Assembly (NCBI GenBank): GCA_024655825.1
Contig: JANLFJ010000018.1
Span: forward strand, 1-59,125
Direction: 5' to 3'
Length of the DNA stretch: 59,125 nucleotides
DNA from: Peptococcaceae bacterium
GTDB taxonomy: Bacteria; Bacillota; Peptococcia; DRI-13; PHAD01
Positions 1-59,125 of this stretch are shown here, one piece after another. The notes below the pieces were generated by a model. The model saw nothing but the letters and a program-made list of their open reading frames with translations. It did no database searches and was not told where the DNA came from. Each line of letters starts with the position of its first letter. The stretch's first letter is position 1. A program made the translations under genes and the position numbers.

Positions 1-669
1 GATGCCAACACCATAGCGATATGTTTTGTTTGGGGTAACTGTTGTATCTACGGCCTTATGTGGCATATCATCTGCCAAATGCGAAGTAACGATATCATCA
101 ATCTGCTTCACCGTTTTGGTGTTTCCTGGGCCAGCCAGGTCCTCTACAAGCCCTTCTGCATAGAGTTGGGCAGCTGCCTGGGCGGCATCCGCTTTTGCCT
201 GAGCTCCTTCAGGAGTTTCGAATACCAATGACTGCTCAATAGTAGCACTAACATTAGCTGCATTTCCTATAAGGGAAACAATATCAACCTGTTTTTCCAG
301 AATCTCAGCCCCGCCGCCAGCTGGGATATATTCAGCCAGAGCACCGGCATTGCCATAACAATACAGAATTTCTCCCAAGTCCGGATCCGTAGCAAAAAGG
401 CCAAGCTCCCGCCAATAAAAGCTGGTCGCCAGCCCCTGATTAGATAAAACCCCTCCAACTACGGCTTTGCCACCTGGTAAGGTTTTAAATTTATTTAGAT
501 TGATGCTTTTTACTTCATGAACCAGGGCAGTTAAGTCTGCAATTGCTTGCCCGCCAAGCTCCCCATCACCTACTCCTATGCGGGTAAAATTAAGCTGTAT
601 CCCTGTCTGGGCTTTAGCTTGTAATGCCCTGCCCCGATTAGTGAAAAATAAACCACCACCAAAACTCAT
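1..669 (-). CDS. Phage tail fibre / tail-collar fibre protein, N-terminal part (truncated by window edge)
   Basis: The frame is open from ATG at 669 to base 1, giving 223 residues with no stop, so the C-terminus lies outside the window. The start (MSFGGGLFFTNRGRALQAKA) and the following IGVGDGELG segment resemble the N-terminus of P2 gpH-type tail-collar fibre proteins, the part that docks to the baseplate. Residues from about 150 are Ala/Gln rich and probably helical. It follows gpI directly, as gpH does in P2. Host-binding domains would be in the missing part. The family call rests on N-terminal resemblance plus position. Confidence 0.75.
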   Translation of the reverse strand, partial: MSFGGGLFFTNRGRALQAKAQTGIQLNFTRIGVGDGELGGQAIADLTALVHEVKSINLNKFKTLPGGKAVVGGVLSNQGLATSFYWRELGLFATDPDLGEILYCYGNAGALAEYIPAGGGAEILEKQVDIVSLIGNAANVSATIEQSLVFETPEGAQAKADAAQAAAQLYAEGLVEDLAGPGNTKTVKQIDDIVTSHLADDMPHKAVDTTVTPNKTYRYGVGI

Positions 670-672
670 CTT

Positions 673-1233
673 CTACACCACCTGTTCTATTATGAGATAA
701 TCGCCGATTTGAATAGCAAAGCCAGAATAAAACGGAAACTCTGCCGACATTAAAATTACTACCGCTTCCAACCGCGCTACACCTTGTTTTACTTTTTCCA
801 CAGCATTGGCGAATCGCTCGGCTTCCTCACCCATTACCGCAAGATTACTTGTTATTACTCTAAAATGTGGATATGTACTGCCATATTCGTACCATGCCTC
901 CATGTAGCCATCTCCGAAATAATCCCGAACCACCTGGTTGACTGCGTATGGTGTACCTAAATACATATGGACCTTATCGCTGTTCTTTATTAGTGCCCGT
1001 TTTACCTCAACAGATGCCGATGCATCATACCAATCAATATGCAACTCATAGGCAAGTTCATCCAGTATTTCTTCCGACAGATTATCCACCCTGGCCAGCA
1101 GCACGCATTTATCAATCTCATTAGCTACTTGCTGTAATTGTGGGGTTAGAACTGCACATAAGGCCTGGGTAGTTTTATCATTCTGCATAGCCAAGGTTTG
1201 CAGTTTTAAAAGATCAATGTCTTTTAAATCCAT
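673..1233 (-). CDS. Phage tail protein I (baseplate, gpI-like)
   Basis: This is a P2 gpI-like baseplate component between baseplate J and the tail fibre, the conserved J-I-H order. An upstream in-frame ATG exists at 1260, but GAGGTG lies six bases before the ATG at 1233, so that start (MDLKDIDLLKL) is preferred; an ATG at 1239 is also possible. The core segment ending in LAYELHIDWYD is typical of the family, in which an N-terminal helical part precedes a conserved L-A-x-x-L-H-V-D-x-W-like motif. Either start keeps the gene within a few bases of the J stop at 1244. Confidence 0.82.
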   Translation of the reverse strand: MDLKDIDLLKLQTLAMQNDKTTQALCAVLTPQLQQVANEIDKCVLLARVDNLSEEILDELAYELHIDWYDASASVEVKRALIKNSDKVHMYLGTPYAVNQVVRDYFGDGYMEAWYEYGSTYPHFRVITSNLAVMGEEAERFANAVEKVKQGVARLEAVVILMSAEFPFYSGFAIQIGDYLIIEQVV

Positions 1234-1243
1234 TTTCATCACC

Positions 1244-2452
1244 TCATAGCAGTCCACCATAGATTACAGTCACAGTACCGGTAGTGGCAACCTTGTCCTT
1301 ATCCACTGTAGTATAGACTGGAGATGTTATATCGATCCGACAAGCTTTTGCTGTCAATACCAAATTACGCAAATAGTCAGGATTAATCGCCCGGCCCATC
1401 TTCCCATTCTGCCAGGCTTTATACTGTTCTACCGCCCCACCCGTGCCTTCAATAGCATTTTTTATTTGTGTTTCAAGCGTCGAATCATCTTTACTAATGT
1501 AGTAGGTGAAAGCGATATCATAAGAGACTTGGGCTGGAGCTTCTACTGTGACATTGTCGGTCATAGGTCTAGTCTTTTCACCATTACAAACAGCTAAAAC
1601 TTTGTCCAAGATAGCCTGGGACGGCAACTCTCCATCTTTCATTAACACCGATATTTTTACTTTTCCAGCCGGTATCTCGGTATAAAAAGGAGTAGGATCT
1701 ACTGCCGGGTATGCTGCTTGGAATGCAGCTAGGTTAAATTCTTTAATCGTCTCGGGGAAGGTAACAGCCACATCCTGAATATTTGCATCGGCGCTTTTGG
1801 CCCTGGCTATATATCCATCCCTGGGACCGGCCGTAGAAAACTTACTCGGTGCTTCCCGTATTCTCTCACGGTATCCGGACCAAACATTCACGCCGTCATC
1901 GTCCGCTTCGATATCAGCTCCTCCGGATGATGTATCAATGTTTACCACACCAGCCACAAAAGGGATTTGATCAACAAGCTGATTTATCTGTCCTGGAACA
2001 AACCCATTATGAGCTGCCCCCGCCACAGTAGCTTCGGCTATCACATCTCCGGTTGTAGCTCCGGCAGGAATGACTAAGACCTGTTTGGTGGCAAAGTATA
2101 AATTGTTGTCGGGTGTAGCCCTGGTGCCAGCAGGAATAGTGATATGGCTTCCTTGGGCGCTGGACAGATTGAAACGTAGAGTAACCGTGGATTTTTGCGC
2201 TGGCAAACGAGGGATATCGGTACGCTCTCCCAGGGCATCTAATACTTTTCCTCGGGCATATCGTAGAAGGTTCTGCCTTCCGGTGTCGTTCAGGCTGTTA
2301 TACAGAGATACTATCACTTGAGCTAGTTGCTGCAGGAATATTCTCCGTTCATCCCCAGGGTAAAAGGGCTCGCCCAGGGCTTTTTCAAAATCGTTGATTA
2401 GACTATTAAGTATCTCTTCAGCATTTCCATTAATAAAAGTGATATCACTCAT
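1244..2452 (-). CDS. Baseplate J family protein
   Basis: The 402-residue product matches baseplate J proteins (P2 gpJ / T4 gp6 class), the wedge subunits that form the ring of a contractile-tail baseplate. Recognisable parts are the N-terminal helical segment (GEPFYPGDERRIFLQQLAQ), the RLPAQKSTVTLRFNLS strand region with an IPAGTRA motif near residues 107-113, and the central YRERIREAPSKFSTAGP segment. Its ATG overlaps the stop of the gp25-like gene by four bases, indicating translational coupling. Length is normal. Confidence 0.9.
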   Translation of the reverse strand: MSDITFINGNAEEILNSLINDFEKALGEPFYPGDERRIFLQQLAQVIVSLYNSLNDTGRQNLLRYARGKVLDALGERTDIPRLPAQKSTVTLRFNLSSAQGSHITIPAGTRATPDNNLYFATKQVLVIPAGATTGDVIAEATVAGAAHNGFVPGQINQLVDQIPFVAGVVNIDTSSGGADIEADDDGVNVWSGYRERIREAPSKFSTAGPRDGYIARAKSADANIQDVAVTFPETIKEFNLAAFQAAYPAVDPTPFYTEIPAGKVKISVLMKDGELPSQAILDKVLAVCNGEKTRPMTDNVTVEAPAQVSYDIAFTYYISKDDSTLETQIKNAIEGTGGAVEQYKAWQNGKMGRAINPDYLRNLVLTAKACRIDITSPVYTTVDKDKVATTGTVTVIYGGLL

Positions 2453-2748
2453 ATTTCAACCACCACCCTGGCTGTTATATTCCCTTCCTGATCAATCCCT
2501 ACTAGCATTACATTTTTAACCTTAGCCCTTGGCTCAAAAGTGCTCACTACCCTATATACTTCTGCCGTATATAATACAAAAACCTCTTCAAGAGGCTTGT
2601 CTAAGATGTCAGGATTGATACCCATTAATCGATTATAGGCTACTTCGTACTGAAAAGTTTTGATTAGATTAGCAACATTCTGCAATATTCTGTTGTTACC
2701 CTTGGCATCCCAGGCTAAAGGTGCATTCGAATCAATAATATATTCCAT
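2449..2748 (-). CDS. gp25/gpW-like baseplate wedge protein
   Basis: A 99-residue protein directly upstream of baseplate J, where P2 W or T4 gp25 homologues sit. The N-terminus (ILQNVANLIKTFQYEVAYNRLMGINPDILD) is typical: a helix, then a short segment containing an R that bonds adjacent wedge subunits. The C-terminal half alternates charged and hydrophobic residues as expected for a small beta sheet. GGAGG lies upstream of the ATG. The enzyme-like name lysozyme often given to this family is not supported; the role is structural. Confidence 0.78.
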   Translation of the reverse strand: MEYIIDSNAPLAWDAKGNNRILQNVANLIKTFQYEVAYNRLMGINPDILDKPLEEVFVLYTAEVYRVVSTFEPRAKVKNVMLVGIDQEGNITARVVVEI

Positions 2749-2753
2749 GCCCC

Positions 2754-3302
2754 CTACCTCCTCATGTTGGTATTAGTTCTTTTGTTTGCTTCCTTTTCAT
2801 CTGGGGACAACAGTATAGCAGATATCTCATCCTGAACATTAACCTTGCTTTTAATCCCCGGCGACTTTGAACCGCTGCTACCGCCAGCTTCCTTTTTACC
2901 AGGCCTGACGTATTCCTCAAACTCAAGAGCAAGGGTAAGGCCTTGGATATGCCCGGAGTTGTCTATTCTGACATTGGAAGGGGTTATGGTTTTAAGCAAC
3001 CATTTATTTTCTCCTATCGGTTTACCGCCCAAAACAAAGATATCAGGTACGCCTTGAGCCAGAATCTGCTGCCAATTTTCCCATTCTTGCCGGGGATTTA
3101 TCCCGTTTCTTTCTTCAAGAGATAGGGAAAAGGACATTGTATCCAGCCCCTGCCCTTTGATGTAAGTTGACGGTTTTTTTCCGTCAACCTCCTGGGCATC
3201 AGTCTGGAGTAAGGCAGAATGACTAAAATCATTGAAGGTGTAAATTTTAGAAACATCTACCTGGAATATCTTGTTTCTGAATATAGCTATCATATAACTC
3301 AC
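2754..3302 (-). CDS. gpU-like tail/baseplate protein
   Basis: A 182-residue protein with a central region (DTMSFSLSL, then a PRQEWENWQQIL helix and FVLGGKPIGENKWLLKTI) resembling P2 gpU-type tail proteins. The C-terminal 45 residues are Lys/Gly/Ser rich and look disordered. The GTG start at 3302 overlaps the previous stop as GTGA; an internal ATG at 3293 is an alternative. In P2, U lies next to X and D; here the gene is between the V-like and W-like genes, so the exact structural role is uncertain. Confidence 0.55.
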   Translation of the reverse strand: MSYMIAIFRNKIFQVDVSKIYTFNDFSHSALLQTDAQEVDGKKPSTYIKGQGLDTMSFSLSLEERNGINPRQEWENWQQILAQGVPDIFVLGGKPIGENKWLLKTITPSNVRIDNSGHIQGLTLALEFEEYVRPGKKEAGGSSGSKSPGIKSKVNVQDEISAILLSPDEKEANKRTNTNMRR

Positions 3303-3493
3303 CCACTCAATCTGGCCAATATAGCCCCTTCTGTTTTACTCCACATGCCGACAACAACGACATCCCCCACAGCCAGCAATTCGCTTATATGCTCGCTGAT
3401 GGGTAGCAGCATAGTAACCAAGTTGTCATTATCCGGAATAGTAACCCGGGCTTTTCCTTCTTTTAGCTCTGAAACTATTCCTCGTAATATCAT
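3299..3493 (-). CDS. Small beta-rich baseplate protein, gpV/spike-like
   Basis: A 64-residue protein whose alternating hydrophobic pattern (GIVSELKEGKARVTIPDND, then LAVGDVVVVGMW) suggests a small OB-like barrel such as the N-terminal domain of gpV or spike-associated proteins. It lies between the gpD-like hub and baseplate proteins, where the spike gene is expected, but it is far shorter than gpV and lacks the needle region. The ATG overlaps the previous stop (TAATG) and GGAGGGG lies five bases upstream. Confidence 0.5.
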   Translation of the reverse strand: MILRGIVSELKEGKARVTIPDNDNLVTMLLPISEHISELLAVGDVVVVGMWSKTEGAILARLSG

Positions 3494-4404
3494 TAGTACC
3501 CCTCCAGTGGGCGTCTAAGTTTTAGTGTAGTTTTCTCTGCCATAAGATCATGCAGGATTTCCTCGCAGAAGTATTTGCCATCAGCCATACCCATGTCTTT
3601 TATTTCAACCATATTCCCAGCTGCAATTCCCGGTTCAAATTTAATCCTGCATCGGCCACCGGCATAGCTTTTATTTAGGTTTCTCAAGATACCGGCAGAG
3701 AATCGTTTTGCTTCCCCGATTGAATCAATATATAGTTCACCATTTATTTTTTTTACCGGACCAAATACAGGATCCTGAGTATCAGCCTTAATAGTTCCGT
3801 AACTTATCTGACAGGCAGAAAATACCCTGGTGGAATGATTCCAAAAGCAGTAATCATCATCAAAGTCCGAGCGATATAGTGTTTTGACAGGCGCTTCCTT
3901 TTCCATGGCACGTTCATCAAACACTACCAAGCTCTTATTAGTAACCTTAAGGGAATAACCTTCCAGTCTGCACCTTTCTGACAGAAACTCAATATCAGTT
4001 TGGTTTATCTGTTCTACACGCCTATATAAGTGGTTTTCAATTCCATAAGTCTTAATGGTTAGTCCATACCGTCCAGCCACTTCCTGGATAAGTTCCATTA
4101 AACATATACCCTCCCAGGACCGGGAATAAGTTGTCTTGGCCTGTTGAGGTACAGACAAGGCCTGCAGTATAAAATAGCCAGAAATAATCTCCCAAGAGTC
4201 AATGTACATTTCACCCGAGGAAAAACCCATCTTACTTAGTTCAATTCTCTGATTTTTCTCTGGCTTCCACTTACTCCACAGGCCCTGCGTATCGTTAAAC
4301 CGTATAAATAGACTATCCGCCCGGCCACCGGCAGCATCGACAATAATTGCTTTATTTATTTCTACATCTTTGGTAATGTCTGTGCCTTCATAAAGTAACC
4401 GCAT
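3493..4404 (-). CDS. gpD-like baseplate hub protein (phage late control D family)
   Basis: A 303-residue protein of the gpD / T4 gp27 hub type, which forms the trimeric hub between tail tube and spike. Supporting segments are the N-terminal beta region (GTDITKDVEINKAI), a QTDIEFLSERCRLEGYSLKV stretch typical of the family centre, and the YAGGRCRIKFEPGIAAGNMVEI C-terminal part. The frame extends to 4422, but GAGGTG at 4411-4416 places the start at the ATG of 4404. It follows the LysM-like gpX gene, as in other myoviruses. Confidence 0.8.
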   Translation of the reverse strand: MRLLYEGTDITKDVEINKAIIVDAAGGRADSLFIRFNDTQGLWSKWKPEKNQRIELSKMGFSSGEMYIDSWEIISGYFILQALSVPQQAKTTYSRSWEGICLMELIQEVAGRYGLTIKTYGIENHLYRRVEQINQTDIEFLSERCRLEGYSLKVTNKSLVVFDERAMEKEAPVKTLYRSDFDDDYCFWNHSTRVFSACQISYGTIKADTQDPVFGPVKKINGELYIDSIGEAKRFSAGILRNLNKSYAGGRCRIKFEPGIAAGNMVEIKDMGMADGKYFCEEILHDLMAEKTTLKLRRPLEGY

Positions 4405-4409
4405 TGATT

Positions 4410-4622
4410 TCACCTCTTCCAAGGTGGTAAAGTATCAGGTGCTGCATCATCGACGATTGGTATTTTCAGTTCTATACCGGCCGGGAAAACGATAATGTCG
4501 GCATATTGCGGATTAGCCTGGATAAGCAGGGAGGCCTTCATCTCATCATTATAAGCATCCAAAGCCAGGATGTCCCAAGTGTCGCCGGCCATGGTTTTAT
4601 AAACAAAATAATCAGTAGCCAT
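4410..4622 (-). CDS. Tail protein X, LysM-like
   Basis: A 70-residue protein with a LysM-like pattern: a Y-x-V/T start, GDTWDILALDAYND, LIQANPQYADIIVFPAGIELKIP. This is the gpX / gp53-C type that stabilises the baseplate hub or tube junction. The ATG at 4622 has GGAGAGG about seven bases upstream and overlaps the tape-measure stop, so it is preferred over the longer frame from 4646. Confidence 0.82.
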   Translation of the reverse strand: MATDYFVYKTMAGDTWDILALDAYNDEMKASLLIQANPQYADIIVFPAGIELKIPIVDDAAPDTLPPWKR

Positions 4623-6045
4623 AAGACACCCTCTCCTTCCCGGCAAAATATCTTTCCATGATGGCTATGATTCTTTCTTCCATCTCTTCTCCGGCTTGGG
4701 CTGCTGCTTGCTTAATTACTCCCGGATCTCCGCCTGGTGCATGGATGGTAATCGGCATATCTATCTTAATTTGAGGCCCCACGCCTACTCCTAACATCTG
4801 AGCAGTTTTGGACAACAACCCGATACTCCGCTGATCGCCAGGTTTAATAGGTATGGCCATTTCCGGGCCAGCTTCGCCGAAAATAGAAGGCTTTATTGCA
4901 AGGCCACCCTGGGCAAATCCTTCTAACGCAGGGGTATTTTGATTTCCGCCACTTATTAATCCTTTTACCTTCGAAGTAACTTTTCCTATACCATCCAAAA
5001 CGGGGCCCAGGAACCCTACCAGCTTTTCGATGATGGGAACAACAATTTCGATTGCTTTACTCAGTACAGTACCGATAATATAAGCAACATCACCAATAAT
5101 AGGTGCTACTTTTTGTATCAATGGAATAAGTGTTTGAACTAAACTTACAACAGGTTTTGCCTTCTCTATTATGATAGCTAAGGCATTGCTTACTTTTTCC
5201 CCTGCTTGTGAGCCATCTATCCGTGAAATTACATTGTTGACTAAAGACAGACCCTTAGCGACAACCGGAATAACTCCCTGCATTATCTGCGATGATAATT
5301 GTTTATAGTTCTCTCTCAATAGCTTTTGTTGGTTAGCAAAACTGTCTTGAGTCCGCTGGAAGTCGCCCTGGGCATCCTTAGTAACTTCCATCAAGTATGC
5401 ATAGCGCAGCATAGTTTGCGACGCCTGGTCCATGGAATTATATGCTATGGTGATCCCTTTCGAAAGAGCAAAAGCTTCAAGGTTTGCCACGCTCATATTT
5501 ATCCCAAGCTGCTTAAGTGGCTCTGTCTCGCCAGATATGCCGGATCTAATCTTTTCAAAAGCTTCTTCCGGATCCAGGTTATAAAATGAAGCCATGTCTC
5601 CGGCCAGGCCCACCATGTCGGTAGATAGTTTCAGGACGCTCTCATCTGCAAGTCCGGACGATTTCAACATAGCTCCCAGGGTACCAGTATATCTTTTTGC
5701 TTCGAGTTCAGACAAACCATAAGCCTTCAAGGCTTCCTTTGACCATTTATTAATCTGACCCGCATCCTTGCCGAAAGTAACATCTACCACGTTTTGGACT
5801 TCCTGGAGATCTGAGGCTAGTTGTAGAACTTGCTTTCCGGCATTAAATAAAGCCCCGGCTACTTTAGATACAACCTGGGCTCCTAATACACCTTTGAAAA
5901 CCCCACCGGCAATGCTGCCGGTTTTTTTCATTGTGTCTTTCAATTTATTAGTCTGGCCAGTAGCTTTAAGGAGAGCGCTTTGAAGGGATGGATCGACCTT
6001 GCCAGCCAAGGTAATTAAAGCTTTTATTTCCTTTTGTGATGCCAT
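4612..6045 (-). CDS. Tail tape measure protein (short)
   Basis: A 477-residue tape measure protein, which sets tail length and occupies the tail lumen before DNA ejection. The N-terminal half contains the conserved core of TP901-type tape measures (VDVTFGKDAGQINKWSKEAL, LEAKRYTGTLGAMLKSSG, a stretch around residues 90-190). The C-terminal half has hydrophobic helices (about 280-350) and a Gly/Pro-rich tail (FAQGGLAIKPSIFGEAGPEMAIP). It is short for the family, so the tail is predicted to be short. The start lies inside the frameshifted extension of the chaperone gene, the usual arrangement. Confidence 0.88.
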   Translation of the reverse strand: MASQKEIKALITLAGKVDPSLQSALLKATGQTNKLKDTMKKTGSIAGGVFKGVLGAQVVSKVAGALFNAGKQVLQLASDLQEVQNVVDVTFGKDAGQINKWSKEALKAYGLSELEAKRYTGTLGAMLKSSGLADESVLKLSTDMVGLAGDMASFYNLDPEEAFEKIRSGISGETEPLKQLGINMSVANLEAFALSKGITIAYNSMDQASQTMLRYAYLMEVTKDAQGDFQRTQDSFANQQKLLRENYKQLSSQIMQGVIPVVAKGLSLVNNVISRIDGSQAGEKVSNALAIIIEKAKPVVSLVQTLIPLIQKVAPIIGDVAYIIGTVLSKAIEIVVPIIEKLVGFLGPVLDGIGKVTSKVKGLISGGNQNTPALEGFAQGGLAIKPSIFGEAGPEMAIPIKPGDQRSIGLLSKTAQMLGVGVGPQIKIDMPITIHAPGGDPGVIKQAAAQAGEEMEERIIAIMERYFAGKERVSYGY

Positions 6046-6528
6046 ACCTCTTCATCGCCTCCTTCTGCATTTTATCGGCCATATCAAGTAAGTCCAGATA
6101 TAAGTCTATAAACTCATGAACAGTCATCCTCATGTAAAAATGGATTGGAGTCCGAGTAAATATACAGGCATCTAAAGCTGCTTTTCTGAATTGCTTGCCT
6201 CGCCAGCCGGCGAATCCTCGGCGTCCAATCCTAATAAAAAATTTTTTGCCAACTCTCGAGCTTTAAGTGCATCTCGGCCAGTTAACCTTAGATAGTCCGA
6301 AACATCAGTTCCTTTATTTGCTTTGGCGGCCGAATACGCAAAGAAATAGCTATGCCATGTCATATTGAGCTCCTCAGTTGTTATGGTGACACAGCCCTGT
6401 TCTGTCATGTATTTTTCAGCATTAACCATATCCTGTAAAGTCATGGCATCAAAGTCATAAGCAATAGCAGAGACTTCCTCTCCATTGATCATGATAGGCT
6501 TTTTTAGTTCTAACACTTTCTTAGCCAT
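5966..6528 (-). CDS. Tail assembly chaperone, -1 frameshift fusion (G-T / E-E' type)
   Basis: If ribosomes slip -1 at T-TTT-TTA (6241-6235), translation leaves the 118-residue frame and continues open for 89 more codons to TAA at 5968-5966, inside the tape-measure gene, giving 187 residues. I translated the -1 frame by hand and found no stop. Its sequence includes a segment ending in TVHEFIDLYLDLLDMADKMQ, amphipathic like the T part of lambda G-T. The heptamer is in the correct phase (X is a third codon base), and a second canonical heptamer A-AAA-AAT (6247-6241) overlaps it by one base. Lambda G/T and P2 E/E' work this way; use here is inferred. Confidence 0.8.
6172..6528 (-). CDS. Tail assembly chaperone, short form
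   Basis: A 118-residue protein in the tail-chaperone position between tube and tape measure. It begins MAKKVLELKKPIMINGEEV, a beta-hairpin start seen in many tail chaperones, followed by an acidic helical part. It is expected to bind the tape measure while tube subunits polymerise, and is not in the virion. The last 20 codons lie beyond the slippery site, so this is the product of unshifted ribosomes, probably the major form. GGGAGG lies upstream of the ATG. Confidence 0.8.
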   Translation of the reverse strand: MAKKVLELKKPIMINGEEVSAIAYDFDAMTLQDMVNAEKYMTEQGCVTITTEELNMTWHSYFFAYSAAKANKGTDVSDYLRLTGRDALKARELAKNFLLGLDAEDSPAGEASNSEKQL

Positions 6529-6568
6529 AGCTGAATGATTCCTCCCTATAGAGAGAAACGCAGCTCTA

Positions 6569-7075
6569 TTACAGAGCTGCGTTTACTCTTCTCATGTAGT
6601 CCACACCGTCTACCCGGAATATGTTTGCCAATTTATCAATCAACAGAATCTCAACGCCATCCACGACCACACGATACCGCCAAATCTCATATGTCACGCT
6701 GCCTTCGATGGACCCGTTGTTTTCAATGGTTCCACCTTCGGATGATTTCATCACACCTGTGGCAAATACCTTAGACCCCTGAGGCAGCATCTGCCCGTTG
6801 GAATCCATATAGTCTTTTACAAAACGGATCTCGATATTTTGGTTACCTGGTTTTTGCAATCGAAGGACAGACCTGCTTACAGACTTATAAGATATAGACA
6901 GTTCAAGGGAACCAAACTGTCCCGTTGTCGGCATGGCAATAGTTCCCATGATACCAGCACCGTTCATTTCAACAGTTTGCTGTTCGATGTTCGGCAGCTG
7001 AATATTTATCACGTCATCAACTTCGATATCGTTAACTAATACGCGATGGTTAATAATATTGCCGGAACGCATCAT
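6569..7075 (-). CDS. Major tail tube protein (FII-like)
   Basis: A 168-residue tube protein immediately after the sheath, as P2 FII follows FI. The N-terminus (NHRVLVNDIEVDDVINIQLPNIEQQTVEMNGAGIMGTI) carries the family's strand-turn pattern with the conserved E-x-x-G-A-G-xx-G segment, and the C-terminus is an alternating beta region ending near YMRRVNAAL. It would stack as hexameric rings inside the sheath. The ATG overlaps the sheath stop; a second ATG directly follows, so the start may be 7072. Confidence 0.88.
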   Translation of the reverse strand: MMRSGNIINHRVLVNDIEVDDVINIQLPNIEQQTVEMNGAGIMGTIAMPTTGQFGSLELSISYKSVSRSVLRLQKPGNQNIEIRFVKDYMDSNGQMLPQGSKVFATGVMKSSEGGTIENNGSIEGSVTYEIWRYRVVVDGVEILLIDKLANIFRVDGVDYMRRVNAAL

Positions 7076-8535
7076 GCCGCCTCACCACCTTCCAGTAAAA
7101 CTGAAAGCCCGTCGGTAGTATAAGCTACCCAGGCCGTTATTGATTTGCCTTGTGGAGCAGTTGTGATCGGGATATCGAACCGGAAATTTCCTTCAATCAT
7201 GTCATTGGTAGGATTAACAGCCGGGTCAAAGTGGATAGTTGCTCCCAATACCCTTCCTCTAGCCCGCAGCATATCAAGCCACTCCTGGAAGCTGTTTAAA
7301 ATGGTATCAATCTTTTGCCTGTTCCATGTGGCGTCAACTTCCGGCCCGTAGGTTTTCTGAAAAGTATTTAGGATATGATACAGCATCCGCATCGAAGAAT
7401 CAAAAATACTCCTGGGATCGTTATCTGCACCATACTTATACGCACCGGTATGCCCGCCCCATAGTTTCCATTGGCCGCCCCAGAAGATAGCTGTTTTTAT
7501 CCCTTCAGCATTAAGCTGATTAGCCTGCTCCTGATCATAAGAAACAGGCACAATGCCGGAAGCCCCTTTTACAGCCAAACCGGTAATATCCACTCTTTTG
7601 TTACTGGGGGTTTCGGATGGAATATTGTCCTGCAGGTAGTCGGTTCTTTGGGCAGTTACAACGGCAAGGGTAGACAGATGGAATACTCTATCCCCGTTTA
7701 CTGCCAAAGGCCAGCAAGGAGACTCACATTCGGCGTTGTATCCATTGGCGTTTTTCCAGGTGATAGCCTTGGCTCTGGTGTTGGTTTCGGCATCAGCCGG
7801 AATGTCTGTAAATACAAAGGCATACCAGTGACCGTTAATTTTTTGGCTGGCTGCCACTAATGCATCCCTTACCGCCTTTTTATCACTCCAACCGGGAGCA
7901 GCCAGAATAGTGGGGATCTGGTTAAGGTTTTGATACACAAGGCCAACTGCCTGGATCCCGGTTCTGGTCTCATCCGTGATACCGCCAATAACTTCAGTTG
8001 TGGTTACGCTTTCCGGAGTAACTCTGTCATAAGTAACAGATACACTGGCACCCAACCCGCCGGTGAGATCCCTGATTATAACCTTAGAGCCGTCGGGTGA
8101 ATAGAAAGCAGTGTAATCGGTTCCAAAAACCTTTCCGGTTATCGTTATCGAGTCCAGGATAACTTTTTCATCTTTAATTACACCCTGAGAGTTAACAATT
8201 AAGACATTAACTGTAGTGGGTTCTCCACCTTTCATGGTTGCCGGGTCAAGAACATTGACCAAAACAATTGGCCCAATCGGCCCAATAGCAGATTTGAAAT
8301 GAGCATATATGGCCTCGCAAAGCTCATAATCTGCCCAGTTGTCGGAGTAGCCTATCTTGCGCACGGCATCTTCAAAACTGGAGACCAGGATCGGCTGGTT
8401 GACTAACCCTGTATAGTCCCTAATTTGATGCACCGGGGCCCGGCCAAAATATACCGGTAGAGTTGCAACACCGGAAGGCGGCAGCTGCCCGGTTGTTTGG
8501 CCTAACTCCCCATAGGCACCGTGTTTGTAAGGCAT
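7072..8535 (-). CDS. Contractile tail sheath protein (FI-like)
   Basis: The 487-residue product is a tail sheath subunit. The N-terminus (MPYKHGAYGELGQT, then LPVYFGRAP and the VNQPILVSSFEDA region) and C-terminus (GRVLGATIHFDPAVNPTNDMIEGNFRFDIPITTAP) match the insertion and core domains of P2/Mu-type sheaths; the terminal domain forms the intersubunit mesh that drives contraction. It defines the phage as a myovirus. AGAGGTG lies seven bases before the ATG. Length is normal for small myoviruses. Confidence 0.92.
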   Translation of the reverse strand: MPYKHGAYGELGQTTGQLPPSGVATLPVYFGRAPVHQIRDYTGLVNQPILVSSFEDAVRKIGYSDNWADYELCEAIYAHFKSAIGPIGPIVLVNVLDPATMKGGEPTTVNVLIVNSQGVIKDEKVILDSITITGKVFGTDYTAFYSPDGSKVIIRDLTGGLGASVSVTYDRVTPESVTTTEVIGGITDETRTGIQAVGLVYQNLNQIPTILAAPGWSDKKAVRDALVAASQKINGHWYAFVFTDIPADAETNTRAKAITWKNANGYNAECESPCWPLAVNGDRVFHLSTLAVVTAQRTDYLQDNIPSETPSNKRVDITGLAVKGASGIVPVSYDQEQANQLNAEGIKTAIFWGGQWKLWGGHTGAYKYGADNDPRSIFDSSMRMLYHILNTFQKTYGPEVDATWNRQKIDTILNSFQEWLDMLRARGRVLGATIHFDPAVNPTNDMIEGNFRFDIPITTAPQGKSITAWVAYTTDGLSVLLEGGEAA

Positions 8536-8550
8536 ACTTCTTCACCTCTC

Positions 8551-9072
8551 TTATAATAGGTCTGAATGCTTAGGATAAGCAGGAACCCGCACATCAAAAG
8601 TAATCCATCCGAAATAGTACGGGTCCAGATCCGGAGTCTGTTCTTCCGGATTATAAAATCCCTGCGTTAACGGCAAATCTACCGTAATACCGGTTATGCT
8701 TCTGTTCTTTAGCACCGCAGCCCTTGTTTTGTCCATAAAATTAAGCAGGTCTCTCCAGCCTTCATTGTCTGGAGTAAATTTTTCAACATCATGAACACCA
8801 GGGCTATAAACGCAGTGTATCAGTCTGATAGATAGAGAAAGATTTTCTCCATCATCTGTAGCCTCTTCAAATGTCACAACAACACCTGGAATGGCTGATT
8901 TTATTCCAAGCGGCAAAGCTTTTTTGAACGGCATATAGGCACTGTAGGCAGTAGGATTAACTAATTCGAAACTGATAATATTGTCATCAGATGGCACTTT
9001 AAGTTTAATATTCTGGCAAACATTCTCCTGCAGCCAATCTCTGAGTTTATCTAAAATCTCAACTGTGGTCAC
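8551..9072 (-). CDS. Putative tail terminator / neck protein
   Basis: A 173-residue protein of no certain family. It lies between the gp10/Z-like neck protein and the sheath, the usual place of the tail terminator. The frame could start at 9129, but AGGTG five bases before GTG at 9072, just past the previous stop, favours 9072 (start VTTVEILDKLRDWLQENV). The middle part (VVVTFEEATDDGENLSLSIRL) has alternating strands and the end (YYFGWITFDVRVPAY) resembles terminators that end in a beta strand. Function is inferred from position. Confidence 0.55.
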   Translation of the reverse strand: MTTVEILDKLRDWLQENVCQNIKLKVPSDDNIISFELVNPTAYSAYMPFKKALPLGIKSAIPGVVVTFEEATDDGENLSLSIRLIHCVYSPGVHDVEKFTPDNEGWRDLLNFMDKTRAAVLKNRSITGITVDLPLTQGFYNPEEQTPDLDPYYFGWITFDVRVPAYPKHSDLL

Positions 9073-9076
9073 GATA

Positions 9077-9712
9077 TCACCTGCCTTTGACCTTTCTGCC
9101 GATATTAAATATCTCCCTGGTGATCTCATGTTCCAGGCGTTCCCTTAAAACCTTGTTACCCGCCTCGAGGATCTGTTCTGCTATTTTTTCGTTGGTGATC
9201 ATCTGCGGAACAGATAGTGTTCGTATAATCTGAATCGGCAGCCGGCTATTCCCTACCCGCTTAAAAACGTTGTGTCGCATTTTATCGGCCGACCTTGCAC
9301 CTGTGGGTGCTATAAACGCTTTTGGGTCCGTTCTCACAGGTTTTTTCCCGCCAGTTTTTTTGATCTGAACTTTCACTTGTCGCTTACTTCTTTTTATGTT
9401 TTTGATAGGTACCGCAGGAGAATGCGGGAATCTCCCAAGGGAGAGCAGGTGGCCTTTAGAAGTGATACTTGCAGACAAGTCGGAATTTGAAGGGCGTTTG
9501 ATGTTTGCGAAGGATTTTTTGACATCGCCGGATTTGATGCTGTAAACCTTTGACACCAACTGACCGGTCTTGGCAATTATATGATCTATAGCTCTATTTA
9601 AGGCGTTTTTAGTAGCAGTACCAACCTCTTTTTCAAAACCTTTCAGTTCAATTGTCAAACGGTCAATTTGTTTGGTATCAAGGTATATCTCCGACTTTGC
9701 CACCTCACTCAC
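9077..9712 (-). CDS. Minor tail protein Z / HK97 gp10-like neck protein
   Basis: A 211-residue basic protein resembling prophage minor tail protein Z (lambda gpZ class) and gp10-like head-tail proteins. Visible are the helical start (IDRLTIELKGFEKEVGTATKNALNRAIDHI), a beta middle with K-R-S-K-R-Q-V-K-V-Q-I, and a KAFIAPTGAR segment. These proteins complete the tail end that attaches to the head. It overlaps the upstream head-closure gene by eight bases. Confidence 0.7.
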   Translation of the reverse strand: MSEVAKSEIYLDTKQIDRLTIELKGFEKEVGTATKNALNRAIDHIIAKTGQLVSKVYSIKSGDVKKSFANIKRPSNSDLSASITSKGHLLSLGRFPHSPAVPIKNIKRSKRQVKVQIKKTGGKKPVRTDPKAFIAPTGARSADKMRHNVFKRVGNSRLPIQIIRTLSVPQMITNEKIAEQILEAGNKVLRERLEHEITREIFNIGRKVKGR

Positions 9713-10019
9713 TCCTATTCTGCTGCAGGATTATCTCGTAGATCCCGCCGTCTTCCCGGCAGCTGAAAACATACATTAACCGGCCGTCAAAGACTTGGGG
9801 AGCGCCCTCTCGGGGACGCTCCCCGTAGTCTACTTTTTTAACGAAGTAAAGGATCTCCCCAATACTGATTACGTCAAACTCCTTTCTACTACGCTGCATG
9901 AGGCGGTCGTTGTCAATGATAATATTTAACGGCCGGCCGTCAATGATGTGTTGTTCAGCTAATTCATCAGTATTAAAGAACACGCCAAGATCTTTGTTTA
10001 AATCATCTTTGATGCCCAT
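9705..10019 (-). CDS. Head-closure / head-tail joining protein
   Basis: A 104-residue protein with a short N-terminal helix and then a beta-rich body (GRPLNIIIDNDRLMQ, FDVISIGEILYFVKKVDYG, QVFDGRLMYVFSCRED). Size, composition and position before the gpZ-like gene fit the lambda FII-type head-closure family. That identification is by pattern and context only. Confidence 0.55.
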   Translation of the reverse strand: MGIKDDLNKDLGVFFNTDELAEQHIIDGRPLNIIIDNDRLMQRSRKEFDVISIGEILYFVKKVDYGERPREGAPQVFDGRLMYVFSCREDGGIYEIILQQNRSE

Positions 10020-10022
10020 GAT

Positions 10023-10265
10023 TTATTTCCTTCCTTTACGACCTAGTGGAGGGTTGCGTAAAGGAGTTTCAGTTTCCTGCTCAGGCTCCTGTTCTGCTTC
10101 CTTCTCAGGGTTCTGTTCTGGCTCCTGCTCAAACTCTTTTTCCAGACAATAATATTCAGCTACGCCGTTTTTTACCAACATTGCCTCTATATCACCCAGC
10201 GAAACAATAGCTCCGTCCGGAATCAGTCCGCCGAGATGGTTATAAGGTTTAAGCAACCTAATCAT
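10023..10265 (-). CDS. Small acidic hypothetical phage protein
   Basis: An 80-residue protein. The first 45 residues (MIRLLKPYNHLGGLIPDGAIVSLGDIEAMLVKNGVAEY) look folded and recall the short joining domains found beside capsid genes. The rest is a run of Glu-Gln-Pro-Glu repeats followed by a basic end (LRNPPLGRKGRK). It lies between the DUF2190 capsid protein and head-closure genes and is probably a structural accessory. No function is assigned. Confidence 0.5.
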   Translation of the reverse strand: MIRLLKPYNHLGGLIPDGAIVSLGDIEAMLVKNGVAEYYCLEKEFEQEPEQNPEKEAEQEPEQETETPLRNPPLGRKGRK

Positions 10266-10273
10266 ACTATCAC

Positions 10274-10594
10274 CTACCCAATCTTAACCCGAGCAGTAGT
10301 CCCGGCAAGCGCTTTCGGTTCGGTTGCCCAGCCAGCTGGTACATTACCTGCTTGCACATTGGTGATGACCCGAGCATTAGGATCCCAATAAAGGGCATCG
10401 CCAACCGCAAAAGCAGTATTGTTAATGGCCGGTAACTCAAAAACGCCTGCTACATGGACTGATCCGGTTGCGCCTGCTGCAATTGCTTCGCCGGCCACCC
10501 CGATTCTGGTGGTTAAATTAACCACGTCACCATATGCAAGGGCAGCTCCACCGTTTAAGTAATCGATTGTATCACCTTTTTGAATATAAGGCAT
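10274..10594 (-). CDS. DUF2190 family capsid decoration-type protein
   Basis: A 106-residue protein (MPYIQKGDTIDYLNGGAALAYGDVV, VHVAGVFELPAINNTAFAVGDALYWD) of the DUF2190 family. Its small Gly/Ala-rich beta barrel is thought to act as a head decoration or cement protein. It lies directly after the capsid gene, as usual. GAGGAGG precedes the ATG. Confidence 0.82.
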   Translation of the reverse strand: MPYIQKGDTIDYLNGGAALAYGDVVNLTTRIGVAGEAIAAGATGSVHVAGVFELPAINNTAFAVGDALYWDPNARVITNVQAGNVPAGWATEPKALAGTTARVKIG

Positions 10595-10635
10595 ATTTTA
10601 TTCCTCCTCGCATTTTAAAATAAAGGAGCCTAAAA

Positions 10636-12576
10636 TTAGGTTCCTGCGTTCATATACAGTCCACGATAGTCAAGCACGGTTACGCCGTAGTCAATGTAAA
10701 TACGCCACTTGATTCCCAGGAAATCAAACCCGACTTGACTTTCCAGTTTCGGCATGTCGTCACCATTTAAATAAGTAACCTCAATGGTATCGACATCGGC
10801 TGGGTCAGCAGCCAAGAACCATGGGAACGGATTGCCAGGAGCAACAAGTGCATCAAGTTCAGCGTCAGCCACTAGTTCAAGAGTTCCGACAAACGGATTG
10901 ACGACGTTTTGTTGTGTTGGGATCAATGTCGCAGACAAAAACTGCTGCCCTTCAGTTTCCCAGGCTGCAGGCACAATCAGAAACTTCGGACCAATGTTCA
11001 GGATTTCATTGCCGCGCAGATTCCTTTGTGTACGCATAGCCGCACGTCCAGCGCCTACAGAGGCAACAGTAATATTTGCGCCCTGTGCGGCTAAGTTGTT
11101 ATGCGCTGCAACAAACAGCTGAAGGCCGTCAAAGATAACCGGGTTGGTCCCGAGCATCCGGTACACCAGCCGGTTAATGCCCCGACGGGCAGCCCGCACA
11201 TAGGCCTCCGGTACCCGAGTCAGAACGCCGATATCATCGTTGATGAGGGCCTGGCGGGTCATACCGAATTCACGGCCAAAGGTAGCAATCGCTTTGTTGA
11301 CACCCAGGTCCTGCATTTCATCGAACTTGAACTCCCCGCTCTGGGTCATCTGCACAAGATCGCCAGCTTCAGAAATCTGATAATGAGTTACCGCCTTGAA
11401 GTCGGGGTTGCTGCCCCTGCTGGTCCATCTCTGATAAGTGGTCTGGGCGGTCCGGTAAGCAGTGGCCATAGTCTTATTTACGGCGTTAGACAAAATGCTG
11501 GCAAACTGACTGTCCGGTGCCAAGGCCTCCCGGAAAAGCGTATCATTGTCCAAACGATGGGCATTCGCCCGGCCAGTCCGAACCAAACATTCAATTGCAA
11601 GATCACGCAGTGTCATACCCCGAAGATCCCGGGCCCCATCAACAGGCTTTTCAATGGTTCTACCGGCCCGAATTAAGATGGCATCGGACGCAGCCTCCCT
11701 AAACTTATCTGCTTCATCTCTTTCAACCTGCACTCCGCCGCTTGCAGTTATCGGCTTCATTTTTTCTTTTGCTTTTCCAAGCAACGCAACACGAACCTGA
11801 TCAACTGTGGAACCTTTTTCGATGTATTCCTTAGGATCCACATCGAAATCCCTGCACATAGCTGTTATTTCGCTGACGCGCTGCCTCTCAGCCTTAACAG
11901 CTTCTTCCCTTGCAGCCGACTCATTGACGGCCTCGGGAGTTTTTATTTCTTTCTTCTCGTTTTCATACATAGCCTTTTCCTCCTTCTCTGGAATAGTTTT
12001 ATCAGCACGGCCGTCGACCGGAGCTGCCACTTCATCTGCATTTCTTCCCACACCTACCGATGGGTCTGCCGGTGTGGGTTCAATGCTAATTTCAATTGGT
12101 TCCCATTTGATTGCAATATACGCTGGGCCGGTGAATCTGCCATTTGCCGATTTTTTCCCGGCTGCAACCTCTTCCCAATTGCTGACGGAATATCCCACAG
12201 ATACTCCTTTAATTATGCCTTTATTTACTTTCTGGAATATTCTGTCACTGTCCTCATCATCGTCAAAAGTTATTTGAGCTCTCCCTTTGCGCTCTTTGGT
12301 ATCTACCCATGCCTTTTCAATTTTGGCTATTGGCATCTTCCCCAAATTCGGGTCCCGGCCATGAGCAAAAAGTACTGTGCCTACTTCAAGCAATCTTGAA
12401 AGGTCAACCGCCTCTTCATCATGAGACAATATTTCAGGACCAAACCATCTGTCATACGGCAATTCGGAAGAAAAAGAAAGCTCCACTGTTCTGGAGTTTT
12501 CGTTAATTGCTTTTATCTGAGCTTCAAATGTTCTATGTTCCCAAATTCCCGTTTTGGGTTTCTTGTGTTCCAGCAT
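10636..12576 (-). CDS. Prohead protease - major capsid protein fusion
   Basis: One 646-residue frame carries two normally separate functions. Residues 1-175 resemble an S78-type prohead protease; likely catalytic residues are His72 (LFAHGRDPN) and Ser126 (IKGVSVGY). Residues about 195-275 are charged and helical, like a scaffolding delta domain. Residues about 300-646 are a major capsid protein with FGREFGMTRQALINDD and a C-terminal E-loop/beta region, resembling gpT/HK97-fold capsids. The start at 12576 is set by GGAGGTG; the frame runs on to 12621 into the portal gene. Self-cleavage after assembly is inferred. Confidence 0.85.
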   Translation of the reverse strand: MLEHKKPKTGIWEHRTFEAQIKAINENSRTVELSFSSELPYDRWFGPEILSHDEEAVDLSRLLEVGTVLFAHGRDPNLGKMPIAKIEKAWVDTKERKGRAQITFDDDEDSDRIFQKVNKGIIKGVSVGYSVSNWEEVAAGKKSANGRFTGPAYIAIKWEPIEISIEPTPADPSVGVGRNADEVAAPVDGRADKTIPEKEEKAMYENEKKEIKTPEAVNESAAREEAVKAERQRVSEITAMCRDFDVDPKEYIEKGSTVDQVRVALLGKAKEKMKPITASGGVQVERDEADKFREAASDAILIRAGRTIEKPVDGARDLRGMTLRDLAIECLVRTGRANAHRLDNDTLFREALAPDSQFASILSNAVNKTMATAYRTAQTTYQRWTSRGSNPDFKAVTHYQISEAGDLVQMTQSGEFKFDEMQDLGVNKAIATFGREFGMTRQALINDDIGVLTRVPEAYVRAARRGINRLVYRMLGTNPVIFDGLQLFVAAHNNLAAQGANITVASVGAGRAAMRTQRNLRGNEILNIGPKFLIVPAAWETEGQQFLSATLIPTQQNVVNPFVGTLELVADAELDALVAPGNPFPWFLAADPADVDTIEVTYLNGDDMPKLESQVGFDFLGIKWRIYIDYGVTVLDYRGLYMNAGT

Positions 12577-14047
12577 TTGTTTTGCCACCTCCTGATAAAT
12601 TAATACCCAGTTCCTGGGCAAGTTTTATTTCTGCCGCTCTTTGTTTCAGGACATCTCTCCAGTCCTCGCCTCGCTCAGCGCAAATCCTTGAAAGCGTATC
12701 CTGACCAGTTTCAATAGCCTTGGCGTTTGCTGTTACTTCTTTAAGGGGATCTATCCAGCTCCAGCCCGGAGCAATCCATACATGTTTAAGGTATTTCCTG
12801 CGATTCTGCCAAAAATCTGGTATATTAAGCTGTCCAGAAAGATCAGCAGAAATCAAAAATTCGGTATATACCTCCCTGCAGAAATGTTCAATCAAAAATT
12901 GCTGCCACATCATGTATGTGCGCTGGTCCTCCAGCATTCCCTGACGAGCACTGCTATAATTCACCTGCGACATGTCCCTGGATACTGCTTCATAGGAAAG
13001 GCCCTGACCACTGCCAGCCAACCTTTGCTGCATGGATATAAAATCCTTTGCGCTGGTTGCCTGTCCTGATGGTGTAACCGCTGCTATGCTTTCACCAGGC
13101 TGGAGCTCCTGGATCATCCCAGGCGATATAGTCCGCTGCTGATAGCCACTTTGATTATCTGTTTTACCTCTGCTTATTCCTCTACCCAATGCTCCACTAG
13201 GAATTTGTTTTGTAATAAATACAGATAGGCATGCAAGGATCCTTTCTTTTACCGCAACTGCTTCAACAAATTCATTTACATCCCGGACCCGGGGCAAGGT
13301 TTTGGCCAAAGGAGGCATTTCCCGGATCTGTGTCGGCCTTGTTTTCTTCCACAGAAAAATTACTCGCTGCGCTTCTATCCTTTCAGACTTTCCTGTCCAG
13401 AATCCGTCCGGCGTATATTTCTTAAGCCAATACGCTACGGGTTTATTGTACTCATCCATTTCAATGCCGCCGATTACTCGATTGCGACCTAAGCCGGGTA
13501 AAAAATTTATTGATGTATCAAGATCGTCTACCTCTCTGGCCTGCAAACAAAACGGCACGGGACCGGTATTGGTATACACCTTTACAAAAATAATCCCACC
13601 GTCTACCTGCAATCGCCTTATTGCCATAGCCTGCATTTCCTGAAATGATTGCTGCCCGGTTATGTCACAATTACGCGGTCTGCACCATTCATCCCACAAG
13701 TCCTCAATCTTCTGATTGAGTTCTTCATCCTCAGTGCCGTCAGATTTCAACACCTTGGCCTGTACTCGTATGCCCGTTCCAACCACATTTCGTTCAAGCG
13801 GTCCGACTATAGCTTCTGCTATATCGCTGTTACGTTCAAGATCCCGGGCCCGGGCGCGGATAATATCTCTCTGTTGGCGATCTGTTTGTTCAGCTGTACC
13901 ATTTACAGGCACCCATCCAGCATTTAACCGGTCGGTATTCCCTGCATCATAAAAGCCCCTTAGAGCCTGGCGCCATGCTACACGCCTATAGGCCCATGAG
14001 GGGCTAAAAAAACCAATAGTTTTGTCAAGCCAATTCAAATAAATCAC
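12533..14047 (-). CDS. Phage portal protein (lambda-type)
   Basis: A 504-residue portal protein, the dodecameric ring at the head vertex through which DNA is packaged. Typical segments are AWRQALRGFYDAGNTDRLNAGW, the RARARDLERNSDIAEAIVGPLERNVVGTGI stretch, YNKPVAYWLKK and YSSARQGMLEDQR near residue 375. These match the lambda gpB / Phage_portal_2 family. Its 3' end overlaps the protease-capsid gene by 44 bases and its ATG overlaps the gpW-like stop. Confidence 0.92.
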   Translation of the reverse strand: MIYLNWLDKTIGFFSPSWAYRRVAWRQALRGFYDAGNTDRLNAGWVPVNGTAEQTDRQQRDIIRARARDLERNSDIAEAIVGPLERNVVGTGIRVQAKVLKSDGTEDEELNQKIEDLWDEWCRPRNCDITGQQSFQEMQAMAIRRLQVDGGIIFVKVYTNTGPVPFCLQAREVDDLDTSINFLPGLGRNRVIGGIEMDEYNKPVAYWLKKYTPDGFWTGKSERIEAQRVIFLWKKTRPTQIREMPPLAKTLPRVRDVNEFVEAVAVKERILACLSVFITKQIPSGALGRGISRGKTDNQSGYQQRTISPGMIQELQPGESIAAVTPSGQATSAKDFISMQQRLAGSGQGLSYEAVSRDMSQVNYSSARQGMLEDQRTYMMWQQFLIEHFCREVYTEFLISADLSGQLNIPDFWQNRRKYLKHVWIAPGWSWIDPLKEVTANAKAIETGQDTLSRICAERGEDWRDVLKQRAAEIKLAQELGINLSGGGKTNAGTQETQNGNLGT

Positions 14048-14253
14048 CTCCGGTCAAATACTGCTACAGAAATACTGCTACCGCTTTCTTCATACAATTG
14101 CCGCTGTAGCAGACGCCGTTCTTGGTATAGGATGTAAAGGTCCGGGCGTCTCAATCGTTTGCTGCCTATTTGATATTCTTGGGCCCCATTTTCAATAGCC
14201 TTAATAGCTGCATTTATTTGCTCCAGTTGTTCTTGTACCGTCATCTGATCCAC
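14044..14253 (-). CDS. gpW-like head-tail joining protein (DUF6148-like)
   Basis: A 69-residue protein (MDQMTVQEQLEQINAAIKAIENGAQEYQIGSKRLRRPDLYILYQERRLLQRQL) with two helices around a short RLRRPDL hairpin, the gpW pattern. It lies between large terminase and portal, as W does in lambda. It probably joins head to tail. A second in-frame ATG at 14244 is possible. Confidence 0.75.
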   Translation of the reverse strand: MDQMTVQEQLEQINAAIKAIENGAQEYQIGSKRLRRPDLYILYQERRLLQRQLYEESGSSISVAVFDRR

Positions 14254-16112
14254 CCGCCTTTCTGTTTAATCCAGGATTCCCCGGCCTTGATAAAGTTATC
14301 TTGAACAGGTTTTGGTTCCGGTCTTGGTCCCTCTCTAGAAGCCTCCTCTGGTCGCAAATACCGAACATGCAATAAATCAGCAGCCAAAGCACAATAAACC
14401 TCTGCATCAAGATAGTGGTTAGCCGCATGGCTGCTCTTGGGTTTCCAAGTCTCAACTTCTCGGCCAGCTCTTTTCTCGATAATCTTTTCCTCGGCGCAAA
14501 TCTGCTCAGCGTATTCCCGGTCACAACCTTTGTATACCATCCATGAACCAGGTCCGTTTGGCCGGTTCAACCTGCCAGCAATCATGTCTTTGTACTGGTT
14601 GCCATCAACCAGATACAGCCTCATTCCATAGGCTTTACTATCGGTTTTATCTATAGTGCTGATCTTGTACCTGCTGAGTAACGGGATTGAACTCCCTTTA
14701 ACCGGTACAGCCCATTCCTGATTAGTCACAATGAAGTCATAAACCTCATCAGTCCTGTCTCCGGAGTCTATGGCAGCCAGATTAACTAAAAACTCCTGAC
14801 CACTACGGTTCTTCCATGACAGATTCATAATGTACTCGATCTCATCCCAGGTATCAGCTACGCCGTGAGCAATATTCCAGGAGGTCATTGAAGTGCCCCA
14901 AGCGCGAATTGTGTAGTAAAAATGGTCCTTCTGAACGTCCACACCTGCTGTAATCAACAAGGTACCGTCAGGGACCACTCCTTCTTCGTATTCACTTTGT
15001 CGCTCAAGAACAATATCTGAATTCATCTTAACCTCAGTATTTTCCCATGGCTCAGCCAGCCATGAATTAACGAAGTTCATAAGCAACTCCGGAAAGTCTT
15101 TTGACCTAATAAATTCATAGGCTACATCTCCAAATCTAACCCAGGGTGAATATATCGCATTAAGATAAAAAGCTGTTTTCCTAGATCCTCTTTTTATTTC
15201 TGACTCCCATCGGCCTGCTCGGAGCATTCCCGGCTTATGGCCATCAGTGATAATTCCGTGGCACGTTTCGCATTCATAATATGCTGTTGCTTGGACTTCC
15301 TCCGGAGTCTTAGCTGTTTTGGGCCATTTTATCTGCTTGAATCTAAAGGTCTGGTATTGGCCACAATGAGGACAAGGAACATAAAACTTTCTTTGATCGT
15401 CAGCCGCTTCCCATTCCTGCCAGATTGGTCCTGACTTTCTAGTTGGAGTTGAAGTCTGAAATACCTTCTTGTTATGTGCAAAGGTCTTAGTCCGCTCTTT
15501 GGCCAGACTCCGGGGATCTGCCTCTTTACCTGCACTCGGAGGGTACTTGTCTACTTCGTCCATAAGCAGATATCTTATCGGCCTTGAGGCAAGAGAAGCA
15601 GGAGAATTAGCACCTGACAAAACCACATACATTCCATCAAACTGAAGCTCTAGTATCTTGCTTTCTCGTTCCTGATATCTCTCACGCAGAACAGGAGATA
15701 AATTAATCATCGGCTGCACTCTGTTCTTGCTAGTAAACTCTGCTAGCTCTAGCGTTGGGTACACTATCAGAGAGGGGCTAGGATCCTGGGCGATGATATA
15801 GCCAACTATGTTGTTTAAGCATTCTGTTCCACCAACCTGGGTAGGCTTGACAAAGATAATCTCTTCGATGTCCGGATCTGTAAAGGCGTCCATGATCCCT
15901 TGGAGATATGGAGTGCGATCCGTTCTCCACGGACCAGGTTCAGCCGAAGTTTTGGCATCAAGAACCCGGTATTTATTAGCCCACTCAGATACGGTTAAAC
16001 GCTCTGGCGGCTTAAATATTTTTAAAGCTTTAAACAGCCACTCTGGCCACTCATGCCTTGGCTTTCTTTTTTGGTGTGTAGACTCCATCAATACTGATTT
16101 GTTCGAGAGCAT
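14241..16112 (-). CDS. Terminase large subunit, GpA family
   Basis: A 623-residue packaging ATPase-nuclease. The N-terminal ATPase region has FVKPTQVGGTE as the modified Walker A (near residue 85) and LLMDEVDKYP as Walker B; zinc-binding CPHCGQ and CETC pairs follow. The C-terminal nuclease region has TAGVDVQKD and the NHYLDAEVYCA end. It would form the packaging motor with the small subunit and cut DNA at cos or pac sites. The start is uncertain: ATG 16112 has only CGGAG eleven bases upstream, and an internal ATG at 16088 is possible. Confidence 0.92.
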   Translation of the reverse strand: MLSNKSVLMESTHQKRKPRHEWPEWLFKALKIFKPPERLTVSEWANKYRVLDAKTSAEPGPWRTDRTPYLQGIMDAFTDPDIEEIIFVKPTQVGGTECLNNIVGYIIAQDPSPSLIVYPTLELAEFTSKNRVQPMINLSPVLRERYQERESKILELQFDGMYVVLSGANSPASLASRPIRYLLMDEVDKYPPSAGKEADPRSLAKERTKTFAHNKKVFQTSTPTRKSGPIWQEWEAADDQRKFYVPCPHCGQYQTFRFKQIKWPKTAKTPEEVQATAYYECETCHGIITDGHKPGMLRAGRWESEIKRGSRKTAFYLNAIYSPWVRFGDVAYEFIRSKDFPELLMNFVNSWLAEPWENTEVKMNSDIVLERQSEYEEGVVPDGTLLITAGVDVQKDHFYYTIRAWGTSMTSWNIAHGVADTWDEIEYIMNLSWKNRSGQEFLVNLAAIDSGDRTDEVYDFIVTNQEWAVPVKGSSIPLLSRYKISTIDKTDSKAYGMRLYLVDGNQYKDMIAGRLNRPNGPGSWMVYKGCDREYAEQICAEEKIIEKRAGREVETWKPKSSHAANHYLDAEVYCALAADLLHVRYLRPEEASREGPRPEPKPVQDNFIKAGESWIKQKGGWIR

Positions 16113-16593
16113 CTATTGTCAGCTCCGTTATCATTTTCTCAATCCTCCTAGCCGTTAATGAATCGACGAAAGGGGATAACTCAGTGGCAATCCGCCGGCT
16201 ATAACCCAGCATCGATCTTTTTAAAACAACAAAAAATTGCTGAAGTACAGCAGTGATTTCTTCTTTGCGTACGTATTCACCCTGAATAATGGCGTTCTTA
16301 AACTCGGCCTCGTTTGCCTTTTGTTCTTTGAGTCTAGCTTCATGCTCCATGATTATTTGATTTAGAGATTTTTCTTTTGCTTCAGCTTCGGTCTTAACTC
16401 CCCCGGGAGTGAGTACCCCTTTCCATATCAGAACGTCACGAACGCACCACCAGCCCCTGGCCTCTTTAGGGCATCCCTGGGACTCCCAAAGCGAAAATGC
16501 CTGTTGTGTTATTCCCAGTACTTCTGTAAGGGCGGCCGTGGTTAAACAGAGTTTCCCGTTCAGATATTTTGCAAATTGCTTTTTGGGCGACAT
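16051..16593 (-). CDS. Terminase small subunit (Nu1-like)
   Basis: A 180-residue protein with an N-terminal winged-helix segment (LTTAALTEVLGITQQAFSLWESQGCP, then GWWCVRDVLIW) like lambda Nu1, which binds the packaging site. It is followed by a long charged helix (about residues 75-110) for oligomerisation and large-subunit contact. It overlaps the large terminase gene. The recognition site probably lies in the G-rich segment just upstream. Confidence 0.8.
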   Translation of the reverse strand: MSPKKQFAKYLNGKLCLTTAALTEVLGITQQAFSLWESQGCPKEARGWWCVRDVLIWKGVLTPGGVKTEAEAKEKSLNQIIMEHEARLKEQKANEAEFKNAIIQGEYVRKEEITAVLQQFFVVLKRSMLGYSRRIATELSPFVDSLTARRIEKMITELTIDALEQISIDGVYTPKKKAKA

Positions 16594-16640
16594 AAAATCA
16601 CATCCTCACAATAAAACAAGCAAAAATTTTAATTTATACT

Positions 16641-16697
16641 GAGATGATTTCCGGGCCTCGCTAGACCCGCATCTCCCCCACCCCTCAAGAAGGACCC
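16641..16697 (-). other. Candidate packaging (cos/pac) region upstream of small terminase
   Basis: This GC-rich stretch, in otherwise AT-rich flanks, contains GGGGTGGGGG on the minus strand (16684-16675) and a GGGTCTAGCGAGGCCC segment. It has no open frame and directly precedes the small terminase gene, where Nu1/GpA phages carry the packaging site. The same ten bases recur at 17448-17439 beyond the HicAB cassette. This is inference from position and composition only. Confidence 0.35.
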
Positions 16698-16703
16698 ATG
16701 AAA

Positions 16704-16749
16704 TTACGTAATTTACATAATTTCTATTGACATTACGTAAATTACGTAA
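16704..16749 (+). promoter_or_regulatory. HicAB operator: four TTACGTAA-type boxes
   Basis: Palindromic octamers TTACGTAA occur at 16704-16711, 16733-16740 and 16742-16749, with a one-mismatch copy (TTACATAA) at 16713-16720. Within each pair the starts are nine bases apart, and the two pairs are 29 bases apart. The second pair fills the spacer between -35 and -10. HicB antitoxins repress their own promoters through such sites, so autoregulation by the HicB encoded here is inferred. Confidence 0.75.
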
Positions 16750-16755
16750 TATAAT
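16727..16755 (+). promoter_or_regulatory. hicAB promoter
   Basis: A consensus promoter: TTGACA at 16727-16732, a 17-base spacer, and TATAAT at 16750-16755. It points at hicA, whose ATG is 28 bases downstream of the -10 and preceded by AAAGGAGG. Both hexamers match the sigma-A consensus exactly, so the cassette can be expressed from the prophage independently of phage late transcription. Confidence 0.9.
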
Positions 16756-16782
16756 TAAATCAGAAAGGAGGTACATAAACCG

Positions 16783-16959
16783 ATGAAAAGACGGGACTTG
16801 ATAAGAAAACTCAAAGCTAACGGTTACAAAATAGCAAGAGAAGGCCACGACCACACAATATTCACAGCTCCAAACAGACGTCCAGTACAAGTCCCAAGGC
16901 ACAATGAAATTAACGAAAACACAGCAAGAAAAATCCTCAAGGACGCGGGGTTGCAATAG
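16783..16959 (+). CDS. hicA: HicA-type toxin (mRNA interferase)
   Basis: A 58-residue protein, MKRRDLIRKLKANGYKIAR then EGHDHTIF and a QVPRHNEI segment. This is the HicA pattern: a basic N-terminal helix, the G-x-x-H-x-x-F/Y region with the catalytic His (H22/H24 here), and the V-P-x-H-x-x-E-I strand. HicA folds as a dsRBD-like domain and cleaves mRNA when HicB is absent. It has a good SD and lies 58 bases before hicB under one promoter. Size is normal. Confidence 0.9.
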   Translation: MKRRDLIRKLKANGYKIAREGHDHTIFTAPNRRPVQVPRHNEINENTARKILKDAGLQ

Positions 16960-17017
16960 ACCCCGCAAACCGGAGGAATAAAAATATAAAAGTAGAGTTT
17001 AGAAGGAGGTAAAATCT

Positions 17018-17395
17018 ATGGATTATATTTATCCAGCTATCTTTGAACATAATGATGACGGCAGCTATACAATTACATTTCCGGACTTACCAGGTTGTAT
17101 CAGTGAAGGTAAATCTTTAAGCAATGCAATGGATATGGCCCAAAAGGCACTAACCCAGTGGATAGAGTATTTGCTTGATGAAAAAGAACCAATACCAGAG
17201 CCCAGTGATATTAAAAATATAATTCCTGCCGATAATCAATTCGTTAATCTTGTTCAAGCCCAGATACGTGATAACCGCGCAGTACGCCGCACCGTCAGTA
17301 TACCTGGATGGTTAGATGCCAAGGCTACTGAGGCAGGATTAAGTTTATCAAAAATACTTCAAGACGCATTAAAAGAACGTCTTGGCATTCAATGA
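17018..17395 (+). CDS. hicB: HicB-type antitoxin
   Basis: A 125-residue protein. Residues 1-60 have the HicB partial RNase H-like fold (YPAIFEHNDDGSYTITFPDLPGCISEGKSL, then AMDMAQKAL), which binds HicA. The C-terminal part (RRTVSIPGWLDAKATEAGLSLSKILQDAL) resembles a ribbon-helix-helix DNA-binding domain and would read the operator boxes upstream of hicA. GGAGG precedes the ATG. The gene is followed at once by a terminator, so the cassette is self-contained. Confidence 0.9.
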   Translation: MDYIYPAIFEHNDDGSYTITFPDLPGCISEGKSLSNAMDMAQKALTQWIEYLLDEKEPIPEPSDIKNIIPADNQFVNLVQAQIRDNRAVRRTVSIPGWLDAKATEAGLSLSKILQDALKERLGIQ

Positions 17396-17397
17396 CT

Positions 17398-17425
17398 AGC
17401 AGCCCCAACCGGGCTGCTTTTCTAT
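17398..17425 (+). terminator. Rho-independent terminator after hicB
   Basis: AGCAGCCC (17398-17405) pairs with GGGCTGCT (17411-17418) around a five-base loop, followed by a T-rich stretch. It lies three bases after the hicB stop and closes the plus-strand cassette. Confidence 0.85.
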
Positions 17426-17438
17426 TTTCACCTCGCCG

Positions 17439-17448
17439 CCCCCACCCC
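17439..17448 (-). repeat. Second copy of the G-rich decamer flanking hicAB
   Basis: CCCCCACCCC on the plus strand matches 16675-16684 exactly and in the same orientation. The pair brackets the HicAB cassette. It could be a duplicated packaging-site element or a coincidence of G-rich sequence. Confidence 0.4.
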
Positions 17449-17491
17449 GCGCTGTATGAGGTGTACCTTTCCCGCCTTGCGGCCACCCATG

Positions 17492-17521
17492 AAAAAAGGC
17501 ACCTGCTCTTGCAAGTGCCTT
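17492..17521 (-). terminator. Terminator at the end of the early operon
   Basis: AAGGCAC (17496-17502) and GTGCCTT (17515-17521) form a stem. On the minus strand a run of six T follows (17497-17492). It lies about 40 bases past the ArpU-like gene and would separate early transcripts from the HicAB/terminase region. Confidence 0.8.
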
Positions 17522-17562
17522 AATCTTCACAATACCATAATAATACATTTAACTAGGACATT

Positions 17563-17949
17563 TTAGGACATCTTTTTTAGTGCCCATCCATGCATCCTGG
17601 TAACATGCCGATAAGTATAATTCATGGCTACTGCAATCTCTTCCCAACTCATGCCCTCAACATACCGATACCGTATAATTAATCTTTCGTCAGACTGCAA
17701 CGATTCTATACTTTTTTCAATCTGAGTCCTGACGGCTATGTAATCATTGATTACTTCCTGCAGCTTTTTCTCCAAATCAACAATTTTTGCAATTGTATTA
17801 GCAGTGCGATCAACCGCATAATTACTTTTTGGCAGACCGTCGGGCTTTGGCGGCGCTAAGAGGCTTGCCCTCAACTTCTCGATTTCCTCCTCTAAAAGGA
17901 TGATTTCTTTTTTCAAATACCGGTATTGTCTTAATTGTTCTTTTGTCAC
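17563..17949 (-). CDS. ArpU/RinA-like late transcription regulator (sigma-70 region 4-like)
   Basis: A 128-residue protein with an N-terminal coiled coil (LKKEIILLEEEIEKLRASLL) and a C-terminal sigma region 4-like helix-turn-helix (LIIRYRYVEGMSWEEIAVAMNYTYRHVTRMHGWAL). Proteins of this type occur just before the terminase genes of many Gram-positive phages and activate late transcription. Position at the end of the early operon supports this. The start is GTG at 17949 with GGAGGGA upstream. Confidence 0.75.
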   Translation of the reverse strand: MTKEQLRQYRYLKKEIILLEEEIEKLRASLLAPPKPDGLPKSNYAVDRTANTIAKIVDLEKKLQEVINDYIAVRTQIEKSIESLQSDERLIIRYRYVEGMSWEEIAVAMNYTYRHVTRMHGWALKKMS

Positions 17950-18139
17950 CCGTCATTCCCTCCTCTATCCCCGTCATCCTGGCCCGCTCTTTTTTCCGGT
18001 CTGCCCACCAGCTGGATTTCCTGACATCTTCCAGGTCTAACACCGCCCCGCAACGCTCGCACTTAGCGATCTTATCTGTTACAGCGTCCATGTAATACCG
18101 GCACACTGGACATTCTATGGCAATCATGATTGTCGGCAT
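17822..18139 (-). CDS. Zinc-ribbon hypothetical protein
   Basis: A 105-residue frame starting at ATG 18139, which has GGAGGA upstream; the longer frame to 18250 lacks support. Two Cys pairs (CPVC and CERC, residues 10-33) form a probable zinc ribbon. The basic C-terminal part overlaps the ArpU-like gene by 128 bases, an unusually long overlap, so the protein may in reality be read only weakly or be shorter. Function unknown. Confidence 0.5.
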   Translation of the reverse strand: MPTIMIAIECPVCRYYMDAVTDKIAKCERCGAVLDLEDVRKSSWWADRKKERARMTGIEEGMTGDKRTIKTIPVFEKRNHPFRGGNREVEGKPLSAAKARRSAKK

Positions 18140-18174
18140 GCTTGTCCTCCTCTCTGTTACGCTTAATCGTTGTA

Positions 18175-19002
18175 TTACGCAGTAATTATCTTTTTCTTTT
18201 TCTGATCGACTATGGCTGGCCTTGCCCACTCCCGTTGAAACCTTGCCCATTCTTTATTGACTTTCCCAGTCTGATCCCGGTAAAGCATAGCCATTGGCAT
18301 AAAACCAGCTTTTATTGTGTCAGTTAGCCGTTTCTCGGCTTTCTCAAATGTATCTTTCGGGTATCCAATAAGGACGTATGCTCTGAGCGGATGCCTTATT
18401 TTTAACCCTGCTTCCATAAGCATCTTCCCTGCCCTTATTAGAGGTTCATAATCGTCAGGAGTGTCATAAGCAAAAAATATTGATTCCGGATTGATGTCTA
18501 CCAGTAAATCAACGTGCCAATCTTTAAGCCTTGCCGCCTCCAGCCCTCCAGTAAACATCGGCCTGCCATACTTCTGCCGTTTCAACATTGCGAACACGTC
18601 TCTGATATGCTTTTCTGAACAGGCAAGAAGGTTATCATCCAGGATATTATTGCCTTCCTCAATCTCCAACTCCCGGATCGTCCCTCCTTCCCGGATGGGA
18701 ACCCGACAAAACCAACACCGATTTGGGCAACCCCTGGAAGTTATCACATAACCTTTTTTGAGATACATGCCGGGGATAAACTTTCCGCCCGGCTCATCTA
18801 AGGCAGGCCCACCAATCTTTACCGGGGCAACATGCCGCCATTGTTCCGCCAATCTTTCTGCTTTCGGCAGGTCATAGGTAAAAGCGACTGATATATGTAC
18901 TTCATCTATGGGAGGCAGGAACATACCGGGCGCATCGTAGAAAGCGTATTCATCACGCCGCGTGGCGTTTGTTATTCTTGGGAAAACCCTAGCGATTTTC
19001 AA
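18175..19002 (-). CDS. Radical SAM protein of the prophage early module
   Basis: A 275-residue protein with the radical SAM cluster motif at Cys92, Cys96 and Cys99 (SRGCPNRCWFC), which binds the 4Fe-4S cluster that cleaves AdoMet. The first 85 residues, with VHISVAFTYDLPKAERLAE and VKIGGPA, recall the cobalamin-binding-like Rossmann domain found before many radical SAM cores. MFTGGLEAARL and the AYVLIGYP strand fit barrel strands. It is small, lacking a large C-terminal accessory domain. Substrate is unknown; neighbours are a DUF5664 hydrolase and a zinc-ribbon protein. Nucleotide or nucleic-acid modification is a guess from context. Confidence 0.85.
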   Translation of the reverse strand: MKIARVFPRITNATRRDEYAFYDAPGMFLPPIDEVHISVAFTYDLPKAERLAEQWRHVAPVKIGGPALDEPGGKFIPGMYLKKGYVITSRGCPNRCWFCRVPIREGGTIRELEIEEGNNILDDNLLACSEKHIRDVFAMLKRQKYGRPMFTGGLEAARLKDWHVDLLVDINPESIFFAYDTPDDYEPLIRAGKMLMEAGLKIRHPLRAYVLIGYPKDTFEKAEKRLTDTIKAGFMPMAMLYRDQTGKVNKEWARFQREWARPAIVDQKKKKIITA

Positions 19003-19039
19003 TCTCTCACCCCCGTATTACGCATTTTTAACATAATGT

Positions 19040-19315
19040 TCACTTCTCCATCTCACATAAGAAGGATATATTACACGCCAGGTGCCATAAATGCGGCAAC
19101 CCACTTTCTTCGTCTTTTCCCTCCGGGTCGTCCAAGTAAGCCAGGAAGTGCCTGAAAGCCGCATCTCGGTATCTTTCTTTTTCTACCTTACGCCAGTTTT
19201 CCGGGTCGCCGTATTTGGCGGTACCGTATTCCCGGATAGCGGCAATGTCCCGGATTATCTGTCGTGGTACCAAAGTCAGCCGCAGTTTGCCTTCATCAGC
19301 TTTGGCCGTTTTCAT
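19040..19315 (-). CDS. DUF5664 family (dATP/dGTP diphosphohydrolase-like) protein
   Basis: A 91-residue protein with KYGDPENWRKVEKERYRDAAFRHFLAYL and the PHLWHLACNISFLCEME end, the conserved pattern of DUF5664. Members are compared with all-alpha nucleotide pyrophosphohydrolases acting on dATP/dGTP. His and Glu/Asp residues at H56, E69-E70 and H77 are plausible metal-site residues. Its ATG overlaps the helicase stop by one base, so it is in the same operon. It may shape the nucleotide pool during replication. Confidence 0.75.
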   Translation of the reverse strand: MKTAKADEGKLRLTLVPRQIIRDIAAIREYGTAKYGDPENWRKVEKERYRDAAFRHFLAYLDDPEGKDEESGLPHLWHLACNISFLCEMEK

Positions 19316-20697
19316 TATCTAACCCCTCCCTCTTTGTGTTTTTCAATTCTCACCCGCAAAGCGTTCATCAACTTGTCCTGCGTACTGCCCTTGTCAGCCA
19401 GGGCCGCTATAACATCTTCATCCACACCTCCGGACACAACCAGGTGATGAATAATAACCTTTTCGACCTGGCCTTGCCGGTGAAGGCGTTTATTCGCCTG
19501 CTGGTACAATTCCAAGGACCAGTTCAGCCCGAACCAGATAACATGATTACCACCCTTCTGAAGATTCAGGCCGTAGGCGCTGCTGGCCGGATGCGCCAGC
19601 AGAATGTCAATCTTCCTGTTATTCCAATCATCCTCATCCTGGGGCCCTTTTAGCTCTCGTATTCTCAGCCCGGATCCAGCCAGGGCTTTTTTAATTCTGA
19701 CCAGGTCATGCTGGAAATTATAGAACACCAGCGCCGGCTGCCCGTTCAATCCCTCGATAAGCTCCATAAAGGCCTCAATCTTGCACTTATGGATTTCCAC
19801 CATTTGTCTGTTCTCGTCGTACACCGCGCCATTGCACAACTGCAGGAGTTTGTTCGTCAGGACTGCCGCGCTGCCAGCATCTATGGTGGACTCGTCCACT
19901 TCCAAAAGCATTTCTCTTTCCAACTTGTCATAAGCGACCTGGGCTTTTTGGTCCAACATTACCGGCACATCTACCGTGATACAATCCGGCAGCTCCAGAT
20001 AGTCCTCCGCTTTCATACTCACGCAGATATCGCTGATTTTCTGCTGTATTACTTCAGCTGCCCCTGGCTTAGGCATGTAACTGAAAACATGATCCCGGTC
20101 TCTCTTGTCCGGTTCAAAATACCGTTCCCGGTAGTGGGTTATTTTTTTCCCTAGTCTCTGCCCTTCATCCAGCAGGTACACTTGTGCCCACAGGTCAATT
20201 AATCCATTCGGTGCCGGCGTACCGGTTAGTATCACAAACTGGTTGATAAACTTCCGGACCCATGTCAAGGCTTTAAACCGTTTAGCCTGGTGATTTTTAA
20301 AGCTGCTGGACTCATCGACCACTACCATGTCAAACGGCCAGGCGTTGCGGTAATATTCTACCAACCACGGAATATTCTCCCTATTAATCACGTAAATGTC
20401 TGCCGGCGTATTTAGGGCTTTGATGCGTTTTGTTTGCGGACCAAGGACGGCAACAACTCTTAACAAATGCAAGTGATCCCATTTCTTGCTTTCGCGGCTC
20501 CAGGTGGCCTCAGCCACTTTTTTCGGGGCTATTACCAGGACTTTGCTCACAACAAACCGGTTATATTTCAAGTCATTGATTGCCGTTAGAGTAATTACTG
20601 TTTTGCCTAAACCCATATCTAAGAATAGACCTAAAGCCTCATCGGTCAGCAATCTGTTGATGCAGTATCGTTGATACGCATGGGGAATAAACTTCAT
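19315..20697 (-). CDS. SNF2/DEAD-type phage helicase
   Basis: A 460-residue superfamily 2 ATPase. Motif I is DMGLGKT (residues 27-33), motif II VVVDESSSFKN, motif III LTGTPAPN, and the second domain ends with the arginine-finger motif VIWFGLNWSLELYQQANKRLHRQGQ (split over residues 400-425). SNF2-like helicases of this length are common in phage replication modules and may remodel replication forks. It overlaps the VRR-NUC gene by four bases; the pair is frequent in Firmicutes phages. Confidence 0.9.
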   Translation of the reverse strand: MKFIPHAYQRYCINRLLTDEALGLFLDMGLGKTVITLTAINDLKYNRFVVSKVLVIAPKKVAEATWSRESKKWDHLHLLRVVAVLGPQTKRIKALNTPADIYVINRENIPWLVEYYRNAWPFDMVVVDESSSFKNHQAKRFKALTWVRKFINQFVILTGTPAPNGLIDLWAQVYLLDEGQRLGKKITHYRERYFEPDKRDRDHVFSYMPKPGAAEVIQQKISDICVSMKAEDYLELPDCITVDVPVMLDQKAQVAYDKLEREMLLEVDESTIDAGSAAVLTNKLLQLCNGAVYDENRQMVEIHKCKIEAFMELIEGLNGQPALVFYNFQHDLVRIKKALAGSGLRIRELKGPQDEDDWNNRKIDILLAHPASSAYGLNLQKGGNHVIWFGLNWSLELYQQANKRLHRQGQVEKVIIHHLVVSGGVDEDVIAALADKGSTQDKLMNALRVRIEKHKEGGVR

Positions 20698-20984
20698 TGC
20701 ACCACTTTTCCTCCGTATTGTCTGATAAATTCATCCACGCCTTGCTTGCTGTCAATCACCAGAACCGGGAAACCAAGCGCCCAGATTTTCTGTGCCTGCG
20801 CCTGCTGCAGCATCGTAGGTTTTTTACCTGATGCTTTTAGCTCAACGAATACTGCCCGTCCACCCGGAAACAACACTAGCCTGTCAGGCACCCCTGCATT
20901 GCCGGGGGAGATGAATTTATACGCCTTGCCACCCATTGCTTTAACTTGTTCCCGGAGATACTGCTCAATTTGTTTTTCAGACAT
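20694..20984 (-). CDS. VRR-NUC domain nuclease
   Basis: A 96-residue protein starting at ATG 20984 (AGGAG seven bases upstream). It has the compact PD-(D/E)XK pattern of VRR-NUC: FISPGNAGVPDRLVLFPGG, then VFVELKASGKKPT, with Asp of GVPDR and E-x-K of VELKA as catalytic residues. Such stand-alone VRR-NUC proteins cut branched DNA. It is coupled to the SNF2 helicase, suggesting joint work on recombination or replication intermediates. Confidence 0.9.
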   Translation of the reverse strand: MSEKQIEQYLREQVKAMGGKAYKFISPGNAGVPDRLVLFPGGRAVFVELKASGKKPTMLQQAQAQKIWALGFPVLVIDSKQGVDEFIRQYGGKVVQ

Positions 20985-21177
20985 CTCTTTTCTCCTCACG
21001 GTAATGACATTTCATGCATAAAAACAAGTCAAAACCCCTGCTTTTATAAAAAACCCCTTTAACAGTTCCGCAGTATGCGCACCTTATCGCACGATCACAT
21101 ATCTTTTCACAGTAATGGCATTCTGTGAATTGGTCGTCTTTGTATATCAAACCTGAACATCCGTTTATAAGTTTCAT
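20977..21177 (-). CDS. Small zinc-finger hypothetical protein
   Basis: A 66-residue protein with Cys pairs CHYC, CAYC and CMKCHY, able to bind one or two zinc ions. AAGGAG precedes the ATG and the stop overlaps the VRR-NUC start. Function unknown. Confidence 0.65.
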   Translation of the reverse strand: MKLINGCSGLIYKDDQFTECHYCEKICDRAIRCAYCGTVKGVFYKSRGFDLFLCMKCHYREEKRDV

Positions 21178-21224
21178 CTCGCGTTTCTCCTTTTCAAATT
21201 TCGACTTTCTACATTCTCCTTATA

Positions 21225-21465
21225 CACGTATATGAGATATTTTAATTAGGCGTATTAGGCTTTATATATACCCTCTATTTTCTTTATTTTTATTATTTAT
21301 ATAATAAGAATGTAGTAATGTAGTTATAATACTATAAACCCTTTAGCCGTACGGTTTTAGGTCAACTACATTTGATGTAGATTGATGTAGGCTATTGTAG
21401 TTTTCAAAACTACATTTTTCAGCTTTAACTACTTTTAAATCTACATCTGTAGTTGAGAATTGTAG
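21225..21465. other. Candidate phage replication origin: TGTAG repeats beside AT-rich DNA
   Basis: Ten copies of TGTAG or its complement begin at 21311, 21319, 21366, 21376, 21386, 21396, 21410, 21441, 21448 and 21461. Four of them (21366-21396) are spaced exactly ten bases apart, in helical phase. They overlap the last codons of the VapE gene and extend past it. The adjoining 21230-21310 segment is very AT-rich with no gene. Repeats next to an easily melted region beside a primase-helicase gene suggest an origin; this is inference. Confidence 0.4.
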
Positions 21466-23856
21466 TCGTGAATAACCCCTTTGACAGCCATACGGTGCGC
21501 CAAATTTCCTTCCGGTTTTATCTTTTACCCATCCAGGAATACTGCTTATTATACTGTTAATCTCCGCGGCGTCTGATTTACGCATCAAACTTATATCTTT
21601 GTTAAAACATTCGCACCATATCTCTGCCGCGCATATTTTGGTCCGCGGCCGGGCGTCCTCCGGCGGCTTACCGAAATTACCGGACCAGTACAGACGTCTT
21701 TCAGAGAGACTGCGATTGTCCCAATTGGCTGGTACCGGTCTTTCGATAAATTCTTGAATGATGCCCTCTTTGGCATTACTTTCCATGTGGGCTTTTTGTT
21801 CTTGCTCTGAAATTTCTTCTGCTTTTCCAGTCAAATACAGTGGCTCTCCTAATTGCCATCTTACATATGCCTCGGCCCATATCTGATCAAGTTCTTCTAT
21901 TAAATCGGTAAATACATTTTTTATTGGCTTCTGCAACCACACCTCAACAGGCCAAAATCGACGATTACCTGTGCGGTCTCTTAGAAATTCACTGTCATTA
22001 GTCGTACCAAAGAATACACATTGCCTGGGGTACCTATTTGTTCTGCGTCCATAGGCTTCTCGGAATATATCTTCTGTCCGGCTCAAAAATTGTTTAATCG
22101 TATTGATTTCAGACCGGCTAAATCCGCTGAGTTCGCCCAGTTCGTTAATCCAAGTGCCTTGCAGCATTTCTGCGGCCTCTTTACCTTCGAATGTTTGGAG
22201 GCTGTCAGAAAACCAATTCTTTCCTAATATCTGTAAAAAAGTACTTTTTCCTATTTTTTGCGGGCCCACCAGGATAGGCATATAATCGTACTTGACTCCT
22301 GGTGTCATAACCCTGGCCACAGCGGCCGCCAAGCTCTTGCGCATAACCGCCCGGGTGTACGCATTATCCTCGGCGCCTAAGTAATCTATGAGCAGAGTAT
22401 CCAGCCGAGGAACACCATCCCAACTTAATGAAGTAAGATATTGCTTGACGTCGTTAAATCTCTGTTTGTGCGCCTGAAGGTTTAAAGCTGATTGAAGTCT
22501 GTTGGCGGCTATCTGGATACCGTATGTACGCTCCAGGTAATGCAGAACACCGTCATCGTCCACATCCGTCCAGACCCTGCGGCCCTCGCGGTCGTCCCAC
22601 GGTAGTGCGCCCAGGGCCATACTCCTATTAGCGAACTCGTCAAAAGCCAGTTTACCTTTAAGGAGAGGGTCATTGTCCAGGATAATCAAAACATTATCGA
22701 TGGTCTTCAACGGCGCTCCTGTGGTTGCGCTTATAGCCAGCTTCTGCATCCAATTGGTGTCATCTGAAGATGATACGGAAAACTCCTGTGTAGCTTTCTC
22801 ATATCGCTCCTGGTTGAGTAATGCAGTAACATAGGCATCAGAGACAGCGAATTCACACATCGCCATGTAGGAAGGCAGTTTATTGGTAGGGGTATCCGGT
22901 TTGGCATCGTCATCACGGTCTCCAAACTTATGAAGCCGGACTAGGTCGAAAGCATTACATAATTTTCCGCCGGCTGGGTCAGTGGCATGGTGAGAGTATA
23001 GGAAATTGCCGTTATCGTAGATGATTGCGCCGCCAACCGTGCTACCCCCGGTATAGGTGTACCTGCCCGGCATATTGCCGCAGGGTTCATACACTCCCGG
23101 CAGAAAGGTCTCCATGGCCCGGTAGATGTCATATACCCTACAGAAGGCGCCGACTATACCAGGCTTGGTTGTAGGATCTCCCTGCTTGGCGGCAAGCTTA
23201 AGATGGTTCTGATTGACTCCAGGAACCTGCGGCCATTCTTCTACGTTTCGCCAATCCTTGTAAGTAGCCAGGAGACCGTCCACATCCAGGAAAGGTTTAT
23301 CCCCGTATGTATAAACGTATTGGCTGTCTGAGCAGCAGGATGGCCAATACATGAGCCGGTGGACTTGGAAGGTTGTCGGGTCACAGAGCTCTATGCCGAT
23401 GATGGCGGCGAGCTTCCGGGCCAGGGGCTCATATTCGTCCACTGTAGCTGTCCGGTTGGTAGGCACCAGCACGCGCAAGCGAGGTTTTACTTCCTCATGT
23501 TTACGGGTAGAGTACATGGCATAGCCGCAGCCGAGGGCCTCTATACGGTGCAGAACGTCCTGGGTGCCACCTGCCGGGATGGCGTCGAGGTCCAGGGTGA
23601 TGACATCCCGTCCGGTAACACAGTTTGCCTTGCGGCGTTCTCCGACCAGAGTACCGGCTACAAAGCCACCTACATCTTTTAAGTCGTCCTGACGACTCTT
23701 TGGAAGGCGTAGATATTCCGCTAATGTCTCCGTGCCCCTGGCCGGGGTCCGCAGCTTCTCCACCAGCTCCGACCAGTAGAGTGTCTGCGCTACCCATTTA
23801 GTAGCTCGGCGGCTGCTGGCGGATGAGATTGTTATTTTTCTGTCATATATAAGCAT
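21343..23856 (-). CDS. VapE-type primase-helicase (virulence-associated E family)
   Basis: An 837-residue replication protein. Residues about 60-200 resemble an archaeo-eukaryotic primase-like domain, with the acidic VITLDLD pair at 86-91 and a PRLRV segment. The C-terminal VirE ATPase has Walker A GPQKIGKST (531-539), WINELGEL as Walker B, and FFGTTN as a sensor. Such fused proteins start replication in phages and phage-inducible islands. The C-terminus is encoded by the TGTAG repeats and is low-complexity. The SD is weak: GGAG lies thirteen bases before the ATG. Confidence 0.88.
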   Translation of the reverse strand: MLIYDRKITISSASSRRATKWVAQTLYWSELVEKLRTPARGTETLAEYLRLPKSRQDDLKDVGGFVAGTLVGERRKANCVTGRDVITLDLDAIPAGGTQDVLHRIEALGCGYAMYSTRKHEEVKPRLRVLVPTNRTATVDEYEPLARKLAAIIGIELCDPTTFQVHRLMYWPSCCSDSQYVYTYGDKPFLDVDGLLATYKDWRNVEEWPQVPGVNQNHLKLAAKQGDPTTKPGIVGAFCRVYDIYRAMETFLPGVYEPCGNMPGRYTYTGGSTVGGAIIYDNGNFLYSHHATDPAGGKLCNAFDLVRLHKFGDRDDDAKPDTPTNKLPSYMAMCEFAVSDAYVTALLNQERYEKATQEFSVSSSDDTNWMQKLAISATTGAPLKTIDNVLIILDNDPLLKGKLAFDEFANRSMALGALPWDDREGRRVWTDVDDDGVLHYLERTYGIQIAANRLQSALNLQAHKQRFNDVKQYLTSLSWDGVPRLDTLLIDYLGAEDNAYTRAVMRKSLAAAVARVMTPGVKYDYMPILVGPQKIGKSTFLQILGKNWFSDSLQTFEGKEAAEMLQGTWINELGELSGFSRSEINTIKQFLSRTEDIFREAYGRRTNRYPRQCVFFGTTNDSEFLRDRTGNRRFWPVEVWLQKPIKNVFTDLIEELDQIWAEAYVRWQLGEPLYLTGKAEEISEQEQKAHMESNAKEGIIQEFIERPVPANWDNRSLSERRLYWSGNFGKPPEDARPRTKICAAEIWCECFNKDISLMRKSDAAEINSIISSIPGWVKDKTGRKFGAPYGCQRGYSRLQFSTTDVDLKVVKAEKCSFENYNSLHQSTSNVVDLKPYG

Positions 23857-23873
23857 GGAGTTTTATTCACTCC

Positions 23874-24854
23874 TTATTGGACAAGATATTTTTGATACTG
23901 TTCTTTCCGACGTCCACTGGTCAATTGGGCATATACTTGGGTTGTCCCTGGATTGCTATGTCCGAGTAAAGATTGTACCGCCACAATATCAGCGCCGTTG
24001 TTCAACGTAAGCGTAGCCATGGTATGTCTCATGATGTGCGGATGCAGGTTTTTGCTTATCCCGGCTCGGGCAGCTATGATATCAAACTCTCTTTGGATTG
24101 CCCTTTTGCTCATCCGCCTGTAAGGCTTTCTTTGAGTGACAAACAAGGCCGGCACGATATCGTTCCTGGACTTAAGATATTTTTTCAGATGATAAATGGC
24201 TTTAAACGAGAAATACACTTCACGTTCTTTATTACCCTTGCCGACCACTTTCGCGCTGCATTGCTGCCAGTCAATATCTTGGCGGTTAAGCTGCTGGATT
24301 TCTGATAGCCGGCAGCCGGTGGCGTAAAATACTTCTACCAGGGCTCTTTCCCTCGGAGTCTGACAGCTTTCCCTGATGAGCTCTAGCTCTTCGATTGTCA
24401 GAGCTTTGGGCAAGTGCTTTTCTTTCTTCGGCGGTTTTATCTTTCTGGTCGGATCTCGGGGTATAATCTCCTCTTCTGTAAGCCAACCAAAGAATGATTT
24501 TAATATTGATAGCTTCCTGGAGATTGAACTGAGTTTTAGATTTTCAAACCTGCCCAAAAACTGCCTGATATCATTAGTGGTCATGTCTTTAACTGGTTTT
24601 TGCACGTAGTTTGTGAACAGACGTAACTCTATCTCATACCCTTCCAGCGTCAATGGACTGAGCTCTTCCAGCTTCTTGGCCGCAAGATACAATTTGACTT
24701 TTTCCGCAACATCCGGATGCCCAGCGGTAATTTTACCTGGCCGGATATCATACATTACGAGTATCCCGGCAATTCTGGACCTAAGCTGCAGCTGATCAAT
24801 CTCGGGAGACAACTCTGATATGCTATACACCAACTCTTTAAGCAGTTGTTCCAT
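23874..24854 (-). CDS. Second, internal tyrosine recombinase (XerC/D-like)
   Basis: A 326-residue site-specific recombinase. A SAM-like core-binding domain spans about 48-130; the catalytic domain has Arg182 (TGCRLSE), Lys207, His273/Arg276 (HIMRHTMA), His299 (LLGHSN) and the nucleophile Tyr308 (TTQVYAQL), all intact. It is encoded inside the early operon, far from the attachment site, with AGGAGG upstream. The prophage integrase proper is at 34656. This one may resolve multimers or be left from another element. Confidence 0.9.
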   Translation of the reverse strand: MEQLLKELVYSISELSPEIDQLQLRSRIAGILVMYDIRPGKITAGHPDVAEKVKLYLAAKKLEELSPLTLEGYEIELRLFTNYVQKPVKDMTTNDIRQFLGRFENLKLSSISRKLSILKSFFGWLTEEEIIPRDPTRKIKPPKKEKHLPKALTIEELELIRESCQTPRERALVEVFYATGCRLSEIQQLNRQDIDWQQCSAKVVGKGNKEREVYFSFKAIYHLKKYLKSRNDIVPALFVTQRKPYRRMSKRAIQREFDIIAARAGISKNLHPHIMRHTMATLTLNNGADIVAVQSLLGHSNPGTTQVYAQLTSGRRKEQYQKYLVQ

Positions 24855-24885
24855 TTACCCAACCTCCTGTCATTGGCTTGTCCTG

Positions 24886-24953
24886 AAAAAATGCCGGGCA
24901 GGTCCCAGGAAAGACTTTTCGCTTAGGGTGATCAGCCCGAAGCTATCCCGGCA
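24886..24953 (-). ncRNA. Structured RNA / complex terminator before the internal recombinase
   Basis: On the minus strand UGCCGGG (24953-24947) pairs with CCCGGCA (24898-24892) and is followed at once by six U. Inside the roughly 48-base loop, GCUUcGGG (24943-24936) pairs with CCCuAAGC (24928-24921), and a weaker GUC/GAC hairpin follows. The whole is a branched structure ending in a terminator, lying 30 bases before the recombinase gene. It may attenuate transcription into the recombinase/VapE segment or be an uncharacterised cis-regulatory RNA. Confidence 0.5.
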
Positions 24954-24984
24954 AAGTTATTACTCAATATCTTTGGAATACGTA

Positions 24985-25281
24985 TTAAGGTTGTAGGGCC
25001 TGTCCGCAAGCATCACAGTAATTCCCGACATGGCACTTATCCCAATATATTTTTCCGCATACGGGGCAATAGCCATATCTATGTTTATCCGGTGTTGTTA
25101 CAACTGCCTTTTGTATTTGCTTATCCAGCACACTTATAGCTAAATCTATGGCTTCTAACAAGGGAGTTGATTGCCTTGAGATAAACTCATTCCCTTGTTT
25201 AATCAGTCCTATGGATAATTCAATATCAGCCTTTTTGGTAGATAAGTGATTAATTGCATCTTGATAATTCATTACTCTCAC
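24985..25281 (-). CDS. Hypothetical protein with C-terminal zinc ribbon
   Basis: A 98-residue protein. The first 65 residues are helical (NYQDAINHLSTKKADIELSI and LLEAIDLAISVLDKQIQKAV); the end has YCPVCGKIYW and YCDACGQAL, a two-pair zinc ribbon. Similar small proteins are frequent in Firmicutes prophages. Function unknown. Confidence 0.7.
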   Translation of the reverse strand: MRVMNYQDAINHLSTKKADIELSIGLIKQGNEFISRQSTPLLEAIDLAISVLDKQIQKAVVTTPDKHRYGYCPVCGKIYWDKCHVGNYCDACGQALQP

Positions 25282-25337
25282 TCCTTCACATAATTAACAA
25301 ACTATGCACTATTTGCTGAGCCAAAAATTCGGCTCAG

Positions 25338-25511
25338 TTATTCCGTCTGCTCGTCGAAAATCTTATCAATTAACCCCTTGATTGGTTCAAATATGCTCTT
25401 ATAATTCGAATGCAGCGGCGGCGCTATAATTCCAACCAGGCTTTCACCATTGCGTACAACATTTTGAACCTTTGAAAAATAGCTGTTGGCCTTTTTGATA
25501 CTAATAGACAT
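25338..25511 (-). CDS. Small phage ORF of 57 codons
   Basis: ATG at 25511 with GGAG nine bases upstream opens a 57-residue frame (MSISIKKANSYFSKVQNVV) ending at TAA 25338. It fills the gap between the polymerase and the zinc-ribbon gene in operon orientation. No family is recognised. Confidence 0.6.
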   Translation of the reverse strand: MSISIKKANSYFSKVQNVVRNGESLVGIIAPPLHSNYKSIFEPIKGLIDKIFDEQTE

Positions 25512-25528
25512 GCTCTATTTCTCCTTTC

Positions 25529-27517
25529 TCAATCTTTTCTATAGTAAAAAGTTTTAAATCCGTCAGTCTTCAGAGGTAATCCTGGCGCCCAGGGTATCGG
25601 CTGCCCCATCAACTGACATATCTTCTCCACGTCCGCCTGGTCTTCTGGAACGTCGAGGACAACCTCATCATGGACGTGCATCGCAATCTTATATCCAGCG
25701 TTGGCTAGCCGTTTTAAACTTTCGGCCAGGCAGTCCCGGGCGATAGCCTGAGTCACGTTCTCCGCCAGCTTTCCGCCATATGTTGAAATGGCTTCCCACT
25801 TCCCGGTTTTCTGGTTCAATCCGTAGTAGTGGAGCGCTTCCCGGTTCCGGTCGTTTATCATAAGAAAAGGCTTAACGTAAAACAGCTTTCGACCACTCGG
25901 CAGGGTAATGGTAAGGAAATCCTGCTGGTTGTTATAGTCGCCTTCACGGGCAAATATCAGACTCTTAACCCCTACCGGCTGCCCTGTGTGCATAACCTTC
26001 AACGCAGCGTTCTCCAGGCTATACCACAAGTCAACGATTCTTTTGTTTGCACCTCTCCAGCGGTGAACTATCTCGGGCAGCTCCGCCTCAGTCAGGCCCA
26101 TATTGAGAGCACCCATATTTATTAAGGCGCCAGTACTGCCTTGATAACCCAAAGCTAAAGTTGCTACTTTGCCCTTTTGCCGAAGTTCGTACTCCGGATT
26201 GCCTTTGACTATGAGTTCTATTGGAACCCCGAACATCTGAGACGCCGCAGCTTCGTAAATTTTGCCGTGGGTGTTGAATACGTCAAGCACCCACTGTTCC
26301 CCGGCCAGCCAAGCTACTATTCGGGCTTCGATGGCCGAGAAATCCGCTACGAGAAGCACATGCCCCGGGGAAGGGATGAAGGCTGTCCGAATTAGCTGGG
26401 AAAGCGTATCAGGGACGTTACCGAAGATTACCTTAAGAAGGTCTATCCTCTTGACCTTGACCGTATCCCGGGCAAACGTGAGAGCTTCCAGGTGGTTTTG
26501 CGGCAAATTTTGAGGCTGCACAATTCTCCCTGCCCATCTGCCGGTTCGGTTGGCACCGTAAAATTGCATTAGACCTCTAATCCGTCCGTCAGAACAAACA
26601 GCTTCCTTCATGGCCGCATACTTTTTGATTGATGTCTTGGAGAGTTCCTGGCGGATTTCCAACATACGCCTGGCCGCGTCATTGTCCGCGTTTTTGATGA
26701 GTTCCTTCACGGTGCTCTTTCGGAGGTCGTTGATTTCCTCATCCATTTCTTGGTTGAGCCATTCGGTCAACTGCTTAACGCTTTTTGGGTTTTGTAAGCC
26801 GGAGATTCGGACAGCCTCGTCCGTCAACTCTTTAGTGACTATTTCGTCACAGTAAAGGGCTCCATCAATAAGCTCCTGGTCAACAGCTACCCCGAAAACA
26901 TTGATCACCTGATCCAGCTCCCAAAGTTTCTGCTCCTGCTCTGGCACCGGGAAGGCCGAAAGTCGTCGCTCAACTTCCATTTCCGTAATGACATCCTGGC
27001 AGCAATATTGTTTGAAAAGTTGCCATTTCTCTGGTTCATGATGTGGTAGCGTTCTGGTTCGATAGCCGTTTTTGGCAGTCGGGGTGCAGGGTACGCAGAA
27101 TGTTCTTATAAGGGCTGAGCCTATACTCATTTTCTTTTTGTCTTGCGGGAGCCCCAGGGCTTTTCCTATTTTGTCCAATCCGGCCGGGTACCCGCAGTAC
27201 AGACCATGAAGCATCGTGCAGCGCCATTGTGACAGCCAGGACTCCGGCTGATGGATACCAAGATGTTTGGACAGGCAATACCACTCAAAAGAGGCGTTGT
27301 AAGCGTGTTTGATTATGAGAGGATTTAACAGAGCGTTAATGAGGTCCTGAGGGAGTTGTTCGCCCTGGGCCAGGTCGACGATCTGCACCGGCCCGTAGTC
27401 AAAAGAATAAGCAAATAAGAGTATTTGGAAATCTGGGGACTGTACATATTTATACAGTCCCGCTTTCTGGATATCTACACTACTGAAAGTTTCAATGTCG
27501 ATGCTGAGGTGTCTCAT
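25529..27517 (-). CDS. Phage family A DNA polymerase (PolA-type with 3'-5' exonuclease)
   Basis: A 662-residue replicative polymerase. The exonuclease domain has Asp7/Glu9 (DIETFSS), HAYNASFEW and YCCQDV, so proofreading residues are present. Polymerase motif A is LLVADFSAIEARI, motif B RQKGKVATLALGYQG, and motif C HVHDEVVLDVP. There is no 5'-nuclease domain. It is the phage replicase working with the VapE primase-helicase. Its ATG overlaps the DUF2815 stop (ATGA). Confidence 0.94.
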   Translation of the reverse strand: MRHLSIDIETFSSVDIQKAGLYKYVQSPDFQILLFAYSFDYGPVQIVDLAQGEQLPQDLINALLNPLIIKHAYNASFEWYCLSKHLGIHQPESWLSQWRCTMLHGLYCGYPAGLDKIGKALGLPQDKKKMSIGSALIRTFCVPCTPTAKNGYRTRTLPHHEPEKWQLFKQYCCQDVITEMEVERRLSAFPVPEQEQKLWELDQVINVFGVAVDQELIDGALYCDEIVTKELTDEAVRISGLQNPKSVKQLTEWLNQEMDEEINDLRKSTVKELIKNADNDAARRMLEIRQELSKTSIKKYAAMKEAVCSDGRIRGLMQFYGANRTGRWAGRIVQPQNLPQNHLEALTFARDTVKVKRIDLLKVIFGNVPDTLSQLIRTAFIPSPGHVLLVADFSAIEARIVAWLAGEQWVLDVFNTHGKIYEAAASQMFGVPIELIVKGNPEYELRQKGKVATLALGYQGSTGALINMGALNMGLTEAELPEIVHRWRGANKRIVDLWYSLENAALKVMHTGQPVGVKSLIFAREGDYNNQQDFLTITLPSGRKLFYVKPFLMINDRNREALHYYGLNQKTGKWEAISTYGGKLAENVTQAIARDCLAESLKRLANAGYKIAMHVHDEVVLDVPEDQADVEKICQLMGQPIPWAPGLPLKTDGFKTFYYRKD

Positions 27518-28275
27518 AAGCCCATTATCCCGCCAGTAATCGGCTTACCGGTGATTGGGTCAATCTGCGACGGAGCAGCCTGAGGGTAGCCCTGAGGATA
27601 TACAGGTGCTTGAATCGGGCGGGGCTGCTGATATACCGGTTGCTGATATGCGGAGGATGCATACTGCGGAGCTGCAGGCTGCTGGTAAACCTGCTGTGGT
27701 TGAGGAGGCTGCGGCTGCAAGGGAGGACTATCGCCAAAAGCCGCTTCTGCTGTTATTTGACCGCCAAGGGGCTCACCGTCTGCCAGCTTTTGAACTGGGC
27801 CCAGTCCGCAGCCTATACCCCGATTGCCATTTGTATTAAATGGGAAAAAGTTGATATTTACCCGGGCATAGATTCCGGAATACACTTCCGATTGATTAAG
27901 AATTGGCTGAATACTTGTGTCTACAACAGCCGGCTGCTGCTTGGATGATGCCGTAAATACCCAATGCCCTTTACACTCAGGACCAAAAGGTTCACCATTT
28001 TGACGCACACCATCGCCATCCCAAATAGGCGTTTTGATATGAGGAGGACGAACACCATTCCATTTAGAATTGATGCCTTGCTGGATAGCGGATTGTATAG
28101 CAGCATCAATACGTTGCTTTGTCGCTATGTCGGATTTAGGTAGCAGGATGGTTACGCTGTATTTAGGCTCCTGACCGGGTTGATTTGCGTAGGGTTTAAA
28201 CAAATGTACATAGCTCAATCTCACTTGTCCGGTTGTCACATTTGTCGGATTAGGTTGTTGATTACTCACTTTCAT
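27514..28275 (-). CDS. DUF2815 ssDNA-binding-type protein
   Basis: A 253-residue protein. Residues 1-180 (VRLSYVHLFKPYANQPGQEPKYSV split around residue 20, then ILLPKSD and the YSGIYARVNINFFPFN region) match DUF2815, a family of phage single-strand-binding-like OB proteins. The last 70 residues are Gln/Pro/Tyr-rich and disordered, like an SSB tail, ending in hydrophobic GGIMGL. It lies between polymerase and DUF2800 nuclease, the usual phage order. Confidence 0.85.
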   Translation of the reverse strand: MKVSNQQPNPTNVTTGQVRLSYVHLFKPYANQPGQEPKYSVTILLPKSDIATKQRIDAAIQSAIQQGINSKWNGVRPPHIKTPIWDGDGVRQNGEPFGPECKGHWVFTASSKQQPAVVDTSIQPILNQSEVYSGIYARVNINFFPFNTNGNRGIGCGLGPVQKLADGEPLGGQITAEAAFGDSPPLQPQPPQPQQVYQQPAAPQYASSAYQQPVYQQPRPIQAPVYPQGYPQAAPSQIDPITGKPITGGIMGL

Positions 28276-28290
28276 CTCTCTCCTTTTCGG

Positions 28291-28473
28291 TTAAAGTTTT
28301 TTACTTATATGCGCATCAACATTCACTTCGATATGTGATCCTTCCGGGCCGTCAGGCACAATTGATAAAGACGACCCGTCAGTAAACTTTAAAAATAGAT
28401 AGTACCGTTGTTCATAGCTAACTTCGGATACCTTTTTCCCTTCAAAAGTTTTAAGAATAGCGTTGTCTTCCAT
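28291..28473 (-). CDS. Small hypothetical phage protein
   Basis: A 60-residue protein (TFEGKKVSEVSYEQRYYLFLKF, then DGSSLSIVPDG) with a predicted small beta-sheet pattern. GGAGG lies before the ATG. It sits between the ssDNA-binding and DUF2800 genes in the same operon. Function unknown. Confidence 0.6.
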   Translation of the reverse strand: MEDNAILKTFEGKKVSEVSYEQRYYLFLKFTDGSSLSIVPDGPEGSHIEVNVDAHISKKL

Positions 28474-28482
28474 ATTTACCTC

Positions 28483-29661
28483 CTAATTGTCGGTCTCGTT
28501 TTTAAATACTTCCTGTGGATCTACTTGCAGGATAATCGCTTCGCGCTTGTCGCTTGCGGGTGCGAGTGTCGGTTTGCCGGGTTCCGTTTTGACGAGTCCG
28601 GGTTCTTCGAGTAGTTTTCGATATTCCACTTTTCCGAGTACCTTTTCAACCTGTGCGACGCTTAACGGCTCACGTTTGTACAATATCGCTTCATTAATTC
28701 CTGCGGCTATCAAGGCTGCAAATGCCGCATCCTGATCAACGTATATTCGGGAAGTACGTCCTTCAACTGCTTTCCAACCAGGTATCTCATTGCCTTTCAA
28801 ACATTCAGCCAAAGCATACTTTTCCAATTCTTCGGCCCATTTAGCAAGGTCCTGGGCTCTTTTAAGTATTTGTCCCACTTCTTCGTTAGAGATAAGCGGC
28901 GGTTTCATTTTGTGGTATTCTTCTAAAGTCAAATATTTTTCAGCCCGGGCACGGCATTGTAATTTTGCGCGGCAAAACCGGCAATGCTCTCCTGGTACAT
29001 AATCCCCTTCACCAGCAAAAGCTTTTTGGGCTATTGGTTTGATACTTTCACCCCATGCCAGCAAGTCGCCAATAGGCATTTCGTATTCGGATAGCTCATT
29101 TTCACGTCGCGGTTGCACGATGGCCATTTTTATAGTTTCAATTGGATAGAGAATGCAGTAAGCCATGTATGCGCCCAGGGCGTACAGCATCATTTGCGGA
29201 TTACGTTCAGCGCTTACCGGGACTCCTTTACCGTATTTAAAATCGATTACGTGCATCACGTTTCCGCCAATTATGATACAGTCGCCGGTGCCGAATCCTT
29301 CCGGAGCATACGCGCTGTAATCCAATCTTTTCTCAATCGCAATATAGGGTGGTGCGCTAAAGCTGTGTACGATTTTTGACAGGTAATCCAGGTATGTATC
29401 GGTATGCTTTAGCATTTCTTCCTGGTACAGCGGGTTTTCTTGCAGTACTTTAAGTCTTTTAGCAAACGTTTTCGGGCCCATCGGTTCAGTGAAGTGCTTT
29501 TTAGCTTTCAATTCTGCTATCGCGTGCGCCAGTTTTCCCTCGTCTGCGTATTCGCTTTTCGTTTCGGGAAGCGTCTCTTCGAGCCTGGCTGATGGAGTAC
29601 ATATTAGCCATTTATGAGAGCTGCTAGCGGATAGCAGGGCGTGTTGTTCGGGGCTGCTCAT
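28483..29661 (-). CDS. DUF2800 family nuclease (PD-(D/E)XK, Cas4/RecB-like)
   Basis: A 392-residue protein beginning HALLSASSSHKWLICTPSAR, the hallmark start of DUF2800. Catalytic residues of a RecB-like nuclease are visible: His near EGKLAHAIAELKAK, Asp in GFGTGDCIIIGG, and D-x-K in VIDFKYGKG. Cysteines in HCRFCRAKLQC may hold an iron-sulphur cluster or zinc as in Cas4. It probably prepares ends for recombination together with DUF2815. ATGA overlap with the previous gene. Confidence 0.88.
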   Translation of the reverse strand: MSSPEQHALLSASSSHKWLICTPSARLEETLPETKSEYADEGKLAHAIAELKAKKHFTEPMGPKTFAKRLKVLQENPLYQEEMLKHTDTYLDYLSKIVHSFSAPPYIAIEKRLDYSAYAPEGFGTGDCIIIGGNVMHVIDFKYGKGVPVSAERNPQMMLYALGAYMAYCILYPIETIKMAIVQPRRENELSEYEMPIGDLLAWGESIKPIAQKAFAGEGDYVPGEHCRFCRAKLQCRARAEKYLTLEEYHKMKPPLISNEEVGQILKRAQDLAKWAEELEKYALAECLKGNEIPGWKAVEGRTSRIYVDQDAAFAALIAAGINEAILYKREPLSVAQVEKVLGKVEYRKLLEEPGLVKTEPGKPTLAPASDKREAIILQVDPQEVFKNETDN

Positions 29662-30134
29662 ATTTTTGCCCCCAGTGCTCTAAGCTGAGTAGCGAAAGCA
29701 CCGTATTGCTCTTTAGGCAGCATCATGAGAGCATCTACCCCAAAGGACTTTAACAATGCAATTATTCTGTCTCGTTGTCCTGCATCTATCAGTTGGGTAG
29801 CGGCTACGGCTAGTTGCTCCACGGTGTAGGTCTGAGTGGCAGTAGGTACGGTTGCAGCAGGGGCGGCTGGCGGAGGTGCCACGGGAGCAGCTGTCGGTAT
29901 AGTGGTGGGAGTCGGTACTACCGCAGGCGCAGGTACTTGTGCAGCAGGTGCTTGTGCAGCAGGTGCTTGCATAGTAGGTACGGAATCCTCAGACAATATC
30001 GGCTTATTAATAGCTTGGGCGGCTGCTTCAATATGTTTTTCGGCTACTTTGGTAGCTTCAAATAACGCTTGTAAGGTTCCTGTTTTAGCTGCATGTACCA
30101 CTTCATCGGGTGTAAATTCGATTAAGATTTTCAA
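29658..30134 (-). CDS. Hypothetical phage protein with Ala/Pro linker
   Basis: A 158-residue protein in three parts: an N-terminal segment (MKILIEFTPDEVVHAAKTG), a long Ala-Pro-Val linker encoded by repeated GCTGCACAAGCACCT-like units (about residues 55-95), and a C-terminal helical part (VEQLAVAATQLIDAGQRDRI). Proteins like this often sit beside DUF2800 in phages. No function is known. Confidence 0.6.
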   Translation of the reverse strand: MKILIEFTPDEVVHAAKTGTLQALFEATKVAEKHIEAAAQAINKPILSEDSVPTMQAPAAQAPAAQVPAPAVVPTPTTIPTAAPVAPPPAAPAATVPTATQTYTVEQLAVAATQLIDAGQRDRIIALLKSFGVDALMMLPKEQYGAFATQLRALGAKI

Positions 30135-30147
30135 TTTTTATTCCTCC

Positions 30148-30327
30148 TTATCTATTTGGTTTATAGACATTTAGACCGATTTTGATATCGTCCTTGCCAA
30201 CTGGCTGATTCCCCTCGGTGCTGGCTATGACGATAGATTTTCCACTAGATGATGGCCCATACTGTTTAGATAGGTCCACTTCTATTAACAATTTATCTCC
30301 GTTGACGGTAAACTTAACATTTTTCAA
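30148..30327 (-). CDS. Small hypothetical phage protein
   Basis: A 59-residue beta-rich protein (LKNVKFTVNGDKLLIEVDLSKQYG split before SSSGKSIVIAST). A TTG at 30327 has GGGAG nine bases upstream and lies just after the previous stop; the longer frame from 30360 would overlap the HNH gene. Function unknown. Confidence 0.6.
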   Translation of the reverse strand: MKNVKFTVNGDKLLIEVDLSKQYGPSSSGKSIVIASTEGNQPVGKDDIKIGLNVYKPNR

Positions 30328-30328
30328 T

Positions 30329-30961
30329 TTACTTATCTCCCTTCTGTTTCTTTCGTTCACCTATTTTATTTAAAATGTCTGCAATAACCACGCCTGTTTT
30401 GGTTAGCTCAACGTCGTTTTGAATTAACTTTTTTTGGTTCATCCGGACAAGCTGCTTCCGTGATACGAGGATGAGATTATCCGGACTAAGATTGAGTTTA
30501 TTGCCATCCCCAAATATTATTGCGTGTCCTCTAGGAATGGGGCCGTGTACCTGTTCCCATATAATTTGGTGTTTTAATCGCCATTTGTTTGGATCAGCAA
30601 TTTTTATTTCGACATATCCGTCAACGTTGACCCGTTCAGATCCCACTGGCCGATAATTAGCCGGCATATGCCCTTTTTTGAACTGGGTGGGCGGCCATCC
30701 GCCAACGCCCTTTTTGCCTTTGTTCCAGGGCACAAGACCTTTTTGAAACCGTGTTTTTAAACCGAGAAGAGACCCATCCGGCAATATTTTTGTATCTCTT
30801 CCATTATGCAAACCGTGTCTATCTGCAAGAGAAACCATTGCAGACCTACTTATTGAGAATCCAAATTGTTTATTAAATTTTTCAGCCAGCTCTTGGAACG
30901 GACATCCAGAGATATTGGCGGCTAACCATGCAATATGTTCTGCAGTATACTTACGATTCAT
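30329..30961 (-). CDS. HNH endonuclease
   Basis: A 210-residue protein. The C-terminal half carries an HNH_3-type motif (KHQIIWEQVHGPIPRGHAI, then FGDGNKLNLSPDNLIL), with the HNH residues H, H and N in order. The N-terminus (YTAEHIAWLAANISGCPFQE) is helix-turn-helix-like and common in phage HNH proteins. It stands in the early operon away from terminase, so it may be a homing-type endonuclease rather than a packaging partner. Confidence 0.88.
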   Translation of the reverse strand: MNRKYTAEHIAWLAANISGCPFQELAEKFNKQFGFSISRSAMVSLADRHGLHNGRDTKILPDGSLLGLKTRFQKGLVPWNKGKKGVGGWPPTQFKKGHMPANYRPVGSERVNVDGYVEIKIADPNKWRLKHQIIWEQVHGPIPRGHAIIFGDGNKLNLSPDNLILVSRKQLVRMNQKKLIQNDVELTKTGVVIADILNKIGERKKQKGDK

Positions 30962-30976
30962 GACCTTCCCTCCGGC

Positions 30977-31297
30977 TTAATTTCGGCCATAATCAGCTTT
31001 TAGATTATCCGGAATTTTTTTAGGGTGTTTTCCGTCAGCCCCCGGGACAGGTGAGGCAGGAACCATGCCGGTAAAAATATCCGGCAAAGCTTTAGTGTCG
31101 GCGAAATACTCTTCTTTGAGCCTCATGGTATTAAGCGCCAGATTCCCATTGTTGACAATCTGCTGCGCGATATTGGTGATGGCCTTTGCCCGGTTAATTT
31201 CCTCGACGAGCTTGTCGCCAGTAAGCTCCTCGTCACCCAACCTCTCCAACTGGGCAAAAAGGTGATTGTTCAGGTCGCTAAGCGTGTTTTTAATCAT
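30977..31297 (-). CDS. Hypothetical phage protein
   Basis: A 106-residue, mainly helical protein (LSDLNNHLFAQLERLGDEEL, EEINRAKAITNIAQQIVNNG). The pattern of one helix with DDEL-like turn and R-A-x-A-x-x-x-I-A-Q recurs in many Firmicutes prophages next to HNH genes. Function unknown. GGAGG precedes the ATG. Confidence 0.65.
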   Translation of the reverse strand: MIKNTLSDLNNHLFAQLERLGDEELTGDKLVEEINRAKAITNIAQQIVNNGNLALNTMRLKEEYFADTKALPDIFTGMVPASPVPGADGKHPKKIPDNLKADYGRN

Positions 31298-31805
31298 CGT
31301 TACCCTCCAGCCACATAACTTTTTTTCGTTGCTTCCCGTATTTCACAGCCTCATCAAAATTCGGTACATACAAATCAATATGCTTCCCTTTTACCAATTC
31401 CCCAGTATCCTCCGCCCGGGCAAATCCGTATCCCTCCACCCAGAGTTTTGTCCCGAGGGGTATCACCTTCGGATCCACGGCTGCCGTTCCTGGCCTGGGG
31501 ATGGTGCCTGTCCGTGTCCGGGGAGAGTAACTCCTGGAAGCCAGTTTTGGCCTCCAAGAGTTCAAACCGTTCCGGTCATCGTGCGGGGAATAGGCTGTTG
31601 TTTTAAATTCATCTATTCCCAGTCGGTCAAGGAACTGTCGGATTTCTTCTCTAAATGCCTTGGATTCGTCTAGTTGTCTTTTCATATCCTGTATGTCCAT
31701 TCGGGTATCATTTATGATATTGGTGAGGTAAAATATACACGTAGCCATGATTAAAAGCATCGCTATTACCAGAAGAACCAAGAAAACAAAGAATATTTGC
31801 TTCAT
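31290..31805 (-). CDS. Membrane-anchored 3D-domain protein (putative cell-wall hydrolase)
   Basis: A 171-residue protein with an N-terminal membrane segment (residues 4-28, FVFLVLLVIAMLLIMATCIF), a coiled linker, and a C-terminal 3D domain. The three Asp are seen in the AAVDPKVIPLGTKLWV, ARAEDTG and GKHIDLYVPN segments. 3D domains are found in MltA-like muralytic enzymes. The start at 31805 overlaps the previous stop (ATGA). It is in the early, not the lysis, module. Confidence 0.8.
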   Translation of the reverse strand: MKQIFFVFLVLLVIAMLLIMATCIFYLTNIINDTRMDIQDMKRQLDESKAFREEIRQFLDRLGIDEFKTTAYSPHDDRNGLNSWRPKLASRSYSPRTRTGTIPRPGTAAVDPKVIPLGTKLWVEGYGFARAEDTGELVKGKHIDLYVPNFDEAVKYGKQRKKVMWLEGNDD

Positions 31806-31915
31806 GATGAACAGTCCTTTGTAATGGTTGCCTCGCATTTCTCACATATCCAATCATTAGGGTCCGCGCTGTACCAATCAGCCCCACAACCTGGGCAGGT
31901 CCTTTTCTCAGCCAT
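31802..31915 (-). CDS. Tiny zinc-ribbon protein (37 residues)
   Basis: ATG 31915 to TGA 31802 encodes MAEKRTCPGCGADWYS and then ICEKCEATITKDCSS: one zinc ribbon with CPGC and CEKC. It is coupled to the 3D-domain gene by an ATGA overlap. Function unknown. Confidence 0.65.
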   Translation of the reverse strand: MAEKRTCPGCGADWYSADPNDWICEKCEATITKDCSS

Positions 31916-31935
31916 AACTAAACCTCTTTTCCATG

Positions 31936-32109
31936 TTAGTTTTCATTTGGCTCCTGATCAGCCGGCATGCTGACGGGAGCTTTTCTTATTTCTTCACTGG
32001 TACACATCATCATCGAATACGGAACTACTTTTAGGACTATACTTGTCCTTTGACACTCGCCATCATAGTTATATATGCATTTTGAATTGTCGCAGTAGAT
32101 ATCAGTCAC
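31936..32109 (-). CDS. Small Cys-containing protein (57 residues, DUF1540-like start)
   Basis: GTG at 32109, overlapping the previous stop as GTGA and with AGGTG seven bases upstream, opens a 57-codon frame. The N-terminus (DIYCDNSKCIYNYDGECQ) has a C-x4-C-x7-C pattern reminiscent of DUF1540. Function unknown. Confidence 0.55.
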   Translation of the reverse strand: MTDIYCDNSKCIYNYDGECQRTSIVLKVVPYSMMMCTSEEIRKAPVSMPADQEPNEN

Positions 32110-32234
32110 TGTCCTTCACCTCTTTCAAAGGTCACGTCTTTCCCATCGTTTACAATTACCGCAATGCCTTTTTCGTGTAGTGAAATCGCCTGATCCAGCG
32201 TTATTTGATTGCTTGAATTTTTGTAAACTGGCAT
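32106..32234 (-). CDS. Small hypothetical protein (42 residues)
   Basis: ATG 32234, preceded by GGGAGGG, to TGA 32106: MPVYKNSSNQITLDQAISLH and then EKGIAVIVNDGKDVTFERG. A compact beta-alpha pattern, coupled to the next gene. Many phages carry similar 40-50 residue proteins of unknown role. Confidence 0.55.
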   Translation of the reverse strand: MPVYKNSSNQITLDQAISLHEKGIAVIVNDGKDVTFERGEGQ

Positions 32235-32398
32235 TCTTTTGTCCCTCCCTTCCGAATATTCCGTTTTGTGTTACCATGCCGGTGTACTACCTCCATAAAA
32301 TCAGGCGTATCTTTTGTCACAAACCAGTTGTCAGGATTAAGCCGGCGGGACTTCATGAGTAACTTTTGTCTCATGGTTGGTCTCTTGCCGTTTTTCAT
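32201..32398 (-). CDS. DUF6906-like basic protein
   Basis: A 65-residue basic protein (MKNGKRPTMRQKLLMKSRRL, NPDNWFVTKDTPDFMEVVHR). It matches a widespread phage family whose members start M-K-N-G-K-x-P-T and contain L-N-P-x-N-W-L-V-x-K-D-T, known as DUF6906. Function unknown; nucleic-acid binding is possible from charge. It overlaps the next frame by 34 bases. Confidence 0.75.
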   Translation of the reverse strand: MKNGKRPTMRQKLLMKSRRLNPDNWFVTKDTPDFMEVVHRHGNTKRNIRKGGTKECQFTKIQAIK

Positions 32399-32411
32399 CC
32401 ATGCGCCCTCC

Positions 32412-32630
32412 TTAAATTTGGTTCACCATCAGCGGGCACCAGCGCGGGCATTCTTGCCCGGTCCAGTTTTCATCGTCTTTTATCTTTTGCCAGTGCCGGG
32501 CGGTGCAATAGTGGGCATATGGCCGTAGCTTCTTCTGGCCGGATATAATATCTCCGTTGGGCAGACGCAGTTCGCCTGGTTTGTGGATGTATCCATGATA
32601 TCTACATTGGCTGCAGGTGATTTTGCTCAT
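32412..32630 (-). CDS. Cys-rich hypothetical protein
   Basis: A 72-residue protein starting at ATG 32630 (GGAG upstream). Cysteines in KITCSQCRYHGY, HYCTARHW and QECPRWCPL suggest a zinc- or cluster-binding fold. Function unknown. Confidence 0.6.
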   Translation of the reverse strand: MSKITCSQCRYHGYIHKPGELRLPNGDIISGQKKLRPYAHYCTARHWQKIKDDENWTGQECPRWCPLMVNQI

Positions 32631-32696
32631 GTCGCTTCGCTCCTTTTTCTTTCCAAAATGATTTGCCATGCCCAGGCTATCATTATTAGCTTAAAT

Positions 32697-32864
32697 TCAT
32701 AGTCTTTCCTTTCTTTTGGCTTTTAAAGTGGCGACCCCGCACCATTTGTCCCCAGGCCGAATACCCCAAATTTCACAGGCCTTGCGTTTAGCATGTTGGC
32801 TATTTTGGGCTACCAGGTGTAGTATGCGTTCGGATGGCGATGTGACCTCATAGAGATAGAGCAT
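32697..32864 (-). CDS. Small hypothetical protein (55 residues)
   Basis: ATG 32864, preceded by AAAGGAG, to TGA 32697 encodes MLYLYEVTSPSERILHLVAQ and a basic C-terminus with IWGIRPGDKWCGVA. The A-x-x-K-A-C-x-x-W-G-I pattern is common in short phage proteins. Function unknown. Confidence 0.55.
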   Translation of the reverse strand: MLYLYEVTSPSERILHLVAQNSQHAKRKACEIWGIRPGDKWCGVATLKAKRKERL

Positions 32865-32962
32865 TGGTGCTGTCTCCTTTTAGGTAGGATTTTCCTCTCT
32901 TCTGTTGAAATTGGTAGTTGTCCAGACTATCCAAATTCTACTGAGTTTGTTCGTCCATTTTC

Positions 32963-33061
32963 TCACCCCGCTTTCTTTTCGACGTGCCCGCAATGTTCAC
33001 AAAATACATGAGTTGCGGTTTCAGTTAATAATCCGCTTCCGCATTGTTCACACCGTTCCAT
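32963..33061 (-). CDS. Tiny zinc-ribbon protein (32 residues)
   Basis: ATG 33061, preceded by GAGGTG, to TGA 32963: MERCEQCGSGLLTETATHVF then CEHCGHVEKKAG. It is almost nothing but one zinc ribbon (CEQC, CEHC). It is an early-operon gene near the switch. Function unknown. Confidence 0.6.
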   Translation of the reverse strand: MERCEQCGSGLLTETATHVFCEHCGHVEKKAG

Positions 33062-33078
33062 ATCGCTTCACCTCGCTT

Positions 33079-33390
33079 TCATGCCCGGCCAATGTCTGGG
33101 ACCCATCCCGGAGTAATAACCTCATAAACTACGGCCGGTTTTTTATATAACTGGTTTTTAGGTCTTCCCCTCCGTCTGGGGGCTTCTATAACTATTGCTG
33201 GCTGAGGTTTGTTTTTCTTTGCCTCTATCCAGGCATCCAGTTGTTGAGCGTCTACCTTCCATCTCCCGCAGATGAAGTATGCAGGAAATGTGGGATCGGT
33301 TGCTATTAGCTTCCTGATGCAGGTATCGCCCATATCAAGCTTCTCACGAGCTTTTTTGAGAGATATCATCCGGCGTTCGATGGTGGACAC
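33079..33390 (-). CDS. Excisionase-like DNA-binding protein
   Basis: A 103-residue protein with an excisionase/MerR-type winged helix (ISLKKAREKLDMGDTCIRKL, then YFICGRWKVDAQQLDAWIEA) and an AT-hook-like RRRGRPK at about residues 72-78. It is the second gene after Cro and a candidate directionality factor for the integrase. The start is odd: GTG 33390 lies inside the SD and ATG 33369 is too far from it, whereas GGAGG is eight bases before an ATC at 33381. Confidence 0.75.
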   Translation of the reverse strand: MSTIERRMISLKKAREKLDMGDTCIRKLIATDPTFPAYFICGRWKVDAQQLDAWIEAKKNKPQPAIVIEAPRRRGRPKNQLYKKPAVVYEVITPGWVPDIGRA

Positions 33391-33405
33391 CTCCTTCTGA
33401 CCCTC

Positions 33406-33618
33406 TTACACCGCTTTCTTACTCGTCGCTTTGCCTTCGTCCGGGAAAAACAGCGTCCAGTCAAAACCAAGCACAGCAGCTATTTTTTTAGCTACCTCTA
33501 CGGAGGGAGAAGAATCTCCACTTTCTATTTTAGATATTAAGGTTCTATCCTTGTTGATTAGACTTGCTAATTGTTGTTGTGTGAGACCCTTCTTCTTCCT
33601 TTCACGTTTTAAATCCAT
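33406..33618 (-). CDS. Cro-like XRE-family repressor
   Basis: A 70-residue helix-turn-helix protein (RKKKGLTQQQLASLINKDRT, LISKIESGDSSPSVEVAKKI). The ATG at 33618 has AGGTGGTG upstream; the longer frame runs into the operators. It is divergent from the CI-like gene and first in the leftward early operon, so a Cro role is inferred. Confidence 0.85.
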   Translation of the reverse strand: MDLKRERKKKGLTQQQLASLINKDRTLISKIESGDSSPSVEVAKKIAAVLGFDWTLFFPDEGKATSKKAV

Positions 33619-33658
33619 TTTTATCACCACCTTTGTGAAGTTTCTTCTCCTATGCTTG

Positions 33659-33687
33659 ATTATATGTGAATAATTTTCGCATGTCAA
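33659..33687 (-). promoter_or_regulatory. Leftward early promoter (cro/early operon)
   Basis: On the minus strand TTGACA (33687-33682), a 17-base spacer and TATAAT (33664-33659): an exact consensus promoter directed at the Cro-like gene. Operator O1 fills the spacer. Confidence 0.9.
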
Positions 33688-33739
33688 TATATTTTGTGGA
33701 GATTTTTCACATATATTGTTATGTGAATTATTTTCACAT
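33664..33739. promoter_or_regulatory. Three phage repressor operators between cro and cI
   Basis: Three 7-5-7 inverted repeats with half-site ATGTGAA/TTCACAT: O3 at 33721-33739 is perfect, O1 at 33664-33682 has one mismatch, and O2 at 33694-33712 has two in its left half. O1 covers the leftward promoter spacer and O3 the rightward one, the classic lambda-type arrangement. Binding by the CI-like and Cro-like proteins is inferred. Confidence 0.85.
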
Positions 33740-33744
33740 ATAAT
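33716..33744 (+). promoter_or_regulatory. Promoter for the CI-like repressor
   Basis: TTGTTA (33716-33721), 17 bases, TATAAT (33739-33744), directed at the CI-like gene. The -35 is weaker than that of the opposing promoter, and O3 overlaps the spacer, consistent with autoregulation. Confidence 0.75.
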
Positions 33745-33777
33745 TAAATAAAACTCTGAAACATTGGGGTGAAAAAA

Positions 33778-34104
33778 GTGAAATTAAGTGAAAAATTGAA
33801 GGAACTTCGGACATCAAAGAAACTAAACCAAAGCGATGTTGCCGATATATTAAAAATTGATAGAAGCACTTACGGAAAATATGAAACCGGTGATAGCTCG
33901 CCAGATTATGAGAAACTGATTAAACTAGCCGATCTCTTTGACTGCTCTGTTGATTACCTCCTGGGCCGCACAGACATAAAAACCCCTATCGAAACCATCG
34001 CCGCCCACCATGACGGAGATGACTGGACAGAGGAAGAACTGGAGGATATTGAAAAGTTTAAGGAGTTTGTCCGGTCTAAAAGAGATAAGAGGAAATTATT
34101 TTAA
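33778..34104 (+). CDS. CI-like XRE-family phage repressor
   Basis: A 108-residue repressor. The helix-turn-helix occupies residues 1-60 (KLKELRTSKKLNQSDVADIL, STYGKYETGDSSPDYEKL, then LFDCSVDYLLGRTD); the acidic C-terminal part (DWTEEELEDIEKFKEFVRS) has no peptidase domain. GTG at 33778 is six bases past GGGGTG and preferred to the GTG at 33769. The next gene is an ImmA-type peptidase, so induction probably works by cleavage of this repressor rather than RecA-driven self-cleavage. Confidence 0.88.
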   Translation: MKLSEKLKELRTSKKLNQSDVADILKIDRSTYGKYETGDSSPDYEKLIKLADLFDCSVDYLLGRTDIKTPIETIAAHHDGDDWTEEELEDIEKFKEFVRSKRDKRKLF

Positions 34105-34144
34105 GACGAATCAGATAAGACAATAAGTAATCAATGAGGTTACA

Positions 34145-34621
34145 ATGTACGAAACGCTCCTTGAAGAAGCTGCCAAAGAGCAGATCGAAATCGCATATCT
34201 CCCGTTAAAAGACAGGCTGAAAGGCTTATACGGTGATAACGTCATTGCCATTAACAGCAACATAAACACTACTGCCGAAAAGGCCTGCATCCTGGCCGAA
34301 GAGCTTGGCCACTATCACACAACGGTTGGTGATATCCTGGATCAAACCAAGCTTAATAATAAGAAACAAGAAAAGCGTGCCCATGTGTGGGCATACAAAA
34401 GACTTGTGCCGCTGGATAAATTAATATCAGCGTATGAAGCAAGAGTTATGAACAGATTTGAATTGGCTGAATACCTAGGCGTAACTGAAGATTTTTTAAA
34501 TAAAGCGATTGACTACTATAAAGAAAAATACGGCCTCTACTACCGTATCAGAGATTACTTTATTTGCTTTGAACCATTAATGATTATCGAAGCGTTTAAT
34601 GACAAAAAATTTTTACCCTAA
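34145..34621 (+). CDS. ImmA/IrrE-family metallopeptidase
   Basis: A 158-residue protein. The metal motif reads ILAEELGHYH (Glu52, Glu53, His56), where the first His of HExxH is Glu, a variant seen in phage members. The rest is helical with ANRFELAEYLGVT-like C-terminal repeats. In ICEBs1, ImmA cleaves the repressor ImmR; by position this protein would act on the CI-like repressor. Its 3' end overlaps the longer integrase frame. Confidence 0.82.
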   Translation: MYETLLEEAAKEQIEIAYLPLKDRLKGLYGDNVIAINSNINTTAEKACILAEELGHYHTTVGDILDQTKLNNKKQEKRAHVWAYKRLVPLDKLISAYEARVMNRFELAEYLGVTEDFLNKAIDYYKEKYGLYYRIRDYFICFEPLMIIEAFNDKKFLP

Positions 34622-34655
34622 TAACCGAATATATGTTCGTTATAAGGAGGCTTTT

Positions 34656-35819
34656 ATGCAAAAGTATACAACCAGAATAGATAAAATAGCGGAAAAACAC
34701 TACCGTATTGTCATTAATTTGGGCCGGGATAAGAACGGTAAGTATCCCAAAAAACGCCGTGATGTTCACGGTACACGCCCGGAGGCCGAAGAGGTCCTCC
34801 GGCAAATGCTAGATGAACTGGAAAACCCGCCTAAGAGGTTTTCCGAACAATTAACCGGCGAGTTTCTCCTTCTATGGGTGAATACCATCGCAAAGCCCGA
34901 TTTGGAGCAAAACACTTATGAAAGCTATAAATGGGAAATCGAAAGGCATATTAATCCTTGTATAGGACATATTCCCCTTTGTGAGCTTACACCTATGCAC
35001 ATCCAAACATTTTACAGCTATTTGGCAGAAGCCGGCAAGCTTCGTGGCAAGGGCGGGTTATCCAACCGGTCTGTGATCTATAAAGGGGCTATACTAAACC
35101 AGGCTCTTGCCAAGGCCGTCGATCTTGAGCTAATAGAAAAAAATCCCTGTGACAGCGTAAAGCCGCCCAGAGATAAAAAGAAAAAGCAAAAAAAGGATGA
35201 AATGATTGTCTTAACAAAAGAGGAGCTAAAAACTTTTCTGGCCGATACAAGAGACCATCCAGATTGGGCGCTCATACACACGGCAGCTTATACCGGCATG
35301 AGGCAATCAGAGCTTTTAGGTTTACGCCGCGAGGATATTCTATGGAAACAAAAGAAAATTCGTGTCAAGATGACTCTGCACCGGCTTCAAAATGGAGAAT
35401 ACGAACACCGGTCACGAACAAAAAACACTACAAGCACAAGACTTATTCCGGTAACACGACGGGTTTTGGCAGTCCTCAGATGGCACTTATGGAAGCAGTC
35501 AAAATCAATTAAAAGCACACCGAAAAACCAAAAATTTAATTCCCTTGTTTTTCTCGACCAGGAAGGCATACCGCTTGACAGAAGAAACTTGTCTCATCGT
35601 TTTTCTAATCTTGCGGCTAAAATGGGCTATCCCGGGATGAGATTTCATGATTTACGTCATACCCACGCAACAATTCTTTTGGCTGCTGGTGAAATGATCA
35701 ATGCCGTAAGTGAAAGGTTAGGCCATGCTGACGTTCAAACTACCCTCAATACCTATGGACATGTACTTCCCAAAAAGGCTGACGATACTGCGGAAAAATT
35801 TGATAAGCTACTCCAGTGA
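34656..35819 (+). CDS. int: Phage integrase (tyrosine recombinase)
   Basis: A 387-residue integrase starting at ATG 34656 (AAGGAGG five bases upstream). The N-terminal arm-binding domain is residues 1-60, the core-binding domain about 62-165, and the catalytic domain has Arg216 (YTGMRQSE), His331/Arg334 (HDLRHTHAT), His357 (LGHADV) and Tyr367 (LNTYGHV). It lies 100 bases from the 3' end of tRNA-Leu, the probable attachment gene. All catalytic residues are intact. Confidence 0.95.
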   Translation: MQKYTTRIDKIAEKHYRIVINLGRDKNGKYPKKRRDVHGTRPEAEEVLRQMLDELENPPKRFSEQLTGEFLLLWVNTIAKPDLEQNTYESYKWEIERHINPCIGHIPLCELTPMHIQTFYSYLAEAGKLRGKGGLSNRSVIYKGAILNQALAKAVDLELIEKNPCDSVKPPRDKKKKQKKDEMIVLTKEELKTFLADTRDHPDWALIHTAAYTGMRQSELLGLRREDILWKQKKIRVKMTLHRLQNGEYEHRSRTKNTTSTRLIPVTRRVLAVLRWHLWKQSKSIKSTPKNQKFNSLVFLDQEGIPLDRRNLSHRFSNLAAKMGYPGMRFHDLRHTHATILLAAGEMINAVSERLGHADVQTTLNTYGHVLPKKADDTAEKFDKLLQ

Positions 35820-35827
35820 TATTTTTT

Positions 35828-35861
35828 TAGCCCATAATTAGCCCATTTTTAGCCTTTAGCC
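35828..35861. repeat. TAGCC repeats behind integrase (candidate arm-type sites)
   Basis: TAGCC begins at 35828, 35839, 35850 and 35857; the first three are spaced by 11 bases and continue as TAGCCCAT/TAGCCT. They lie between the integrase stop and the attachment tRNA, where integrase arm-type or excisionase sites would be. Function is inferred. Confidence 0.5.
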
Positions 35862-35888
35862 TATTGTTTTATGCCTAAAAAGCAAAAT

Positions 35889-35909
35889 AAAAAAGGCCCG
35901 AACGCCTTG
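35889..35909 (-). terminator. Terminator downstream of the tRNA operon
   Basis: On the minus strand AAGGC, a GTTCGG loop and GCCTT, then TTTTTATTTT. It lies ten bases past the tRNA-Leu CCA. Because integration probably replaces the tRNA 3' end, this terminator may be phage-supplied. Confidence 0.7.
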
Positions 35910-35918
35910 TGTCTGTAG

Positions 35919-36005
35919 TGGTGCGGCTGAAGGGACTTGAACCCCCACGTCCTTGCGAACACTAGAACCTGAATCTAGCGCGTCTGCCAATTCCGCCACA
36001 GCCGC
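35919..36005 (-). tRNA. tRNA-Leu (CAG); probable prophage attachment gene
   Basis: The minus strand folds into an 87-base class II tRNA: acceptor GCGGCTG with CAGCCGC, anticodon loop TTCAGGT with CAG, a long variable arm, GGTTCAAGT T-loop, and an encoded CCA (35921-35919). Its 3' end faces the prophage integrase, the standard arrangement of tRNA-gene integration. Confidence 0.95.
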
Positions 36006-36073
36006 ATGTGCATGATACATATTATATTTTAGACTTCCCACTAAAAAAAGCAAGTGAAAAATTGTTATCCTCT

Positions 36074-36149
36074 TGGCTGGGGCGGCAGGAGTCGAACCTA
36101 CGCATGACGGAGTCAAAGTCCGTTGCCTTACCAACTTGGCTACGCCCCA
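36074..36149 (-). tRNA. tRNA-Gln (TTG)
   Basis: Acceptor TGGGGCG with CGCCCCA, anticodon loop CTTTGAC (TTG), T-loop GGTTCGACT, discriminator G and encoded CCA. It lies upstream of tRNA-Leu in the same operon. Confidence 0.93.
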
Positions 36150-36154
36150 GTAAA

Positions 36155-36240
36155 TGGTGGAGGGGGTAGGATTCGAACCTACGAAGGCAGTGCCAGCAGA
36201 TTTACAGTCTGCCCCCTTTGGCCAGCTCGGGAACCCCTCC
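36155..36240 (-). tRNA. tRNA-Tyr (GTA)
   Basis: Acceptor GGAGGGG with CCCCTCC, anticodon loop CTGTAAA (GTA), a long variable arm, T-loop GGTTCGAAT, and encoded CCA; 86 bases. Confidence 0.94.
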
Positions 36241-36273
36241 ATTTATCATGTTTGTTGTCCTGGATTCTAGGAA

Positions 36274-36349
36274 TGGAGCCGACGATGGGACTCGAACCCG
36301 CAACCTGCTGATTACAAGTCAGCTGCTCTGCCAATTGAGCTACGTCGGC
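36274..36349 (-). tRNA. tRNA-Thr (TGT)
   Basis: Acceptor GCCGACG with CGTCGGC, anticodon loop CTTGTAA (TGT), T-loop GGTTCGAGT, encoded CCA. The 70 bases between this and tRNA-Asp hold no further complete tRNA that I can fold. Confidence 0.94.
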
Positions 36350-36419
36350 ACATTCGCTGGCGGTCAATAGCCGGCACTAGTTGAACTGTCGACCATTCCA
36401 CCAGTAATGAGTTTATAGA

Positions 36420-36496
36420 TGGCGGAGCTGACGAGAGTCGAACTCGCGATCTCCTGCGTGACAGGCAGGCATGTTAGGCCACTACACCACAGCTCC
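36420..36496 (-). tRNA. tRNA-Asp (GTC)
   Basis: Acceptor GGAGCTG with CAGCTCC, anticodon stem CCTGC/GCAGG around CTGTCAC (GTC), T-loop AGTTCGACT, discriminator G and encoded CCA. Confidence 0.93.
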
Positions 36497-36571
36497 GGCC
36501 CGGGATATGTGAGGCGAGAGGTTAGAAGCAAGATTGTCCTGTTCCCAACTTCCCACTTTTCACTTGTTTTA

Positions 36572-36646
36572 TGGTGACCCGGACGGGAATCGAACCCGTG
36601 TTACAGCCTTGAAAGGGCCGTGTCTTAACCGCTTGACCACCGGGCC
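36572..36646 (-). tRNA. tRNA-Glu (TTC)
   Basis: Acceptor GGCCCGG with CCGGGTC (one G-U pair), anticodon loop CTTTCAA (TTC), T-loop GGTTCGATT, encoded CCA. The D-arm GTGGTCAAGCGGTTAAGAC is typical of tRNA-Glu. Confidence 0.94.
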
Positions 36647-36662
36647 ATATGACAATTATTCA

Positions 36663-36739
36663 TGGTCGGGGCAGAGGGATTTGAACCCCCGACCCCCTGG
36701 TCCCAAACCAGGTGCGCTTCCAAGCTGCGCTATGCCCCG
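36663..36739 (-). tRNA. tRNA-Pro (TGG)
   Basis: Acceptor CGGGGCA with TGCCCCG, anticodon loop TTTGGGA (TGG), T-loop GGTTCAAAT, encoded CCA. First gene of the tRNA operon, 20 bases past the promoter -10. Confidence 0.94.
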
Positions 36740-36758
36740 TTTTGACGTGGCGAATTAT

Positions 36759-36787
36759 ATATTAACAAATTATCACCCTGAGGTCAA
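36759..36787 (-). promoter_or_regulatory. tRNA operon promoter
   Basis: On the minus strand TTGACC (36787-36782), a 17-base spacer, and TAATAT (36764-36759), directed at tRNA-Pro and the six tRNAs behind it. A TATAAT five bases further down is an alternative -10 with longer spacing. Confidence 0.75.
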
Positions 36788-36790
36788 GAG

Positions 36791-36823
36791 TAATTGCCAT
36801 CCATTTGTAATTGCCATCCATTT
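36791..36823. repeat. Tandem 17-base repeat upstream of the tRNA operon
   Basis: TAATTGCCATCCATTT occurs at 36791-36806 and again at 36808-36823, a period of 17. It lies between the tRNA promoter and the divergent 287-residue gene. It could be a small duplication or a binding site; no function is evident. Confidence 0.6.
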
Positions 36824-36914
36824 TTATAGTACGCGCTGTTGATAATTCCTGTCATAAATGTCTCGCTTGTAAATAATTATTATTAGATAAGTTCCTGGCC
36901 ACGAGGTGATATAT

Positions 36915-37778
36915 ATGTTTCCCATCAACCGTTTAATGGAAAAAAAAATATTAAGCAACATCAACCGTATTGTGCATATCCTTATTGAATTAAGCCACCA
37001 GGAAGAGTCGAAAAAGAAGCCTTTTCTTGACGAAGCCGTTTTCTTGCTCAAGGAAATACACCCCCTCCTTTTGCGCCTGGTAGACGGTAAAGAAGCGCTG
37101 ATGGAATCGTTAATCAGGCAGCTTGTTTCCCAAAAACTCCCTCATCCTTCTGTTTTAAAAAGTTTCGGTACCCTGCAAAAGGATTTAACCATCATCATCG
37201 GGCGGGTCCTGAGCGAAGACCAAACCGCACCTATTATTAAAGAAGACACCTTGCCCGCTGGCGAAGCCTGTTCCCATGATATGGAAGGTGCGCCACCGGA
37301 ACCGGTCCTGGATGAGAACCCCATAAATGATATAGTTGATACATGTACCGCAGCACCTGTGGAAGATGCGGCCGAGACACCTGTAGCCCAGGATTTGGTC
37401 GAACCTGCCAGCGACGAACCTCCCCCGCCGGCAGAAACTGATTCCGGCGCCTTGCCCGCCGCGGAGCAAGCTGATTTGACCTCTTCGCAACCGGACCAAG
37501 AGGTTCAAGAAAAAAAATCCGCAGGTAATCTACACTGCCTCATTAAAAGCATGTATACAAATGAAACAGTCATCAAAGGTTTCATTTTTTATAACCTGTC
37601 ATTTGACTACTATTTGCCGGAAAGAAAAACCGCAATCATGGTCAAGAAATATAAGCGAACAAAAAACGGAATACATGATTATCTCTTGAAGAAAAACGGT
37701 ATAATCCTTGTGGAAATTGAACCGGAAGAAAGCAATAATCTCCATGCTCTTTCCCAGAAATTACCCCGCTTTTCTTGA
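36915..37778 (+). CDS. Unrecognised protein with acidic Pro/Ala linker
   Basis: A 287-residue protein with no family that I recognise. Residues 1-95 are helical (INRLMEKKILSNINRIVHIL, EAVFLLKEIHPLLLRLVDG). Residues about 110-205 are an acidic, Pro/Ala/Glu-rich, probably disordered linker. Residues 215-287 form an alpha-beta C-terminal domain (CLIKSMYTNETVIKGFIFYN, then DYYLPERKTAIMV). There is no signal peptide. ATG 36915 has GAGGTG six bases upstream. It is convergent with the FtsA-like gene. Related proteins may exist only in close relatives. Confidence 0.7.
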   Translation: MFPINRLMEKKILSNINRIVHILIELSHQEESKKKPFLDEAVFLLKEIHPLLLRLVDGKEALMESLIRQLVSQKLPHPSVLKSFGTLQKDLTIIIGRVLSEDQTAPIIKEDTLPAGEACSHDMEGAPPEPVLDENPINDIVDTCTAAPVEDAAETPVAQDLVEPASDEPPPPAETDSGALPAAEQADLTSSQPDQEVQEKKSAGNLHCLIKSMYTNETVIKGFIFYNLSFDYYLPERKTAIMVKKYKRTKNGIHDYLLKKNGIILVEIEPEESNNLHALSQKLPRFS

Positions 37779-37805
37779 TCTCTCTGTAAAGCTGTAAAAC
37801 CTATT

Positions 37806-39920
37806 CTATTTCCATGTTATGGTTATTTTATCCTCTTGCTGCAGCTCGTAAGTGTATTCCTTTTCTTCGCCGTTTACCAAAAGAACAAGTCTTGTTTTGC
37901 CTGGAGGCGGCTGGGGTGAAAAATCTATCTCTTTGAACACATCAATCAGGATTGGCCTAAATTCATGCGGGCTCAAGTCATATTGTATTCTATCTCCCGC
38001 TTTCACTGGTGTCTGCAGTTCCGCCGCCTCGTCATTTACCCTGATCTGGCTGTTTTTTAGGACAACTTTTTTATTATTGACATATACCACAAATTTATTT
38101 CCTGTTTCATGCGGCAGGACATCCGCCACTTTTAGTTCAGGCAATTTATAGAGGATTTTGTCTCCGGGGCCAACCGTCTCCCCTGGCTTTGCCGGCCGGC
38201 CGTTCTTTTTTATCACCGCCAGGTCAAGGAGGCTTACTTCCTTCTGGTTGATTTTGATTTTTTGTTTTTTATCCGCCAATCCCATGCTTTCAAGAACTTC
38301 ACCAATTGTCCATTTCATGTTGACTTGAACTTTGCAGCCGTCCCTGATCTCATCATCAATGGAGATAACGGATTCGCCTTCACGAATGACCGGCATCAAT
38401 TCAAAGCTTTTTTCATTGACGGTACAGCACCCGGCAGCATCTTTCAGAATATCACGGAACGTACCTCGTCCGTTTTCACCGGTTGTTCCCGGTTCAAACA
38501 TGATGCGGTCCCCGTTTTTTACCTTGTCGTTAAACAGGGCGATCTTTTCGTTTAAAAGTACGCGTCCTGGCTTGCCTGGTTTGCCTGGAATTGTGTATAA
38601 ACGACCGTTTATTTCGCAGCTCAGGGCCATCCCCGGCCTGCCGTATATATCCTTAAGGTTATAGCCGCCAGCGATAACTGCCTCGGCCACATTATTCTGG
38701 GAAAGGTTGAGAAGCGTAACCGGCGCGCCGTTCACATTTACAGTTATAAATCCCATGGTGGAGCAAGTTAAAGCAGTATAGGCAATCCCCAACACGGTAA
38801 TGAACGATGGGCCGCTGTATTCGCCGGGAAGATTGCGGACCATTGACAGCTTCTCGACCTGCTGGACTACTACCCTATTTTCCGGTATTTCTAAAGCCCT
38901 TGCAAGGCTGGCTGGAAGTCCCGGCGTCAGGCTTCCACCGCCGACAAGGAGCACAGCCTGCGGTGGTTTGCCATTCAGGGCCAGTATTTCCCTGGCTAGT
39001 GCCCCAGCTAGGTTGTTGACGGCAGGTTCCAGAAACGCTTTGGCTTCAAGGCTGGAAATAGCCTGCTCTATTCCCAACACATCGGTGGTTATAATCTCGT
39101 CTTTAGTGTTAAGCTGAATTTTAACCTCTTCCGCCTTGTTAAAATCCAGCAGGTATTTGTCGCTCAAAGCTTCTGTTATTTCATCTCCGGCCATTGGAAC
39201 CATGCCAAAAGCCGATATGCTGTTTTCTCCGCAGACCGCAATATCCGCTGTTCCGGCACCGATGTCAACCAGCACAAGATTGAGACGGCGCATCGCCGGG
39301 GTCAAGATCAGGTTGGCGACAGCTATTGGCTCCAGAGTAATGCTGTAAAGCTCAAGGCCAGCAAGATTAACGGCAGCCTGCAAGGAGTCGACCACTATCC
39401 TGGGCAAAAACGTGGCCAGTACATCCACCTCGGCTTCCTGTCCTCTTTGTCCTGCAAGCGAGCCGATTTTTATACCGTCTAGTCTTTCTTCAACGATGCT
39501 GTAACCCACACAATAATACTGCTGGGAAAGAGGCGTCTGCTCGAAGCGCGTAATGGGAAGGGAAAGCTGCGCGTGCTGGACGGCCTGCAGTTCGAGGGAA
39601 ACAAGGTCTTCCCTGGAAATGACCGTGCTCATGGGATACTTCTGTTTAGCTTTCCCTTTAACTGTGATCAGGGAACGACCTGCAGCCGCAACCGCCACCT
39701 TTTTCAGTTCCTGCCCGGATATTTCTTTCATTTCCAGAACAAGTTCTTCAATCGCCCTGCTGACCTGGTCGACATGATGGATTTGCCCGTCCAGCATAGC
39801 CCTTGACTTGTGTTCTTTATAACGAAGATGTGAAACAACCAGGTTTTCTTTTTCCATCCTGGCTAAAAGGGCCATAACTGTTCGCGTCCCGATATCCAGC
39901 ACGAAAATGTCGCCCTGCAC
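37806..39920 (-). CDS. Large FtsA-like ATPase with C-terminal extension
   Basis: A 704-residue protein. Residues 1-370 have the actin-fold pattern of FtsA/PilM: phosphate loops FVLDIGTRTV and VLVDIGAGTADIAV, an SHS2-like 1C insert (about 85-165), and AVLLVGGGSLTPGLP as the adenosine motif. The last 330 residues, not part of FtsA, hold repeated small beta modules (GPGDKILYKLPE, KFVVYVNNKKVVLKNSQIRV, TPVKAGDRIQYDL). There is no obvious membrane-binding helix. The GTG at 39920 has GGGGTG six bases upstream. It is 31 bases after cheR. A morphogenetic or division-related scaffold is inferred; it is not the canonical ftsA, which would neighbour ftsZ. Confidence 0.75.
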   Translation of the reverse strand: MQGDIFVLDIGTRTVMALLARMEKENLVVSHLRYKEHKSRAMLDGQIHHVDQVSRAIEELVLEMKEISGQELKKVAVAAAGRSLITVKGKAKQKYPMSTVISREDLVSLELQAVQHAQLSLPITRFEQTPLSQQYYCVGYSIVEERLDGIKIGSLAGQRGQEAEVDVLATFLPRIVVDSLQAAVNLAGLELYSITLEPIAVANLILTPAMRRLNLVLVDIGAGTADIAVCGENSISAFGMVPMAGDEITEALSDKYLLDFNKAEEVKIQLNTKDEIITTDVLGIEQAISSLEAKAFLEPAVNNLAGALAREILALNGKPPQAVLLVGGGSLTPGLPASLARALEIPENRVVVQQVEKLSMVRNLPGEYSGPSFITVLGIAYTALTCSTMGFITVNVNGAPVTLLNLSQNNVAEAVIAGGYNLKDIYGRPGMALSCEINGRLYTIPGKPGKPGRVLLNEKIALFNDKVKNGDRIMFEPGTTGENGRGTFRDILKDAAGCCTVNEKSFELMPVIREGESVISIDDEIRDGCKVQVNMKWTIGEVLESMGLADKKQKIKINQKEVSLLDLAVIKKNGRPAKPGETVGPGDKILYKLPELKVADVLPHETGNKFVVYVNNKKVVLKNSQIRVNDEAAELQTPVKAGDRIQYDLSPHEFRPILIDVFKEIDFSPQPPPGKTRLVLLVNGEEKEYTYELQQEDKITITWK

Positions 39921-39951
39921 GGACTTCACCCCATTTATGAATTGATAATAT

Positions 39952-40722
39952 TTATACTTTTTTGTAGAAAAAAATGGCTACAGGCTGAAAACCAATCTCC
40001 CTGGCCTGAATAATTTGCTCGGTGCTTCCGGTAAACAGTATTCCTCCCCGCCGGAGGGCTGAATGAAGCTTGTTATAAAGCAGTGTTTTTGACTCCTCTG
40101 TAAAATAAATCACGACATTCCGGCAAACGATCAAATCGAGCTGTTTCGGAAAACTGTCCCTCAGCAGATTGTGGCATTTGAATGTCACCATTCTTTTAAG
40201 GGTGTCCACAACCAGGTACCCGTTATCCTGCACCCTGAAATACTTCTTCAGGTACGCAGCAGGAAGGCCAGTCACTGCCTTGGCCGGATAAAAGCCTTCT
40301 ATCGCTTTATTTAACGCCCTTTGATCGAAGTCTGTGGCCAGGATCGTGTGCTGGCCTGCCGGAGCCGCCTCCGAAAGGAGCATCGCCAGGGTATAGGGCT
40401 CTTCGCCTGTTGAGCAGCCCGCACTCCATACTCTCAAATTAGGAGATTGGATCAAAAGAGAAGGAAGAATCTGCTTTTCCAGCACTTGCCATTGCGAAAT
40501 ATTGCGAAAAAACTCCGAAACATTTATCGTCAGATGGTCAACAAACCTTTCCAGCACTTCTTTTTCGTTTTTCATTCGTTTGATAAACGAAACATAATCC
40601 TCAATGTTCAAGGCCCTCATCAACGAGTTGATTCTTCTTTCCATTTGCGGCCTTTTATAGCCTGTCAAATCGATGTCCAGGTTCTTCTTCAAATCGACCA
40701 GGAATCTTTCGTATTCGTCCAT
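39952..40722 (-). CDS. cheR: Chemotaxis protein methyltransferase CheR
   Basis: A 256-residue methyltransferase that methylates receptor glutamates using AdoMet. The N-terminal helical domain (YKRPQMERRINSLMRALN) and the SAM-binding domain (NVSEFFRN, VWSAGCSTGEEPYTLAMLL, LDLIVCRNVVIYF) are complete. No other chemotaxis gene adjoins it; a soluble receptor is at 58127. Orphan CheR genes are common in clostridia. Confidence 0.92.
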   Translation of the reverse strand: MDEYERFLVDLKKNLDIDLTGYKRPQMERRINSLMRALNIEDYVSFIKRMKNEKEVLERFVDHLTINVSEFFRNISQWQVLEKQILPSLLIQSPNLRVWSAGCSTGEEPYTLAMLLSEAAPAGQHTILATDFDQRALNKAIEGFYPAKAVTGLPAAYLKKYFRVQDNGYLVVDTLKRMVTFKCHNLLRDSFPKQLDLIVCRNVVIYFTEESKTLLYNKLHSALRRGGILFTGSTEQIIQAREIGFQPVAIFFYKKV

Positions 40723-40780
40723 CAGCTTACCACGCCCCGGTTGGATTCTTCAAACATTTCTTGCTTTGCTTAATTATTCC

Positions 40781-41755
40781 CTAGTATTCCCTGTTATAAA
40801 TAAATTGACCAATCTTTCTTAAGGTAGCGGTTGTACTGTTATCAGGGAGTTCTTCCAGCTGCCGGAGAGCTTTTTCTACAAACTTGTTGGCTATGCCGAG
40901 AGAGTAGTCGACCGCTTTCGTTCCCGCAACAATCCTAATCACTTCCAAGACGTCTTCCCGGGAAAGAGATTCCTGTTCAAGCGCCTTTTTTATTTCCTGT
41001 TTTACGGAGGTCTCACCGTATCGAAAAATATAAATCAGCGGTAAAGTCATAACACCCTGAAGAAGATCGGCGCCAACCGGTTTTCCCAGCGTTTTTTCGT
41101 CAGCAACAAAGTCTAAAACGTCATCTGTTATTTGAAAGGCCATACCGATGTTATGGCCATATCTTCCTAGCGCCTTTACCACCTGGGGTTCGGCCCCCGC
41201 AGCCAGCGCTCCTGCCTGGCAGCTTAGTGTAATCAAAAGCGAAGTCTTTCTCTTTATCCTGTATAAATAATTCCGCATATTCTGCTGCCACTGGTAGGAC
41301 GAAGCTATCTCCTCAATTTCTCCCCGGCACATTTCCATACTGGCAACAGCCAGCAAGTTGTTGATCTCATGATTCTTATACCCGTCAATAATGCTCAAGG
41401 CCGTGGCAAACAAGAAATCGCCAAGATAGAGAGAATACTCGTTTCCGAAAAGGCGGCGTATTGTCGGTTCTCCTCTTCTCGTATCGGATGAATCAATAAC
41501 ATCATCGTGAATCAAAGATGCCATGTGTACCATTTCTAAGGCTGCGGCTAGCGGTATTATTTTCTCGCTGTCCCCATTCCCGTAGCGTGAGGCCAAAATG
41601 GTAAAAGCCGGCCTCATTCTCTTGCCCCCTGCTTTCAGCAGGTGCATAAAACCGCATCTCAGGCGTTCGTGCGTATCCTCAAAAGACTTGACCAGGTAAT
41701 CATCAACTTTTTGCAGTTCCGGTTCTATTATGTTGAACAGCTGTCTGATTTTCAT
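40781..41755 (-). CDS. hepT: Heptaprenyl diphosphate synthase component II / polyprenyl synthase
   Basis: A 324-residue trans-prenyltransferase with both aspartate-rich motifs: HDDVIDSSDTRRG (first DDxxD) and QITDDVLDF (second). It condenses isopentenyl diphosphate onto allylic substrates to make the menaquinone side chain. The HepS-like gene 24 bases upstream suggests a two-subunit enzyme of the Bacillus type; chain length cannot be read from sequence. Confidence 0.88.
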   Translation of the reverse strand: MKIRQLFNIIEPELQKVDDYLVKSFEDTHERLRCGFMHLLKAGGKRMRPAFTILASRYGNGDSEKIIPLAAALEMVHMASLIHDDVIDSSDTRRGEPTIRRLFGNEYSLYLGDFLFATALSIIDGYKNHEINNLLAVASMEMCRGEIEEIASSYQWQQNMRNYLYRIKRKTSLLITLSCQAGALAAGAEPQVVKALGRYGHNIGMAFQITDDVLDFVADEKTLGKPVGADLLQGVMTLPLIYIFRYGETSVKQEIKKALEQESLSREDVLEVIRIVAGTKAVDYSLGIANKFVEKALRQLEELPDNSTTATLRKIGQFIYNREY

Positions 41756-41778
41756 TATCTTACATCCTCGTCAAAAAA

Positions 41779-42543
41779 CTACATGCACCCCTTCAACAGG
41801 GAAGGCTGCTGCAATCCCCATTTTTCGCCGAGATAAAGCAGCATGCCGCTAAAAATGTCCCTCTCCGGGCTTGCCGGCAGCAGCTGGAGATGATCCCAGC
41901 ACTGCTGCCAGTTGGTAAGGTATTCAGTCACCGGTTCGCCTGTTTCCGAAACCCCTCTCAATATTCCCAGGTGATAGCCAATTTCTCTCAGCTTTTCAGT
42001 TATATACGTACTGCCGGCTGCCGCATGCGCCCCCAGGAAACAAGCGCTTCCGCTGATAAGGGCATAAATTCTGATTTCATGCCTGCGTACGGGAAGGTGT
42101 TGCTGCTTGGAGTAGTCCATCAGGACCATTTCTTCATGGATCGACTTTATCAAGGAAGTAAGAGGAGAAAGGTACTGCTTAAGCCCATAGCGGCAAATAT
42201 CATAATAAACCTGGCTGTACAGCAGGTCGCCTGCCAGGATGGTCAACTTGGTTTTCTGCTTCTCCCCACTTGCCCCATCACTACCAGGGAGCATCCAGTG
42301 GAGCCTTGAGGCATAGTTTAAAAGATGGAGTATTCCGGCGAGTTGAACCACCTTGATATTTGTATCCCTAACGAGTTTGGCCGACAGCAAACAACACGCC
42401 GGCAGCCAGAGCCTGTTTTCCCTGTCAAGCGGGTAATTCTCCTCAATGAATGCAAATCCTGCGTTTTTGGTAAGGATACGGCGTGTTTTCGATTCAATGG
42501 CTGTCAATTCAGGTAAAAAAGCAAGGACGGCTTGTTTGAGCAT
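41779..42543 (-). CDS. HepS-like component I of heptaprenyl diphosphate synthase
   Basis: A 254-residue helical protein (VQLAGILHLLNYASRLHWML, LTILAGDLLYSQVYYDICRYG) that keeps the polyprenyl synthase pattern of helices but has no DDxxD motifs. This fits HepS, the non-catalytic subunit needed with HepT. It is directly upstream of hepT in the same orientation. Similarity is by pattern and context; the family is poorly conserved. Confidence 0.68.
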   Translation of the reverse strand: MLKQAVLAFLPELTAIESKTRRILTKNAGFAFIEENYPLDRENRLWLPACCLLSAKLVRDTNIKVVQLAGILHLLNYASRLHWMLPGSDGASGEKQKTKLTILAGDLLYSQVYYDICRYGLKQYLSPLTSLIKSIHEEMVLMDYSKQQHLPVRRHEIRIYALISGSACFLGAHAAAGSTYITEKLREIGYHLGILRGVSETGEPVTEYLTNWQQCWDHLQLLPASPERDIFSGMLLYLGEKWGLQQPSLLKGCM

Positions 42544-42640
42544 AAATAATACCCCCTATTCGTGTATTATACCAAAATATATGCCTCTTGATGTGTATTC
42601 TTTTTTATTTAAACCAGCCCTCCTTAAAAAGCCTTATAAA

Positions 42641-42690
42641 AACGATAAACGCCAATCTCTCATCGTCGCGCGAGAGCTGGCGTTTTACCG
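42641..42690 (-). terminator. Terminator downstream of speH
   Basis: AAACGCCA (42647-42654) pairs with TGGCGTTT (42678-42685), extended inward by TCTCTC/GAGAG. On the minus strand a T-rich tail follows (GTTTATCGTTTTT). It lies about 40 bases past the AdoMet decarboxylase stop. The other strand also has a T-run, so it may serve both directions. Confidence 0.75.
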
Positions 42691-42725
42691 TTTTTTCGTA
42701 CTTCGAGGTAAAATAAATATCCCTC

Positions 42726-43100
42726 CTAAAGATTTACCGCTTCTTTTTGGTTCTCACATATCCCTCGTTTTACTTCAGTAGCGGTCATGTGTCCGGCCTT
42801 GAATTTTTCCACCAGGTAGTTGCAGGCATCCCATGGGTTTACGGTATTCCCGCAGGTGAAGACATCTACGGCTGCGTATCCCAGTTCGGGCCAGGTGTGA
42901 ATTGCCAGATGCGATTCGGAAATTACTACCACTCCGCTCACGCCCTGCGGGCTAAACTTGTGAAAGACGAATTCTCTCACTTCGGCCCCGGCCTCAAGAG
43001 CTGCATTGACCATGTACTCTTCAACCTTTTTGACATCGTTCAAGACCTCAAATTGACAATCGTAAATTTCGGCCAGCACATGACGGCCCAGTGCTTTCAT
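42726..43100 (-). CDS. speH: S-adenosylmethionine decarboxylase proenzyme
   Basis: A 124-residue bacterial class 1b proenzyme. It self-cleaves before Ser63 in [12 protein letters not shown] to form the pyruvoyl cofactor; His68 and Cys83 (DVFTCGN) are the expected catalytic residues. The product supplies aminopropyl groups for spermidine. A spermidine synthase gene is not adjacent. The unit is monocistronic with its own promoter and terminator. Confidence 0.96.
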
Positions 43101-43167
43101 TTACCATGCCCCCTTTAAAGTCTATTCTTTACCACCAGTAATTATGGTCCAAAACCAATCAAAATAA

Positions 43168-43195
43168 ATTTTAGCACAAACTGAATTGATGTCAA
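43168..43195 (-). promoter_or_regulatory. speH promoter
   Basis: On the minus strand TTGACA (43195-43190), a 16-base spacer, TAAAAT (43173-43168), about 70 bases upstream of the speH ATG. Confidence 0.7.
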
Positions 43196-43360
43196 CCATA
43201 AATATTTTTTCTGTTAACCAGATTTATTTACAGGTTTTCCCTCTTCTTTATTATATTATGCAGGCCATCAATTTCAGCAACCAATGAAGTCAACCGGATT
43301 GACTCCCCCGGCTGTCCACAAGCCAAATACTTGGCGCTCATAAAATAGCCGGTAAAATAG

Positions 43361-43388
43361 AAAAACGCCAAAGCTCAGATCGCTTTGG
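43361..43388 (-). terminator. Terminator downstream of tRNA-Pro (GGG)
   Basis: On the minus strand CCAAAGC (43388-43382), a seven-base loop, GCTTTGG (43374-43368), then CG and five T. It lies 45 bases past the tRNA. Confidence 0.85.
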
Positions 43389-43433
43389 GCCTGATTTTCC
43401 GCCTCTTTGTTCGATAAATCTTCGATAATTAAA

Positions 43434-43511
43434 TGGTCGGAGCGACTGGACTCGAACCAGCGGCCTCCACCACCCCAAGATGGCGCTCTAGCCAAACTGA
43501 GCTACGCCCCG
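43434..43511 (-). tRNA. tRNA-Pro (GGG)
   Basis: Acceptor CGGGGCG with CGCTCCG (one G-U pair), anticodon loop TTGGGGT (GGG), T-loop GGTTCGAGT, encoded CCA. It lies 57 bases behind thrB and may be cotranscribed with the threonine genes, since no promoter is obvious between them. Confidence 0.93.
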
Positions 43512-43568
43512 ACAACCACAGTTGATATTATATAACCCATCTTTACCTGTGTCAAGGCTGCTGAGCAA

Positions 43569-44453
43569 CTATCCGAATTCATATAACGTGCCTTCAGAAG
43601 CGATATCGAGTATATATGTCTCAGCTTGTATACCCATTTTCCCCCAGGCTGATTTCATCTCTTCGCCTATTTGTTGACACCGGCTGTCGCAAAACGCCAG
43701 TATGGAAGGCCCGGCACCGCTCAGGCAGCTTCCCAGAGCCCCGGAGGCCAGAGCCGAACTTATTACTTCTTTTAACCCCGGAATCAGACCCTGGCGATAC
43801 CGCTGGTGAAGCAGGTCCTCCATGGCAAACGCCAGGTGGGTGTAATCACCTGTCAGTATTGAAGCAATAAAAAAGCCAAAACGCCCCGTGTTTTTTACAG
43901 CATCCCGGTGTGAGATTTCTCGCGGCAGCACTTGGCGTGAATCTGCCGTTTTTACTTCAAAGTCCGGCACCGCTACAACTACCTGCAGTGGTTTTGAAGG
44001 CATTAATTTAAAGTACTTGAATCCTTCAGGATGGGCCATGCAAATCACCAGGCCTCCCAGCAATGCCGGCGCGGCATTGTCGGGATGCCCTTCCAGCACG
44101 GCGGCCATGTTCAGGAGTTCCTCATTATCAAGGCCTGCTTCCAGCAGGACGTTTCCGGCTACCAGTCCAGCTAAAGAAAGAGTCGCGCTGCTCCCCAACC
44201 CTTTGGCCCGGGGCACCCGCGCTCGCAGGGCAATTTCCAGCGGCGGCATCTCCTTTTTGACCCTGGCTTCAACATAACGGACAGCCCGGTGAACCAGGCT
44301 GTCCTCCGGCAAGACCTTGCACCCTTCCGGTTTTTCTTCCTCTTTCCCACTGTAATAAATAAAAAACTCGTTATACATATCCAGGGCTATGCCTGCAAGG
44401 TCAAAACCAGGACCCAGGTTGGCCGAAGTGGCGGGCACTTTTATCCTCAACAT
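43569..44453 (-). CDS. thrB: Homoserine kinase
   Basis: A 294-residue GHMP-family kinase that phosphorylates homoserine for threonine synthesis. The ATP-binding motif is RAKGLGSSATLSLAGL; the N-terminal VPATSANLGPGFD and C-terminal GSCLSGAGPSILAF match the family. It is nine bases after hom, in one operon. Threonine synthase is not in view. Confidence 0.95.
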   Translation of the reverse strand: MLRIKVPATSANLGPGFDLAGIALDMYNEFFIYYSGKEEEKPEGCKVLPEDSLVHRAVRYVEARVKKEMPPLEIALRARVPRAKGLGSSATLSLAGLVAGNVLLEAGLDNEELLNMAAVLEGHPDNAAPALLGGLVICMAHPEGFKYFKLMPSKPLQVVVAVPDFEVKTADSRQVLPREISHRDAVKNTGRFGFFIASILTGDYTHLAFAMEDLLHQRYRQGLIPGLKEVISSALASGALGSCLSGAGPSILAFCDSRCQQIGEEMKSAWGKMGIQAETYILDIASEGTLYEFG

Positions 44454-44461
44454 AGCAGTTT

Positions 44462-45751
44462 TCAGTTCTCCTCAACCCTGATCAGGTTATCAATTTCTCT
44501 AGTAATGGACATTTCCCTGATTATCCTGAGAGCATCCTGTATATCGCTCTCTTTTACGGCGTGCGTGATCACTACCAGTTCGGCAACTCCTTCGTTCCTA
44601 CCGTTTTTTTGGATTACGGAGGCCAGGCTGACTCCATGATTGCCAAAAACTCCGGCGATGCTGGCCAGTACACCCGGCCTGTCCAGTACATGCAGGCGCA
44701 GGTAATACTTTGTGGTAATCTCCCCGATCGGTTTAATCTCCTTGTGCTCATAACAGGTGCAGCTGAAGCGGCCTGTACTCTTCTGTCTTAAGTTGTTAAC
44801 AACATCGATTATGTCCCCAACAACCGAACTGGCGGTCGGCATCTGTCCGGCCCCGCGCCCGTAGAACATTGCGTCCCCGACTGCGTCTCCCCTTACAAAC
44901 ACAGCATTATACGAATCATGCACATTGGAAAGCGGATGGAAAACCGGGATCAGGACAGGATGGACCCTGACTTCAACTTTTTTGTTCTCTTCACGAGCGA
45001 TGCCCAGCAGTTTGATGACATAACCCAAATCCCTGGCATGCTGGAGATCCCTGGGGGTTATCGAGGTGATGCCCTCCACGTACACATCCTGGAATTTTAC
45101 CCTGGTGTGGAAGGCCAGGGATGCCAGAATCGCAATCTTGCGGGCAGCGTCAAACCCGCCGATATCCGCTGCCGGGTCGGCCTCGGCGTATCCCAGGTCC
45201 TGCGCTTCCTTCAGCGCAGTCGCAAAATCGAGTCCTTTTTCCGACATTCTTGTGAGTATATAATTGGTTGTCCCATTAACTATCCCCATCACCTGGTTAA
45301 TGTTATTCGCCGCCAAGCACTGTTTAAGCGGAGTTATAATGGGAATGCCGCCGGCAACGCTTCCCTCGAAATACAAGTCAACCCCGGCGTTTTTGCTGGC
45401 CTCAAAGAGCTCCTCCCCATACTCAGCCAGCAAATCCTTGTTGGCTGTTACCACATTCTTACCGTGTTTGAAGGCCTCCAAGATGTAACTGCGTGCCGGT
45501 TCGATGCCGCCCATTAATTCTACTATTATTTTTATCTCAGGATCGGAAATTATTTCCTCCCAGTTACCCGTTATAACTCCTGCGGGAAGCTCCACCTCTC
45601 TTTTTTTGCGGGTATCTCTCACCAGAACTTTTTTAATGTTGAGGACCGCGCCGCACCTTTCGCGCCAGTACCCGTCATTTTTACGAATAACCTTTACGAC
45701 CCCCTGTCCAACTGTACCGAGACCCAAAACAGCAATATCCACTCTGTCCAA
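44462..45751 (-). CDS. hom: Homoserine dehydrogenase
   Basis: A 429-residue enzyme reducing aspartate semialdehyde to homoserine. The NAD(P)-binding loop is LGLGTVGQGVV (about 9-20); the catalytic domain has GIVNGTTNYILTRM and EAQDLGYAEADPAADIGGFDAARKI; a C-terminal ACT domain (LRLHVLDRPGVLASIAGVF) likely gives threonine feedback control. The start is TTG at 45751 with GGAGGTG seven bases upstream. Confidence 0.96.
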   Translation of the reverse strand: MDRVDIAVLGLGTVGQGVVKVIRKNDGYWRERCGAVLNIKKVLVRDTRKKREVELPAGVITGNWEEIISDPEIKIIVELMGGIEPARSYILEAFKHGKNVVTANKDLLAEYGEELFEASKNAGVDLYFEGSVAGGIPIITPLKQCLAANNINQVMGIVNGTTNYILTRMSEKGLDFATALKEAQDLGYAEADPAADIGGFDAARKIAILASLAFHTRVKFQDVYVEGITSITPRDLQHARDLGYVIKLLGIAREENKKVEVRVHPVLIPVFHPLSNVHDSYNAVFVRGDAVGDAMFYGRGAGQMPTASSVVGDIIDVVNNLRQKSTGRFSCTCYEHKEIKPIGEITTKYYLRLHVLDRPGVLASIAGVFGNHGVSLASVIQKNGRNEGVAELVVITHAVKESDIQDALRIIREMSITREIDNLIRVEEN

Positions 45752-45764
45752 CTTGTGTCACCTC

Positions 45765-46214
45765 CTAGCTATGCGCAACAATTTCTACCCTTTTAACCCC
45801 GTCAATCTCCTGCAGCTTTTCAATTAATTCTTCCATATCTCCGGTAACTTCCAACGTATCTATGCTCAAGGTCACAACTGCCAGCCCTTGCAAGGGAAGT
45901 CCCTGGTTAATGGTCAGGACGTTCCCTTTCATCCCTGCCACTGTGTTCAAAACGTTGGAAAGGACTCCCGTGCGGTGTTCAAGGATCAGCGAAAATGTGA
46001 CTATTTTTTCCTTAGCCGCCTGGTAAAAAGGAAATATACCGTCCCTGTACTTGTAAAACGCGCTGCGGCTTATTCCTACCATTTCCACAGCCTCGTTAAC
46101 GGTGAGCGCCTCGCCCCGCGTCAAAATCTCTTTTACCACGGCAGTTTTAAGAATGGCTTCAGGCAAAATATCCTTGCTTACCATGTAAAACTGCTTGCTG
46201 CGCTTGCTGTTCAA
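45765..46214 (-). CDS. ACT domain protein (UPF0735/PheB-like)
   Basis: A 149-residue protein with an N-terminal helix-turn-helix-like part (AVEMVGISRSAFYKYRDGIF) and a C-terminal ACT domain (LILEHRTGVLSNVLNTVAG). Members of UPF0735 often precede hom and are presumed amino-acid-sensing regulators. The TTG start has GGAG ten bases upstream. It is 13 bases before hom. Confidence 0.88.
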   Translation of the reverse strand: MNSKRSKQFYMVSKDILPEAILKTAVVKEILTRGEALTVNEAVEMVGISRSAFYKYRDGIFPFYQAAKEKIVTFSLILEHRTGVLSNVLNTVAGMKGNVLTINQGLPLQGLAVVTLSIDTLEVTGDMEELIEKLQEIDGVKRVEIVAHS

Positions 46215-46344
46215 TACTTCTTCACTCCGCTTCTTCGTGTCCTTTCCATGTGGATTTGACTCTTTGCATGGTAGACATTATATCATCTAACTCCACACGT
46301 ATCAATAAAAAATTATTTAAAGCGTTTCACGGCGGCAAACAAAG

Positions 46345-46367
46345 AAAAAATCGGTCTCATCGACCGA
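46345..46367 (-). terminator. Terminator downstream of spoIVA
   Basis: On the minus strand TCGGTC (46367-46362), a five-base loop, GACCGA (46356-46351), then a run of T (46350-46345). It follows the spoIVA stop by a few bases. Confidence 0.88.
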
Positions 46368-46372
46368 CTCTG

Positions 46373-47845
46373 TTAAATGATTATACAGATGATACCCCCG
46401 CTCCCTTCGTTTACAATCCTGTTGAGCGTTTCTTTCAATTTAGCCTGGGCGTTTTCAGGCATGGTCTGCAGCTTGTTTTGAATACTCTCCTTAACCAGTT
46501 CATGCAGGGACTTGCCGAAAATATCATACGACCATATCTGGGAAGGATTCTCCTGAAACTTTTCAGTTATATAACGGGCCAGATCGGCGCATTGTTTTTC
46601 CGTGCCCATCAGTGGAGTGATTTCCGCCGATATGTCAGTGCGAATAATATGCAGCGCTGGAGCGCTGGCCCTCAATTTAACACCGAAAAGCCCTCCCTGC
46701 TTGATGAGTTCGGGTTCTTCCAGCTTTATTTCCGAAATAATGGGGTTAACCATCCCATACCCGGATTCCCTTACTTGTATCAGCGCTTCCGCTACTTTAT
46801 CGTACTCAGCTTTGGCCGAACCCAGTTCCTTCATGATCCGCAGCAGGTCATGGTCACCTTCAATTTGAAAACCGGTCTTTTCATTGAGAACCTTATAAAA
46901 GAGCCCTTCTGCCGCCGTCATTTCTATTGATGCGGTTCCTGTACCCATGTTCATATTATCCAGGACAACCTCATGCACAAAATCAAGCTTGGATAGCACT
47001 TCAATAGCTTGATCAATATCTCTGAGCCTCCTCACGTCGCTGATCGTTTCATGGACGGCATTCTCAAAATTCTTCCTCAACCAGTGGTCCTCTTCCAGCT
47101 CTTCAATCCATTTGGGCAGGCTGACATTTACCTCAGTTACCGGGAATTCAAAAAGTGCCTCCTCCAGCACCTGAAGAATGGCGCTCTGGGAAAGCTGGGC
47201 CGCATCAACTGGTATTACAGGCACCTCATAAAGTTCCTCCAATTCCTGGGAAAGCTCAACAGTGGCGACATCGTTCGGCTGCACTGAGTTCAAAAGAATT
47301 ACAAAAGGCTTGCCCAGTTCTTTTAGTTCTTCCACAACTCTTGCTTCCGCCTCCAGGTAGTTCTCACGCGGTATTTCCGTTATGCTCCCATCAGTTGTTA
47401 CCACGATCCCTATCGTGGAATGATCGGCGATCACTTTGCGCGTTCCCACTTCTGCCGCCTCCTGGAAGGGCATGGCCTCATCAGACCAGGGAGTCTTAAC
47501 CATCCTTGGCCCCGTTTCATCTTCATAGCCTTTGGCGCCCGGCACCGTGTAGCCGACACAGTCCACCATCCGCACGCGGACGCTCAGCCCTTCCTTGACC
47601 TGGATCTCCACCGCTTCCCTGGGGATGAATTTTGGTTCCGCCGTCATAATCGTCCTGCCCGCTCCGCTTTGCGGCAGTTCATCCGTAGCCCGCTCTCTGT
47701 CAAATGGATCAATGATATTGGGAATCACCAGCAGGTCCATGAATCTTTTGATAAAAGTGGACTTCCCTGTTCGAACCGGGCCGACCACCCCTAGATAAAC
47801 ATCACCCCCTGTCCTTTCGGCAATATCCTGGAAAATGCTTTCCAC
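46373..47845 (-). CDS. spoIVA: Stage IV sporulation protein A (spore coat basement ATPase)
   Basis: A 490-residue SpoIVA, the ATP-driven protein that polymerises on the forespore to anchor the coat. Walker A is GPVRTGKST (22-30), the switch region includes MVDCVGYTVPGAKG, and the C-terminus (EGSGGIICIII) is the membrane-surface-targeting end. Length matches Bacillus SpoIVA. The start is GTG with GGAGGGG upstream. Mother-cell expression under sigma-E is expected from the family; I could not firmly place the promoter. Confidence 0.97.
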   Translation of the reverse strand: MESIFQDIAERTGGDVYLGVVGPVRTGKSTFIKRFMDLLVIPNIIDPFDRERATDELPQSGAGRTIMTAEPKFIPREAVEIQVKEGLSVRVRMVDCVGYTVPGAKGYEDETGPRMVKTPWSDEAMPFQEAAEVGTRKVIADHSTIGIVVTTDGSITEIPRENYLEAEARVVEELKELGKPFVILLNSVQPNDVATVELSQELEELYEVPVIPVDAAQLSQSAILQVLEEALFEFPVTEVNVSLPKWIEELEEDHWLRKNFENAVHETISDVRRLRDIDQAIEVLSKLDFVHEVVLDNMNMGTGTASIEMTAAEGLFYKVLNEKTGFQIEGDHDLLRIMKELGSAKAEYDKVAEALIQVRESGYGMVNPIISEIKLEEPELIKQGGLFGVKLRASAPALHIIRTDISAEITPLMGTEKQCADLARYITEKFQENPSQIWSYDIFGKSLHELVKESIQNKLQTMPENAQAKLKETLNRIVNEGSGGIICIII

Positions 47846-48029
47846 ACTATCCCCTCCTTCTAGCTTTCTAACACTAATTTAACAATACATATATACTTAC
47901 AATTGGACTTATTTATTACAGCAGAAAAGAAATAACCAGGCCTAAGACAAGACGTTTTTTCGCCAAGTAAAGCCCGGTTACTCTCCAGTTAATCGCTCTT
48001 TCTTTAATAATTATTCTTCTTTTCTTACC

Positions 48030-49055
48030 TCACTCTGTTTCCTGCAGCGCCACCTCTTCCACTTCATGCTTTTTATGGCGCATCATTAAATCGATAACCG
48101 CCTCCCGCGGGTTCTTTCCGGAAAAAAGTATGTGATAAGTCTCACGACAAATGGGCATGGAAACGCCATATTTCTCGCTCAGGGCACAGGCAGCTTCCGT
48201 AGCCTTAATTCCCTCTACCACCATGCCGATCTCTGCTACAGCCCGGTCAACCGGCATTCCTCTGCCTATAAGTATGCCTGCCCGCCGGTTGCGGCTGTGC
48301 ATGCTGGTGCATGTTACAATCAGGTCCCCGATACCCGTGAGACCGGCAAAAGTCAGAGGATTAGCCCCGGCCGCCACGCCAAGACGCGCGATTTCCGCAG
48401 CGCCCCTAGTAATCAATGCTGCCTTGGAATTGTCGCCATAGCCCAGGCCTTCAGCGATCCCTGTACCCAGCGCAATCACGTTTTTCAAGGCCGCGCCGAG
48501 CTCAATGCCGATCAAGTCCGGGTTGGTGTAGACCCTGAATTTAGGAGACATAAAAAGGTCCTGAATCTCTTCAGCCGTGCCCCTTCGCTCCGCACCGGCC
48601 ACTACCGCCGTAGGTATATCCCTGGCCACTTCCTCGGCGTGGCTCGGGCCGGATAGAACGGCGACGCAGGCGCCCAGCCCGGTCAGCTCCTCACTGATAA
48701 CTTCGCTCAATCGTTTTAACGTTCCAGTTTCAATTCCTTTGGCTGCATTGATTACAACAGAGCCGGTTTTTAGATACGGCCTCAATCTTTGACACATCTC
48801 GCGGATACTGTGGGAAGGAACCGATAAAACCAGGTATTTTGCTCCCATAACAGCGCTTTCCAGGTCGCTGGTAACGCTAACCCCATAAGGCAAAACCACG
48901 CCCGGCAGATAAAAAATGTTCTCCCTGCTGCGTTTGATCGACTCAATTTTTTCTCTTTCCCGGCCCCAGAGGTTAACTTTCATTCCCTTCTTGGCCAGCA
49001 GCATAGCCAGCGCCGTTCCCCAGCTTCCAGCTCCTATAACTGCAGCGTCAGCCAA
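48030..49055 (-). CDS. gpsA: Glycerol-3-phosphate dehydrogenase [NAD(P)+]
   Basis: A 341-residue enzyme making sn-glycerol 3-phosphate for phospholipids. The dinucleotide motif is GAGSWGTALA (7-16), the catalytic lysine is in GAALKNVIALGTGI, and the GNNSKAALITRG-like segment (GDNSKAALITRG) is present. It follows plsY by a short gap, so acyl-acceptor supply and acylation are co-encoded. Start is TTG. Confidence 0.96.
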   Translation of the reverse strand: MADAAVIGAGSWGTALAMLLAKKGMKVNLWGREREKIESIKRSRENIFYLPGVVLPYGVSVTSDLESAVMGAKYLVLSVPSHSIREMCQRLRPYLKTGSVVINAAKGIETGTLKRLSEVISEELTGLGACVAVLSGPSHAEEVARDIPTAVVAGAERRGTAEEIQDLFMSPKFRVYTNPDLIGIELGAALKNVIALGTGIAEGLGYGDNSKAALITRGAAEIARLGVAAGANPLTFAGLTGIGDLIVTCTSMHSRNRRAGILIGRGMPVDRAVAEIGMVVEGIKATEAACALSEKYGVSMPICRETYHILFSGKNPREAVIDLMMRHKKHEVEEVALQETE

Positions 49056-49079
49056 ACAGACTCCCCCCTTCCTTTAATG

Positions 49080-49664
49080 TCACCAGCGCAGTTTATTCTC
49101 CTGGCCTTTGTACAAGCGCACAATATTGGACCTGTGGCGATAAATAACAAATGACGCGGCGCAAATACTGAAAACAAGTATGGACAGCGGTTTGTCCAGC
49201 AAGAACACAGAAACCGGCACGCTGGCTGCTCCCAGGATTGAGCCCAAAGAGACATAGCGGGTAAACATGATGGTCAAAACAAAGATTACCAGGGCAATAA
49301 CAGTTGCATCCGGTACCAGCGCGAGTATAACGCCGAAACCGGTAGCCGCACCTTTTCCTCCCCGGAAACCGAAATAAAGCGGGTAAGTATGGCCGGCTAT
49401 GGCTGCAGCTCCTCCCAGCACAGCGCAGGATATATCTCCAATGTAAAAACCTGCAGCCACGCTGGCTGCGCCCTTCAGAACATCACCGGCCAGGACGACG
49501 GCAGCCGGTTTTTTGCCCAGCACTCTCAGGACATTGGTTCCTCCAGTATTGCCGCTCCCGTAATTCCTGATGTCTATTCCTCTTAAGACCTTCCCGGCAA
49601 TTATCCCAAAAGAAATGGAGCCGATAAGATAACCGCTGATTATCGAAAACAGCAAAGCCCACAT
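49080..49664 (-). CDS. plsY: Acyl-phosphate:glycerol-3-phosphate acyltransferase PlsY
   Basis: A 194-residue membrane enzyme with about five transmembrane segments. Conserved motifs are SISFGIIAGKVLRGIDIRNYGSGNTGGTN (split here as SGNTGGTN), YFGFRGGKGAATGFG and YRHRSNIVRLYKGQE. It makes lysophosphatidate from acyl phosphate. The start at ATG 49664 fits the family better than the TTG at 49673. It is coupled to der. Confidence 0.95.
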   Translation of the reverse strand: MWALLFSIISGYLIGSISFGIIAGKVLRGIDIRNYGSGNTGGTNVLRVLGKKPAAVVLAGDVLKGAASVAAGFYIGDISCAVLGGAAAIAGHTYPLYFGFRGGKGAATGFGVILALVPDATVIALVIFVLTIMFTRYVSLGSILGAASVPVSVFLLDKPLSILVFSICAASFVIYRHRSNIVRLYKGQENKLRW

Positions 49665-49669
49665 GGCAA

Positions 49670-51001
49670 TCAACCCCTATCCCCTTCTCGTCTTTTTACA
49701 GTAAAACGAATCGGTGACCCCTCAAAGCCGAAGTTTTTCCTAAGGACGTTTTCCAGGTAACGCTGGTAGGAAAAATGGAGCAGTTCCGGTTCATTAACGA
49801 ATAGGACAAAATGCGGCGGTTTAATACCGGCCTGCGTGCAATAAAATATTTTCAACTTCTTGCCCTTATCCGACGGCGGCGGCGATAACTGCACCGCATC
49901 GCTGACAACCTCGTTCAAAACGCTGGTACTGACGCGTTGGGCCTGCTGCTCCGCAACGAAATCGACCAGATCGATTATTTTGATAACCCTCTGGCGGGTC
50001 AGCGCCGAAACAAATATGGCCGGCGCATACTGCATAAAAGCCAGTTCTGCGCGTAATTCCCGCTCGTATTTATGTAAGGTCTTCTCATCTTTTTCTACCA
50101 GGTCCCACTTGTTAACCGCCAGGACAACCCCCTTGCCGGATTCGTGCACGTAACCAGCTATTTTCTTATCCTGCTCTGTAACCCCTGCTGTCCCGTCAAT
50201 CACCAATACAACCACATCGCACCTGTCTATGGCCTTCAAGGCCCTGATCACACTGTAACGTTCGGTATTGTCATCAATTTGACCTTTCTTTCTCATCCCC
50301 GCAGTATCTATCAAGATATAGCGCTGGCCTCCCCAAGCAAAAGGCGTATCAACAGCATCCCTGGTAGTACCCGGAACATCGCTGATGATTACCCGTTCCT
50401 GGCCCAAAATAACATTCACCAATGACGACTTGCCCACATTCGGGCGGCCGGCGACGGTTATTTTAATCACGTCAGGTTCCGGTTCTTCAAAATCCCGCGA
50501 AGGGAAATTGCCTACTACGCAGTCCAACAGGTCCCCCACGTTCAAACCGTGAGCAGCCGAAACCGGCATGGGATCTCCCAGCCCAAGCCGGTAAAACTCA
50601 TAAAATTCTTCTACTTTTTTAAAGTTTTCAATCTTATTAACAACCAGTATGACGGGTTTCTTTGTCTTTCTAAGCAGCCCGGCCAGATTTTCGTCATCTG
50701 CGCTCAGGCCGTTTCTCCCATCAACAATAAACAGGATGACATCCGCTTCGCGGATGGCAAGTTCCGCCTGCTTTTTCACCTGCAGCGCAATCGAATCCGA
50801 CCTGCCACTAAAATCTATGCCGCCCGTATCAACAAGCGTAAAGGCCCTCCCCAGCCATTCAGCATCCCGGTATATTCTGTCCCTGGTCACACCCGGCGTA
50901 TCTTCAACAATAGCCGTTCTTCCACCCACCAGCCTGTTAAATAAGGTGGATTTTCCCACATTTGGACGCCCTACTATGGCGACGATTGGCTTGCTCATCA
51001 T
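49670..51001 (-). CDS. der: Ribosome-associated GTPase Der (EngA)
   Basis: A 443-residue double GTPase for 50S assembly. The two P-loops are [12 protein letters not shown] (about 11-22) and [12 protein letters not shown] (about 186-197), each followed by a DTxG (VDTGGID and IDTAGMR) and NKxE/NKWD motif; a KH-like domain ends the protein. The gene is complete and directly after the DUF512 gene, an arrangement common in clostridia. Confidence 0.97.
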
Positions 51002-51002
51002 T

Positions 51003-52310
51003 TCACCTGCCCATTTTCATAAAAAGCATATCCACCAAACCTTTCGCCTTTGCAGGCACGGTAATAACATTAACCTTAAGCTTTTCTACCAGCTCACTGA
51101 CAGTCAGGTCATCGAGAAATTCCCCTTCATGCGCCCTCAACATAACGTCCGGGATGACAACGCGGCTCCCAGGATCAATCCCGGCCAGCCCATCCAGCAG
51201 ACAGCTCCCGGTAAGAAGTCCCGTCACCGTGACTGTCGGCCCGAAGAAACGGTTGGGGAGCGTTTTAAGATCAACAGTCAGTCCTTCAATGCGGTTTAAT
51301 CTTTCGACTACTGGTCTGAGGGCATATTCCCCTGACACTCCCGTTACCAGGGTAAACCGCGCAGGTGGGTTGAGCTTTCCTGGCAGTTTCAGGCCGCCAA
51401 ACTCTTCCCAGAAAAGCCTGACCATCCCTATCCCGTTTTCAAGTTGAGGATAGTCTTCGTAGTATCCAGCGTCCGGTAAAGCGCGACCGGCTGTCAGGAA
51501 GAACTCGTCCGAAGGCCAAACGAAAGCCGTCCCCAACCTTTTCTTGCACTCAACCTGTTTGGCCTCAGCCCAATCAATCAGTCGGCCGGAGCTTTCCTGA
51601 TCATACCCCTTGATTTCGGGGAGCCCTTCTCTGTACCTGGTTAACCCGACCGGGACAAGCGCCATTGATTTAACGCCTTCGATTGAAGACAAATCCCGGT
51701 ACGTTTGTTCCAAGGACTGCCCATCATTCAGTCCGGGGCAAAGCACAACCTGGGTATGAAACTCTATCCCTTCACGGGAAAGACTGCGCAGTGTTTCGAT
51801 AATCATGCCGGCTTGCGGGTTTCCCAGCATTTTGTTTCTCAGGTCAGGGACGGTGGTGTGTACGGAAACATAAAGCGGCGAAAGGTGTTCCCTGACAATC
51901 CTTGCCAGGTCATTATCATCAAGGTTTGTCATGGTGATATAGCTTCCCTGTAAAAACGAGAGGCGGTAATCGTCGTCTTTGACATAAAGCCCTGGCCGCA
52001 TTCCTGCCGGCATTTGATCGACAAAACAAAAGAGACACCTGTTGCGGCACTGTTTCAGGCCGTCAAAGACAGCCTGTTGGAAAATGGCACCCAGCTGTTC
52101 GTCATAGTCTTTTTCTATTTCATAATACTCAATATCGCCGTTTTTCTTTTCAATTTCCAGAAGTACGTTCTCTCCGGCCCATTCGAACTGGAACTCAATC
52201 AGGTCATTAAAAGGTCCCCCGTTTATCCTGATTATCCTGTCACCCGCCTGCAGTCCCAGTTGTTCAGCAATTGAGCCGGATTCAACAGCGGCAACAACCG
52301 CCCCATCCAT
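51003..52310 (-). CDS. DUF512 radical SAM protein with PDZ-like N-terminus
   Basis: A 435-residue protein. Residues 1-70 resemble a PDZ domain ([20 protein letters not shown]). The cluster motif is [12 protein letters not shown] (CxxxCxxC), then the DUF512 region with [27 protein letters not shown] and [20 protein letters not shown]. The family is widespread in anaerobes and adjoins der, but its substrate is unknown. It overlaps nothing; the ATG lies in GGATGG without a strong SD. Confidence 0.92.
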
Positions 52311-52392
52311 CCACAGATCACCACAACGCCGCAGCCGGTGTACAATTTTATCACCGGCGCCTGTTATTATTATTCAAGGAAAGAGTTCATCC

Positions 52393-52869
52393 CTAATTAT
52401 CCTTGATCATGCTGTGAGCGTCAAGTGGCTCCCAATTCATCTTCAAATCCATTTTCGCAGCAAGCCCCGGCATCAGGCGGACCAGAGCCAGTGCTGCCAG
52501 GTAAACGGCCGCTTTTTCCAGAGGCCAAAACAGCTTCAACAGCGCGACCACCTTGAAAAACAAGGATCGTTCCTGGGAAACATCGACCAGAACAATTATA
52601 TCCTTGTTCTCCAGTATTTTTATCAAATCACGCGCAGATAAAATAATTAACCGCGCCTGACCGCCCGCGCCAAGTGTATATAACTCGTTTCCTTTTGGGT
52701 CTTGCCCTATGTAATAAAACCTGCCCACCTTTAAATCCCGGTGAGCGGCAAAAAAGGGTAAACACGCCACCTCCGCGGCTTTCGCATTTCGATAAATCTT
52801 CCCGGCAAGGTAGGAAGCAGCCGCCACGGATACATAACAACCAAGCTGGTCAAGAAATATTATTTTCAC
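52393..52869 (-). CDS. DUF3189 family protein (copy 2)
   Basis: A 158-residue protein with the DUF3189 start (MKIIFLDQLGCYVSVAAASY), GRFYYIGQDPKGNELYTLG and a hydrophobic C-terminal half. It is a diverged paralogue of the gene just upstream; its GTG start (AGGAAGG upstream) overlaps that gene by 20 bases. The family is found in spore-forming Firmicutes; function unknown. Confidence 0.8.
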   Translation of the reverse strand: MKIIFLDQLGCYVSVAAASYLAGKIYRNAKAAEVACLPFFAAHRDLKVGRFYYIGQDPKGNELYTLGAGGQARLIILSARDLIKILENKDIIVLVDVSQERSLFFKVVALLKLFWPLEKAAVYLAALALVRLMPGLAAKMDLKMNWEPLDAHSMIKDN

Positions 52870-53341
52870 ATAACCTTCCTGCCTCTTTTAACAAACGCTG
52901 TTTCACCCGGCCAACCAGAATAATAAACCTGTAATAGGCACGACGTGTTCCGTAAAGAACAATTTTTCTGCCTACCTTATTTAAACCGCATTGGCGGGAT
53001 AAAAAACCCCCGATTACCATCCAGGCATTGACATAAGGCATAGTATCGATAAAAATAACTTCTTGGTCGTTTATTCCCGCTATGCGCAAAAAAGAACGCA
53101 TAATCATCTCATAGCCTGTCCCTAAATTGCGCTTGCCGGCCACATATATTTCGTTTCCGAACTCATCAATTCCCACAAAGCGGAGCCTGCCGTGATCAGG
53201 GGCAACCTGAGCATCAAAATACGGCAAGCTGAGCAGTTCGCTGTCCCTGGGCGTCTTATCCCCCGGTAAGATTCGTAAATGGATTGCGGCCGCCGTTACC
53301 GAAGAATGCGAACCTCCAAAGCAGTTATAAATAATTTTCAA
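52850..53341 (-). CDS. DUF3189 family protein (copy 1)
   Basis: A 163-residue protein: MKIIYNCFGGSHSSVTAAAI, PYFDAQVAPDHGRLRFVGID and GNEIYVAGKRN. The N-terminal GGSHSS-like loop suggests a nucleotide- or phosphate-binding site. It lies between spoIIP and the DUF512 gene. TTG start with AGGTG upstream. The tandem pair suggests a duplicated, possibly heteromeric function. Confidence 0.85.
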   Translation of the reverse strand: MKIIYNCFGGSHSSVTAAAIHLRILPGDKTPRDSELLSLPYFDAQVAPDHGRLRFVGIDEFGNEIYVAGKRNLGTGYEMIMRSFLRIAGINDQEVIFIDTMPYVNAWMVIGGFLSRQCGLNKVGRKIVLYGTRRAYYRFIILVGRVKQRLLKEAGRLCENNIS

Positions 53342-53353
53342 AGACGCACCTGT

Positions 53354-54541
53354 TTATTCCTTATCGTTTTTTCTTTTAATTCTTTGAGGCCCCAGGTAAT
53401 TGGAGAATTCCCTGCCCAGTCCGGATAGTTTTTCCAGCGATCCCTTAATGCTGCCTGTGCTGATCAGTAAGAATGCCCCGCCGCCAATTATAACAAAGAC
53501 AGCTAGCCAGAGCAGCGCTCGTCCAGCCCCGGTTCTGACAGGGCCGGCCGCCGGACCCTGCACGCCGGGCCCCACAGCACCCAGCACCTGAGGCAGCCCA
53601 TCGGCGAAAAGAGCGGCCCCATTCTCTGCGTCATTCTTGCTGTTGGTATGGGTTCCCACCTCAATCAAAATAGCCCGCGGTCCCAGGTCCTGGTTATAAT
53701 TTCCTTTAGCAATGAAAATGCCTTTAATCAAGCCGGGGTACTTTTTATCAAAATATGCCTTGAGCTGTTTTGCAAATTCAAGGTTAGCCGACATATGAGG
53801 ATTCTGCCGCCCGACCACAAGCCTCACTTTGGCAGCCTGTTCCCCTTTAACAACAGTCTTGTAATGATTGGGGTCCGGAACGCCGTCCCGGTGCACATCA
53901 ATTAGAGCAAGCGGATTCGTCTTTAAAAGCTGGACAGCTGTCCGACGTGAACGGTGGTAAGCGTTGGCGTCATGAGGTTCATGCCTGTTGTAACTGATCT
54001 GGGCATCGATTCCATTTTCTTTTAGTTTTCTGGCCAGGGTACTCCCTACATCCATGATCCCGCCCCGGCCGGGTTTGCTTTCCGACCCTTCGGAAGGCAC
54101 ATATGATTCGTCGGAATGGGTCATGTAAATGCCGACCTTTTTCGTCGAAAGCGCCACTTCCATAACAGCGGGCTGGTCCCATTCCTCGCGCCAGTTGATG
54201 CTTTCCCTGCCAACCAGTTCGCAGGAAGCCCTGTTGTTTTTATTGTCTACGCTCACTACCTTATAGCGGTTGTTGTTTTCAAGAATAACCTCATCGCCGA
54301 TAAAAACCTCATGAACTGTCTGGTCTATTTCCCGGCCGTTTTCATCCTCAAAAACGAAATATTTGCCGTCGGCCATTTCGCCTTCCCATTTCCCCAGGCT
54401 GTCAAGGAGGCCCACGTCCAATCCAGCCCTGGCCAGGGTATTGTAAACCTGCGGATTGCTCTCATAGAAATACAGTGCGGCACCAACTACAACGAAAAAA
54501 AGACCAAGAAAGAGGACAATCCTGTTTATCCGGTCTCTCAT
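53354..54541 (-). CDS. spoIIP: Stage II sporulation protein P (engulfment amidase/endopeptidase)
   Basis: A 395-residue SpoIIP. Residues 8-25 form an N-terminal membrane anchor; the catalytic domain (about 130-320) has likely zinc ligands His142 (YMTHSDESY), His217 (IDVHRDG) and Glu294 (ILIEVGTHTN). It cleaves peptidoglycan during engulfment together with SpoIID. A second hydrophobic segment at 342-361 near the C-terminus is not in classical SpoIIP. Its ATG overlaps the DUF1614 gene stop. Confidence 0.92.
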   Translation of the reverse strand: MRDRINRIVLFLGLFFVVVGAALYFYESNPQVYNTLARAGLDVGLLDSLGKWEGEMADGKYFVFEDENGREIDQTVHEVFIGDEVILENNNRYKVVSVDNKNNRASCELVGRESINWREEWDQPAVMEVALSTKKVGIYMTHSDESYVPSEGSESKPGRGGIMDVGSTLARKLKENGIDAQISYNRHEPHDANAYHRSRRTAVQLLKTNPLALIDVHRDGVPDPNHYKTVVKGEQAAKVRLVVGRQNPHMSANLEFAKQLKAYFDKKYPGLIKGIFIAKGNYNQDLGPRAILIEVGTHTNSKNDAENGAALFADGLPQVLGAVGPGVQGPAAGPVRTGAGRALLWLAVFVIIGGGAFLLISTGSIKGSLEKLSGLGREFSNYLGPQRIKRKNDKE

Positions 54542-55296
54542 TTGTCCTCACCTTCCAATCTATTATCTGTTATGCTTTTTCCTGTTTCATCCTGCGTCTT
54601 CATAACCTCTTCACCTTTGCTGTCTATGCTCTTTAAATTGCCGACCAGGCGAGGGTCGCGTCCCTTTTCAACCGGGCCCCCCTGCAAACGTTCCCGTGTT
54701 TCTCCGATCAATTCGGCCAGCAAAACAGCCACCAGCCCGGCCACAACAACAGAATCGAAAGCTCCAGCCCCACCGATATTGACATTACCAGGCGTCCCGG
54801 TCATGCCCAACCAGACCCAGTGAACAATGTCCAGTCCCAGGACCCCAAGAGTCGCGGCAACAAAAGCCGACCGGCGGGAACGTCCCACCAGGTATGCCGT
54901 TGCTCCTCCCACCAGAGGGTAAAGATAGAGAGGATCGATGAAGATATTCCTGCCGCCCGGATCTCCGCTTACCAAACCGCCTATGAAGAAAATAACAGCG
55001 GTTGTAGCTATGGTGGCTGCAAGCGCCCTCACCCATTCTTTAGTTGTCCCTGCCGACCTGAGAAGGTATACGGCAAGCCCTATAGGAACCAGCGCTCCGC
55101 CTGCATTGATGGAAACCGTGGTTTTACCTCGCATGATTGGAATATCAATGAAACTGCCTATAATCAACGCGGCAATAACCGCTAAAGCGGCCTTGTCCGA
55201 CAAACGCATCCTGTCCAAAAGCCGCTGGGCCAACCCGAAATAAATCAGGATCGAGACCACCACAAGGATTATCAACCCTAAAGGCGCCCTATTCAA
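54538..55296 (-). CDS. DUF1614 family membrane protein
   Basis: A 252-residue protein with about seven membrane segments (LIILVVVSILIYFGLAQ, AALAVIAALIIGSF and others), GNVNIGGAGAFDSVVVAGLVAVLL and a cytosolic charged tail. It matches DUF1614, often the first gene before spoIIP in Peptococcaceae. The start is TTG with GGAGG eight bases upstream. A role in sporulation is suggested only by the neighbour. Confidence 0.85.
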   Translation of the reverse strand: MNRAPLGLIILVVVSILIYFGLAQRLLDRMRLSDKAALAVIAALIIGSFIDIPIMRGKTTVSINAGGALVPIGLAVYLLRSAGTTKEWVRALAATIATTAVIFFIGGLVSGDPGGRNIFIDPLYLYPLVGGATAYLVGRSRRSAFVAATLGVLGLDIVHWVWLGMTGTPGNVNIGGAGAFDSVVVAGLVAVLLAELIGETRERLQGGPVEKGRDPRLVGNLKSIDSKGEEVMKTQDETGKSITDNRLEGEDK

Positions 55297-55401
55297 ATAA
55301 TCATCCTCCCTTAATTACCGTATTCCTCTACCGACTGTTAATATTCTGTTTAAATCGCGCGAATCCGGCACAAGACTTCTTTGTAGCGTAGATTTCCCTG
55401 A

Positions 55402-55457
55402 TGTAAGGGTATTTATACATCCTTCCCTTACACATGAAATCTTCCCCGGCGAGGAAG
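55402..55457. promoter_or_regulatory. Inverted repeats in the divergent pepF / DUF1614 intergenic
   Basis: TGTAAGGG (55402-55409) faces CCCTTACA (55425-55432), and CTTCC (55441-55445) faces GGAAG (55453-55457). The 261-base gap separates two divergent genes, so an operator is possible. A TATAAT lies at 55495-55500 before pepF but its -35 is poor. No further evidence is available. Confidence 0.4.
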
Positions 55458-55557
55458 GCTTCACAGGTGAATACACTTCAATAATTTTATGTAATATAAT
55501 GCTAATGGAGTTTAAAACTTTATACGTCATTCACTATGTAAATAATAATGAAACGGA

Positions 55558-57354
55558 GTGATTAAACTGATAGAAAGGCCAGCTCTCGACTCACAATATA
55601 CCTGGGATTTAACTGCCTTATACCCGTCTGACGAGGAATGGGAAAAGTCCCTCCAGGAAATAGAGGAAGTCACCGCCAGAATTATCGAAAGAAAAGACCG
55701 CATCACAGCCTCCGCCGGCGATCTTTTTGAAACCCTGACCTTTATGGACCAGTTGGGTATAAAGCTGGAATGGGCTTGGGGCTATGCAAAAATGTCGTTT
55801 GACGTTGATATGGGAAACCCCCGCGCCAAGCTCAATTATGAAAGAATCGACAACCTCTGTGCAAGAATAAGCGACAGCCTGGCTTTTTACGAACCGGAAC
55901 TGTTAAAACTTGAACCACCTGCTTTTGCGGAATACAAAAACCAGGTCCCCGCCCTTGACAATTACTCCTTTATGTTTGAAAAACTTTTTAAACAAAAAGA
56001 ACACATCCTGGACACGTCAAAAGAAGAAATTCTCGCCAGAATGAGTTCCCTGGGTTCTTCATTCCACAAAATCTACAACGACCTCACAGTAAACGACCTT
56101 GTATTTCCAGAAATTGAAGACGAACACGGCGAAAAAACAGTCGCCAACGAAGTGAATTACCGCAAAATGTTGACTTCATACAACCGGAGTATTCGTGAAA
56201 AATTTTTCAAAGGCCTGCTGGGAACTTACGGCTCGCATATCAACTCGCTAACTTCGGTCATTTACGGGAACATTAAATATCGCCGTTATATGGCCAAAAC
56301 CAGGAAATATCAGTCGTCGCTGGAAATGGCCTTAAAAACCAACCACATCCCCATAGAGGTGTACGATATACTTATCCGTACTATCCGCAGCAACGTCCAC
56401 CTGCTGCAGCGCTACCTTGAACTCAGGAAAAAACTGCTAGGCTACGACAGCCTTCATTTCTATGACCTGTTCGTACCCCTGGTTAAAGAATTCAAAGAAG
56501 AATTCACCTTTGAAGAGGCCAGGGATACGGTCCTCGCCGCTTTGAAGGTCCTGGGCGACGATTATCAAGAGGTACTGCGCGAAGCTTTCTCCCAGCGTTG
56601 GCTGGACGTATATCCCAATAAGGGCAAAGTTCCCGGAGCGTACGCCAACGGCATTTACGGGCTCCACCCATATTCCTTGTTAAACTTCACGGGTACCCTG
56701 GAAGACGTATTTACCATGGCCCATGAACTAGGGCACGTGATGCATAGTTACTACAGCAATAAACACCAGCCCTATGTAAATTCCGGCTATGCAATTTTTA
56801 CCGCTGAAGTTGCTTCTACGGCTAACGAGTATTTTCTATACCGGTATTTGCTGGAAAGGGCGAGTGAAAATGACAAGAAAGCCTACCTGTTAAGCATACA
56901 TCTGGACAGCCTCCGTTCAACCCTATACCGCCAGGCGTTTTTCGCTGATTTTGAACTGGAGATGCACCGCCTGGTCGAAGAAGAAATTCCCCTTACCCCA
57001 AAGATCCTTTGTGATAAATACAAAAATCTTTATGAATTTTATCATGGTCCCCAGTTTGTCGTTGACGAGGAGCTTGCTTTTGAATGGGCTCGCATCCCGC
57101 ATTTTTACAATTCTTTCTACGTTTACCAGTATGCCACCGGTATCTCGGCAGCTATTTGCCTGGCAAAAAGAATAATAGCCAAAGAACCTGGCGCTCTTGA
57201 CTCTTATCTCCGTTTTTTGGCCCGGGGCGGTTCCGACTACCCCATCAATTTATTAATGGAAGCCGGAGTAGACATGTCCTCGCCTGACCCCATTATCTCC
57301 GCTCTGCAAGATTTTTCCGAAACCATGGACCATCTGGAAACCACCCTGAAGTAA
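55558..57354 (+). CDS. pepF: Oligoendopeptidase F (M3 family)
   Basis: A 598-residue zinc peptidase that degrades short peptides in the cytosol. The metal motif is HELGH at 389-393, with the third ligand Glu417 (FTAEVASTANEY). Length and both domains are normal. The start is uncertain: the GTG at 55558 overlaps GGAG, whereas CTG at 55567 has GGAG eight bases before it; a five-codon ORF (ATG 55549) overlaps the site. The gene is divergent from the DUF1614-spoIIP group. Confidence 0.95.
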   Translation: MIKLIERPALDSQYTWDLTALYPSDEEWEKSLQEIEEVTARIIERKDRITASAGDLFETLTFMDQLGIKLEWAWGYAKMSFDVDMGNPRAKLNYERIDNLCARISDSLAFYEPELLKLEPPAFAEYKNQVPALDNYSFMFEKLFKQKEHILDTSKEEILARMSSLGSSFHKIYNDLTVNDLVFPEIEDEHGEKTVANEVNYRKMLTSYNRSIREKFFKGLLGTYGSHINSLTSVIYGNIKYRRYMAKTRKYQSSLEMALKTNHIPIEVYDILIRTIRSNVHLLQRYLELRKKLLGYDSLHFYDLFVPLVKEFKEEFTFEEARDTVLAALKVLGDDYQEVLREAFSQRWLDVYPNKGKVPGAYANGIYGLHPYSLLNFTGTLEDVFTMAHELGHVMHSYYSNKHQPYVNSGYAIFTAEVASTANEYFLYRYLLERASENDKKAYLLSIHLDSLRSTLYRQAFFADFELEMHRLVEEEIPLTPKILCDKYKNLYEFYHGPQFVVDEELAFEWARIPHFYNSFYVYQYATGISAAICLAKRIIAKEPGALDSYLRFLARGGSDYPINLLMEAGVDMSSPDPIISALQDFSETMDHLETTLK

Positions 57355-57393
57355 TATTAAGTAATATTATATTGGATTGTACCAACATTCCGG

Positions 57394-57846
57394 CTAGCTG
57401 CCGCTGGAACCAAATCCCCCTCCCCTGTCTTCTCCAATCCCGGAAACCGACTGGGTCAGCTGCCATTCAACAGCCGGTACGCGCTGGAGCACCATCTGCG
57501 CAATCCTCTCCCCCTTTTTTACATGGTATGGTTCGCTTGTTGAAGTGTTCTGCATAATTATTCCAATTTCATCCCTGTATCCCGCATCTATAGTCCCCGG
57601 GCTGTTGGGTAAACGGAGCGGGGTTTTTAGCGAAAGGCCGCTCCGTGGCCTGATCTGGATCTCGTAACCGTTGGGAATGGCCACTTTGATGCCTGTTCTC
57701 AAAACGACGGTACTTCCCGGCTCAATAACCATGTCTTCCACGGCGTAAATATCCATCCCCGCATCTCCCGGCCTGGCATAACTTGGAACACGCGCTTCCG
57801 GGTCACATAACTCCAAAAGAATTTTGACTTTCTGTCTCTTCATCAT
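57394..57846 (-). CDS. dut: dUTP diphosphatase
   Basis: A 150-residue trimeric dUTPase with motifs GDAGMDIYA, RPRSGLSLK, NSPGTIDAGYRDEIG, KKGERIAQMV and the C-terminal RGGGFGSSGS loop that closes over substrate. The ATG at 57846 has AAGGAG five bases upstream; the frame extends further to 57930 without support. It keeps dUTP out of DNA. Confidence 0.95.
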   Translation of the reverse strand: MMKRQKVKILLELCDPEARVPSYARPGDAGMDIYAVEDMVIEPGSTVVLRTGIKVAIPNGYEIQIRPRSGLSLKTPLRLPNSPGTIDAGYRDEIGIIMQNTSTSEPYHVKKGERIAQMVLQRVPAVEWQLTQSVSGIGEDRGGGFGSSGS

Positions 57847-57979
57847 CCCTGCTCCTTTGTCTTCAAAACTTTTTTGCTGCAGCAGCCAGTATATGTAGTA
57901 ATTTACAGAATAAAAACCACAATGCAGCAAAGAATAAGGATATAATCAGATTATTATCAAACTGCAAGGGGTTTTAACT

Positions 57980-58096
57980 ATGGACATTATTGAATTGATT
58001 GCTGCCTATTTCAGGCCAAAAAAGCAGCATCGCGAATGGCACCTGAAAAACAACGTGGTAATCAGCGTCCGTCCCAACAAGAATTTGCGGCCTTAA
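57980..58096 (+). CDS. Small ORF of 38 codons
   Basis: ATG 57980 with AAGGGG eight bases upstream opens MDIIELIAAYFRPKKQHREW and a basic, Asn-rich end. A strong terminator follows eleven bases past the stop, which supports a real transcribed unit. No family is recognised. Confidence 0.5.
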   Translation: MDIIELIAAYFRPKKQHREWHLKNNVVISVRPNKNLRP

Positions 58097-58106
58097 TTCT
58101 TTCCGG

Positions 58107-58128
58107 TCCGGTTTTTACCGGATTTTTT
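58107..58128 (+). terminator. Terminator after the 38-codon ORF
   Basis: TCCGGT (58107-58112), a TTTT loop, ACCGGA (58117-58122), then six T. It lies at the junction with the convergent chemoreceptor gene. Confidence 0.85.
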
Positions 58129-58966
58129 ATTCAATGACTTTTGTCAAATCCTCCGCCGCCTTGACCAGCTTTTCAACCAGTTTCGTCAGGTTTTCCAGGA
58201 TGGGGTTAACCGCCGTCAGCCTGGCCGCCTGGCTCTGCGACACGCTGCTGACTGTCCCTGAGGCCGCATCAACGGATTCGATGGCTTTTTTAATCCTAAC
58301 TATGATCTCCGCAATTTCTCCGGTTGACTCATTTGTCATCTGCGACAATTTACACACTTCACTGGCGACCACATTGAATCCTCTGCCCATTTCACCCGCG
58401 CGGGCAGCCTCAATCGACGCATTTAGCCCTATCAAATTGGTCCTCCTGGCTATTTGTTTAACCGTGGTGATGATCCGCGTCGTGGCCTCCGCTCCTGCTG
58501 AAGCTTCGAGCGAAATAGCTTTCAGTTCCTGGCTGGTGGCTGACAGTTCCTGCGCTTCGGCGGCAATTTCCTGAATCGTCGACTGGATGTTCTGCACAGC
58601 CGTTTCCAGTTCCTTTGACGTATCCAGCAAGAACTGTTTGCGCTCAACGCTCTCAGAGACCCCTATTCCCCCGATCACCTCTCCTTGCTCGTTGAGGATC
58701 GGTAGACCTACAGCAATGTACGGCTGGCCAAAGAGGCTGGCGTCAATCTCTTCTATAACCCTCTTTTTAGCCTTCATTGCTTTACAGGCAACAGTTCCTT
58801 CCTGCACCGGCGTGCCCACTTTAACTTTAAGATCCAGCGAAACAGCGGGATAATAAGCAAGCCACTTTTCGCAATCACAGACAGCCACGCCCAGGTCAGC
58901 CTGGGTAAACTGGTTTATGAGAGGGGCCACCTTTAATAAATGATCGAGCATAGTCAGCTCCTGCAT
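58127..58966 (-). CDS. Soluble methyl-accepting chemotaxis protein
   Basis: A 279-residue receptor without membrane segments. The N-terminal 130 residues ([52 protein letters not shown]) form a putative ligand domain related to GAF/cache-like sensors; the C-terminal part has the conserved hairpin tip ([36 protein letters not shown]). The start at ATG 58966 has GGGAGGT nine bases upstream. It would signal through CheA/CheW encoded elsewhere. Confidence 0.88.
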
Positions 58967-59125
58967 GACGCAACTACCTCCCAAAGTCGATATAATAAAA
59001 ACCATAATAGATAATTGATTAATATATTCTTCCAAAGATTATGTAATCCTTCTGTATTTTTTATTTTATTACCCGAGTTTGGCGACATATTTTACCAAAC
59101 CCTTATAAATCACGGATACACGGCT

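What the first reader, a model, noticed from the sequence alone, without database searches (positions are those of the whole stretch)
5966..6528. Tandem canonical slippery heptamers in the tail chaperone give a predicted -1 frameshift fusion
A-AAA-AAT (6247-6241) and T-TTT-TTA (6241-6235) overlap by one base and both are in the correct phase for -1 slippage. The -1 frame then stays open for 89 codons, ending inside the tape-measure gene, and encodes an amphipathic T-like segment. Either or both heptamers may be used, so a mixture of products is possible. T-TTT-TTA is the heptamer used by HIV-1. Two overlapping canonical heptamers in one phage chaperone seems unusual.
Basis: partly seen in the sequence, partly recalled or inferred. 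Interest (0 to 1): 0.62.

Follow-up and report, generated by a model that had tools for sequence, protein, structure and literature searches.

The report
Prophage tail chaperone frameshift site
A prophage gene carries the slippery sequence that tailed phages commonly use to make a short and a long version of a tail-assembly helper protein; the slippery motif is slightly longer than usual here, but the arrangement is ordinary and shared with its relatives.

Summary
The gene at 6172-6528 (minus strand) is the G-type tail assembly chaperone of a contractile-tail prophage. A AAA AAT and T TTT TTA are in phase, and the -1 frame is open for 89 codons, ending inside the tape-measure gene.

The -1 segment is real coding sequence. 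A profile built only from relatives' T segments picks it out of all six frames of the window (E 3.6e-12; next best 0.11). All 52 members compared, the window included, have an invariant NNT TTT at the same place, although TTT is only 53% of Phe codons elsewhere in these genes. So this is a new member of the known G/GT (P2 E/E+E') programmed frameshift.

The claim that overlapping heptamers are unusual is not supported: 12 of 52 members have two or more, and a pair also occurs elsewhere in this prophage. Only A AAA AAT is window-specific; it arises because a Lys AAA codon stands where most relatives have Arg or Gln. No downstream structure stands out. The predicted products differ only at residue 98 (Phe or Leu).

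The parts
6172..6528 (-). G-type tail assembly chaperone ORF, 118 aa (zero-frame product)
   Evidence: phrog_3140 tail assembly chaperone E 1.2e-14
6241..6247 (-). heptamer A AAA AAT, in phase; found only in the window among 52 members
6235..6241 (-). heptamer T TTT TTA, in phase; a T TTT TTN heptamer is present in 32 of 52 members
5966..6235 (-). -1 frame T segment, 89 codons plus TAA stop at 5968-5966; the fusion product is 187 aa
   Evidence: profile of relatives' T segments E 3.6e-12
4612..6045 (-). tail tape measure gene, 477 aa; its start overlaps the T segment by 80 nt
   Evidence: phrog_1535 E 6.3e-49; overlap
6569..7075 (-). tail tube protein gene (FII-like)
   Evidence: PF04985 Phage_tube E 5.4e-27
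7072..8535 (-). tail sheath gene (contractile tail)
   Evidence: phrog_23 tail sheath E 1.2e-56
6142..6231 (-). possible long-range 8-bp stem (6231-6224 with 6149-6142) starting 4 nt after T TTT TTA; not distinguishable from background

Best explanation
This is the programmed -1 ribosomal frameshift of a tail assembly chaperone gene in a contractile-tail prophage. Most ribosomes read 6528-6172 and make the 118-aa G protein. A minority slip back one base on the run of codons AAA AAT TTT TTA and add the T segment, giving a 187-aa GT fusion. By analogy with lambda gpG/gpGT, G coats the tape measure protein and T recruits tail tube subunits, so the ratio of the two matters for tail assembly. The essential part of the site is the conserved T|TTT|TTN or A|AAT|TTT core. 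A AAA AAT is most likely a by-product of a Lys AAA codon in this lineage, at best a minor contributor. Shown here: frames, homology and codon-level conservation. Inferred: that slippage happens, how often, at which heptamer, and the chaperone role.
For: Gene order is sheath, tube, G/T, tape measure. Adding the -1 segment raises the phrog_3140 'tail assembly chaperone' score from 55.4 to 66.0 bits and extends the match from profile position 226 to 269. A profile from 24 relatives' T segments, window excluded, ranks 5969-6262 first of 1031 six-frame segments at E 3.6e-12, next 0.11. In all 26 first-round members the Phe codon at the site is TTT (53% elsewhere in these genes) and the codon before ends in T (54% elsewhere); under independence 7e-8 and 1e-6. 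This rises to 52 of 52 after extension. The same layout is annotated in phage P2 E/E+E', where the codons are GGT TTT TTG, and PMC3091744 reports the P2 shift at TTTTTTG.
Against: No expression data. The window's G alone scores below the Pfam Phage_TAC_7 cut-off (13.2 against 25 bits), and hhalign to P2 gpE alone finds nothing. No downstream stimulatory structure stands out and no SD-like sequence was seen just upstream. The members counted are related, so the independence probabilities are too small; in the second round the site was chosen by a pattern that requires Phe, though not a particular codon.
Confidence: 0.93

Rival explanations
1. T is made as a separate small protein from its own start codon (ATG 6133 or 6127), not as a fusion.
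For: In Paenibacillus phage Pd_22F the region after G is annotated as a separate hypothetical protein.
Against: No Shine-Dalgarno-like sequence at a usable distance precedes either ATG. The T frame is conserved from the slip site onward, upstream of those ATGs. The slip codons are conserved in every member.
Confidence: 0.03
2. The -1 frame is entered by transcriptional slippage on the A6/T6 runs (one inserted base), not by the ribosome.
For: There is an A6-T6 run at the site.
Against: Runs of six are short for RNA polymerase slippage (general knowledge). Relatives keep codon-phased NNT TTT, including members with only A AAT TTT, which fits tandem tRNA slippage better.
Confidence: 0.03
3. The overlapping heptamers are an evolved device that raises or tunes fusion output, all three being used.
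For: Three in-phase heptamers in a row occur in only 2.8% of synonymous redraws. The predicted stem begins 3, 6 and 9 nt after the ends of the three heptamers (inference).
Against: The A AAA AAT part is absent from all 51 relatives, most of which have one or two heptamers. Two-heptamer runs occur elsewhere in the prophage.
Confidence: 0.1
4. The two-frame layout is a frameshift mutation or assembly error in one gene.
For: The window is a contig of a 98-contig draft assembly.
Against: The relatives show the same two-frame layout at the same place.
Confidence: 0.005

Closest known systems
Phage P2 E / E+E' (FETUD operon)
   Same: Contractile-tail phage; gene between tube and tape measure; -1 shift on GGT TTT TTG (T TTT TTG); the extension's end overlaps the tape-measure start.
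   Different: No significant sequence similarity to P2 gpE in a direct profile comparison; last base of the slip heptamer is A, not G; two further heptamers upstream.
Phage lambda G / GT
   Same: Same position and logic: a -1 fusion of a chaperone upstream of the tape measure (PMC5009743).
   Different: Lambda has a non-contractile tail; its heptamer was not compared here.
PHROG 3140 tail assembly chaperones of Bacillota phages (Faecalibacterium phage Lagaffe, Roseburia phage Shimadzu, phage nd4)
   Same: Homologous G and T; slip site at the same codon.
   Different: Those three have a single heptamer (A AAT TTT or T TTT TTT); the T segment is shorter and overlaps the tape measure by 4 nt at most.

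Membership tests
G/GT programmed -1 frameshift of tail assembly chaperones (dsDNA phages) | Gene lies between the major tail (tube) gene and the tape measure gene | tested here: met
G/GT programmed -1 frameshift of tail assembly chaperones (dsDNA phages) | In-phase X XXY YYZ heptamer near the 3' end of G with an open -1 frame | tested here: met
G/GT programmed -1 frameshift of tail assembly chaperones (dsDNA phages) | -1 frame encodes a T segment homologous to those of relatives | tested here: met
   (E 3.6e-12)
G/GT programmed -1 frameshift of tail assembly chaperones (dsDNA phages) | Slip site conserved at nucleotide level among relatives | tested here: met
   52 of 52 NNT TTT
G/GT programmed -1 frameshift of tail assembly chaperones (dsDNA phages) | Fusion protein made at a defined ratio and needed for tail assembly | not testable with these tools
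   needs protein data and mutants
G/GT programmed -1 frameshift of tail assembly chaperones (dsDNA phages) | Downstream stimulatory RNA structure (optional; rare in phages, absent in P2 according to PMC3091744) | tested here: inconclusive
   8-bp stem, MFE matched by 52 of 613 background segments; no structure shared by the family
Pfam Phage_TAC_7 (P2 gpE, Mu gp41) | Score above the Pfam gathering cut-off | tested here: not met
   window G 13.2 against 25 bits; 14 of 22 members of its alignment match the model at E <= 0.01, best 1.8e-9
PHROG 3140 tail assembly chaperone | Significant profile match over G and T | tested here: met
   E 7.1e-18, residues 3-151 of the fusion

The most novel reading that the evidence does not exclude
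A run of three overlapping in-phase heptamers gives the ribosome three successive chances to slip, raising GT output or making it robust, and yields two fusion isoforms that differ at one residue (Phe98/Leu98).
Probability: 0.1. Interest if true: 0.3.

Novelty: new member of a known kind. Interest (0 to 1): 0.14.

Why it matters
It adds a Bacillota prophage family to the known G/GT frameshifts. It also shows that the conserved core is a codon-phased NNT TTT, with the surrounding heptamers drifting among T TTT TTN, A AAT TTT and overlaps of the two. For annotation, it means the GT fusion is missing from GenBank entries of related phages, which list only G or split off T.

Tried and rejected
+1 and -2 shifts: stop within one codon. 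A downstream stem or pseudoknot-type stimulator: an 8-bp stem (6231-6224 with 6149-6142) is predicted, but the stability of its segment is matched by 52 of 613 same-length operon segments, and 147 of 1533 segments have an equally long helix that close to their start; relatives share no common structure, though a few have stable local hairpins. Close relatives of the T segment alone: none found in viral contigs or phages. Collection scans with alignment A1: no stretch conserved enough. Solved structures for the G profile: none. Papers on tandem or overlapping slippery heptamers: none relevant in the held library, which omits most subscription papers. No structure prediction was run: the fusion is not a plain translation of the DNA, and a model would not bear on the frameshift.

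Full report
OBSERVATION. On the minus strand the ORF 6528-6172 (118 aa) contains, in frame, the codons GCA AAA AAT TTT TTA TTA. AAAAAAT (6247-6241) and TTTTTTA (6241-6235) are in the X|XXY|YYZ phase. After slippage at T TTT TTA the -1 frame is open for 89 codons, to TAA at 5968-5966, inside the tape-measure ORF 6045-4612. The previous stop in the -1 frame is at 6265-6263, just upstream of the site, and the +1 and -2 frames close within one codon. Slips at the first two sites give the same protein (...AKNFFIRIG) and the third gives ...AKNFLIRIG; all products are 187 aa.

IDENTITY. Upstream lie the tail tube gene (Phage_tube, E 5.4e-27) and the tail sheath gene (phrog_23, E 1.2e-56); downstream lies the tape measure gene (phrog_1535, E 6.3e-49). 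G matches phrog_3140 'tail assembly chaperone' at 55.4 bits over profile positions 128-226. The fusion matches at 66.0 bits over 128-269, so the -1 segment belongs to the same protein family. The window lies in a 3.16-Mb, 98-contig draft genome.

RELATIVES. Searches of viral contigs, genomes and phage records gave 26 distinct G genes including the window, later extended to 52. Most carry an in-phase heptamer at the same position (48 of 52) and a T-like -1 frame of about 53-81 codons (the window's is 89). A profile built from the relatives' T segments only, without the window, was run against 1031 six-frame segments of the window. It hits 5969-6262 (-) at E 3.6e-12, with the next best at 0.11. 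The T segment is therefore a real, conserved protein segment.

NUCLEOTIDE-LEVEL CONSTRAINT. In the first 26 members the Phe codon at the site is TTT 26 of 26 times, against 61 of 115 elsewhere in the same genes. The preceding codon ends in T 26 of 26 times, whatever amino acid it encodes (Asn, Asp, Ser, Tyr, Gly, Val, His), against 274 of 511 for comparable two-fold codons elsewhere. After extension both are 52 of 52. Under independence the first two probabilities are about 7e-8 and 1e-6. The sequences are related, and for most of the first 26 the site was located by its heptamer, so these figures overstate the case; in the extension the site was located by its amino acids (a Phe of either codon) and TTT was still invariant. 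The pattern is what a slip site predicts and a merely conserved protein motif does not.

IS THE TANDEM UNUSUAL? Among 52 members, 12 have two or more overlapping heptamers, usually A AAT TTT with T TTT TTN; 36 have one; 4 have none of the canonical form, among them phages with GTT TTT ATC and GAT TTT ATT. A AAA AAT is found only in the window, because a Lys AAA codon stands where most relatives have Arg or Gln. Redrawing codons from the prophage's own usage with the protein fixed gives two in a row in 18% and three in a row in 2.8% of cases. Another structural gene of the prophage has an A AAT TTT/T TTT TTA pair at 13508/13505. The tandem therefore needs no special explanation; the triple is mildly uncommon.

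STIMULATORS. An 8-bp stem (6231-6224 with 6149-6142) is predicted to start 4 nt after T TTT TTA. The stability of the 115-nt segment is matched by 52 of 613 same-length operon segments, and 147 of 1533 segments have an equally long helix that near their start. The family shares no common structure. No Shine-Dalgarno-like sequence was seen just upstream of the site. P2 and P2-like phages also lack a predicted hairpin according to PMC3091744, so its absence does not count against frameshifting.

MECHANISM. Best reading: a minority of ribosomes slip -1 on AAT TTT TTA and make GT. In lambda, G and GT bind the tape measure protein and T binds the tail tube subunit; neither is in the finished virion, and the ratio matters (PMC5009743). 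Transfer of that role to this prophage is inference from gene order and homology. The frameshift itself is inferred from conservation; nothing here measures it.

COMPARISON. The closest described system by layout is P2 E/E+E': the extension there also ends within the start of the tape measure gene, and the site is GGT TTT TTG. Homology of G to P2 gpE is not shown directly; it is suggested by 14 of 22 members of the alignment matching the Pfam model named for E, 41 or 14 proteins, whereas the window's own G falls below that model's cut-off.

DIFFERENCES OF THE WINDOW. The T segment ends 80 nt inside the tape measure gene, against 25 nt at most in the relatives compared, giving a roughly 24-residue C-terminal extension with no counterpart. 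Its significance is unknown.

VERDICT. Known kind, new member, low interest.

Noticed in passing
34599-36739: A phage-integrase-like ORF (34599-35819, +) ends next to a seven-tRNA array. The 42 nt at the 3' end of tRNA-Leu(CAG) (35919-35960) recur exactly on contig C30 (38074-38115) of the same genome, followed there by an HTH-regulator-like ORF and an M23-peptidase-like ORF (named by eye from the sequence). This suggests the prophage sits in tRNA-Leu and its other end lies on C30.
   Followed up: partly
5966-6045: The T frame overlaps the tape measure gene by 80 nt, more than in any relative compared (25 nt at most), giving a C-terminal extension ITKGNKSFNYLGWQGRSIPSKRSP without counterpart.
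   Followed up: partly
13499-13508: Another overlapping in-phase heptamer pair (A AAT TTT / T TTT TTA, starting at 13508 and 13505) in the structural gene 12533-14047; probably chance.
   Followed up: no
L007 1690-1960 and L011 1690-2010: Two relatives (Paenibacillus phage Pd_22F and an unannotated gut phage) have a T-like -1 frame but no canonical heptamer, only GTT TTT ATC or GAT TTT ATT, suggesting slippage of a single tRNA on T TTT.
   Followed up: partly
L008, L009, L010: GenBank records of phages nd4, Lagaffe and Shimadzu annotate only the G protein; the GT fusion is missing.
   Followed up: yes
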